DNA of 40,294 nt from NCBI GenBank assembly GCA_026415695.1, contig JAOAGP010000063.1, positions 1 through 40,294 on the forward strand. The letters are read 5' to 3'. A model generated the notes under the pieces. The model was not told where the DNA came from. It searched no databases and saw only the letters and a program-made list of their open reading frames with translations. Positions within the stretch are counted from its first letter, which is position 1, and each line of letters starts with the position of its first letter. Below, one piece after another: positions 1 through 40,294 of this stretch. Made by a program: the position numbers and the translations under genes. The stretch is from Thermodesulfovibrionales bacterium. Lineage in GTDB: Bacteria > Nitrospirota > Thermodesulfovibrionia > Thermodesulfovibrionales > Dissulfurispiraceae.

Positions 1-58
1 AATGATTTTTCTATGCACTTTTTGATAAACTCTTTGTGCTTTAATATCCCTCTAAAAT

Positions 59-2050
59 ATGAATCAAATGACAAAAACAAAGATCATCTTTCTCTTGGCT
101 ATAACCCTTATCTTTTGCAATACTTCATTTGCCATAGATATAAATGCAAAAAAGGTTGTCCATTATCATAAAGATGCTAAATTTGAATTAGAAGGTGATG
201 TCTCAATCAGGTCTGAAGATGCTGTTATTCGCTGCCAAAAGGCTACCCTTTACGAAAAATCAAATGATGTGCTTGCAGAAGGCAATGTCTTTTATGAAGA
301 CAAAGATACAATAATGAACGCCGAAAAGATTGCCCTTAATCTAAAATCAAAGACGGGCGAGGTATTCCGGGCTGTAATATTCTTTAAAAATGGCAATTAT
401 TGGGTATCATCAGAAAGGATAACGAAGATATCCGAAGACCGTTATTATTCAAACTCTGCGAGGTTTACAACCTGTAACCCCTCCTATCCTGATAAAAAGG
501 GCATTACCTTTGATTTGGCAGAAAGAGAATCCTTTGACTGGTGTTTTAAAACTGGCGTTGTAGATATAACTCTTGGTAATACATTGGATGCAAAGGATGT
601 GACATATAGGATAAAGGATGTGCCAATCAGTTACTTCCCCAAACTACTCCTCCCGATACAGAAGGAGCGAAAATCTGGGTTATTGATGCCCACAATCGGC
701 AACAGTTCAACAAAGGGTTTTCGTCTCACCCCCTCTTTGTTTTGGGCAATTGATGAGGATAAGGATATGACGCTTGGATTTGATTATTACAGCAAAAGAG
801 GACTTGGCACATCACTTCAATATAGGTATATCAACCCTCAAGGTAAGGGGGATTTTAATCTCTACTACATACATGATAAGGTAATGGATGATACACAATT
901 TCAGGTTGTAGCAAAGCAGGACTTCTCTGCAGAAGGGTTTAAACAGTTTGCTGACATAAACTACGCAAAGAGTAGGGATATGTTTAAGGAATATTCTTTT
1001 GGCAATCTGGACAGAACGCAAAGGTTCTTACAGTCTTCATTTGAGATATCAAAGGACTTAAAAAGTAGTAGGATATTTCTATTAAACCAATACTGGATAG
1101 ACCTAAAATACGCTGACAACACAATCCCACAACTATTGCCATCATTGGGGTATTTTCTAAATCCAACAAATATCGGACCTTTTAGTATCAACATGGAGGC
1201 AACACTCTCAAACCTTTATAGAAAAGAAGGAACTAAGGCTCAAAGATTTGACATCATGCCTGTTGTCTCAAACAGTTTTGGTGATGCAGTAAAGGTTTTT
1301 CAGAAAATCGCCTTTAGAGAGACCTTATATAACTTTAGCAACAAAGATGATAACAGCAGCCAACAACACAGAGAAACATTCCAATATTACGGGAAGGTTT
1401 TAAGCAGTTTTGTTAAAAGGTATGATGATATGATACACATCGTTGAGCCTGCCGTTGAATATTCATTTATTCCAAACCGTAGCGATATGATTATCTTTGA
1501 CAGCGTAGAGGCGTTTAATAAGATGTCAGAATTTAACCTTTCTCTTTCAAATATCTTCAGATTCAAAGAAAGCATTATATTTGCAAAGATAAATCAACCT
1601 TATGTCCTGCTTGAAAGTGATGTGTATGAACATTTAAGACCGATTGTCTTTCAGGGTGCTTTCTTGAGCAAATCATTTTCTTTGCGTTTAGATACATCGT
1701 ATGATTTTAAGAAGAATCTCTTTGAAACCTTCTATACTGACATGACTATTAATGTAAACAACATCACAACTGTCTCAATCGGCGAAAGATACAATCGTGA
1801 TAATAAGATAATGCAATTCAGAACAGCCTTAAACACAAAACTTACCCAAAAACTCTCTGTAGGGGCTGATGTCTGGTATGATACAAAGGGTGGTGGTTTA
1901 AGAGACTCCACATTGAGGATGCGTATTGATGAACAGTGTTGGGCAGCATTGGTGACAGTTCAAAGAAAACCACGCATAAATGAGACAGCAGATTACAGTT
2001 TTTATTTCCTTGTGGAATTGGCAGGTATTGGAACAATAGGCAAGAAATAA
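59..2050 (+). CDS. lptD: LPS-assembly outer-membrane protein LptD (OstA-like)
   Basis: Probably the outer-membrane barrel that inserts lipopolysaccharide into the outer leaflet, working with LptE and the periplasmic LptA/C bridge. The 663-residue product begins with a signal peptide (about residues 1-25, ending NTSFA). It continues with an OstA/LptA-like beta-jellyroll (about 28-130; segments such as LEGDVSIRSEDA and AEGNVFYEDKDT), then a long beta-strand-rich barrel in which the KERKSGLLMPTIG motif (about 200-212) is typical of LptD. Cysteines occur near 138, 162 and 645, compatible with the disulfides known in LptD. It is somewhat shorter than the E. coli protein (784). The ATG at 59 has no obvious Shine-Dalgarno; an ATG at 68 is an alternative that keeps the signal peptide. 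truB follows after three bases, so they are probably co-transcribed. Confidence 0.85.
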   Translation: MNQMTKTKIIFLLAITLIFCNTSFAIDINAKKVVHYHKDAKFELEGDVSIRSEDAVIRCQKATLYEKSNDVLAEGNVFYEDKDTIMNAEKIALNLKSKTGEVFRAVIFFKNGNYWVSSERITKISEDRYYSNSARFTTCNPSYPDKKGITFDLAERESFDWCFKTGVVDITLGNTLDAKDVTYRIKDVPISYFPKLLLPIQKERKSGLLMPTIGNSSTKGFRLTPSLFWAIDEDKDMTLGFDYYSKRGLGTSLQYRYINPQGKGDFNLYYIHDKVMDDTQFQVVAKQDFSAEGFKQFADINYAKSRDMFKEYSFGNLDRTQRFLQSSFEISKDLKSSRIFLLNQYWIDLKYADNTIPQLLPSLGYFLNPTNIGPFSINMEATLSNLYRKEGTKAQRFDIMPVVSNSFGDAVKVFQKIAFRETLYNFSNKDDNSSQQHRETFQYYGKVLSSFVKRYDDMIHIVEPAVEYSFIPNRSDMIIFDSVEAFNKMSEFNLSLSNIFRFKESIIFAKINQPYVLLESDVYEHLRPIVFQGAFLSKSFSLRLDTSYDFKKNLFETFYTDMTINVNNITTVSIGERYNRDNKIMQFRTALNTKLTQKLSVGADVWYDTKGGGLRDSTLRMRIDEQCWAALVTVQRKPRINETADYSFYFLVELAGIGTIGKK

Positions 2051-2053
2051 AAG

Positions 2054-2929
2054 ATGCATGTGGTTATCAATCTCAACAAACCAAAAGGTATAACCTCCAA
2101 TGATGCATTAATAAAGGTAAAAAAGACACTCAAGATAAAAAAGGCAGGACACGCTGGCACTCTTGACCCTTTGGCAACTGGCGTGTTGCTCATTGCAACA
2201 AATGAGGCTACAAAGGTATTACCCTACCTTGTTGGTTTGGATAAAGAATACATCTTTACTGCACAACTTGGCATCATCACTGATACCTATGATTCAGAGG
2301 GCAGAATAGTTGAACAAAGAGATTTCAGAAGTGTTGATGAAAGGGCGATTATTAAGATTTTAGAAGGATTTAAAGGGGAAATCACACAAAAGCCTCCAAT
2401 CTTTTCAGCCCTAAAACACAAAGGCAAGCCACTTTATGAATATGCAAGGAGTGGAATGACTATCAATGTCAAAGAAAGGGCAGTAAAGATATATGACATT
2501 GAACTAATCCATTTTGAGCCCCCAAATATTCGTATCAAGGTCTCTTGCTCTACAGGGACATACATCAGGTCACTTTGCCATGATATAGGCTTGGCACTTG
2601 GCACAGGTGCACATGTGATTGAACTCATAAGAACAAGGGTAGGTAATTTTACAATCCAAGATAGCACAAATCATGAAGAGATTATCCATACTTCAAAAGG
2701 CATTTCAAACATTGATGATGCCTTAAGCCACATACCTGAAACAATAGTTGATGAGTCTTTAGCAAAGAGGGTCAAAAGAGGTGAAGGATTTAGCGTAAAA
2801 GGTATGGATTCAGGACAAGGATTGATAAGACAAGGGATTGTCAGGATTTGTGATGTTGAAGGTAAGACCTTTGCAATCGGCTTTCTAAAAGGGGATAAGG
2901 TAATCGTTAAAAGGGTTTTACATGTATAA
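2054..2929 (+). CDS. truB: tRNA pseudouridine-55 synthase TruB
   Basis: Makes pseudouridine at position 55 in the T-loop of tRNAs. The 291-residue protein has the TruB signature from the N-terminus: INLNKPKGITSND, then HAGTLDPLATGVLL with catalytic Asp38, then KPPIFSALKHKGKPLYEYAR, and CSTGTYIRSLCHDIG about residue 165. The C-terminal 60-70 residues resemble a small PUA-like RNA-binding domain (VKRGEGF, then VRICDVEGKTFAIG). Length is normal. It starts three bases after lptD stops and converges tail-to-tail on the sensor kinase gene. In many bacteria truB lies with rbfA/infB; here it follows lptD instead. Confidence 0.95.
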   Translation: MHVVINLNKPKGITSNDALIKVKKTLKIKKAGHAGTLDPLATGVLLIATNEATKVLPYLVGLDKEYIFTAQLGIITDTYDSEGRIVEQRDFRSVDERAIIKILEGFKGEITQKPPIFSALKHKGKPLYEYARSGMTINVKERAVKIYDIELIHFEPPNIRIKVSCSTGTYIRSLCHDIGLALGTGAHVIELIRTRVGNFTIQDSTNHEEIIHTSKGISNIDDALSHIPETIVDESLAKRVKRGEGFSVKGMDSGQGLIRQGIVRICDVEGKTFAIGFLKGDKVIVKRVLHV

Positions 2930-2955
2930 ACAGTTCGTTTATCCTTGATTGCCTT

Positions 2956-5802
2956 TTACCTATTATCAAGCACATCCCTTACCTTTTTACAGAATGTCTC
3001 AAAAGTAAAAGGTTTTTGAATAAATACAACACCTTCATCAAGCACACCATGATGCACAATTGCATTATCTGTATAGCCTGACATGTAGATTACCTTTAGA
3101 TTATGGAAAATCTTCTTTAAGCGATCAATAAGAACCTTGCCACTCATGCCGGGCATCACAACATCAGTAATGATAAGATGAATTGGTTTTGTTGCCTGCT
3201 CACAAATAAGCAAGGCCTCACCACCGTTTGATGCTGATATCACATTATACCCTTGCACCCTCAATGCTGATACCGCAAGTTCACGCACTACCTCATCATC
3301 TTCTACCACCAATACGGTCTCATTGCCACCTTTTACTTCACTCAAAGTAACCTCACCTTTTGCCTTTTGCACAAAAGCATCAGTCACTTTAGGGAAATAT
3401 ATCTTAAATGTCGTTCCCTCTGCCAATTCACTGTAAACCCAAATACTGCCTCCACTTTGTTTAACTATGCCATAAACCATTGCCAATCCAAGACCTGTTC
3501 CTTTGCCTGCACACTTGGTAGTAAAGAATGGCTCAAATATCTTTTCCTTTACATCATCAGTCATACCAATGCCCGTATCACTTACAGATAACATCACATA
3601 ATTGCCCGGGTTAACACCAATGTGCTTTTTTGTCCATTCCTCGCTTAAATACACATTAGATGTCTCAATGATTATATCTCCTCCATCAGGCATTGCATCA
3701 CGGGCATTTGTGACAAGGTTTATTATTACCTGCTCAATCTGTGACGGATCAGCCTTGATTAATGTGGGGTCTTCAGTTGTATCTATTTTAAGATTAATAT
3801 CTTCTCTAATGAGTCTCTCAAGCATTCCTCTAATCCCTTCAATGATTGCGTTTAAATCTACAACCTTTACCTCCATTATCTGCTTTCTTCCAAATGCCAA
3901 CAGTCTTTTTGTAAGTTCAGATGCCCGCTTTGCAGACTTATCTATCTGCTCAATGTATCTCCTTAAGGGATCTCCTTCTTTTAACTCCTTAAGTGCCAAT
4001 GTGCAGTATCCCGTTATAACAGTAAGTATGTTATTAAAATCGTGTGCGATACCTCCTGCTAATTTCCCTATAGATTCAAGTTTAGAGATTTGTATCAACT
4101 GTTTCTCAAGGGTTTCCTTTTCTTGCTCTATCTTTTTGAGTTGTGAGATATCCTGAATGGTAACACGCAACCCCTTAATCCTTCCCTCATCATCAAGTAT
4201 AAGCCTATCTTCTGATAAAACCACCAAATCGGTGCCATCTTTCTTGATGTAAGTTCTTTCATGAGCCTTACCCGGTGGGATTTTACCAGATAGTTTGCCC
4301 AAAATAGTCGTTTTAGCCTCTTTATCAGCCCTGAATTCCCATATCGGCTTGCCAATCATCTCACCAACACCGTATCCCAACATCTCCAATTCTGTTTTGT
4401 TCACAGTAGTAATTTTACCCTCTTTATCTATCTCATGATAACCAACAGGTGCCTCGTCAAAAAGTGTCCTAAACCTCTTTTCACTCTCCTTGAGTGCTAA
4501 CTCTGCTTGTTTCCTTTTTGTAATATCAGAAAATGAACCAACAATTGCTACAACCTTGTCTCCATCCATTATAGGTGTCTCTGTAACCTCTACCCATATC
4601 TTGTTTCCTTCCTTGTGTATCAACTCTAATTCATAAGAGGTTCTCTTTTGTGCGGTTTGGATTAATCGCAGATTTTTTTTAAAACCTTCTTCGTTAATAG
4701 GATTGCCAGATGCTATCCTTTTCCAATCTGTTAAAACTTCATAGACCTTGTATCCAAGCAGATTGGTCAGTTGAGGGCTTACAAATTCAAAGGACTTGTC
4801 AAGATTATACAAATAAAACACATTTGGGCTATTTTCAATAATGCTTCTAAACATAGCCTCACTCTCACTTAAAACCCTGATAGTCTCTTTCCTTTTTTGC
4901 TCTTTATTTATTGTATTTATGGCACCAGCACAGGTAAGGAGTAATGGTTGTAAAAAATCTACTATCTTTTCATCATATCCCTCCATCCTGTTAGCGATTC
5001 CAATAATACCAATAAGTTCACTGCCATAGATCAAAGGCAACCCTAAAAATGTTTTTAATTGAGGATGCCCATCAGGTATTCCACCACTTCTTTTGTCATT
5101 AGCCACATCATTTGAGATCACAGGCTTTGAGGTCTTTAGCACCTCACCATAGAGGGTATTTAGATTATAAAAATCTGAAAAACCGCCTTTAAAATACCTT
5201 TCATAAAATGATTTGTTAACTTCATTCCACTTTATTCCTGCAAAGGTATAAACCCTTAAAAACATTATCCCTTCTTTGTTTTTAAGCACACTACCAATAA
5301 AACCATACTCGCTTCCAGTTATATCCAATATCTCCTGTAAAATAGGCTGGAATATATCTGATGGTTCAGTCTTTTCTAAAACTGTTGACTGTATCTTGAT
5401 GATGGATTGCATCAATCTGTTTTGGAGTTTTAATTCCTCTTCTGATGACTTGAAACTTGTAATATCCTCTGCAATACCTTCAATCCATCCTTTATCTTCA
5501 TAAAGTCTTAAAGATGACCTCACCCATATAATTGAACCATCCTTTTTGTAAAATCGGGCTTCAAAGTTTGAAACAGCACCGTGCTTTTTAAGACTTTCTA
5601 AAAGGCTCTTTCTGGCATCACTTTCAACATAGTGTTCAGTTGCAAAACAAGTATCTATTACTTCTTTGGCATCTTTATAACCAAACATCCTTGCCATCTT
5701 TTCATTACAAAAAATAACCTTCCCGTCTGAAACCCTTGTCCTAAATATACCAATCTCTGCATTATTGAATAGACTTAGATATGTATCGTATATCTGTTGC
5801 AT
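2956..5802 (-). CDS. Hybrid sensor histidine kinase (PAS-GAF-PAS-PAS-HisKA-HATPase-REC)
   Basis: A 948-residue signalling kinase without a signal peptide or membrane segment, so it should sense cytoplasmic signals. Domains in order: PAS with PAC (about 5-120; [20 protein letters not shown]), GAF (about 140-300; [19 protein letters not shown]), two more PAS domains (about 315-435 and 440-560), HisKA with phospho-acceptor His587 in [11 protein letters not shown], HATPase (N-box [14 protein letters not shown], then VSDTGIGM and [14 protein letters not shown]), and a C-terminal receiver (about 830-945) with acceptor Asp880 in [12 protein letters not shown]. The histidine belongs to the HDFNN class often found with attached receivers. 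No response regulator lies beside it, so its output partner is unknown. It is probably transcribed alone, converging on truB. Confidence 0.93.
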
Positions 5803-5841
5803 CTGCAGTTTAAAAAAGGTAATTATTTGTTAACAATAAAC

Positions 5842-6258
5842 TCATTTATACTCAAATGGATTTGCCCTTGATATCTTTGAGACCTTTAGGGGTTGACCTG
5901 AAAATTCAAAGATTGCCATACCTCTGTCTTCAATATCCTTACCTGCCTTTATCCATTTACCTTTCCAAGAGATATTAAGGGTTATCGCCTTGTTTTCAAT
6001 CTCTACCCACACAGGCTTAAATTCCAAATCTACTACCTTGTAATCATCAATGTATCGTGTTATTTGTCTATAGATTGCAGGTGTTGTGCATTGCTGTATC
6101 TTGTCAAAATCCCTTTTAAGATAGGCAACCCTTAATTGCTCGCTTATGGCTATAATCTCTGATGCAATCCTACCCTCTTCTGTTTCCTTCTTGACCTCTT
6201 TCTTGCCACATGCAACGATTAACACACAAACCATCAAAAAACAGAAAAGCCTTTTCAT
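5842..6258 (-). CDS. Small lipoprotein downstream of alpha-2-macroglobulin, function unknown
   Basis: A 138-residue protein with a lipoprotein signal peptide: KR, a hydrophobic stretch, then lipobox IVAC with G after the cysteine (about residue 17). GKKEVKKE follows, with no Asp at +2, so by the E. coli rule it would go to the outer membrane. The mature part has a helical start (ASEIIAISEQLRVAYLKRDFD) and a beta-rich end (VDLEFKPVWVEI, ITLNISWKGKWI), which resembles a small NTF2-like alpha+beta fold by eye; I do not recognise a family. The start at ATG 6258 is chosen because GGAGGG lies just upstream; a TTG one codon earlier is possible. It lies 104 bases downstream of the macroglobulin on the same strand, so they may share a transcript. 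Confidence 0.75.
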   Translation of the reverse strand: MKRLFCFLMVCVLIVACGKKEVKKETEEGRIASEIIAISEQLRVAYLKRDFDKIQQCTTPAIYRQITRYIDDYKVVDLEFKPVWVEIENKAITLNISWKGKWIKAGKDIEDRGMAIFEFSGQPLKVSKISRANPFEYK

Positions 6259-6362
6259 CAATCCCTCCTAAAATGTATCTTACAAAGTTAAATGACTTTA
6301 ATCCAGATCTTGTTCAGCATGCCTCCCATTAGTTTTTCATAAATGCAATGATATTTGCCATA

Positions 6363-9300
6363 TCAGTCTGACCTTTTTATAACTATCCTCTCATTTGGCA
6401 ATTCACCAAAGACATCAGGGCTATAAAGAGCCTCAATCCTTGTAGGTGGAAGATTAAACCTACCCGATGTGTTTAGCCTCATCAGATATTCTACTTGCCA
6501 CCTGCCCTTTGGGATGTAATCAAAATACACCCTGTAAGAATCAGATGCCTTTTCTTCAAATACTGGCACTATGTTTTGCCTTACATCAGAAACCTCACTA
6601 TTTAATCCAATCCTCGTTATCACAGCCCCTGCAGGTATGGGATCCCGCAACACAACCCAAGTCATGTCTGCCTTTGCGTCTATCTGAATCTTGACCTTAA
6701 CAATGTCTCCCACATTAAGTCCAGCGGTCTTTGTCTTTTCAATCTCCTTTTTTATCTCATACCCACTAAATACTGCATCTTTTGGTGGTTTGGATGTTTT
6801 TATCGTGAGCATGACCCATGGACTACCTGTGCCTTCGTGTTGGATATTGAGTGTAGATACCCTCGATGGCGTTGTATAAGAAATACTGTATTCATCTTGC
6901 CTTTCATTCCATAAAACTGACCTTGTCTGACCATTAAGGGATGTGGTTGTCTTGCCTGAAATACCAACCCCTTCATGCCTGCTTGCAAACCTGTTTAATG
7001 CAATGCTTCCCCATGCGTTTGCGGTAGTTGTATCCCAGATACCTTTAGAAGACCTCTTTATGAAACCCAATAAGAGATTTCTGACAACATCCTTGTAGCC
7101 ATCGTCATCAACGAGTGTGAGTATTGTCCTTGCCATGTTTGTATCTGGTGTGACCATGAGCCAGACCAATCTGTCAGCCCTTTCATTGTTAAATACAGCC
7201 ACACTACCTTGTATATTTAGCCTTGAAATGAGGTTTTTGATGGCATCCGATAACATCTGCTGTCTGTCTTTTAGATTATCCACATGCCTTACAAGATATA
7301 TGTAGTCAATCAGTGTAGATGTAGGCATGAGTGCTACATCCATGTTGATTATAGAAAACATCTGGTTATCCACCTTTCTAAACCTTGACAGTGCAGACAT
7401 TGCCGTCACCTTTCTAATCATGTAATCTGCTGTCTTAAGTGGACTATACCCAATACCCTTACCGTTTATGAAATTAGTAAGTCCATCAAGCATCCTTTGT
7501 TTGATGCCCTCTGGTATCTCAAGACCTGCCTCGTGAGATATTGAAATCACATAACTTGTAAGTGTATCACTTCCCTCAATCATTGATGGGAAATACTTCA
7601 AAAGCCCATGACTATCCATGTAAGTAGGAAGTGAGGCAACTATCTGTGCCCATTGCTCCTTATTGTTTAAAACAACCGCACGAGATACCAACTGCTCTAA
7701 ACAGGTATAAGGGTATTGATGCATGTATTCCTTTACAACATTGAGCCCTTTTGTAATACTCTTTGAGAAATAAACATCTAACTTGTCAGAAGGGGAAGTC
7801 CCTCCTTGGATCTTAAGACCCGTAGGAGCGTTTAATTGCATAAACTCGCTGTGAATGACCCTTTCAAGCCACAAGGGATAGATTGCCTGTTTGACCTTAA
7901 GTGAATCCGTGAAACCGGTCTTTACATCCTTTGCAACTATCATCCAGTGTTGTGAATCCGCACCTTTAGGCACATCCACTTGCCAAGATACCTCTTGAGA
8001 TTCCCCAGCCTTGATGTTGAGTGTCTTTGAATGAAGTGACTTTTCACCAAAATGTGCTGTAACATCAATCTGTGTATCAGATGCAGAGACATTCCTCAAT
8101 GTAAAGACTGCGTCATAGGTATCGGTCTCCCTTACTATCCTTGGGAGTCCTGAAAATAGCATTATTTCTTGCCATGACTTTATACTCTTAAAACCACTAC
8201 CAAAGAGGGACTTGCCTGAATGCGCCACAACCGCAATCCTAAATGAGGTAATGGAGTCATTTAGTTCAAATGTAAACTCCCCTCTACCCTGTTCATCTAA
8301 TTGCAGGTTTGGATTCCAATAGATGAGTGTATCAAAAAGTTCTCTTGTAACCTGCATCCCGCCCCCTCCTCCTTGAGGCAGTGCCTTTAAACCAAAGTGC
8401 CTCTTACCAACCACTTGGAGTTGACCTGTATATGTATGAACATCGTATCCCCTTAATTCCATCATCGCCTGAAGGATATCCCAAGACCTGTTTTTTGTTA
8501 TCTCAAGGAGTCCCTCATCAATCACTGCCACCGCCACAGTGGTCTTTTCCCTTTGAAGTCTCGTTTGCTTATTTTTGGGTGCTAGCTCAACCCTCGCCTT
8601 AACCTTTTCCCTTATTCTGTAAGTGTCCTTATCTGTTGTAACCTTCACATCAATCTCATTGTCTCGCCATCCGACCTTAATCTCTGTAATCCCCAATTTA
8701 AATGCTGGCTTTCCAAGGTCTATTACCGCTGTGGGCTTCACATCCCCTACCCTCCCCCTTACAACAAGTGCTGAGACAAACACATTAGGGGCATAGTTTG
8801 GTTTTATAGGTAAAGTTATTACTGGGTCTTTACCCGATATCTCCGTTACAAAGGCATCAATGATGCCTTCCCTTTCAACACTTACAAGTGCGGTCGCCCT
8901 TCTAAAAGGCATTCTTACCTGAATGGTTGCCTCTTGTCCAACATCGTATTGTCTCTTTTCTGGTATTATGTCTATCCTGTCGCTATCAGAGACATCAAAC
9001 CACTGCTCGTCCTTACCGGAGACCCATACATCTGCTTGCGTGATTGAGGCGTTGCCGTAGTTATCAATAGTGGCTGCTTGAATAACGATATTGCCAGACA
9101 TTTTCGGTGCAAACTCACAAACAAAAACACCCCTCTTGTCTGAAACACCCTTACATACCTCTGCAACCCTCTTTGTCTCTAAAAGGTGCTCATATGAATA
9201 AAACCCACCAATTAGTCTCTTTCTGTGTGAGTAAAATCTCTTTTTGAATATCTCAACTGTAATCGGTATCCCCTCAAGTGTCCTGCCCTTTGTATCAAGG

Positions 9301-11969
9301 GCAACAACCTCCACCTTTACATTTTCCTCCCTCGCAGTCCAGTGCTCTGGTAAGATGCCAAGCAAGATGGATGATGGATAAAGTGGGATGTTGTATGATG
9401 TTGTGTTTGTCTCACCGTTTGGGTCTTTGTATTCTAACTCTGTCTTTAATTGCATCGCTGACTTGATAGGCATGATGTTTTTGAGGCTTATCCTTCTACA
9501 CCCCTTATCATCAAGGGCAATATCAGTAGTGGTCACATCTTTGAGTTTTATATCATCGGTCTCATCATCAATATCCATTCCCCTTCTTTGAACACCAACC
9601 TTTACACCACCCCTTGCTATCTCGTATTCATCATAATCAGGGAATGAAACCCTCAAAGGACTCAAGGCATATCTAAATCTTGCAAACTCATTCTTCGCAC
9701 CACCACCTGAAAGATAATTAAGACCAACATCAATGTCAATCTCCTTCGGTGCAACCAATGTCTCTTGCACTGGCTTTATCGTAGCCCTCATTAATGGCAC
9801 CTTAAACTCCTCCACCCTAAATATCCCTGAACTAAAAACAGACTTATCCTTCCTCTGCATCTGAATCTGATACATGCCAAGTTTTGCATCCTTTGGTATC
9901 TTCCAATCGTTTTGAGAGTTATACCGTGAATCCCATCTCAAAGGCATGCTGTATGATTGTTCACTGCCTATGTGTGTGATGATGAGTGTATCAGGTAGTT
10001 CACCCTTTTTGGGATAATCAAAACCCTCAACCGTAAGAGACCTAATCAAGTGGCTCATATGCACTGTTTCACCTGCACGATAGATTGGTCTGTCAAGGAT
10101 GGTATGTGCCTTGATGTTACCGATTTGGCTACCTAATCGGAGGTTATATCTATAGGGTTCAATGCCTCTATCCCAACTTGTATGCACGAATGAGATGTCT
10201 TTGTCCTTTTTTGCAAACACAAAAAGCCCTCTTGAGATGTTGTTTACAGGTATCAGTTGGGGATAATCAAAATATGAGTCATCTGCCTGTTTTAACTCAC
10301 ATGTTGGAAGTTTGTCATCTGATGGTAGGCTCTTTTTAATCATCAGGATACCGTCTTTATCTGTCTTGCCACTGTGTATGAGGTTACCCTTACAATCCCT
10401 GATGGATATCAATGTTTCGGATGATGGCTTTGCACTATCCAGATTTGTAACCCACACAAGAGAAGACTCACTGCCCCTCTTAAAATGGACTGCAAGGTTT
10501 GTGACAAGTTGAGCAGTCTGCACATACATGGGCTTATCAGCCCCTAAAAGCGATTTCCCCAACAACCTACTCTGTATCTCAACCACATAAAAACCTGAAT
10601 CCTGTATAGGAATCCCAATAACCTCAAAATCGGTCTTTTTATGTGGTTTTGGCACGGTGATATTCTTCGTTGATTTTACACCTCTTAATATGGATGATGA
10701 CCTGCTTGCAGATGCCACCTTCATCAGCCATTGGATTATCTCCTTTTCAGATCTTTCATCCACCTTATACACAGAACCCTTTAAATCACCTATGTCAGAA
10801 GGCTTTATATCAACCATCCCCAAACTTATCTGCTCTTCAATGTTTCTCACAGTCAAGGGTATTGCTGGACTGTCCTTTGACTCAATGATTCCAAACCTTG
10901 ATGGAAACTTTGCAATCGGTGGATATACATCGGTCTTTACCTTAAGTGGAAACTGGCTGATGTTTGAAACAACCCTGCCAGAGTCATCCTTTAAGTCTTT
11001 CGGGATATCAATGGTGTATTCTGTCTTTTCCCTAAATGGGCCTTTAAATATTGCTACATAAGTATAGCCTTCTTCAAAATCGTATTGATGAAATGTGGGC
11101 TTTATTACCCTGCCCTCTGGGGTTTTAAGGGTAATCCTCTCTGCATCTTTTATCTTTACTGGTGAACTAAACCTTATTTGCATTGGCAGTAGCGGAATGC
11201 ACTGTGACTGCGGACTTTCCCTCTGACAGCTAAATCTCACCCTGAAGGTATCCCTCGTCTTAAAAGAAAGTATCTGGTCTTGTGTGGTTGAAATGCCACT
11301 TGGAGACTCCATCCCTTTTTGCCAGACTATCTTGACATCAGCCTTGTTTGGAAATGTTCTATTACATCTAATGGCAAATACATAGTCGTCCTTTTCAAAT
11401 GGTTTAGGGTTGAGGGCTTTCCACAGGTTATCAAATTCCTTATCGCTTATGATACTTACCCCTATTCTTTCGTTAATACCAGAAACAAGGCAGTATGCCT
11501 TCTTCAATACACTGTCTTTTCTCACCTTCCCATCAAGCCTTATCAAAAAGACCTGTTTTTCATCAATGTTGTCAGCCCCTTCATGAGGTGAGACCTCAAG
11601 TATAGAAGGCCCTCCCGTGTTAAATGAAAATATCCTTTTCCCTTTAGCGTGATTACCACTAATGTCTCTAAAACTATCCTTTAATCTAAAGGTGCAGACA
11701 ATACCAGAAGGCAGTGCCTCCTCAAAGTCATATGCCCATGTCTTTGTATCAAGCCAATGGGGCTTCCCCTTAATAGGACAGTCTATATCAAAGGGTTCTG
11801 AAACACTAATATCACCCAATGCAACCATCTGTGAAGTAAATCTTACTACCACCTGCTCTACTGCCTTTACAGTGCCTGACGGTTCAAACGATTGTATATC
11901 AAACCCATAAATACTCAAAGGCAAGAGCAACACCATTACAAAAGTCGCATATTTCAAAAGAACACGCAT
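6363..11969 (-). CDS. Bacterial alpha-2-macroglobulin with intact thioester motif
   Basis: A periplasmic protease-trap protein of the YfhM/YfaS (MG2, A2M) family, thought to capture foreign proteases that breach the outer membrane. The 1868-residue product has a cleavable signal peptide (about 1-22, ending SIYG) with no lipobox, so unlike E. coli YfhM it should be soluble. Bacterial Ig-like MG domains fill the N-terminal half (YRAGETVHMSHLIR, and GMYQIQMQRKDK in an MG2-type region). The A2M core motif ITSFRIAVVAHS is near 1250, followed by the alpha-alpha toroid thioester domain with YTCLEQLVSRA, in which Cys1423 and Gln1426 would form the thioester. The C-terminal receptor-binding-like region runs to 1868. 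The usual partner pbpC is not adjacent; a lipoprotein gene is. GGGGG lies upstream of the ATG. Confidence 0.93.
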   Translation of the reverse strand: MRVLLKYATFVMVLLLPLSIYGFDIQSFEPSGTVKAVEQVVVRFTSQMVALGDISVSEPFDIDCPIKGKPHWLDTKTWAYDFEEALPSGIVCTFRLKDSFRDISGNHAKGKRIFSFNTGGPSILEVSPHEGADNIDEKQVFLIRLDGKVRKDSVLKKAYCLVSGINERIGVSIISDKEFDNLWKALNPKPFEKDDYVFAIRCNRTFPNKADVKIVWQKGMESPSGISTTQDQILSFKTRDTFRVRFSCQRESPQSQCIPLLPMQIRFSSPVKIKDAERITLKTPEGRVIKPTFHQYDFEEGYTYVAIFKGPFREKTEYTIDIPKDLKDDSGRVVSNISQFPLKVKTDVYPPIAKFPSRFGIIESKDSPAIPLTVRNIEEQISLGMVDIKPSDIGDLKGSVYKVDERSEKEIIQWLMKVASASRSSSILRGVKSTKNITVPKPHKKTDFEVIGIPIQDSGFYVVEIQSRLLGKSLLGADKPMYVQTAQLVTNLAVHFKRGSESSLVWVTNLDSAKPSSETLISIRDCKGNLIHSGKTDKDGILMIKKSLPSDDKLPTCELKQADDSYFDYPQLIPVNNISRGLFVFAKKDKDISFVHTSWDRGIEPYRYNLRLGSQIGNIKAHTILDRPIYRAGETVHMSHLIRSLTVEGFDYPKKGELPDTLIITHIGSEQSYSMPLRWDSRYNSQNDWKIPKDAKLGMYQIQMQRKDKSVFSSGIFRVEEFKVPLMRATIKPVQETLVAPKEIDIDVGLNYLSGGGAKNEFARFRYALSPLRVSFPDYDEYEIARGGVKVGVQRRGMDIDDETDDIKLKDVTTTDIALDDKGCRRISLKNIMPIKSAMQLKTELEYKDPNGETNTTSYNIPLYPSSILLGILPEHWTAREENVKVEVVALDTKGRTLEGIPITVEIFKKRFYSHRKRLIGGFYSYEHLLETKRVAEVCKGVSDKRGVFVCEFAPKMSGNIVIQAATIDNYGNASITQADVWVSGKDEQWFDVSDSDRIDIIPEKRQYDVGQEATIQVRMPFRRATALVSVEREGIIDAFVTEISGKDPVITLPIKPNYAPNVFVSALVVRGRVGDVKPTAVIDLGKPAFKLGITEIKVGWRDNEIDVKVTTDKDTYRIREKVKARVELAPKNKQTRLQREKTTVAVAVIDEGLLEITKNRSWDILQAMMELRGYDVHTYTGQLQVVGKRHFGLKALPQGGGGGMQVTRELFDTLIYWNPNLQLDEQGRGEFTFELNDSITSFRIAVVAHSGKSLFGSGFKSIKSWQEIMLFSGLPRIVRETDTYDAVFTLRNVSASDTQIDVTAHFGEKSLHSKTLNIKAGESQEVSWQVDVPKGADSQHWMIVAKDVKTGFTDSLKVKQAIYPLWLERVIHSEFMQLNAPTGLKIQGGTSPSDKLDVYFSKSITKGLNVVKEYMHQYPYTCLEQLVSRAVVLNNKEQWAQIVASLPTYMDSHGLLKYFPSMIEGSDTLTSYVISISHEAGLEIPEGIKQRMLDGLTNFINGKGIGYSPLKTADYMIRKVTAMSALSRFRKVDNQMFSIINMDVALMPTSTLIDYIYLVRHVDNLKDRQQMLSDAIKNLISRLNIQGSVAVFNNERADRLVWLMVTPDTNMARTILTLVDDDGYKDVVRNLLLGFIKRSSKGIWDTTTANAWGSIALNRFASRHEGVGISGKTTTSLNGQTRSVLWNERQDEYSISYTTPSRVSTLNIQHEGTGSPWVMLTIKTSKPPKDAVFSGYEIKKEIEKTKTAGLNVGDIVKVKIQIDAKADMTWVVLRDPIPAGAVITRIGLNSEVSDVRQNIVPVFEEKASDSYRVYFDYIPKGRWQVEYLMRLNTSGRFNLPPTRIEALYSPDVFGELPNERIVIKRSD

Positions 11970-12121
11970 AAAAACCCCCTTTGGATTCTTAAAAAGTGCA
12001 ATAGATTAACAAAAATGGTATATTACAGTCATTACATTTGTGATGGTAATTTTATACAAAGCATTTGAATAACTTTTAGTAATTAAGTAAACTCAAAAGG
12101 ATACAAAAAGGAGGGCTTACG
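11970..12121. promoter_or_regulatory. Divergent intergenic region between the macroglobulin and MCP genes
   Basis: 152 bases that must hold the start signals for both flanking genes. On the plus strand TATACA at 12053-12058 could be a -10 box, but no good -35 is spaced from it. An ATTAC/GTAAT inverted repeat surrounds ATTTGTGATG at about 12031-12050 and could be an operator. The MCP start is preceded by AAGGAGG. No sigma-54 or clear flagellar sigma-28 promoter is seen. Confidence 0.3.
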
Positions 12122-13747
12122 ATGTTTAAGAATCTTTCTATGGGGAAAAAACTCTACCTTGCCTTTGGGATTGTTATTTTTTTGTTTATGATAGTAACGG
12201 CTATCGCTATCTTTCAACTAATAGGCATAAAAGAAAACTTTAGATTGATAAATGATGATAGAGCCAAGATTGCAGAGATGGCAAGTATCAGGCGGACAGT
12301 CTTGTCCATATACCTTGATGTTTACGGGATTATTATCACTAAAGACCAGCAGAAGATGGAAGATCTCAAAAAGAGCATTAACGAAAAAAGGGCTTTTTAT
12401 AGAGAGACATTAGAAAAATTAAAAAAGTCCTCCACCTCTGAAGAAGATGCAAAAAAGATATTGGGTGAAGTAGAAGGTTCAATCAGCAAGGCAAGGGATA
12501 TGACAAATAAATCATTGGATTTAGCATTTGCTGGGAAAAAGGATGAGGCAGCACTTGTGTTTGAAAAAGAGGTCAAGGATAAACTCTTGCCAGACATAAA
12601 CAAGGCACTTGATAACGGTGTCAATTTCTTTAACGAAGAGGCATCAAATGAAATAAACAAGGCAAACAAATCACTGCACACCATCATGACTATATCCATT
12701 GTTCTAACGGTTATCTGCATACTGTTGGCAATTGTATTCACATCAATCATTGTAAGGTCAATACGCAAACCAGTAGAGGAGATCCAGTCTGTTATGCAGA
12801 AGATCTCTCAGGGTGATTTGACAGCAAACATCAAGGCTATGAGCAAGGATGAATTGGGAGTAATAATGAGTTCAATCGCAGATGCGATTACATCCATTAA
12901 AAATCTAATTGGTGAGTCCAAAACGATTAGCGCATCCCTTGCATCATCTTCAGATGAGTTGTCAGCAACCACAGAGGAGATATCACGCAATCTAAAATCA
13001 CAAACCGAAAGGGCGACACAGATAGCATCATCAGCAGAGGAGATGAACCAGACCGTTATAGACATTGCAAAGAATGCCTCAAAGATTGCGGAGTCTGCAA
13101 CGATTTCAGCAAACAAGGCGACACAAGGCAAGGAGATGACCCTCAAGACATCAGATGAGATAAGGACTATTGAAAAGGCTGCAGAAAAACTTTCAGGGAT
13201 AATAAGGGATTTAGGAGAGAGGTCAAAACAGATTGGTGAGATAGTGGTTGTAATCAAGGATATAGCAGACCAGACAAACCTACTTGCATTAAATGCAGCA
13301 ATTGAGGCAGCAAGGGCAGGTGAGCAGGGTCGTGGCTTTGCAGTGGTTGCAGATGAGGTTAGAAAACTCGCAGAAAGAACAGGCAAGTCAACTGATGAGA
13401 TAGCAAACATGGTTACTAACATTCAAAGAGAGGTTGAGATAGCACAAAGATCAATGGATGATGCGATACAGAAGGTAAATAGTGGTGTTAATCTATCTAC
13501 TGAGTCAGCAGGTTTACTCACAGACATACTTTCAAGTGTCAATGAACTGCAGTCCATGATCCAGCAGATTGCATCTGCTACTGAGGAGATGTCGGCGGTT
13601 ACTGAACACATCACACAGGATATAAGTAGCATTGCAGAGGGATCAAAGGAGATATCAAGGGCTGTTGAGCAATCTGCAGAGACTGCATCTGAGATTGCTA
13701 AATTAGGTGCCAATCTCCAAACAGAGATAGGTAGATTTAGGGTTTAA
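12122..13747 (+). CDS. Methyl-accepting chemotaxis protein
   Basis: A membrane chemoreceptor that signals through CheW/CheA. The 541 residues hold TM1 (about 12-35), a four-helix-bundle periplasmic sensor of about 150 residues, TM2 (about 186-209), a HAMP linker (about 210-262, [10 protein letters not shown]) and a long cytoplasmic coiled-coil. The hairpin tip around 384-420 carries the near-invariant [16 protein letters not shown] and [16 protein letters not shown] motifs. The protein ends at RFRV and has no C-terminal CheR-binding pentapeptide. A strong AAGGAGG precedes the ATG. The surA-like gene begins 22 bases after the stop. No other chemotaxis genes are nearby, so the ligand and array class cannot be stated. 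Confidence 0.95.
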
Positions 13748-13769
13748 ATCCATTGTGGGAGGAAACACT

Positions 13770-14711
13770 ATGTTGTTGATGAGGTTTTTACTTGTAGTTT
13801 TCATTTTATTTTTTGTAACACAAGCATACGCTGGTATCATGCTTGACAAGGTGGTAGCAATCGTTAATAAAGAGGTCATCACATGGAGTGAATTGTACAA
13901 ATCTATGGAGTTTGAGGCAACTGATGTCATCAAAAACCTGCCACCAGAAGAAAAGAAAAAACTTTTCAAAGAAAATGAACATAATTTTTTGGAAACGATG
14001 ATAGACATGAAACTCCAACTTCAAGAGGCAGAAAAAAACGGTATTACCGTATCAAAGGCTGATATAGACAATGCCATTGAGATGATAAGAAACAAACACG
14101 GTTTGTCAAAGGAGGATTTTGAGTCTGCTATTAAAAAAGAAGGCTTCACATTGAGTGAATACAGGAAAAAACTCACAGAACAGATAATTCTCAACAGGAT
14201 TGTTGACCAAGAGATTAGAAACAAGATAATCGTTAGCGATGACGATATCAACAAGGCTCTTGCCGATGACAAGACCATAAGAGAGATTGAGGGGTATTCA
14301 TTGAGTATCATAGTGCTCAAAAAAACACAGGACAAAGAGGGGCTTGAAAGACTGGCAAAGGAGATTTACGAAAGGATTAAAAATGGAGAGTCCTTTGAAA
14401 CCCTTGCAAGACAACATTCACAGGATACATCTGCACCATTAGGGGGTAATTTGGGGTTTATCAGCAAAAAAGACATTTCAGCACAGTTAAAAAGGGTAAT
14501 AGACACTCTCAAAGAAAAAGAGGTGAGCGAGCCATATTGGACTGACATGGGGATTACGATTATTCGTCTTAACGAAAGACGAGAATACAAGGACGAAAAA
14601 GAGAGAAGAGAGGCAGTAAAGCAAAAATTATTAGAGGAGAGGTTTAATACAAGATACAGAAGTTGGTTAAAAGGCTTACGAGAAAGGGCTTATGTGGAGA
14701 TAAAGATTTAG
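13770..14711 (+). CDS. SurA/PpiC-type periplasmic peptidyl-prolyl isomerase
   Basis: A periplasmic chaperone/rotamase that probably helps outer-membrane protein folding. I start it at ATG 13770 (313 residues) because GGGAGGA at 13757-13763 is its ribosome-binding site; the in-frame GTG at 13755 would sit upstream of that site. A signal peptide (MLLMRFLLVVFILFFVTQAYA) leads into a SurA N-terminal helical domain (LDKVVAIVNKEVITWSELY and FLETMIDMKLQLQEAEKNG). One parvulin domain follows around 170-270 (GESFETLARQHSQDTSAPLGG, LGFISKKD). Only one parvulin domain is present, whereas E. coli SurA has two. The last residues overlap no neighbour; the pseudouridine synthase follows at once. Confidence 0.88.
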   Translation: MLLMRFLLVVFILFFVTQAYAGIMLDKVVAIVNKEVITWSELYKSMEFEATDVIKNLPPEEKKKLFKENEHNFLETMIDMKLQLQEAEKNGITVSKADIDNAIEMIRNKHGLSKEDFESAIKKEGFTLSEYRKKLTEQIILNRIVDQEIRNKIIVSDDDINKALADDKTIREIEGYSLSIIVLKKTQDKEGLERLAKEIYERIKNGESFETLARQHSQDTSAPLGGNLGFISKKDISAQLKRVIDTLKEKEVSEPYWTDMGITIIRLNERREYKDEKERREAVKQKLLEERFNTRYRSWLKGLRERAYVEIKI

Positions 14712-14715
14712 ATTG

Positions 14716-15447
14716 ATGGAAGAAAAGATTCAAAAGATACTTGCAAGATTAGGTATTGCATCAAGGAGAAAGGCAGAGGAACTAATCAGTGAAGGTAGAG
14801 TAACCGTCAATGGACAGATAGCCCAGATTGGTCAGAGGGTTGATTCTACAAGATGTCATATCAAGGTTGATGGCAAATTGGTCTTTAAACCTGAACCACT
14901 GGTCTATTACATCTTTAATAAACCCAAAAAGGTTGTCTCAACGATGTCTGATCCTGAAAACAGACGATGTGTAGGTGACTTTTTAAGAGACATCAAATTC
15001 AGGGTCTTTCCAGTTGGAAGACTGGACTATTACTCTGAAGGGTTGCTGATCATCACAAACGATGGTGAGTTAGCAAATGCGATACTTCATCCTTCAAAAA
15101 AGATTCCTAAAACATACCATGTAAAGATTACTGATAGACCTTCAGAGGAAGACCTAAACCTACTAAAAAAGGGTATTCATTTAGAAGATGGGAAAACTGC
15201 CCCTGCAAATGTAAAGATAATAAGGCATACTGAAAGTAATTGTTGGCTTGAGATGACAATATACGAAGGCAGAAAGAGACAGATTAGAAGGATGATTGAA
15301 GCGATAGGTCATCATGTGATAAAACTTATAAGGGTAAGGATTGACGGCATTTCTTTAGGCAACCTAAAAACAGGAGAGATGAGGGTTATGACAGACAATG
15401 AGATTGAGAGGCTAAAAGGTGTCTTAAAACTACAAACAAGGGGGTAA
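14716..15447 (+). CDS. rluB: Pseudouridine synthase of the RluB/RsuA family
   Basis: Probably modifies 23S rRNA near the peptidyl-transferase centre, as RluB does. The 243-residue protein has an N-terminal S4 RNA-binding domain ([31 protein letters not shown]), then the catalytic domain with [21 protein letters not shown], whose Asp in GRLD is the catalytic residue, and KTYHVKI and [15 protein letters not shown] near the end. The ATG at 14716 is preferred; a TTG one codon earlier is possible. It starts four bases after the isomerase stops, and gspG starts five bases after it stops. RluB, RluE and RsuA are hard to tell apart by eye; gene order does not help. Confidence 0.88.
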
Positions 15448-15452
15448 TAAAG

Positions 15453-15899
15453 ATGTTAGTGACTTACTTTTATTCTAAAAAGGGGTTTTCATTACTTGAG
15501 ATTATCGTGGTTGTCTTCATATTAAGCCTTCTTGCTGCAATCGTTGCCCCCAAGATAATGGGGCGGACTGACGATGCAAAGATTGCAGAGGCAAAGATAC
15601 AGATAAGAAACTTTGAGACAGCCCTAAAATTGTTTAAATTAGACAATGGTTTTTATCCTGACACTCAACAGGGACTTGAGGCATTGATAACAAAACCAAC
15701 GACAGGAAAGATACCTCCTAAATATCGTGATGGTGGTTATCTTGAACATAAGAAGATACCTTTAGACCCTTGGGGTAACCCTTATGTATATGTCTCACCG
15801 GGTGTGCATGGGGAATATGACCTTTTCAGCTATGGAGCAGATGGCAAAGAGGGTGGCGAGGGCAAGGATGCAGACATAAAAAGTTGGGAACTACAATAG
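15453..15899 (+). CDS. gspG: Type II secretion major pseudopilin GspG, orphan
   Basis: Major subunit of the periplasmic pseudopilus that drives type II secretion. The 148-residue precursor has a short basic leader with the prepilin-peptidase site KKG/FSLLE: cleavage after Gly11, methylated Phe12, and the conserved Glu at mature position 5. The hydrophobic helix continues to about 35. The globular domain matches GspG closely: [34 protein letters not shown] and a C-terminal calcium-loop region ([19 protein letters not shown]). GGGGG precedes the ATG by a suitable distance. The rest of the gsp operon is not here, which is unusual for this gene; it may serve a system encoded elsewhere. Confidence 0.93.
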
Positions 15900-15959
15900 G
15901 TAAATTTAGAGGTTTTGTTGTATCATACTAAAAATCACAATTTAAAAGGGGTGTTTTAG

Positions 15960-16421
15960 ATGAGGATATTTGAAGGCAAGCTTGATGCAAAGGCAATGAG
16001 ATTTGGGATTGTAGTAAGTAGATTTAACGACTTTATCACATCAAGACTTCTTGACGGTGCAATAGATGCACTCATAAGACATGGGGCATCAGAGGATGAT
16101 ATTGATGTTGTAAAGGTGCCGGGCAGTTTTGAGATACCACTTGCAGCAAAGATGCTTGCAGCAAAAGACAAATACGATGCAATAATCTGTTTAGGCGCGG
16201 TAATAAGAGGTGCAACCCCTCATTTTGACTATGTGGCAAGTGAGGTCTCTAAAGGCATTGCACTTGTAAGCCTTGAAACCAAAAAGCCAGTAGCATTTGG
16301 GATAATCACTGCCGATACTATTGAACAGGCAGTTGAAAGGGCAGGAACAAAGGCTGGCAATAAGGGATGGGATGCAGCACTTACAGCAATAGAAATGGCT
16401 ATGCTTATGAAAAACATCTAA
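15960..16421 (+). CDS. ribH: 6,7-dimethyl-8-ribityllumazine synthase
   Basis: Condenses 5-amino-6-ribitylaminouracil with dihydroxybutanone phosphate, the penultimate step of riboflavin synthesis. The 153-residue protein is full length and has the family blocks: [53 protein letters not shown] with the catalytic His in TPHFD, and [27 protein letters not shown] lies about ten bases before the ATG. nusB follows 136 bases later, the usual ribH-nusB neighbourhood, but ribD, ribE and ribBA are not present and no FMN riboswitch is seen upstream. Confidence 0.96.
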
Positions 16422-16455
16422 CTACATCCTTGATTAAAACCATGATACACTCCTA

Positions 16456-16483
16456 TTGAAAAATGCTCACAAAATGTTATATC
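16456..16483 (+). promoter_or_regulatory. Candidate promoter upstream of nusB
   Basis: TTGAAA (16456-16461) and TATATC (16478-16483) are 16 bases apart in the 136-base gap between ribH and nusB. This could give nusB its own transcript. The gap otherwise shows no gene and no convincing terminator. Confidence 0.35.
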
Positions 16484-16557
16484 TGGGCTATTGAAAATCC
16501 CATAACTCAAGAAATAAACATCCATTTTTATGAAACATCCATTTGGGGTAACTTGCT

Positions 16558-16971
16558 GTGAAACGAAGGGCATCGCGAGAATACGCAGTTCAATTCCTAT
16601 ATGGGATTGACTTCTTTCCACACATACCTCCAGACATTATTGAAAGGTTTGATGCCTTTTTAAAAGAGCAAGGGGAACAAAGAAAGGATGTGATTGAGTT
16701 TTCAAAGGAGTTAGTCAGAGGATGTATTGAAACACTTGATGAGATTGACAATCTTATACAGACACATGCAATAAATTGGAGTTTTGACCGTATAGCGAAC
16801 ATTGACAGGGCAATCTTAAGGGTTGCCATTTATGAATTATTAACACATAAGGAAATCTCATCGGCTATTGTGATTGATGAGGCATTGGAAATCGCCAAGA
16901 AATTCTCAACAAAAGAGGCACCTCCCTTCATAAACGGGCTGCTTGATAAGATTTCAAAGATAGTAAGATGA
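16558..16971 (+). CDS. nusB: Transcription antitermination factor NusB
   Basis: All-helical RNA-binding factor that, with NusE (S10), NusA and NusG, supports antitermination on rRNA operons. The 137-residue product shows the N-terminal arginine-rich box RRASREYAVQFLYGIDF and the C-terminal blocks RIANIDRAILRVAIYELL, VIDEALEIAKKFSTKEAPPFINGLLDKI. The start codon is GTG, supported by GGGG at 16545-16548, nine bases upstream; no in-frame ATG gives a complete N-terminal helix. It converges on ogt with a 17-base gap. Confidence 0.95.
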   Translation: MKRRASREYAVQFLYGIDFFPHIPPDIIERFDAFLKEQGEQRKDVIEFSKELVRGCIETLDEIDNLIQTHAINWSFDRIANIDRAILRVAIYELLTHKEISSAIVIDEALEIAKKFSTKEAPPFINGLLDKISKIVR

Positions 16972-16988
16972 AACTATTCGCAATAGTT

Positions 16989-17465
16989 TTACAAATTAAG
17001 CATATTTAAGAACCTTCTTTCATGCTCAATCAACCACCTTTTAATCTCAATCCCTGATGAAAAACCCCTCAAAGAGCCATCACTTCCAACAACCCTATGA
17101 CATGGCACGACAATGGGTATAGGGTTTTTGCCTAACGCATTGCCAACCGCCTGAAACCCCTTCTCAAGCCCAATTGAGACAGCAATGTCCTTGTAAGTGA
17201 CCACATGACCATAGGGTATCTCAAGTGCCCTTGTCAAAACCCTCTTTTGAAATCCTGTGCAATCCTTAAGACTAAACCTCTGTGAAAACTCCCTGATATC
17301 TCCACTAAAATAACCATCTAACTCGTTTTTAAACGGATGGTCATCAGTTATCCTGTAACCAAACTCATTTAATTCCATAATCCCAATATGCAACCTCACA
17401 AGACTGCCTTCATTAAAAAAGCAACACAGATTACCGATAGGGCTTTTGAAAAACATAATCTCCAT
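16989..17465 (-). CDS. ogt: Methylated-DNA--protein-cysteine methyltransferase
   Basis: Suicide repair enzyme that removes alkyl groups from O6-alkylguanine onto its own cysteine. The 158-residue protein has an N-terminal ribonuclease-like domain (FFKSPIGNLCCFF) and the C-terminal domain with GFQKRVLTRALEIPYGHVVTY, the helix-turn-helix region GLEKGFQAVGNALGKNPIPI, and the active-site block VVPCHRVV with acceptor Cys122, followed by GSLRGFSSGIEIKRWLIEHE. It resembles the stand-alone Ogt/MGMT type, with no Ada regulatory domain. The gene is divergent from uvrB with about 53 bases between starts, so the two repair genes share a compact promoter region. Confidence 0.95.
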   Translation of the reverse strand: MEIMFFKSPIGNLCCFFNEGSLVRLHIGIMELNEFGYRITDDHPFKNELDGYFSGDIREFSQRFSLKDCTGFQKRVLTRALEIPYGHVVTYKDIAVSIGLEKGFQAVGNALGKNPIPIVVPCHRVVGSDGSLRGFSSGIEIKRWLIEHERRFLNMLNL

Positions 17466-17482
17466 AGCATAGCCTCTTGTTT

Positions 17483-17513
17483 TTGATATTTCTGTCTTCT
17501 TGTATGAGATAAT
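17483..17513 (+). promoter_or_regulatory. Candidate uvrB promoter abutting the start codon
   Basis: TTGATA at 17483-17488 and GATAAT at 17508-17513 are 19 bases apart, a little long. The -10-like box ends five bases before the uvrB ATG, and no Shine-Dalgarno is present. If this is the promoter, the uvrB mRNA would be leaderless or nearly so. Confidence 0.35.
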
Positions 17514-17518
17514 AATAC

Positions 17519-19519
17519 ATGGAACGATTCAAACTTTGCACAAATCTTACACCAAAAGGGGACCAGCCAAAGGCAATAGAGGAATTAACCGAAGGTGTAT
17601 TAAAAGGGGAAAAACATCAAACACTACTTGGTGTGACAGGTTCAGGCAAGACCTTCACTATTGCAAATGTGATAGCAAATGTAAACAAACCCACACTCGT
17701 CATAGCCCATAATAAGGCACTTGCAGCACAACTTTACGGTGAATTTAAGGACCTATTCCCTCAAAACAAGGTTGAGTTTTTTGTAAGTTACTACGACTAC
17801 TATCAACCAGAGGCTTACATCCCATCAACAGATACCTACATTGAAAAGGACTCCCTCATAAACGAAGACATAGACAGGTTGAGACACTCTGCAACCATCT
17901 CAATACTTGAAAGACGAGATGTGATTGTGGTCGCATCTGTTTCATGTATTTATGGAATCGGTGCACCAGAGGATTATCTTGGTATGCATCTTTTTATCAA
18001 GGAAGGAGACACCATCAAACAACAGTTATTAGTCCGCAAACTCATTGACATGCTATACATACGCGCTGATGACGACTTCAAGAGAGGGACATTTAGGGTG
18101 AGGGGTGATACCATTGACATATTCCCATGTTTTTCAACTGAAAATGCAATAAGGATTGAGTTATTTGGTGATATAGTTGAAAGGATTGTAGAGATAGACT
18201 CACTGACAGGAAAGGCAATTACAAGGGGGTTGTCTCAAGTCATAATATATCCAAATAGCCACTGGATTACACCAAAAGACAAGATGCTTAAGGCAATTGA
18301 GGGCATAGAACAAGAACTTGACGAAAGAATCAGATACTTCAAAAAACGGAAAGAACAGTTATTTATGCACAGGATAGAGCAAAGAACCCTCTTTGATATT
18401 GAGATGTTGAGGGAATTTGGACATTGTCATGGCATAGAAAACTATTCAAGACATCTAAGCGGCAGAAACCCCGGAGAACCTCCTTACACATTGATTGATT
18501 ATATAATGAGCGGGCCATCAAAGGGAGACTACCTCACCATAATAGACGAATCACATGTGACAGTCCCTCAGATCGGCGGGATGTATGAAGGAGACAGGTC
18601 AAGGAAGCAGACCCTCGTTGACTACGGATTCAGGCTTCCTTCTGCCCTTGATAACAGACCTCTCAGATTTGATGAGTTTGTTGCAAGGACTAAACAGACC
18701 ATTTATGTTTCTGCTACACCAAGTGAGTATGAGATAAAGATGAGCGGAGGAAAAGTAGTTGAGCAGGTCATAAGACCTACAGGACTGGTTGACCCTCCTA
18801 TGATGTTAAAGCCTGTAGCTGGTCAGGTGGATGACCTTTTAGCAGAGATAAAAAGTAGGGTGCAACGAAATGAACGCACTCTTGTCACAACACTTACTAA
18901 AAAGATGGCAGAGGATCTGTCTGAATACTACAAAGAACTCGGCATCAAGGCAAGATACATGCACTCGGATATAGATACACTTGAAAGGGTTGAGATACTA
19001 CATGATTTGAGGAAGGGAAACATTGATGTGCTTGTAGGTGTGAATCTCTTAAGAGAGGGACTTGACCTACCAGAGGTGTCATTAGTTGCAATATTTGATG
19101 CAGATAAAGAGGGATTTTTGCGTTCAGAAAGGTCTCTCATTCAGACAGCAGGAAGGGCGGCAAGGAATATCAATGGAATGGTGATACTCTATGCTGATAA
19201 GATTACAGGTTCAATCCAAAGGGCAATGCAAGAGACAGAAAGGAGAAGAAGCAAACAGTTAGAGTTCAATAAGGTTAATAACATCACGCCTGAAAGTGTT
19301 AAGAGTAGTATCAAGGATATACTGTCGTCAATCTATGCACATAAAGAGCAAATGATGGATTTCGTTAAAGAGGACATCGCCGTTTATGAGGCATCCGAAA
19401 AGACCTTGCTTGAACTACAAAACGAGATGAAGGAGGCTGCAAAGAGATTGGACTTTGAAAAGGCAGCAATGATTAGGGACAAGATAAGGTCTATAAAAGA
19501 AACCATTATCATGGGGTAG
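17519..19519 (+). CDS. uvrB: Excinuclease ABC subunit B
   Basis: DNA-damage verification helicase of nucleotide excision repair; receives DNA from UvrA and recruits UvrC. The 666-residue protein is full length: Walker [11 protein letters not shown] (about 40), the beta-hairpin region [21 protein letters not shown], the DESH helicase box at about 342, ATPSEYE, the C-terminal helicase block TAGRAARN, and a terminal UVR domain ([24 protein letters not shown], about 620-655) that contacts UvrC. There is no ribosome-binding site in front of ATG 17519, although the start is fixed by the conserved N-terminus. It lies back to back with ogt. About 255 bases separate it from the rpsB transcription unit. 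Confidence 0.97.
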
Positions 19520-19558
19520 ATTGAAAAAATTAATATCAAGCATAAGAATAACTCCCAT

Positions 19559-19585
19559 TTCCCCATCTTATCTTAAAATGGGGGA
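19559..19585 (+). terminator. Weak hairpin after uvrB
   Basis: CCCCAT (19561-19566) can pair with ATGGGG (19578-19583), extended by a T-G and a T-A pair outward, over an 11-base loop. Only a poor T-rich tail follows, so termination is uncertain. The rest of 19520-19640 shows nothing else. Confidence 0.3.
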
Positions 19586-19640
19586 TTATGGTTTAGATTA
19601 AAAATAAATACCACTCATAACCACAGTTACTTTTTTATTG

Positions 19641-19670
19641 TTGAAAAACTAAATGATATTGTGATATTTT
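19641..19670 (+). promoter_or_regulatory. Candidate rpsB operon promoter
   Basis: TTGAAA at 19641-19646 and TATTTT at 19665-19670, 18 bases apart, fit a housekeeping sigma promoter. It would place the transcript start near 19677 and give rpsB a leader of about 137 bases. Confidence 0.45.
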
Positions 19671-19702
19671 ATTCAGCTAAAAAATTCACACGTCCATTAA
19701 AA

Positions 19703-19777
19703 CATCCAGATGGTCCTGTGTCTCTTAGCAAACCCTAAAACACTAAGGGATCTTCAGACTTTAACAGGTTATGGATG
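19703..19777 (+). ncRNA. Structured leader of rpsB, candidate autoregulatory RNA
   Basis: Three nested pairings can form in the untranslated leader. An outer stem joins CATCCA (19703-19708) to TGGATG (19772-19777); a middle stem joins CCTGT (19715-19719) to ACAGG (19764-19768); an inner 8-bp stem joins TCTCTTAG (19721-19728) to CTAAGGGA (19743-19750) with one G-U pair and a 14-base loop. The fold ends just before a purine-rich stretch and the rpsB ribosome-binding site at 19801-19805. Ribosomal protein S2 is known to control its own operon in some bacteria, but I do not recognise this fold as a named family. Confidence 0.45.
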
Positions 19778-19813
19778 CACGACGGAGGGAAAAACCAAAA
19801 GGAGGAAAATGTC

Positions 19814-20584
19814 ATGCCAGTAGTAACAATGAAGGAATTGTTGGAATCAGGTGTCCATTTCGGACATCAAGTCAAAAGATGGAACCCAAAGATGAAACGT
19901 TTTATCTTTGGAGAAAGAAATGGAATCCACATTATTGATCTTCAAAAGACACTAAAAGGACTTGAAGAAGCATGTAATTTTGTCAGAAATGTAGCAGCAC
20001 AGGGTGGTAGTTTTTTGTATGTTGGCACTAAAAAACAGGCACAAGATGCGATTGCAGAAGAAGCCACAAGAGGAGAAGTTTTTTATGTAAACAACAGATG
20101 GCTTGGTGGAATGCTTACCAATTTTTCAACAGTCAAAAAAAGTATTGAAAGGCTTAAAAGAATCGAGACAATGAAGGAAGACGGAACATTCTCACTGCTT
20201 ACAAAAAAAGAGGTTGCACAATTAGAAAACGAAAGAGAGAGACTTGACAAAAACCTAAAAGGCATAAAGACAATGACCTCATATCCTGATGTGATATTCA
20301 TTGTTGATCCCAAAAAAGAGAAGATAGCAGTTGCAGAGGCAAAAAGGCTCGGCATAACCATTGTTGCCCTTGTAGATACAAACTGTGATCCTGATGAGAT
20401 TGACTATGTGATACCGGGTAATGATGATGCAATCAGGGCAATAAAGCTGATAGCATTAAAGATAACGGATGCAATATTAGAGGGAAGAGGAAGCCTGCAG
20501 AAACAGATTGAAGAAGAGACTTCTGATACAAGTGAATCATCACAAGAATTTGTTAAAGAAACTATAGAGGAGGAAATACAATAA
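19814..20584 (+). CDS. rpsB: 30S ribosomal protein S2
   Basis: Ribosomal protein of the small-subunit body, required for S1 and mRNA docking. The 256-residue protein begins at ATG 19814, chosen because GGAGG at 19801-19805 is correctly spaced and because [19 protein letters not shown] is the typical S2 N-terminus; an in-frame ATG at 19775 lies in the structured leader. Conserved blocks include [58 protein letters not shown] and [20 protein letters not shown]. The acidic C-terminal tail is rich in Ser and Glu. Its stop overlaps the tsf start by one base, indicating translational coupling. Confidence 0.97.
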
Positions 20585-21186
20585 TGTCTGTTTCGTCAGA
20601 TTTAGTAAAACAACTTAGAGAGGCAACTGGGGCAGGAATGATGGACTGCAAAAAGGCGCTTGACGAGGCAAAGGGCGATATCCAAAAAGCCACAGAGATA
20701 CTGCGTCAGAAGGGTCTTGCAGCAGCACAAAAAAAGGCAGCAAGAACAGCATCAGAAGGTTTAATTGGCTCATACATACACATGGATAAAATTGGGGTGC
20801 TGGTTGAGGTCAATTGTGAGACAGATTTTGTGGCAAGGACAGACGACTTTAGAGGATTAGTGAAGGATATTGCAATGCACATTGCAGCAGCAAATCCTCA
20901 ATATTTAGCGAAGGAATCCGTGCCATCAGAGGTAATTGAGAAAGAAAAAGAGATATACAGAAAGCAGATTGAAAACAAGCCCCCTCAAGTAGTAGAAAAA
21001 ATCGTAGAGGGTAAATTAGAGAAATTCTACTCTGATATGTGTCTTTTAGAACAGGTATTTATAAAAGACCCAGAACAAAAATTAAAGATAAAGGATTTGA
21101 TTACACAAAAGATTGCAAAATTAGGTGAAAACATAGTGGTTAAGAGATTTGCGAGGTTTCAGATAGGAGAGGAAATCAGCAAATAA
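20584..21186 (+). CDS. tsf: Elongation factor Ts
   Basis: Guanine nucleotide exchange factor that recycles EF-Tu. The 200-residue protein has the UBA-like N-terminal domain ([19 protein letters not shown] with the conserved TGAGMMDCK loop), the EF-Tu contact region [16 protein letters not shown], and a single short core domain ending with [12 protein letters not shown] and [15 protein letters not shown]. It is shorter than E. coli Ts (283) and resembles the one-core form found in Thermus and several other phyla. GAGGA lies just upstream inside rpsB, and the ATG shares one base with the rpsB stop. Confidence 0.97.
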
Positions 21187-21190
21187 AGGC

Positions 21191-21913
21191 ATGGAAAAAA
21201 CTGGTTGCCTCTACAAAAGGGTTCTTTTAAAACTAAGCGGTGAAGCCCTTATGGGAGATAAGCCATATGGAATATCACCAGAGACCGTCTCATTTATGGC
21301 TCAAGAGATAAAAAAGGTGGCTGAATTAAATGTTCAATTAGCCATAGTTATTGGTGGTGGCAACATATTCAGAGGGGTAGAGGCATCCTTAAAGGGTATG
21401 GAAAGGGCATCTGCTGATTACATGGGTATGCTTGCCACAGTAATCAATGCACTTGCACTTCAAAACTCTTTAGAAAAACTTGAATTACAAACTCGCGTGC
21501 AGACTGCCATTGAGATGAGAGAACTCGCAGAAACATACATCAGGAGGAAGGCAATAAGGCATCTTGAAAAAGGTCGTATTGTCATTTTTGCTGCTGGAAC
21601 AGGTAATCCATACTTTACGACTGACACTGCTGCAGCATTGAGAGCAATAGAGATAGGGGCAGAGATTATACTAAAAGGGACAAAGGTTGATGGTGTTTAT
21701 ACATCTGACCCAGTAAAAGATAAGACAGCCAAGATGTATGAAAAGATTTCATACATTGATGTCATCCAAAAGGGTTTAAAGGTGATGGATACAACTGCAA
21801 TCACACTCTGCATGGAAAATCACCTGCCTATAGTTGTTTTTAATATCAACGGTAAGGACAACATAAAAAATATTTTGATGGGTAAAACAATAGGAACTAT
21901 AGTCAGCAATTAG
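21191..21913 (+). CDS. pyrH: Uridylate (UMP) kinase
   Basis: Phosphorylates UMP to UDP in pyrimidine nucleotide synthesis; bacterial PyrH is a hexamer of the amino-acid-kinase fold and is controlled by GTP and UTP. The 240-residue protein shows [40 protein letters not shown], the [19 protein letters not shown] block and [10 protein letters not shown]. Length and motif order are normal. It lies four bases after tsf in the standard rpsB-tsf-pyrH-frr order. Confidence 0.97.
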
Positions 21914-21932
21914 TTTGTTGGAGGTGATTATT

Positions 21933-22487
21933 ATGACCGCATTCAGTAAAAAGGCTACAGAAAAGATGAAAATTGCAACAGAGAATCTTAAGAAGGAATA
22001 CTCAACATTGAGAACAGGCAGGGCATCCCTTGCATTGTTAGAACCAGTATTTGTCAATTACTTTGGAGTGAGAACCCCTCTAAATCAGGTTGCAACATTG
22101 GGTATTCCAGATCCACGCCAAATAACCATACAACCATGGGACCAGAAGATGTTTGGCGAGATAGAAAAGGCAATTCTCAAGTCTGATTTAGGACTCACTC
22201 CTACAAACGACGGCAAGATGATAAGGATTAATATCCCACCACTTACAGAAGAAAGACGCAAAGAACTCGTCAAGGTGGCAAAAAAGAGACTTGAGGAGTG
22301 TAAGGTTACAATAAGGAACATCAGAAGGGATATCAACGAAGAGATAAAAAAAGAAGAAAAAGAAAAGAAAATCAGTGAAGATGAGGCAAAAAAACTGCTG
22401 GACGAGATCCAAAAGATAACAGATAATTACATTGAAAAGGCAGAGGAAATATTTAAACACAAAGAAGCAGAGATAATGGAGGTATAA
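21933..22487 (+). CDS. frr: Ribosome recycling factor
   Basis: Splits post-termination ribosomes together with EF-G. The true start is ATG 21933 (184 residues, normal length), supported by GGAGGTG at 21920-21926; an upstream in-frame TTG would include that site. Family blocks: STLRTGRASLALLEPVFVNYFG, PLNQVATLGIPDPRQITIQPWD, KSDLGLTPTNDGKMIRINIPPLTEERRKEL, and the charged helix around RNIRRDINEEIKKEEKEKKISEDEAKK. A 48-residue gene starts three bases after the stop. Confidence 0.97.
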   Translation: MTAFSKKATEKMKIATENLKKEYSTLRTGRASLALLEPVFVNYFGVRTPLNQVATLGIPDPRQITIQPWDQKMFGEIEKAILKSDLGLTPTNDGKMIRINIPPLTEERRKELVKVAKKRLEECKVTIRNIRRDINEEIKKEEKEKKISEDEAKKLLDEIQKITDNYIEKAEEIFKHKEAEIMEV

Positions 22488-22489
22488 CC

Positions 22490-22636
22490 ATGCCTACAAA
22501 TGTTAATCTGATGGTCAAGGTTACAGACGCTAAACCAATTGATATTCAAAAGGCTTTAGAATCTGCAGGTATTAATGTCAGATCGATAATAGAGGTTTAC
22601 AAGGAAGAGGTTCCCTCTTCTGAGTCAAAAAATTAG
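22490..22636 (+). CDS. Small 48-aa protein of unknown function, downstream of frr
   Basis: A short gene with strong start signals: GGAGG at 22478-22482, seven bases before ATG 22490, and only two bases between the frr stop and this ATG. The product begins MPTNVNLMVKVTDAKPIDI and runs on through an ALESAGINVRSIIEVYKEE segment to a Ser/Lys-rich tail. By eye it alternates beta (NVNLMVKV), helix (PIDIQKALESAG) and beta (NVRSIIEVY), like half of an ACT- or ferredoxin-like fold. There is no signal peptide, membrane segment or cysteine. It sits in the middle of the translation operon between frr and the DksA-type gene and would be produced with them. I do not recognise a family. Confidence 0.7.
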   Translation: MPTNVNLMVKVTDAKPIDIQKALESAGINVRSIIEVYKEEVPSSESKN

Positions 22637-22653
22637 TTTTTTAAGGGTGAAAG

Positions 22654-23097
22654 ATGCAGAAGAAGGAATCCAAAAAAGCAAAAAAGGTAGAAGAAACACC
22701 TATTGTTGACGATGCAAAGGTAAGAGAGGAAAATCTCAGAAACCTGTTGCTTGAAAAAAGGAGAGAGATTCTCAAAGAGGCTATGGAGGAGATTAAAAGG
22801 TTTCAATCAGATGAAAATAAACAACTCGTAGAAACAGTGCTTGATGACGGTGATCTTTCAGTAGTTGACCTTTCAGAAGACATAAGCCTTAAACAGTTGA
22901 GTTCACATAGGGAAAACCTCCTTAAGATCGACACTGCCTTACAAAAACTAAAAGAAGGCACTTATGGTATCTGTGAAGACTGTGGAGAGGAGATAAGTGA
23001 AAAAAGACTGGAGGTAATGCCCTTTGCAATATACTGTAGAGATTGTCAAGAAAAGCAGGAACTAATGAGCAAATTGGAACAGATTGTTGAACAATGA
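22654..23097 (+). CDS. DksA/TraR-family C4 zinc-finger protein
   Basis: Probably binds the RNA polymerase secondary channel or acts as a related regulator. The 147-residue protein starts with a lysine-rich tail, then a long helical coiled-coil (about 25-100) whose central turn holds DDGDLSVVDLSED. It ends in the family zinc finger with Cys107, Cys110, Cys128 and Cys131 (GICEDCGEEIS and YCRDCQ). The turn does not clearly match the DxxDxA tip of E. coli DksA, so ppGpp co-activity cannot be assumed. GGGTGAAAG precedes the ATG. It is the last gene before a strong terminator. Confidence 0.88.
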   Translation: MQKKESKKAKKVEETPIVDDAKVREENLRNLLLEKRREILKEAMEEIKRFQSDENKQLVETVLDDGDLSVVDLSEDISLKQLSSHRENLLKIDTALQKLKEGTYGICEDCGEEISEKRLEVMPFAIYCRDCQEKQELMSKLEQIVEQ

Positions 23098-23146
23098 GGG
23101 TGGTATCCTTTTAAAATCCTTAAGTATCTTACAATAACCATTAAAG

Positions 23147-23185
23147 ACTGCTGATATAATATCAAAATGTCAGCAGTTTATTTTT
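23147..23185 (+). terminator. Rho-independent terminator of the rpsB operon
   Basis: ACTGCTGA (23147-23154) pairs perfectly with TCAGCAGT (23170-23177) over a 15-base AT-rich loop and is followed by TTATTTTT. It lies 50 bases after the DksA-type gene. The stem could also stop transcripts arriving from the minus strand. Confidence 0.75.
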
Positions 23186-23219
23186 AGCTGCCATCTATTC
23201 TTGAAAACCCTGCCTAATT

Positions 23220-23567
23220 TCCTGAGTTTGTCAGTTTGTCCCCCGAAATCACTACAAATCGTCTATAACTCATTGATATTATTAGATGCGGTTTTTTGTT
23301 TGTTCATTTTTGTAGTATAATTTTTTTGACTTAATTATGCGTAATTTATTGACTTTTATTTAAGTATATAATATTATCATGTTTCTAAAGATTGTTAAAT
23401 CAGCTAACAAAACAGATTATGTCTATGTAGTAGAAAGCATAAGAGACAGCAGTGGTAATATCAAACACAAATATCTTTTCAGTTTATGAAGGCTTGAGGA
23501 TTTTATATCAACACCTGCCTTTAAGAAGTTAGCCCATAGTTATAAAATTTAACTGACAAACTCGGGA
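23220..23567. mobile_element. Decayed, internally deleted insertion element (IS1634/IS4-like)
   Basis: About 348 bases bounded by near-perfect terminal inverted repeats: TCCTGAGTTTGTCAGTT at 23220-23236 and the reverse complement of TCCCGAGTTTGTCAGTT at 23551-23567, 16 of 17 bases matching. Inside lie AT-rich sequence with promoter-like TTGACT and TATAAT boxes, and the first 57 codons of a transposase that ends at the right repeat. The right end interrupts a solute-binding-protein gene. No target duplication is evident. It is a deletion derivative unable to move by itself, and could be a MITE mobilised by a full copy. Confidence 0.7.
23379..23552 (+). pseudogene. N-terminal remnant of an IS1634-like transposase
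   Basis: Reading from ATG 23379 gives MFLKIVKSANKTDYVYVVES, the sort of N-terminus seen in IS1634/IS4-group transposases, up to KYLFSL, where a TGA (23487-23489) replaces the glycine codon expected before RLEDF. The same frame then continues RLEDFISTPAFKKLAHSYKI to a TAA at 23550-23552, at the edge of the right terminal repeat. The catalytic DDE domain is missing altogether. The family name rests on N-terminal resemblance only. Confidence 0.65.
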
Positions 23568-23889
23568 CTGATAAACCATGCAAATCTATCCCTCTCTGGA
23601 GTCTGTACCCCAAAACAGACATATCAAGGCTGCCTTTCTTTAATTCAGCCCAGATTCTTGCACGAGTCATTACCTCTATCTGAAATTTGCAACCGCTTAG
23701 TTTAGCTATATCATCAACAATATCCCTATCTATCCCTTTGCCATCATCATAGTAAAAATATCCATATTCATAAAAGGCAAGTTTTATAGGGTTATTTATA
23801 CAATCTAAAGGGGCTGCAAATAAATTTGAAACAAAAAGAAGGATGTAAGAAAGGGATAGTTTCGGCAAAAGATATCTACAAAATCTCAT
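23521..23889 (-). pseudogene. Broken solute-binding protein (SBP family 3), frameshifted and IS-interrupted
   Basis: The open frame begins at ATG 23889 with a signal peptide (about 1-28, ending NLFAA), then IKLAFYEYGYFYYDDGKGID, KLSGCKFQIEVMTRARIWAEL and GSLDMSVLG, which match the N-terminal lobe of periplasmic family-3 binding proteins. At the G-run at 23608-23611 the frame is lost: another frame continues QTPERDRFAWFIS, the expected next block, so one base seems to be missing. Just after that the terminal repeat of the IS begins, and the C-terminal lobe is absent. The remaining open frame runs nonsense to 23521. It lies seven bases after a hemerythrin gene and was probably the last gene of the HD-GYP operon. 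Confidence 0.75.
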
Positions 23890-23896
23890 TTTCTTG

Positions 23897-24298
23897 TTAT
23901 GACATTTTCTTGAAAAACTCCCCAAACTTCTTATCTGTCCCATGAATATGGGTAATCAGCCAGTTACTTAAAAAATTGAGTATTTCCATAGATAGATTGA
24001 CTTTGCCACTATGTAAGTCCCTCTCTATCGCAAAGACCTTTGTGCAAAAGTCTTTGTGCTTTCCTGAATGCTCAGCAAAGGCAGGGTATTTATGCCTTTG
24101 CATAAGTTTCTCTTCATTGTCAAAATGAAAAATAGTATAGTCCTTGAGTTTTGAGATAATCTCTTTGATAAAGTCCTTATTTTCATCCCCTTTCATGGCA
24201 TCATAAAGGTTATTTATAATCTCAACTAATCCTTTATGTTGTTCGTCAACCTCTTTTATACCTACTAACAAATCATCATTCCACTGAATTAGCGACAT
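23897..24298 (-). CDS. Bacteriohemerythrin (second of a tandem pair)
   Basis: Small four-helix O2-binding protein with a di-iron centre. The 133-residue product has every ligand: His21, His58, Glu62, His77, His81, His117 and Asp122 (in EQHKGLVE, FHFDNEE, EHSGKHKDF and THIHGTDKK). It has no signal peptide, so it should be cytoplasmic. It is about 60% identical by eye to the preceding hemerythrin, starting MSLIQWNDDL versus MSFIQWNDDL, so the two are probably a tandem duplication. AAGGGAGG lies upstream. Its neighbours, an HD-GYP sensor and a binding-protein remnant, suggest a signalling or O2-buffering role rather than storage. Confidence 0.95.
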   Translation of the reverse strand: MSLIQWNDDLLVGIKEVDEQHKGLVEIINNLYDAMKGDENKDFIKEIISKLKDYTIFHFDNEEKLMQRHKYPAFAEHSGKHKDFCTKVFAIERDLHSGKVNLSMEILNFLSNWLITHIHGTDKKFGEFFKKMS

Positions 24299-24319
24299 AA
24301 TCCTCCCTTTAATAGTTAA

Positions 24320-24733
24320 TTATTGATTTTTTTCTATAGCAGACTTTAGGAAAACTCCCATCTTTTTATCTGTCTCATTGATGTGTTTAACAAGCCAGTC
24401 AGTCAAGAAATTGAGTATTTCCATAGACAAAGCACCTTTACCACTTTGTAAATCCTTATCTATCGTAAGGACTTTCACACAAAAGTCCTTGTGTTTTGCC
24501 TTGTGGTCTGCAAAAGCAGGGTATTGATGCTCTTGCATATACCTCTCTTCTGTGTCAAAGTGATAAATTGCATAGTCTTTTAACTTAAATACCATATTGT
24601 TTATAAGTTCTTTGTTTTCACCACTTTTCATGGCTTCATATAGTGTGTTGACCATCTCAACGAGTCCTTTGTGTTGGTCATCAATCTCTTGCACTCCAAT
24701 AGATAAATCATCATTCCATTGAATAAATGACAT
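24320..24733 (-). CDS. Bacteriohemerythrin (first of a tandem pair)
   Basis: Single-domain hemerythrin of 137 residues. The di-iron ligands are complete: His21, His58, Glu62, His77, His81, His117 and Asp122. The sequence begins MSFIQWNDDLSIGVQEIDDQ, the usual N-terminal block of bacterial hemerythrins. It starts one base after the HD-GYP gene stops, with AAAAGGAGG inside the end of that gene, so the two are tightly coupled. The next hemerythrin begins 21 bases later. In other bacteria hemerythrin domains are fused to c-di-GMP enzymes; here they are separate proteins from one transcript, which points to the same O2-linked function (inference). Confidence 0.95.
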   Translation of the reverse strand: MSFIQWNDDLSIGVQEIDDQHKGLVEMVNTLYEAMKSGENKELINNMVFKLKDYAIYHFDTEERYMQEHQYPAFADHKAKHKDFCVKVLTIDKDLQSGKGALSMEILNFLTDWLVKHINETDKKMGVFLKSAIEKNQ

Positions 24734-24734
24734 A

Positions 24735-27700
24735 TTATAATCCCTCCTTTTTACTCAAATATAGTGTAATATCCGTCACATCAATCTGTTCGGGCAATAG
24801 GTATTGCTCGGCATATCTCATGCAGGCACCACTTTTTAAGAAGATGTCAAATATCTCTGAATCAATATGCTTGTCCTTTCTCATAAAGGTCATTATCTTT
24901 AGTGCCTCTGACAGGGTCTTTGCCTTTTTGTAAGGACGGTCTCTTGATGTGAGTGCCTCAAAGATGTCTGCAATAGCAAGTATCCTGCCCTGCACTGACA
25001 GATGCTCCATTGATTTTTTAAAGGGATACCCAGTGCCAATCAAGGTTTCATGGTGTGATGATGCAATGTCAACGACATTCTGCATTGTTTCTGGGAAGGG
25101 CACTTTGCTTAGCATCTGATGGGTCATAATAATATGCTCTTGTATCTTAAACCTGTCCTCATTTGTTAGTGTCCCCCTTGTGATTAAGAGATTGTATAAC
25201 TCCCCACGATTATACTCATTGTCAGGTATCTTAAGTGGATTTCCATTTATATCTGTGAGGTCTGCAGGTGGTCTTGACCAGGGGATTATGTGTTCAGGCT
25301 TGTCTGCTAAAAGTCTTTCTACTACAGGTAGTGGTGGCTCTTGAGAATTACCTTTGAGTCGGAGTTCCTCTTGCGATATGCCAAGCCTGTCGCTAAAGTA
25401 TCTCAACCAAGTTTTTTGTGCAGTCTTTAATAGCCTCTCTTTGTGTGCGTCTGACATAAACTCTCCACCAACATTACAAGTGGCAACAAAGGCAAAGTCC
25501 TCTTCTAACTCCTTTATCTTTGTCTGAAGTTCCTCTTGCAGTGCTTGTATATCAGCATTATGTTCTAAAAGGGCTTTGTAATAGTCAATCTCTGCATCTC
25601 GCCTCAACACCTCAAATCGCATCCTAATTTCATGGATCCTGTTGCAGATAGTCTCAAGCTTTGTTGCCTTGTCAACAACATACTCAGGGGTTACAACTTT
25701 ACCGCAATCGTGTAACCAAGAGGCAACCCTCATCTCATCCCATGCCTCCTCGGTATCAATCTTAAAGTCTTTAAACTCACCTTCATTGGTCTCGCTCACT
25801 GCCTTTGTAATTATCAAGGCAAGTTCTGGCACCCTTGTGCAATGCCCTGATGTGTATTGTGATTTTGCATCTATTGATGAGGCGATTACCTCTATTAGTG
25901 CATTGAATAAATCATTTAATGACTTTATGAGATTTCTGTTGTCAAGGGATACGGCAGCCTGTGAGGCAAGGGATTTGATAAACCGTATGGTCTCACTGTC
26001 TTGTTCATTGATGTAGCGTGAATTATCCTTAGTAGTAGAGTTAAATAATTGCATGACACCAATTACCTTGCCCTGTAGAGTTATAATTGGTATTGACATC
26101 AAGGCATTTATCACATAGTCTTTAGGTTCTTCTTGTAAACCAGTAGGGAATAAGGACATCTGCTTGTCGTTACAAAAGACAATTTCTCTGTTGTTGTATG
26201 CACTACAAGCCCAGTGTAAGACTGTATCCTTGCTCAAAAAAGCCATCATCTCAGGTCTAATCATCACACGAGGCACAGGGTTTTCTGAAAGTCCACCAAG
26301 TACAGTGCTACCGTCCTTGATTGACAACAACTCTACCTCAAGGACATCACCTTCTTTGAGATAAAGCACTCCACCATCTGAGTTTGATATTTCTTTAGCT
26401 AATTTAAAGATAATGGTTATCAGAGATGCCATGTTCTTCTCTGAAGAAAGGGCGATGCTACCTTGCAGTAATTTCTCAAGTTTTGCTTGGGTCTCAATCA
26501 GAGATTCAGTATTGGTCTTAATCGTTGACCTCATCGTATCAACAGCATCAATGAGACTCTTTATCTCCTTGATACTTGCATCAATTGGTGCAGAGGGAGA
26601 GAAGTCAAATCTCTGAATCTTGTCTGTCTCGTGTATTAATTGACCTATGGGTTTAGAAGCACGACAAGAAAAATAAAATGCAAGGGGGATGATAAAGAAT
26701 ACGGCAACTAATGACCAAATTACACTCCTTACATTCATCATCTTTATATAACCAGCAATCTCTTCAAGTGGGGCAGTGATTGCTACAATCAAATCAAGTC
26801 CCTTTTGGGTCGTCTTTCTCAAAGAGACCAAATACTCCCTATCACCGACCTCAATAAAGAAGGGCTTTGAATTTAAAAGTCCTTTGTCAGTTTCGAGTTT
26901 TTGGGCGACTGCCTTTATGACCTCATTGGGTGACACTTTAGCATCGGGGAGTTTCAACTCCTGTGCTGTCTGCTCCTTCCACGACACACCCGGAAAGGCA
27001 ACGAGTTTGTTTTGACTGTCTATTACCCATAAAAAGCCACTATCACCAATCTTCTGACTTGAAAGTAGTTCAGACATCTGAGATAGGGATAAGTCAATCC
27101 CCATAACTCCAACATCATTTTTTAGCACCTTTGCACAGGTTATGCCGGGTAGTCGTGAACTACTAAAGATGTAAGGCGGTGTAAAGATGCTTCCACTGCT
27201 CTGCATCGCTGATTTATACCATGGTCTCATCCTTGGGTCGTAGTCAAACTTTGTGTCTATCTTTTGGGATATGAATCTTAAGTCATTGTCAAAATAACGC
27301 CATCTTTGAGTCAGAGTGCCACCTTGATTATTTATCACCCTATCAATGTATTTAGTCCCTTCAGGTGCATTGTATATCTTTATTATTTGCTGATCGCCCC
27401 TCGTGGCAAAAACTTGGTAAAAGAAGCCATTATTAAAACCCACATAGGCAGACATAAGATTTTGGTTTTCATCAAGTATGTCTTTTAGTCGTAAGAGGTG
27501 TTGTTTGATATTCATATCGTTACTAATATCGTTAAAAGATGTGAATTTAAGAGATGCTATTGATGTAATGCTTGCAAGTGGGTCAAGGACAAGGTTTATC
27601 CTTGCAATATTTTTCTCTGCAACCTCTGTAAATAGATGCTCTGCTGATTGAAGTGTTGCCTTTCTGCTTTCAGTAGAAACAACTATGACATTAAGCAAAG

Positions 27701-27779
27701 TAAGTATTACTGCTACCTCAATAATAATAAGCGTCAAGAGTGTGGCAAAGGAGATGTTTGAGATTTTGGTGGTTTTCAT
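24735..27779 (-). CDS. Membrane sensor with Cache, HAMP, GAF and HD-GYP domains
   Basis: Predicted c-di-GMP phosphodiesterase of 1014 residues. Order: TM1 (about 10-34), a periplasmic double-Cache domain (about 40-340; RPWYKSAMQSSG and VMGIDLSLSQMSELL), TM2 (about 352-372), HAMP, GAF (about 450-610), then an HD-GYP domain with HD pair His690-Asp691 (WLHDCGK), HHE at 909-911 followed by TLIGTGYP, and ADIFEALTSRDRPYK near the end. The standard motif is HHExxDGxGYP; here the Asp is Ile. About 200 residues separate HD and HHE, with a coiled-coil insert (KLETICNRIHEIRMRFEVL) that recurs in this subfamily. Two hemerythrins follow on the same transcript. The start has no Shine-Dalgarno. Confidence 0.93.
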   Translation of the reverse strand: MKTTKISNISFATLLTLIIIEVAVILTLLNVIVVSTESRKATLQSAEHLFTEVAEKNIARINLVLDPLASITSIASLKFTSFNDISNDMNIKQHLLRLKDILDENQNLMSAYVGFNNGFFYQVFATRGDQQIIKIYNAPEGTKYIDRVINNQGGTLTQRWRYFDNDLRFISQKIDTKFDYDPRMRPWYKSAMQSSGSIFTPPYIFSSSRLPGITCAKVLKNDVGVMGIDLSLSQMSELLSSQKIGDSGFLWVIDSQNKLVAFPGVSWKEQTAQELKLPDAKVSPNEVIKAVAQKLETDKGLLNSKPFFIEVGDREYLVSLRKTTQKGLDLIVAITAPLEEIAGYIKMMNVRSVIWSLVAVFFIIPLAFYFSCRASKPIGQLIHETDKIQRFDFSPSAPIDASIKEIKSLIDAVDTMRSTIKTNTESLIETQAKLEKLLQGSIALSSEKNMASLITIIFKLAKEISNSDGGVLYLKEGDVLEVELLSIKDGSTVLGGLSENPVPRVMIRPEMMAFLSKDTVLHWACSAYNNREIVFCNDKQMSLFPTGLQEEPKDYVINALMSIPIITLQGKVIGVMQLFNSTTKDNSRYINEQDSETIRFIKSLASQAAVSLDNRNLIKSLNDLFNALIEVIASSIDAKSQYTSGHCTRVPELALIITKAVSETNEGEFKDFKIDTEEAWDEMRVASWLHDCGKVVTPEYVVDKATKLETICNRIHEIRMRFEVLRRDAEIDYYKALLEHNADIQALQEELQTKIKELEEDFAFVATCNVGGEFMSDAHKERLLKTAQKTWLRYFSDRLGISQEELRLKGNSQEPPLPVVERLLADKPEHIIPWSRPPADLTDINGNPLKIPDNEYNRGELYNLLITRGTLTNEDRFKIQEHIIMTHQMLSKVPFPETMQNVVDIASSHHETLIGTGYPFKKSMEHLSVQGRILAIADIFEALTSRDRPYKKAKTLSEALKIMTFMRKDKHIDSEIFDIFLKSGACMRYAEQYLLPEQIDVTDITLYLSKKEGL

Positions 27780-27787
27780 ATTTTTTT

Positions 27788-27793
27788 ATTATA
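27788..27793 (-). promoter_or_regulatory. -10 box next to the HD-GYP start codon
   Basis: TATAAT on the minus strand (27793 to 27788), eight bases before ATG 27779, in a 71-base gap. No good -35 hexamer is spaced from it and there is no ribosome-binding site. Transcription from it would start about at the ATG, giving a leaderless mRNA. Confidence 0.4.
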
Positions 27794-27850
27794 CAGTATC
27801 ATTTTGGGAGAGTCATTGTAAATGATGTGAGTTTAGAGGTTGATAACGAT

Positions 27851-28258
27851 TCAAATCTTACTATCTTTAAAATCAGAAAATCTCATTAGATGATACTGAA
27901 GGGCTATTATCTTAAATGCCTCAACAACAGGCAACTTGTCGCACATCTTTTCAAACCTTCTTTTTATCTCTGCTTGTTGTTTTTCCGAAATGCCCAATAT
28001 GTGTGATCGCATCTCAATAAAAACAATAGCAGACTCCTTTGTAAGACCTTCTGCAAGTTTTGTAACTTCCTCTTTGTCAGAGATATATTGCTGTTGAGTA
28101 TTGCTTGAAACATTAGCATCTGCCTTATTTGTTTGAATAGTTTGAGGTGTTTGTTCCTTGTTTTCAGGCTTTGTGAGGGTAAAAAGACCATACCCTCCGC
28201 CTGCACCAAGTAAAACACATAAAATTATTACAACAATATATAACATAAGACTCTCCAT
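27851..28258 (-). CDS. Small membrane-anchored protein, function unknown
   Basis: The product is about 135 residues from ATG 28258; an in-frame GTG at 28312 would add 18 residues with a second hydrophobic run, and I prefer the ATG because it starts directly before the main membrane helix. That helix (about 5-28, LYIVVIILCVLLGAGGGYG) is followed by a Gln/Asn/Thr-rich linker (about 30-60) and a C-terminal helical domain (KEEVTKLAEGLTKESAIVF, SEKQQAEIKRRFEKMCDKL). This is a bitopic protein with one small soluble domain, probably N-in. No known family is recognised. It sits upstream of the HD-GYP gene but with its own 71-base gap, and is divergent from the PagL-like gene. Confidence 0.6.
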   Translation of the reverse strand: MESLMLYIVVIILCVLLGAGGGYGLFTLTKPENKEQTPQTIQTNKADANVSSNTQQQYISDKEEVTKLAEGLTKESAIVFIEMRSHILGISEKQQAEIKRRFEKMCDKLPVVEAFKIIALQYHLMRFSDFKDSKI

Positions 28259-28298
28259 TAGTTTTTTGGATATATGTGGAAAAAAGTAGACTAAAATA

Positions 28299-28304
28299 TA
28301 TAAT
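28299..28304 (+). promoter_or_regulatory. -10 box for the PagL-like gene
   Basis: TATAAT at 28299-28304, 41 bases before ATG 28346, in an AT-rich TATATAATATAT stretch that could also serve the divergent gene. The -35 region (around 28276, GTGGAA) is weak. AAAGGAG follows at about 28327-28334. Confidence 0.4.
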
Positions 28305-28345
28305 ATATCCACCCAAACAAAAAATTAAAGGAGCGACCTGCCAAA

Positions 28346-28930
28346 ATGAAAAAGTCTTTTTACATCAAACTGTTATTGTTGTGCCTTGTCTTTGTCTTTT
28401 TTTTAACTCAAGACATTCAAGCCAAAGAACCTTGGTATTTGTCATTTTATGCAGGGCAGTCTAATCATAAAAAGTATATTGATTACTTCAAACTCAATTC
28501 TGCCCCTGAAGATTCTTACATATTTGCAATAGCAGGGGGAAAATCAATATTTAGACTGCATGAAAATGTGACCATTGATGCAGAAGGTATCATTGCACAG
28601 CATGCCGGCAAACAATCTAATCAGGAATTTGGGATTGCCTTAATCTTAAGAACGCGTTTTAACATATCTGATAGCCTAAATCTTGGTTTTGCAGTTGGGG
28701 ATGGCTTGTCATATACAAGCACTATACCCAAGATTGAAACGGACAATTCAGAAGACACAGCAAGGTTGCTAAACCTACTGCTTACAGAGGTTACAGTTGG
28801 TTTTAACAAATCAAGGATTGATACATTTTTGAGGATACATCATAGGTCAGGTATATTTGGGTCTGTAAGCGGAGTGGATAAAGGGGGGTCAAACTTCCTC
28901 GCTATCGGGATCAGATATTATTTCCATTGA
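28346..28930 (+). CDS. PagL-like outer-membrane barrel (possible lipid A 3-O-deacylase)
   Basis: A 194-residue secreted protein with a signal peptide (about 1-26, ending DIQA) and about eight amphipathic strands, ending IGIRYYFH, a C-terminal aromatic strand typical of outer-membrane barrels. The segment RIHHRSGIFG near residue 166 resembles the HxS active-site motif of PagL acyloxyacyl/lipid A 3-O-deacylases, but the catalytic Glu is not obvious (an Asp lies ten residues after the Ser). Function as a deacylase is therefore only a suggestion; a simple structural barrel is the alternative. Its stop codon directly abuts the stop of the convergent NuoF-like gene. Confidence 0.6.
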   Translation: MKKSFYIKLLLLCLVFVFFLTQDIQAKEPWYLSFYAGQSNHKKYIDYFKLNSAPEDSYIFAIAGGKSIFRLHENVTIDAEGIIAQHAGKQSNQEFGIALILRTRFNISDSLNLGFAVGDGLSYTSTIPKIETDNSEDTARLLNLLLTEVTVGFNKSRIDTFLRIHHRSGIFGSVSGVDKGGSNFLAIGIRYYFH

Positions 28931-30706
28931 TTAAGACTTATCAATCGCTCCAAATTTACATACATCAAAACAGGCACCGCACCTCGTGCATTTGTCTTGC
29001 ATAATGTAATAAAGCCTTTTCTTTAGTTCCATTATTGTGTTAGTTGGACATACCTTCATGCATGCACCACACCCCTTGCATTTATCAGAGATTATTGAGA
29101 AGGTCAACAGGTCTTTACATACCTTTGCAGGACATCGTTTGTCTCTGATATGTGCCTCGTATTCATCCCTGAAATACCTGATTGTACTTAGTATTGGATT
29201 CGGTGCTGTTTGTCCTAAACCACAAAGTGAGCCTAACCTTATCTGATTACTCAAAAACTCCAACAACTCAATATCACCATCTTGCCCTTTACCTTTTGTT
29301 ATCCTGTCTAATATCTCAAGTAATCTCATAGTGCCTATCCTACATGGCACACACTTACCGCATGATTCTTTTTGTGTAAATGTCAAGAAATACTTGGCAA
29401 CACTCACCATGCAGTCGTCTTCATCAAGCACAATCATGCCACCAGAACCCATAATTGAACCTACATCCGCAAGGGTTTCATAATCAACCTTCATATCAAG
29501 CATACTTGCAGGGATGCAACCTCCTGATGGACCACCAGTCTGGATTGCCTTGAGAGACTTATCCTTTTCAATGCCACCACCAATGTCGTAGATTATCTCT
29601 TTTAAGGTTATCCCCATAGGAACTTCTATTAAACCAGTATTTTTAATCTTGCCAGTGATTGAAAATATCTTCGTGCCCTTTGATTTTTCAGTGCCAATGG
29701 ATGAAAACCACTCATGACCATTCCTGACAATAAATGGGATGTTTGCAAGGGTCTCAACATTGTTGATGACTGTGGGCATACCCCACAATCCCTTATAAAC
29801 TGGAAACGGGGGTTTCGCTCGTGGCATTCCTCTTTTACCCTCAATAGATGCAATAAGTGCAGTTTCCTCTCCGCAGACAAATGCACCTGCACCTAATTTG
29901 ACCTTTATTTTAATGCTAAAGTTACTACCCTGAATATTTTCTCCGATAAAACCGTAAACTTGAGCCTGTTTTAACGCAAGGTTTAACCTTTTAACGGCAA
30001 GGGGATACTCTGCCCTTATATAAACATATCCCTCTTTAGCACCTATTGCATATGCCCCTATCAAAAGCCCTTCAATGACGCAATGGGGGTTGCCCTCTAT
30101 GACTGACCTATCCATAAAAGCACCGGGATCTCCTTCATCAGCGTTACATATGATATATTTTTTATTGGAATTAACCCCCCTACACAACTCCCATTTTAGA
30201 CCCGTTAAAAATCCCGCACCTCCTCTACCCCTCAATCCTGATTTCTTGACAATGTCTATGACTTCCTCTGGTGAATATTGATGTAGAACCCTTTTTAGTG
30301 CCTCGTATCCACCCACTTTTATGTATGCCTCAATGTCTTCAGGGTCAATCCTTCCACATTGCGATAGTATTACCTTGTATTGCTTTTCATGAAATCTATG
30401 ATAGTCTTTCCTGACCATCCACTCCGTGATAGGATTTCCACCAATTATATGCTCCTCAACAATCCTCTTTACCATTTCAGGCTTTACATATTGATATGTA
30501 GTAGGGATGTCGTCAATAATTACATCAACAAGCACATCCCTTGCACACAACCCCCTGCAACCAACCTTTTGGGTCTTGCAGGTATGGTTAAATCTCGAAG
30601 ATATCCCCTTTTTGTCAAGGAGGGATTTAAAGTTTTTAAGCACCTCTTGACTCCCTGCAGAGATGCCTCCTGTCCCCATGCAAATGCTGATTACAACATC
30701 TCTCAT
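28931..30706 (-). CDS. NuoF/HndC-type NADH-binding flavo-iron-sulfur subunit
   Basis: A 591-residue protein of the 51-kDa complex I family, of the kind that carries NADH oxidation in HndC/HydB and bifurcating dehydrogenases. N-terminal thioredoxin-like 2Fe-2S region: Cys9, Cys43, Cys50, Cys54; the usual second Cys of the first pair is Gly14. The core has GRGGAGFLTGLKW (FMN/NADH), GAGAFVCGEETAL and ESCGKCVPCRIGT for a 4Fe-4S cluster. The C-terminus holds two ferredoxin-like motifs, CKGCGACMKVCP and CTRCGACFDVCK. No nuoE, nuoG or hydrogenase partner is near. It is closest in layout to HndC-like subunits, but the pathway cannot be stated. Confidence 0.85.
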   Translation of the reverse strand: MRDVVISICMGTGGISAGSQEVLKNFKSLLDKKGISSRFNHTCKTQKVGCRGLCARDVLVDVIIDDIPTTYQYVKPEMVKRIVEEHIIGGNPITEWMVRKDYHRFHEKQYKVILSQCGRIDPEDIEAYIKVGGYEALKRVLHQYSPEEVIDIVKKSGLRGRGGAGFLTGLKWELCRGVNSNKKYIICNADEGDPGAFMDRSVIEGNPHCVIEGLLIGAYAIGAKEGYVYIRAEYPLAVKRLNLALKQAQVYGFIGENIQGSNFSIKIKVKLGAGAFVCGEETALIASIEGKRGMPRAKPPFPVYKGLWGMPTVINNVETLANIPFIVRNGHEWFSSIGTEKSKGTKIFSITGKIKNTGLIEVPMGITLKEIIYDIGGGIEKDKSLKAIQTGGPSGGCIPASMLDMKVDYETLADVGSIMGSGGMIVLDEDDCMVSVAKYFLTFTQKESCGKCVPCRIGTMRLLEILDRITKGKGQDGDIELLEFLSNQIRLGSLCGLGQTAPNPILSTIRYFRDEYEAHIRDKRCPAKVCKDLLTFSIISDKCKGCGACMKVCPTNTIMELKKRLYYIMQDKCTRCGACFDVCKFGAIDKS

Positions 30707-30787
30707 AGTGTTTAGTTTTGATTTACCTGTAATAGAACAAATTTTTCTATTTATAAAGCCTTTCTTTATCTTTATAAGTCACCCTCC

Positions 30788-30811
30788 CCTCTCCCCCTAA
30801 AGGAAGAGAGG
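30788..30811. repeat. Imperfect GC-rich hairpin between nuoF-like gene and pilT
   Basis: CCTCTC (30788-30793) can pair with GAGAGG (30806-30811), with further C/G pairs inside. It lies in the 146-base gap downstream of pilT. It resembles the hairpin at 32063-32089 in base composition; both could be copies of one dispersed repeat or unrelated terminators. There is no T-run, so it is unlikely to be a strong terminator. Confidence 0.35.
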
Positions 30812-30852
30812 ATGAGTAACAACCCAACGCTAATCCAAAGGAAATTATCAAT

Positions 30853-31926
30853 CTAAAATTCTGGTGGAGGTGTTTTTAGGAATGGGACAAACTTCTGTTT
30901 ATCAATGGACTTATCGTAAGCATCTTCTGGGCTAATCCAACCCTTTCTCAATAAATCCATGATTGCATCATCAAGGGTTTGCATCCCCAACCTTTTACCC
31001 GTCTGCATCACAGATGGTAATTGATGGGTCTTTGCCTCTCTTATCAGGTTTCCAACTGCGTATGTGCAAACGAGTATCTCAAGTGCAGCACATCTGCCTT
31101 TTTTATCAACCCTCTTAAAGAGATTTTGTGCAATAACGCCCTTGAGGGATTCAGAGAGTGTAGTCCTTATCTGCCCTTGCTGATTTGCAGGGAATACATC
31201 TATGACCCTATCAACTGTCTTAGGGGCACTTGTCGTATGTAGTGTGCCGAAGACAAGGTGTCCTGTGGCTGCTGCCTCAAGGGCTAATTGGATCGTCTCA
31301 AGGTCTCTCATCTCACCAACAAGTATGATGTCTGGGTCTTCACGGAGGGCACCTCTGAGTGCTGCAGCAAAGGATTTTGTATGGGTGCCTATTTCACGGT
31401 GATTTACTATGCAACCTTGGCTCTGATGAACAAACTCAATAGGGTCTTCAACTGTGATGATGTGGTCCTTACGATGTTTGTTAGCATAGTCGATGATTGC
31501 TGCAAGAGTTGTTGATTTACCACTACCAGTAGGACCAGTTACCAACACAAGTCCTTTGTGCAACATTGCAAACTTCTTGCAAATCTCTGGCAATCCTAAC
31601 TCATCAACCGTTAAAACCTTGCTTGGTATCTGTCTAAAGACCGCACCTACACCCCACTTTTGTCTAAAGAAGTTTGCCCTGTATCTCGCTAATCCGGGTA
31701 TCTCATAACCAAAATCCACATCCCCTGTCTCTTCAAATATCTTTATCTTGTCCTCAGGTGCAATCTCATAAAGCATAGCCCTCAATTCATCATCCTCAAG
31801 CACCTTATATTCAACCCTCTCCATATCACCCCTTATCCTTAATACAGGTTGAGAACCTGCCACAAGATGAAGGTCAGATGCACCTTGATCAGCCATCAAT
31901 TTAAAAAAGGCATCAATCTTTGCCAT
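30853..31926 (-). CDS. pilT: Type IV pilus retraction ATPase PilT
   Basis: Hexameric cytoplasmic ATPase that disassembles type IV pili for twitching. The 357-residue protein is complete: N-terminal PAS-like domain (MADQGASDLHLVAGSQP), the Walker A GPTGSGKST (about 130), Asp box ITVEDPIEFVHQ, Walker B DIILVGEMRD, the His box LVFGTLHTTSA, and a C-terminal region with LLRKGWISPEDAY. AGGAGGT lies well placed before ATG 31926. No pilB, pilC or pilin genes are adjacent, so retraction parts must be encoded elsewhere. Both GspG and PilT here are orphans of related machines. Confidence 0.95.
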   Translation of the reverse strand: MAKIDAFFKLMADQGASDLHLVAGSQPVLRIRGDMERVEYKVLEDDELRAMLYEIAPEDKIKIFEETGDVDFGYEIPGLARYRANFFRQKWGVGAVFRQIPSKVLTVDELGLPEICKKFAMLHKGLVLVTGPTGSGKSTTLAAIIDYANKHRKDHIITVEDPIEFVHQSQGCIVNHREIGTHTKSFAAALRGALREDPDIILVGEMRDLETIQLALEAAATGHLVFGTLHTTSAPKTVDRVIDVFPANQQGQIRTTLSESLKGVIAQNLFKRVDKKGRCAALEILVCTYAVGNLIREAKTHQLPSVMQTGKRLGMQTLDDAIMDLLRKGWISPEDAYDKSIDKQKFVPFLKTPPPEF

Positions 31927-32055
31927 AGATATACCTCCTAAAGATTAATTTTTGGTTGTCATAAAATTAACCTCACTATACCCCTTTTGTCAATTTAAAT
32001 TATGACAGCAAAAAAATATGCAAGTTGATTGAATGGCTAAACAATGATGTCATTA

Positions 32056-32089
32056 AAAAGGTTACCCCCTCTTAAGGTAAGAGGGGGTA
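32056..32089 (-). terminator. Terminator of the cydAB operon (perfect 12-bp hairpin)
   Basis: TACCCCCTCTTA (32063-32074) and TAAGAGGGGGTA (32078-32089) are perfect reverse complements with a three-base loop. Read on the minus strand it is followed by ACCTTTTT. It lies about 55 bases after the cydB stop. The rest of the 218-base gap up to pilT shows no gene. Confidence 0.7.
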
Positions 32090-32144
32090 GGAGAGTTGTT
32101 ATGCCAATATTTTAATAGAGTTTCAGAATTTATACATAAATACT

Positions 32145-33173
32145 TCAATAAGCTTGCTTGTCCGTTACAACATCATCTACCGAGATAGGCTCCCTAAAGA
32201 CACGATAGATCCATATCTGATAAGCGATGACGATTGGCACAAATATCAGGGCAACAACGGTCATAATCTTTAGGGTATAAACACTTGATGATGTGTTAAA
32301 TATAGTAAGGCTATATTCAGGCGATATGCTCGATGGTATAAGGTTTGGAAATAGCCCTGCAACCCCCGTAAAAACCACTGAAAATATCAGCACACATGAG
32401 GCATAAAAGGCTCCAGTGAAGTTTTCTTTAGCGGTTAGCGGTTTTATGGCAACAAGTGATATTACAGCAGTCAACGGTAATACAAACAAGGCTGGCATAT
32501 TGAAATAATTGTCATAGAGTTTGGTTGCAAAGTATGTGTAGATGAGAAATACTACGGCTATAACTAATGTCAAAGTCCAAAACTTACCTGATAATGCAGT
32601 TGCCCTCACCCTTACTTCACCCTTTGTCCTTATTGAAAGCCACAATGAACCGTGCATTAAAAATAGTAAAACAAAGAGCAGTCCTGTCAAAATGCCGTAA
32701 GGATTTAGCAATGTAAATAAACTGCCATGATACCCCTTATCGTCCATAGGTAAGCCCTGAAAGATGTTACCAAAGGCTACCCCAAACAAGAGTGCAGGGA
32801 TGAAACTACCTAAAAATATGGCTATGTCCCAACCATTTTTCCAACCCTGACCTTCAACCTTACCCCTAAACTCAAATGCAACACCCCTGAAGATTAGGGC
32901 AAAGAGGATGATTAACAGAGGGGTATAGAGATAACTAAACATCAAGGCATAGGTCGTAGGAAATGCTGCAAAGGTAGCACCACCTGCGGTTATCAACCAC
33001 ACCTCGTTGCCATCCCAAACAGGGCCAACGGTGTTTATGATCTGTCTCTTCTCACCATCTGTCTTACCAATGAAATTATGAAGAATGCCGATACCAAAAT
33101 CAAAACCATCAAGCATGAAATACACTGCCCAGAGGACACCCCAGAGGATAAACCAAATTATCTGAAATTCCAT
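32145..33173 (-). CDS. cydB: Cytochrome bd oxidase subunit II
   Basis: Second subunit of the bd-type quinol oxidase, a high-affinity oxidase that does not pump protons. The 342-residue membrane protein has about eight to nine hydrophobic helices and the family start WFILWGVLWAVYFMLDGFDFGIG, with TVGPVWDGNEVWLITAGGATFAAFPTTYA following. It begins one base after cydA, with AAGGAGG in the end of that gene. No cydX-like small gene is seen after it. The long C-terminal part (after 240) is ordinary for the family. Menaquinol from the MqnC route is a plausible electron donor. Confidence 0.96.
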   Translation of the reverse strand: MEFQIIWFILWGVLWAVYFMLDGFDFGIGILHNFIGKTDGEKRQIINTVGPVWDGNEVWLITAGGATFAAFPTTYALMFSYLYTPLLIILFALIFRGVAFEFRGKVEGQGWKNGWDIAIFLGSFIPALLFGVAFGNIFQGLPMDDKGYHGSLFTLLNPYGILTGLLFVLLFLMHGSLWLSIRTKGEVRVRATALSGKFWTLTLVIAVVFLIYTYFATKLYDNYFNMPALFVLPLTAVISLVAIKPLTAKENFTGAFYASCVLIFSVVFTGVAGLFPNLIPSSISPEYSLTIFNTSSSVYTLKIMTVVALIFVPIVIAYQIWIYRVFREPISVDDVVTDKQAY

Positions 33174-33174
33174 C

Positions 33175-34524
33175 TTATGCCTCCTTTGTCCTTGTAAGGT
33201 TTAAAAGGGTTGATGTATCTGAATCAGGTCCCTTTTTTGAGTATTTTGCCAAAAGATACACATCCACAACACCCAAGAATCCATAAAACAATGTAAAACC
33301 AATGAGAGAAAACCAGACCTGCCCTACTGTGATGCCCTTTGATACAGCATCTGCAGTCTTTAACAGTCCATAGACTATCCACGGCTGTCTTCCAACTTCT
33401 GCAACAATCCAGCCCAATTGACCTGCTATGTAAGGTAATGGGATTGAAAAGAGCAACAGATACAGAAATAATGGGTATTTAGTGGGTTCCTTAAAGGCGA
33501 CAAAGACCCCCAAAATGGCAATAAGTATAAACAGAAATCCCATGCCCGCCATGAGTTTGAAACTGATAAAGGTTGGCATCACTGGTGGTCTTAAATCCTT
33601 TGGAAAGTCTTTTAACCCCTTTATCTCGGCATCTGCCTTATGAAATGCAAGGAGGCTGAGCATATTTGGTATGCCGAGTGCCTCAATAGCATTTCTTTCC
33701 TTTTCAGGGTCTGGTAAAAGTATCAGATAATACGGGGCATTCCTTTGGGTATCCCATACCCCTTCCATTGCTGCAAATTTTGTGGGTTGCACGGCGGCTA
33801 CCTCTTCAGCAGAGATACTTCCAGAACCTGCAACAAGGAGGGTTGAAACGAGTGCAAAGGTGGCACCTATCTTTAAAGACTTCTTAAAGAAGTCAACCTC
33901 ATTTTTTCTTAAGAGGTGATAAGCAGATACACCCATTACAAAAAAGCCTGCAACAACATAACCTGAAAATACCGTGTGGAAAAACTTTGTCCAACCATAT
34001 GAGTTTGTAAGCAGAGCCATGAAATCAACCATTTCAGCCCTGTTGTTGTTTATCACATAGCCTACAGGTTGTTGCATCCAACCATTTGCAATGAGTATCC
34101 ACAGCGCAGAAAGGTTTGTAGCAATTGCAACCATCCAAATCGCAAAGGCATGTGTCTTCTTTGAAACCTTATTCCAACCAAATATCCATAATCCTAAAAA
34201 TGATGATTCAAGAAAGAATGCGACCGTTGCCTCAATTGCAAGTGGTGAGCCAAAGATGTCTCCTACATACTTTGAGTATTCAGCCCAGTTCATACCAAAC
34301 TGAAACTCAAGAGTTATCCCTGTCACAACACCAAGTGCAAAGTTGATCAAGAACAGTTTTCCCCAAAACTTCGTCATCTTCAGATATGTCTCATCACCTG
34401 TTTTTACGTACTTTGTTTCCATGTAGGCAATGAGTAAAGAAAGTCCAAGGGTAAGTGGCACAAAGATGAAGTGAAATGCCGCAGTAATCGCAAATTGTAT
34501 TCTACTAAGCATCAATACATCCAT
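33175..34524 (-). CDS. cydA: Cytochrome bd oxidase subunit I
   Basis: Quinol-oxidising heme subunit. The 449-residue protein has the N-terminal RIQFAITAAFHFIFVPLTLGLS with His18, a heme b595 ligand; the Glu-rich helix EATVAFFLESSFLGLW; FFHTVFSGYVVAGFF with the next heme ligand; and EVGRQPWIVYGLLKTADAVS, the diagnostic GRQPW block. It is shorter than E. coli CydA (522), consistent with the short Q-loop class. AAAGGAGGT precedes the ATG closely. A hemerythrin ends 18 bases upstream on the same strand, so O2-binding protein and oxidase are co-transcribed. Confidence 0.97.
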   Translation of the reverse strand: MDVLMLSRIQFAITAAFHFIFVPLTLGLSLLIAYMETKYVKTGDETYLKMTKFWGKLFLINFALGVVTGITLEFQFGMNWAEYSKYVGDIFGSPLAIEATVAFFLESSFLGLWIFGWNKVSKKTHAFAIWMVAIATNLSALWILIANGWMQQPVGYVINNNRAEMVDFMALLTNSYGWTKFFHTVFSGYVVAGFFVMGVSAYHLLRKNEVDFFKKSLKIGATFALVSTLLVAGSGSISAEEVAAVQPTKFAAMEGVWDTQRNAPYYLILLPDPEKERNAIEALGIPNMLSLLAFHKADAEIKGLKDFPKDLRPPVMPTFISFKLMAGMGFLFILIAILGVFVAFKEPTKYPLFLYLLLFSIPLPYIAGQLGWIVAEVGRQPWIVYGLLKTADAVSKGITVGQVWFSLIGFTLFYGFLGVVDVYLLAKYSKKGPDSDTSTLLNLTRTKEA

Positions 34525-34542
34525 GACAAAATACCTCCTTTC

Positions 34543-34950
34543 TCATTTCAGTCCTTTTAGATTTAGATAGACCCCAAACTGCTTGTCCATCTTTAAGATG
34601 TGGTTTTGCAACCACCCTTTTAGAAATTCCATTAGATCAAGGGTGATGTCTGACTTTGCACTCTTGAATCTCTCGTAAAATTCATTGGTCTTTTGTGTGA
34701 GTTCATCGTGTTGGGTCTTATGAACCCTGTATTCAGGATATGAGTAATTTCTCATGTGTCGCTCTTCTGTAGCAAAATGGGTGTTACAATAGATGGTCAA
34801 TCTTGAGAGTATGTCTTCAAGGACATCCCTTGCCCTGCCACCTTTAAGGGCACTGTGAAGGTCGTTTATCAACTCAAAGAGTTTTTTATGCTGTGCATCA
34901 ATCTCTGATATGTTGATCTTATATGCATCATCCCACACTGCAAAAGGCAT
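34543..34950 (-). CDS. Bacteriohemerythrin next to cydA
   Basis: Third single-domain hemerythrin of the window, 135 residues, with all di-iron ligands: His21, His58, Glu62, His77, His81, His117, Asp122. It is clearly more diverged from the tandem pair (MPFAVWDDAYKINISEIDAQ), so it is not part of that recent duplication. It starts one base after galE stops, with GGGGTGATGAG at the overlap, and cydA begins 18 bases later. The position suggests delivery or buffering of O2 for the bd oxidase, as proposed for hemerythrins linked to respiratory oxidases; that is inference. Confidence 0.95.
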   Translation of the reverse strand: MPFAVWDDAYKINISEIDAQHKKLFELINDLHSALKGGRARDVLEDILSRLTIYCNTHFATEERHMRNYSYPEYRVHKTQHDELTQKTNEFYERFKSAKSDITLDLMEFLKGWLQNHILKMDKQFGVYLNLKGLK

Positions 34951-34951
34951 G

Positions 34952-35938
34952 CTATCTCATCACCCCCTCTAAATTAGTTTTGTGCCATTCATATGCACTA
35001 CTTACCACATCAAATATGTTTTTCTTGGGAAGCCACCCCAAGATTTCTTGAGCCTTTTTTGAGTCTGCAATGAGTCTTGGTGGATCTCCTTCCCTACGCT
35101 TTGATATCTTGTATTTGGGTGTCTTACCACAGACATCCTTAATTATATCAATTATCTCCTTAACGCTGTTACCCCTTGATGTGCCTATGTTGAAACAGTC
35201 AGATGGTCTGCCATCTTTTAGATATTGCAAAGCCTTCATGTGTGCGTCAGCCAAGTCTGTTACATGGACATAATCCCTAATACATGTGCCATCAGGGGTA
35301 TCGTAATCATCGCCAAAGACATTGAGGGTATAGTCTTCTGAAACCACTGCCCTTATTGCAAGAGGTATGAGGTGTGTTTCAGGGTCATGTGCCTCACCAA
35401 TACCGAAATCAGCACCACTTGCATTAAAGTATCTCAAAGACACAAATCTCATACCGTATATTTCATCATACCATCTCATCAGCCTTTCAAACACTGCCTT
35501 GCTTTCACCATATGGATTAATGGGCTTGATAGTCTCATTTTCTGTAATGGGAATGTGATTTGGGATGCCATATACTGCACAGGTTGATGAGAAGACAATG
35601 TATTTACAACCAAAGTCCTTCATCGTCTCAAGGAGGTTAAGCCCTCCTGTAATGTTGTTGTGGAAATACTTATAAGGGTTTTGCATGCTTTCGCCTACAT
35701 ATGCATATGCAGCAAAGTGTATGACTGATGATATCTTGTGTATCTTAAATGCTGATATGATTTCATCCCTGTTTAAGATATCCCCTTTAATAAAAAAAAC
35801 ACCCTTGGGTAAATGAGACTCATGACCATATACTAAATTATCAAAGACCACAATATCTGAAGGCATTATCCCCTCTTTGACCAAATAATGCGCAGTGTGA
35901 GCACCAATATATCCTGCACCGCCTGTAAGAAGTATCAC
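34952..35938 (-). CDS. galE: UDP-glucose 4-epimerase
   Basis: Interconverts UDP-glucose and UDP-galactose for surface polysaccharide synthesis. The 328-residue SDR protein has the NAD motif GGAGYIGAHTA, FAAYAYVGESM, SSTCAVYG, the YGESK catalytic pair (Tyr and Lys), RYFNASGAD and DYVHVTDLADAH. It starts with GTG (35938) whose bases overlap the mqnC TGA stop; AGGAGG lies eight bases upstream inside mqnC. Its partner genes for polysaccharide are not here; it is an insertion between menaquinone and oxidase genes. Confidence 0.95.
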   Translation of the reverse strand: MILLTGGAGYIGAHTAHYLVKEGIMPSDIVVFDNLVYGHESHLPKGVFFIKGDILNRDEIISAFKIHKISSVIHFAAYAYVGESMQNPYKYFHNNITGGLNLLETMKDFGCKYIVFSSTCAVYGIPNHIPITENETIKPINPYGESKAVFERLMRWYDEIYGMRFVSLRYFNASGADFGIGEAHDPETHLIPLAIRAVVSEDYTLNVFGDDYDTPDGTCIRDYVHVTDLADAHMKALQYLKDGRPSDCFNIGTSRGNSVKEIIDIIKDVCGKTPKYKISKRREGDPPRLIADSKKAQEILGWLPKKNIFDVVSSAYEWHKTNLEGVMR

Positions 35939-36978
35939 TCATACCTCCTTATGTGATTATAATATGTATCCCTTTGGACTGGGATAAACCCTGCATCCTT
36001 AATCGCATCAATTATTTCCTGCATGGTCACCCTGTATGACACACCTGCAGACCTCACAACATTTTCTTCAAGCATCGTTGACCCCATATCGTTTGCACCA
36101 AAAAACAGGGCAACTTGGGCAATCTTGATACCTTGGGTTACCCAAGATGCCTGAATATTCTTGATATTATCCAAAAATATCCTGCTTATCGCCAATAGCC
36201 TTAAATACTCAACTGCTGTAGCAGGTTGAATATCCATCTCTTTAGATAAACGGGTAAATGATGGCTGAAAAGACCAAGGGATAAATGCAGTAAAACCGCC
36301 AGTCCTGTCCTGTAAATCCCTGATTAATTCAAGGTGCATGATTATCTCTTCAGCCGTCTCAATACTACCAAACATCATGGTTGCAGTGGTCTTCATCCCT
36401 ATTTTATGGGCAGATTCCATAACCTCAAGCCACTGTGATGTCTTTATCTTTTTAGGGCTAATCACATCCCTAACCCTATCTGACAGTATCTCAGCACCAC
36501 CACCCGGAATAGAGTCAAGCCCTGATGCATTCAAGGTCTTTAATGTATCATTAACGCTTATGCTATGTCTCTGTGCCAGATACATTATCTCCGTTGGTGA
36601 AAGACCGTGTATGTTTATATCAAACCGTTGTTTTATCTCCTTAAAAAGTCTGCAAAAGTAGTCTAAATCAAGTTTAGGATTTATACCTCCTTGAAGTAGT
36701 ATCTGTGTGCCTCCAAGCCTTATAGTCTCATCAATCTTATCAAATATCTCATCATCTGTAAGCGTGTAAGCATCTTTGCTGTCTTCATCCCTATAAAACG
36801 CACAAAACTTGCACTTGTTGATACATATATTTGTGTAGTTTATATTCCTATCAATTATGAAGGTTACAGTGTTTTCTGGATGGAGTCTTTTCCTAACCTC
36901 ATCAGCCATATAACCGATATCATGGAATGAACCTTCTTTAAACAATGAAAGGGCTTCTTCCTTGTTTATCCTATTCAA
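35935..36978 (-). CDS. mqnC: Cyclic dehypoxanthinyl futalosine synthase (radical SAM)
   Basis: Radical-SAM enzyme of the futalosine pathway that forms the spiro intermediate toward menaquinone. The product is about 347 residues from TTG 36978, chosen because GGGGAG lies eight bases upstream and the start shares bases with the polA TGA stop; a TTG five codons earlier is less well placed. The cluster motif CINKCKFCAFYR (CxxxCxxC) is near the N-terminus, and the MqnC-type blocks GGTQILLQGGINPKLDLDYF, LDSIPGGGAEIL and DRTGGFTAFIPWSFQP follow. This last block separates MqnC from MqnE. Other mqn genes are not in the window. Confidence 0.93.
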   Translation of the reverse strand: MNRINKEEALSLFKEGSFHDIGYMADEVRKRLHPENTVTFIIDRNINYTNICINKCKFCAFYRDEDSKDAYTLTDDEIFDKIDETIRLGGTQILLQGGINPKLDLDYFCRLFKEIKQRFDINIHGLSPTEIMYLAQRHSISVNDTLKTLNASGLDSIPGGGAEILSDRVRDVISPKKIKTSQWLEVMESAHKIGMKTTATMMFGSIETAEEIIMHLELIRDLQDRTGGFTAFIPWSFQPSFTRLSKEMDIQPATAVEYLRLLAISRIFLDNIKNIQASWVTQGIKIAQVALFFGANDMGSTMLEENVVRSAGVSYRVTMQEIIDAIKDAGFIPVQRDTYYNHIRRYE

Positions 36979-38762
36979 TGTGCATCTCCCCAACTATCAC
37001 CGTGATTAATATCAACCTTAAGAGGCACCTTTAAATCTGCCACCGTTTCCATAGTTTTCTTTATCAATGGTATCATTTCTTTTACCTCATCCTCGGGTGC
37101 CTCAAAAAGAAGTTCGTCATGTATCTGAAGTATCATCCTTGTTTTATAGGAATGTTTTGTTAAGGTATCGTCCATCTTTATCATGGCTATCTTTATCAAA
37201 TCAGCGGCACTACCCTGAATAGGTGTGTTTACAGCCATCCTTTCAGCCTGTTGTCTTGTGTTTGTGTTTGTGCTATTTATCTCTGGTATTGGTCTCTTCC
37301 TTCCAAAAAGCGTCGTCACAAAACCATCTTGTCGTGCATCCTGAATCGTCTTGTCTATAAAATCCTTAACCCCTTTATACAATGTAAAGTAGTTTGAGAT
37401 GTATTCCCCTGCCTCAGATGTAGAGATTCTAAGTGCCTCTGACAAACCATAAGGGCTCATACCATAGATGACCCCAAAATTCACAGTTTTTGCTATCCTC
37501 CTCATCTCCTTTGAGACATCAGACTTGTCAACCTTAAAGAGTAAAGATGCCGTTGATGTGTGTATATCAGTGTCTCTTAAAAAGGCTTCTATGAGATGTT
37601 CATCGTTGCTTAGATGAGCAAGTATCCTTAATTCAATCTGAGAATAATCTGCGGATATTATCTTAAAACCCTTCTCTGCAATAAAGGCAGCCCTGATTTT
37701 ACTCCCCCATTCGCCCCTTATCGGGATATTTTGCAGATTTGGATCACTACTTGATAACCTGCCTGTTGCCGTTACGGTTTGATTTAATGTTGTATGTATC
37801 CTGCCTGTGTGTTTATCAACATAGTCTGGGAGGGTGTCAAGGTATGTGCCTTTTAGTTTAAAAAGACTGCGATAGTTAAGTATCTCAGCAGGTAGTTCAT
37901 GTTGAAGAGACAATTGGCTCAATGTATCGTTATCAGTTGAAAAGCCTGTCTTTGTCTTCCTTACTGGTTTCAGTTTAAGGACTTCAAAAAGGATATGAGA
38001 CAACTGTCTTGGTGAGTTTATGTTAAAACTTTGACCAGCAAGACTATGTATCTTTGTCTCTAATTCCTCAAGCATCCTTGACATCTCTTTTGAAAGTTCA
38101 TGAAGACGGTTTATATCAATCTTAATACCATTACTCTCTATCCTTGCAAGGATATTTACAAGAGGCATCTCAATGTCTTGATAGAGTTTTAGCAAACCTC
38201 TATCGGAGATCTCCTTCTTTAGCACTGGCAGTAGTTCCCTAATTGCATCTACTGATTCGCACGCATACCTCGCTACATCTTCTACAGAAATCGTGTCAAA
38301 TCTCATCTTTTTTATCCCTTCATTTACATAAATTCCACGCTGTATATAGTTCTGTGCAATGATATCAAGGTTATGACTTGTCCTGTTTGGGTCAATCAGA
38401 TATGACATAATCTGGATGTCTTGTAAATCACCTTTTAGTTTTATCCCAAATCTATTTAGAAGTATGATGATGGCTTTGACATTGTGCCCTACCTTGACTA
38501 TCCCTTTGTCCTCAAATAGAGGCTTGAGGATTTCTAATGCATTTTTGATATTTTTAGTATCATGATGATTTATAGGGATATAACAGTTTTGACCCTTGCC
38601 TTTAGACAAAGATAGTCCAATTGGAGATGCTTTATGTGGACTTGTTTCGGTTTGAACAATATAGATGAAGATTTGATTAATTGGGTTTTTGACTGACTCG
38701 TCAAGTTTTTTAACATCTTGTTGATCATTATCAATACTGTCAAATAGATTGAGTTGTTTCAT
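36975..38762 (-). CDS. polA: Short family A DNA polymerase with degraded proofreading domain
   Basis: 595 residues, against about 930 in E. coli PolI. It has no 5' nuclease domain. The 3'-5' exonuclease fold (about 30-180) is present but its carboxylates are mostly gone: Q37 for the first Asp, with Glu39 kept, Ile98 in GHNVKAI for the second, and Ser170 in YACES for the third. The polymerase domain is intact: motif A DYSQIELRI (Asp372), motif B RRIAKTVNFGVIYG, and motif C LQIHDELLFEA (Asp549). No Shine-Dalgarno precedes the ATG. It overlaps mqnC by four bases. It may fill gaps while other proteins remove RNA primers. Confidence 0.93.
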   Translation of the reverse strand: MKQLNLFDSIDNDQQDVKKLDESVKNPINQIFIYIVQTETSPHKASPIGLSLSKGKGQNCYIPINHHDTKNIKNALEILKPLFEDKGIVKVGHNVKAIIILLNRFGIKLKGDLQDIQIMSYLIDPNRTSHNLDIIAQNYIQRGIYVNEGIKKMRFDTISVEDVARYACESVDAIRELLPVLKKEISDRGLLKLYQDIEMPLVNILARIESNGIKIDINRLHELSKEMSRMLEELETKIHSLAGQSFNINSPRQLSHILFEVLKLKPVRKTKTGFSTDNDTLSQLSLQHELPAEILNYRSLFKLKGTYLDTLPDYVDKHTGRIHTTLNQTVTATGRLSSSDPNLQNIPIRGEWGSKIRAAFIAEKGFKIISADYSQIELRILAHLSNDEHLIEAFLRDTDIHTSTASLLFKVDKSDVSKEMRRIAKTVNFGVIYGMSPYGLSEALRISTSEAGEYISNYFTLYKGVKDFIDKTIQDARQDGFVTTLFGRKRPIPEINSTNTNTRQQAERMAVNTPIQGSAADLIKIAMIKMDDTLTKHSYKTRMILQIHDELLFEAPEDEVKEMIPLIKKTMETVADLKVPLKVDINHGDSWGDAH

Positions 38763-38783
38763 AAAATCAGCAAGGGTTATATA

Positions 38784-39866
38784 TCAAATCTTTGTGCATC
38801 TAACATAATCAATCTTAAGAAACCTCATGCATCCGTTACATGAAATGCAATCACTTGTCTCCTTGCCCTCCTTAAACTTGTTTGGCAAGTCTGGTTCTCT
38901 TACAAGTGGTCTTGACATGGAAATCAAGTCAGCATATCCATCATTCAACAAACCCTCTGCAACAGACCTTGTCCTTATGCCACCAACAAGCATTATTGGT
39001 ATGCTACATACCTCTTTGAATCTAATAGAATACTCCTTAAAATACGCCTCTTTATCAACACTGTCTATCTTCATCCTCGCAGTCTTTCCCTTTGATTCAT
39101 ACATACCACCGCTTACCTCAATGGCTGCAAAACCCAAATACTCAAGTTTCTTTGCAATCCTCAATGCCTCATCAATCCTTAAACCTTCAGGGAGGAAGTC
39201 ATCTGCATTCATCTTAATCATCACTGGGAAGTCTTCGCCTGCCTCCTTCTTAATTGCATTGTAAATCTCCTCAACAAAGTGAAACCTCCTTTCCTCATCT
39301 CCACCCCAATAATCCTGCCTTTTGTTTGTATGAGGTGAGAGGAAACTACTTATCAGATAGCCATGCGCACCATGGAGTTGAATACCGTCAAATCCTGCCT
39401 CAAGAGCCCTTCGCGCAGCACTTGCAAAGGCATAGATTACCTCCCATATCTCATCATTGGTCATCTCCCGTGGCATAACCTTGATTGACGGGTCATACAC
39501 TGCTGATGGTGCAATAGGTTCCTTACCGCCTAATAAAAATGGGAAACACTGCCGTCCTCCGTGAACCAATTGAATAACTATCTTGCCATCATGTTCATGA
39601 ACAGTCTTTACGAGTTTTTTTAGCCCATCAATGTAATAATCGTTGTGAATGCACATCTGCTGAGGGGCTGAATAACCCGAGATATGAACAAGGACATTGC
39701 CAGTGATGATAAGTCCAGAGCCTCCTAATGCAAGTTCTTTGTAAAGTTTTATGAGGTTATCCGTGACAAAACCATCCACTGTAGCCATCTTCTCGTATGT
39801 TGCAGAGCGAACTATACGATTTTTTAATATGATGTTTCTAATCCTAAAAGGTTCAAATAACTTCAT
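38784..39866 (-). CDS. NADH:flavin oxidoreductase of the Old Yellow Enzyme family
   Basis: FMN-dependent reductase for activated double bonds, 360 residues from ATG 39866, chosen because GGGAG is seven bases upstream; longer in-frame GTG/ATG starts exist. The TIM-barrel motifs are present: LFEPFRIRNIILKNRIVRSAT, IVIQLVHGGRQ, AARRALEAGFDGIQLHGAHGYLISSFLSPHTNKR (in part, the active-site HGAH), and MSRPLVREPDLPNKF. A short C-terminal segment has Cys residues (SDCISCNGCMRFLKIDYVRC) as in the clostridial-type class, although the usual second domain is missing. The substrate is unknown. It overlaps the upstream gene by 14 bases. Confidence 0.9.
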   Translation of the reverse strand: MKLFEPFRIRNIILKNRIVRSATYEKMATVDGFVTDNLIKLYKELALGGSGLIITGNVLVHISGYSAPQQMCIHNDYYIDGLKKLVKTVHEHDGKIVIQLVHGGRQCFPFLLGGKEPIAPSAVYDPSIKVMPREMTNDEIWEVIYAFASAARRALEAGFDGIQLHGAHGYLISSFLSPHTNKRQDYWGGDEERRFHFVEEIYNAIKKEAGEDFPVMIKMNADDFLPEGLRIDEALRIAKKLEYLGFAAIEVSGGMYESKGKTARMKIDSVDKEAYFKEYSIRFKEVCSIPIMLVGGIRTRSVAEGLLNDGYADLISMSRPLVREPDLPNKFKEGKETSDCISCNGCMRFLKIDYVRCTKI

Positions 39867-40254
39867 TGACATACTCCCTAACAGCACATTTTTTAAGCCA
39901 AAAGCAAGTTAGACAAAACTTTATATGCCAAGTTTGAATTAAAGATGGTAGTTTCTCCGCTATGTCTTGCCATCTTACACACTCCCCAGTTTTCAGTTCT
40001 GTAAGTTTTAACGCCAATCTGTCCATCTCGATAATCTCATCTTCTGCATTATCTGAAAATGTGCATTTTTCATGTTTTAGATGTGGGCACTTGAAACATA
40101 CATCATCAGGACCATCTACAACCACAACACCTTTGTTGTTAACATCAACCATCAGATTGTTGAGCGATGATATAAAGCCCTCATCATATCCTTCACCTTT
40201 GTAGAAATGAAGACATATCAGATGATGCCCCCTCAATTTAGGTAGTTTTGACAT
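39853..40254 (-). CDS. DUF1284 cysteine-rich protein
   Basis: 133-residue protein of unknown function, recognised from the RGHHLICLHFYKGEGYDEGF start typical of DUF1284. It has eight cysteines: Cys14, CFKC with C64 (Cys53, Cys56, Cys64), Cys92, and CLTC with a late Cys (Cys114, Cys117, Cys123), which look able to bind a metal or iron-sulfur cluster. There is no signal peptide, so it is cytoplasmic. It heads the run of eight genes down to cydB. Its ATG lies seven bases after a promoter-like GATAAT, and no ribosome-binding site is visible. Confidence 0.85.
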   Translation of the reverse strand: MSKLPKLRGHHLICLHFYKGEGYDEGFISSLNNLMVDVNNKGVVVVDGPDDVCFKCPHLKHEKCTFSDNAEDEIIEMDRLALKLTELKTGECVRWQDIAEKLPSLIQTWHIKFCLTCFWLKKCAVREYVNEVI

Positions 40255-40261
40255 ATGGTTT

Positions 40262-40291
40262 ATTATCTTATGAACTATCTAAATAATTCAA
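40262..40291 (-). promoter_or_regulatory. Promoter of the DUF1284-cydB operon
   Basis: On the minus strand TTGAAT (40291-40286) and GATAAT (40267-40262) are 18 bases apart and match a housekeeping sigma promoter. The -10 ends seven bases before the ATG at 40254, so transcription would begin at about the start codon. Confidence 0.5.
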
Positions 40292-40294
40292 GGA

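Follow-up and report, generated by a model that had tools for sequence, protein, structure and literature searches.

A dCache-GAF-HD-GYP gene, two hemerythrin genes and the remnant of a family-3 solute-binding protein (SBP) gene lie next to each other in the window, the whole stretch of 40,294 nucleotides from a Thermodesulfovibrionales bacterium that we analysed. The association of the HD-GYP gene with hemerythrin genes is real and non-random. It is a variant of the known fused Bhr-HD-GYP, and its function rests on prediction. With about even confidence, we read the locus as an O2- or redox-tuned c-di-GMP phosphodiesterase with detachable hemerythrins, whose ligand input would have been lost and whose catalytic gene would come from Pseudomonadota. 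To our knowledge, a few fused proteins are the only known cases of hemerythrin-based oxygen control of c-di-GMP.

Results

Organisation of the locus and its proteins

All four genes are on the minus strand, in the order dCache-GAF-HD-GYP, hemerythrin A, hemerythrin B and SBP_bac_3 remnant, with gaps of 1, 21 and 7 bases between successive genes (Table 1). ORF coordinates and Pfam matches thus bear out the gene content, order and spacing given in the preliminary description. The hemerythrins and the HD-GYP protein are encoded by separate ORFs, each with its own start and stop, and the window holds no single-polypeptide fusion of them. Since the genes are so closely spaced, we infer a single transcript for the locus; promoter and terminator scans gave matches close to the chance level.

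Table 1. Features of the locus and its flanks, with positions in the window
Feature	Position	Strand	Basis
Membrane-anchored dCache-(HAMP-like)-GAF-HD-GYP protein, 1014 aa, predicted c-di-GMP phosphodiesterase	24735..27779	-	Pfam, relatives, 4mcw match
dCache_1 domain, periplasmic, residues 147-321	26817..27341	-	Pfam E 5e-19
GAF domain, residues 448-613	25941..26438	-	Pfam GAF_2 / GAF
HD-GYP catalytic domain, about residues 641-1000	24780..25859	-	Conserved residues, Pfam HD_5
Hemerythrin A, 137 aa	24320..24733	-	Pfam, NCBIfam, ligand residues, 2avk match
Hemerythrin B, 133 aa	23897..24298	-	NCBIfam, ligands, pairing with A in the tree
Family-3 solute-binding protein gene remnant	23521..23889	-	Pfam SBP_bac_3, identity to relatives
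Decayed insertion element	23220..23567		17-bp terminal inverted repeats
Transposase-N-terminus-like frame, 36 codons, inside the insertion element	23379..23489	+	Sequence reading only
Neighbouring ORF, membrane protein, synteny marker	27851..28312	-	Relative in same-genus G002
Outer-membrane beta-barrel-like protein, second synteny marker	28346..28930	+	71% DNA identity with G002

The HD-GYP protein scored 69 bits for dCache_1, 37 for GAF_2 and 141 for HD_5 in Pfam, and its HAMP match was under the cut-off. The Cache part matches the Cache domains of solved chemoreceptors, and the protein also matches the solved GAF-HD-GYP protein PmGH (4mcw, E 5.7e-25). Its metal-binding and catalytic set is complete (H646, H690, D691, H882, H909, H910, E911, GYP 917-919 and D938), and in an alignment with 98 relatives these residues are invariant or nearly so. 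With both the HD and the HHE...GxGYP residues that mark HD-GYP c-di-GMP phosphodiesterases, the protein is predicted to be such an enzyme. At the position four before H646 it has Tyr642, which is also a tyrosine in nearly all relatives; PmGH has a glutamate there, which we take to be its third-metal ligand. PmGH shares the GAF-HD-GYP core and the metal ligands with the window protein, but it lacks the Cache domain, the hemerythrin and the long insert.

The two hemerythrin genes scored 55 and 56 bits for Pfam Hemerythrin, and 149 and 150 bits for NCBIfam bacteriohemerythrin (NF033749, cut-off 84). Both have the ligands H21, H58, E62, H77, H81, H117 and D122, that is, the five His, one Glu and one Asp of the bacteriohemerythrin di-iron site. 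No signal peptide was apparent in hemerythrin A. The closest solved structure is the hemerythrin domain of DcrH (80 bits for A against 2avk). DcrH differs from the window proteins in being fused, with the hemerythrin at the C-terminus of a chemoreceptor, and in its chemotaxis output. An MCP-hemerythrin fusion resembling DcrH is encoded elsewhere in the host genome. For these proteins and for the receptor, the predicted folds are settled by the matches to solved structures.

Hemerythrin B is 63% identical to A and the two pair at 100/97 in the tree, so by sequence they are a tandem duplicate. The pair was placed next to a group from the host's own phylum that includes HD-GYP fusions (95/78). 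The alternative placement was not rejected (AU p 0.43), so that this is no more than a possible origin of the hemerythrins. The host genome has seven hemerythrin genes in total, five besides A and B, and adjacency therefore does not in itself imply a partnership.

The lost solute-binding protein

The SBP_bac_3 match of the remnant scored 23 bits, under the cut-off of 26.4, and covers the first half only. The remnant keeps a signal-like N-terminus and the first lobe, after which it is out of frame and cut. Positions 23608-23790 are 41-46% identical to SBPs encoded upstream of Cache-GAF-HD-GYP genes; the likeness to intact relatives ends at about 23608, and the next expected motif is in another frame. 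From 23567, the right end of the insertion element (terminal repeats at 23220-23236 and 23551-23567) takes the place of the 3' part of the gene. The same end sequence adjoins a transposase-like fragment on contig C110, with a weak transposase match, and the transposase-like frame within the element had no Pfam match and no meaningful NCBIfam match. The rest of the SBP gene was not found between the element and a dksA-like gene ending at 23097. Judged by its sequence, this is a dead gene, truncated by a decayed insertion sequence and also shifted out of frame, in agreement with the earlier view of it as lost. We rejected the ORF as a short functional protein because its last residues are encoded by the insertion-element end.

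The preliminary description had also suggested that a dedicated binding protein once served the Cache receptor. This idea is supported, since in four genomes of Pseudomonadota (L240, L297, L301 and L302) an intact Cache-GAF-HD-GYP gene is immediately preceded by a gene for a relative of the lost SBP (E 6e-10 to 1e-14). These SBP genes are intact where the window one is not, and those of L297 and L301 share 4 bases with the receptor gene. In L241, another SBP gene precedes the HD-GYP gene by 23 bp. Among 296 genomes of the host's own phylum, the window SBP had one weak match only. NspS-MbaA is a binding-protein/receptor pair coupled to a c-di-GMP enzyme. RmcA is a receptor with a fused SBP_bac_3 domain (PMC8846402). 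Both are like the window system in joining a periplasmic solute-binding protein or domain to a c-di-GMP enzyme; they differ from it in that the window SBP gene is dead and that in the window protein's relatives the SBP is a separate gene upstream of the HD-GYP receptor.

Origin of the HD-GYP gene

The distance from the HD pair to the next metal-binding His is 192 residues in the window protein. The 74 Pseudomonadota relatives all fall within 189-198, and the 24 proteins from the host's own phylum all within 140-145. A spacing of about 192 residues places the window protein in the Pseudomonadota-type long-insert HD-GYP subfamily. In the careful tree, the own-phylum proteins formed a clade (100/99) that excludes the window HD-GYP, which fell within the other group at 95/94; forcing it together with its own phylum gave an AU p of 0.076. 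Its branch is long in the trees (0.88-1.18). The insert spacing and, less firmly, the tree placement set the window HD-GYP apart from its own phylum, and horizontal acquisition of the gene is therefore likely. A first quick tree had placed it as a neighbour of relatives with a hemerythrin gene directly downstream. The careful tree did not reproduce this, and we therefore do not claim such kinship.

No full-length ortholog was found among 31 genomes of the family or among 396 genomes of the phylum, where shorter matches covered the GAF-HD-GYP part only. A search of named genomes with the full protein sequence gave only one weak relative and led on to Pseudomonadota. In that phylum, to which the Thalassobium record L008 belongs, Cache-GAF-HD-GYP relatives that match over the full length (35-39% identity, 530-664 bits) are common, and they also occur on plasmids with names from Vibrio, Aeromonas, Rahnella and Cupriavidus.

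Hemerythrin genes near other HD-GYP genes

At the same chromosomal site, the same-genus genome G002 encodes a 430-aa membrane HD-GYP-hemerythrin fusion. The site was recognised by the outer-membrane barrel gene and the ORF next to it, and the fusion gene follows the relative of this ORF. The same site in G001, also of this genus, holds cobalamin genes, and neither HD-GYP nor hemerythrin was found there. HD-GYP-hemerythrin fusions are sparse in the phylum (G017, G026, G174, G237 and, twice, G320), and in G232 a hemerythrin gene comes after a receiver-HD-GYP gene to which it is not fused. Since G002 carries a fusion at this site and fusions recur in the phylum, a coincidental pairing there is unlikely, although G001 shows that not every member of the genus has it.

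In Pseudomonadota, we fetched 80 loci of Cache-GAF-HD-GYP relatives. For the flanks of 67 of them, we computed the expected number of hemerythrin genes from how densely these genes occur in the same genomes, which have up to 26 hemerythrin-domain matches each. We observed 16 against 1.9 expected, an 8-fold enrichment. The loci are not phylogenetically independent, but those with a linked hemerythrin are spread over several separate lineages in the trees. Five of the flank hemerythrins are on the same strand within 50 bp, directly downstream in L269, L271, L284 and L285 and directly upstream in L268. The operon of L271 consists of a histidine kinase, a receiver-GAF-HD-GYP and a hemerythrin gene, and in L285 a large gene precedes the receiver-GAF-HD-GYP and hemerythrin genes. 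L266 and L277 have operons in which a GAF-HD-GYP and a Cache-PAS-SpoIIE sensor are followed by tandem hemerythrin genes, two in each. The hemerythrins of linked pairs keep all seven ligands, except in L271, where one is lost.

The same-site fusion, the enrichment and the tandem-hemerythrin operons uphold the proposed link between HD-GYP and hemerythrin as non-random. The fusion in G002 and the enrichment in Pseudomonadota also rule out an association peculiar to the host genome. Conservation of the whole four-gene set in close relatives was not supported: HD-GYP genes paired with hemerythrins and SBP genes paired with Cache-HD-GYP genes do occur, but the exact set was not found beyond the host genome, either in the 31 family or in the 396 phylum genomes. 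Since 24 of the 25 own-phylum GAF-HD-GYP loci fetched and most of the Pseudomonadota loci had no nearby hemerythrin, the HD-GYP enzyme does not generally need one.

Discussion

In the mechanism that we propose, the Cache domain of the membrane protein would sense a periplasmic signal and the HD-GYP domain would hydrolyse c-di-GMP. Two small, presumably cytoplasmic hemerythrins would influence it in trans, as O2 would change the redox state of their di-iron centres and this would shift the phosphodiesterase activity. The loose subunits would then do the job of the fused domain in Bhr-HD-GYP. The catalytic gene would probably have come from Pseudomonadota together with its own periplasmic SBP, which an insertion element later destroyed. 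Contact between hemerythrin and HD-GYP and a loss of ligand input would follow from this scheme.

The preliminary description had placed two hemerythrin fusions in Vibrio cholerae. The fusion to a diguanylate cyclase is indeed from that species, whereas the characterised fusion to HD-GYP is from Ferrovum (PMC9388753, PMC8846402). Bhr-HD-GYP of Ferrovum sp. PN-J185 (Kitanishi 2020, as reviewed in PMC9388753) works only in the reduced state, and oxidation inactivates it (PMC9388753; PMC8846402). It couples hemerythrin with an HD-GYP c-di-GMP phosphodiesterase, as the window locus would. The Ferrovum protein is one chain with an N-terminal hemerythrin, whereas in the window the two hemerythrins have genes of their own and the enzyme is a membrane protein of Cache-GAF-HD-GYP type with a long insert. 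The V. cholerae Bhr-DGC likewise uses the redox state of hemerythrin for c-di-GMP control, but it is fused and its GGDEF domain makes c-di-GMP rather than degrading it. By analogy with the Ferrovum protein, the free hemerythrins would signal O2 or redox state in trans to the HD-GYP enzyme, and the reduced state would be the active one. In the literature searched, whose coverage was incomplete, we found no description of stand-alone hemerythrins paired with HD-GYP genes.

Co-expression could also be explained by an O2-labile enzyme, with the hemerythrins scavenging O2 or holding iron and so keeping the ferrous centre of the HD-GYP loaded, without any signalling. HD-GYP enzymes do use metal centres, and Bhr-HD-GYP has four irons per subunit and loses its activity on oxidation (PMC9388753). 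In other systems, free-standing bacteriohemerythrins bind or deliver O2 (PMC12607906), and another hemerythrin gene in the window lies directly upstream of cydAB. We consider such a protective or supplying role somewhat unlikely, as G002 has the same domains fused at this very site and other genomes have sensor fusions, which better suit a signalling contact, and the five further hemerythrins of the genome could do the scavenging.

It is unlikely, too, that the acquired receptor merely landed before the hemerythrin genes, or that these duplicated there, with a shared transcript at most and no common function. The singularity of the four-gene set would fit this, as would the tandem hemerythrins without HD-GYP in G015 and L137, and the HD-GYP and the hemerythrins may differ in origin. 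Against it stand the hemerythrin enrichment near HD-GYP relatives in another phylum and the fusion in the sister species G002. Finally, the broken SBP could be a sign of decay at the locus, but a receptor made useless by that loss, with the remaining genes drifting towards loss, is very improbable: the SBP gene is broken twice and the HD-GYP branch is long, yet no stop interrupts the 1014 codons of the receptor or either hemerythrin gene and every catalytic and ligand residue is kept.

The preferred reading, an HD-GYP phosphodiesterase tuned by hemerythrins in trans, suggests that a fused sensor domain is not the only source of oxygen or redox control and that loose subunits can take its place. 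More tentatively, hemerythrins could serve HD-GYP phosphodiesterases of two or more phyla as detachable and exchangeable O2 or redox subunits, with the fused form (G002) and the acquired receptor with free hemerythrins as alternatives at one site, so that the pairing outlasts the enzyme. If loose hemerythrins do control HD-GYP in trans, many stand-alone bacteriohemerythrins that have no assigned role would become candidate signalling subunits, and they would be recognisable by gene order.

Insertion element and other hemerythrin genes

The element that cuts the SBP gene (window 23220-23567) is a short, decayed insertion element. Its terminal sequence of ~31 bp recurs on another contig (L307, around 1500-1532), where the site adjoins a transposase-like fragment.

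The source genome also encodes a DcrH-type HAMP-MCP-hemerythrin fusion (contig C58, L099 5560-7023), a counterpart of which is present in the same-genus genome G001 (L142). A hemerythrin gene followed by that of a small receiver-like protein (126-141 aa) forms a pair conserved in the source genome, G001 and G232, a genome of the same phylum; in G232 a receiver-HD-GYP gene stands ahead of it. In a Pseudomonadota genome, we observed a very large protein with two hemerythrin domains in tandem (L237 8299-11901), and a GAF-HD-GYP gene lies downstream.

Positions of hemerythrin genes and their neighbours
Feature	Location	Strand
Hemerythrin/receiver-like pair, source genome	L103 6692-7544, contig C96	
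Hemerythrin/receiver-like pair, G001	L139 8896-9772	
Hemerythrin/receiver-like pair, G232	L166 1087-1902	
Third stand-alone hemerythrin gene	window 34543-34950	(-)
cydA (cytochrome bd oxidase)	window 33175-34524	
cydB (cytochrome bd oxidase)	window 32145-33173	

The cytochrome bd oxidase genes start 18 bp downstream of the window's third stand-alone hemerythrin gene. Within the genus, G001 (L139) retains the hemerythrin-cydA order, while G002 (L140) does not. This hemerythrin is placed as though it passed O2 to the cytochrome bd oxidase.
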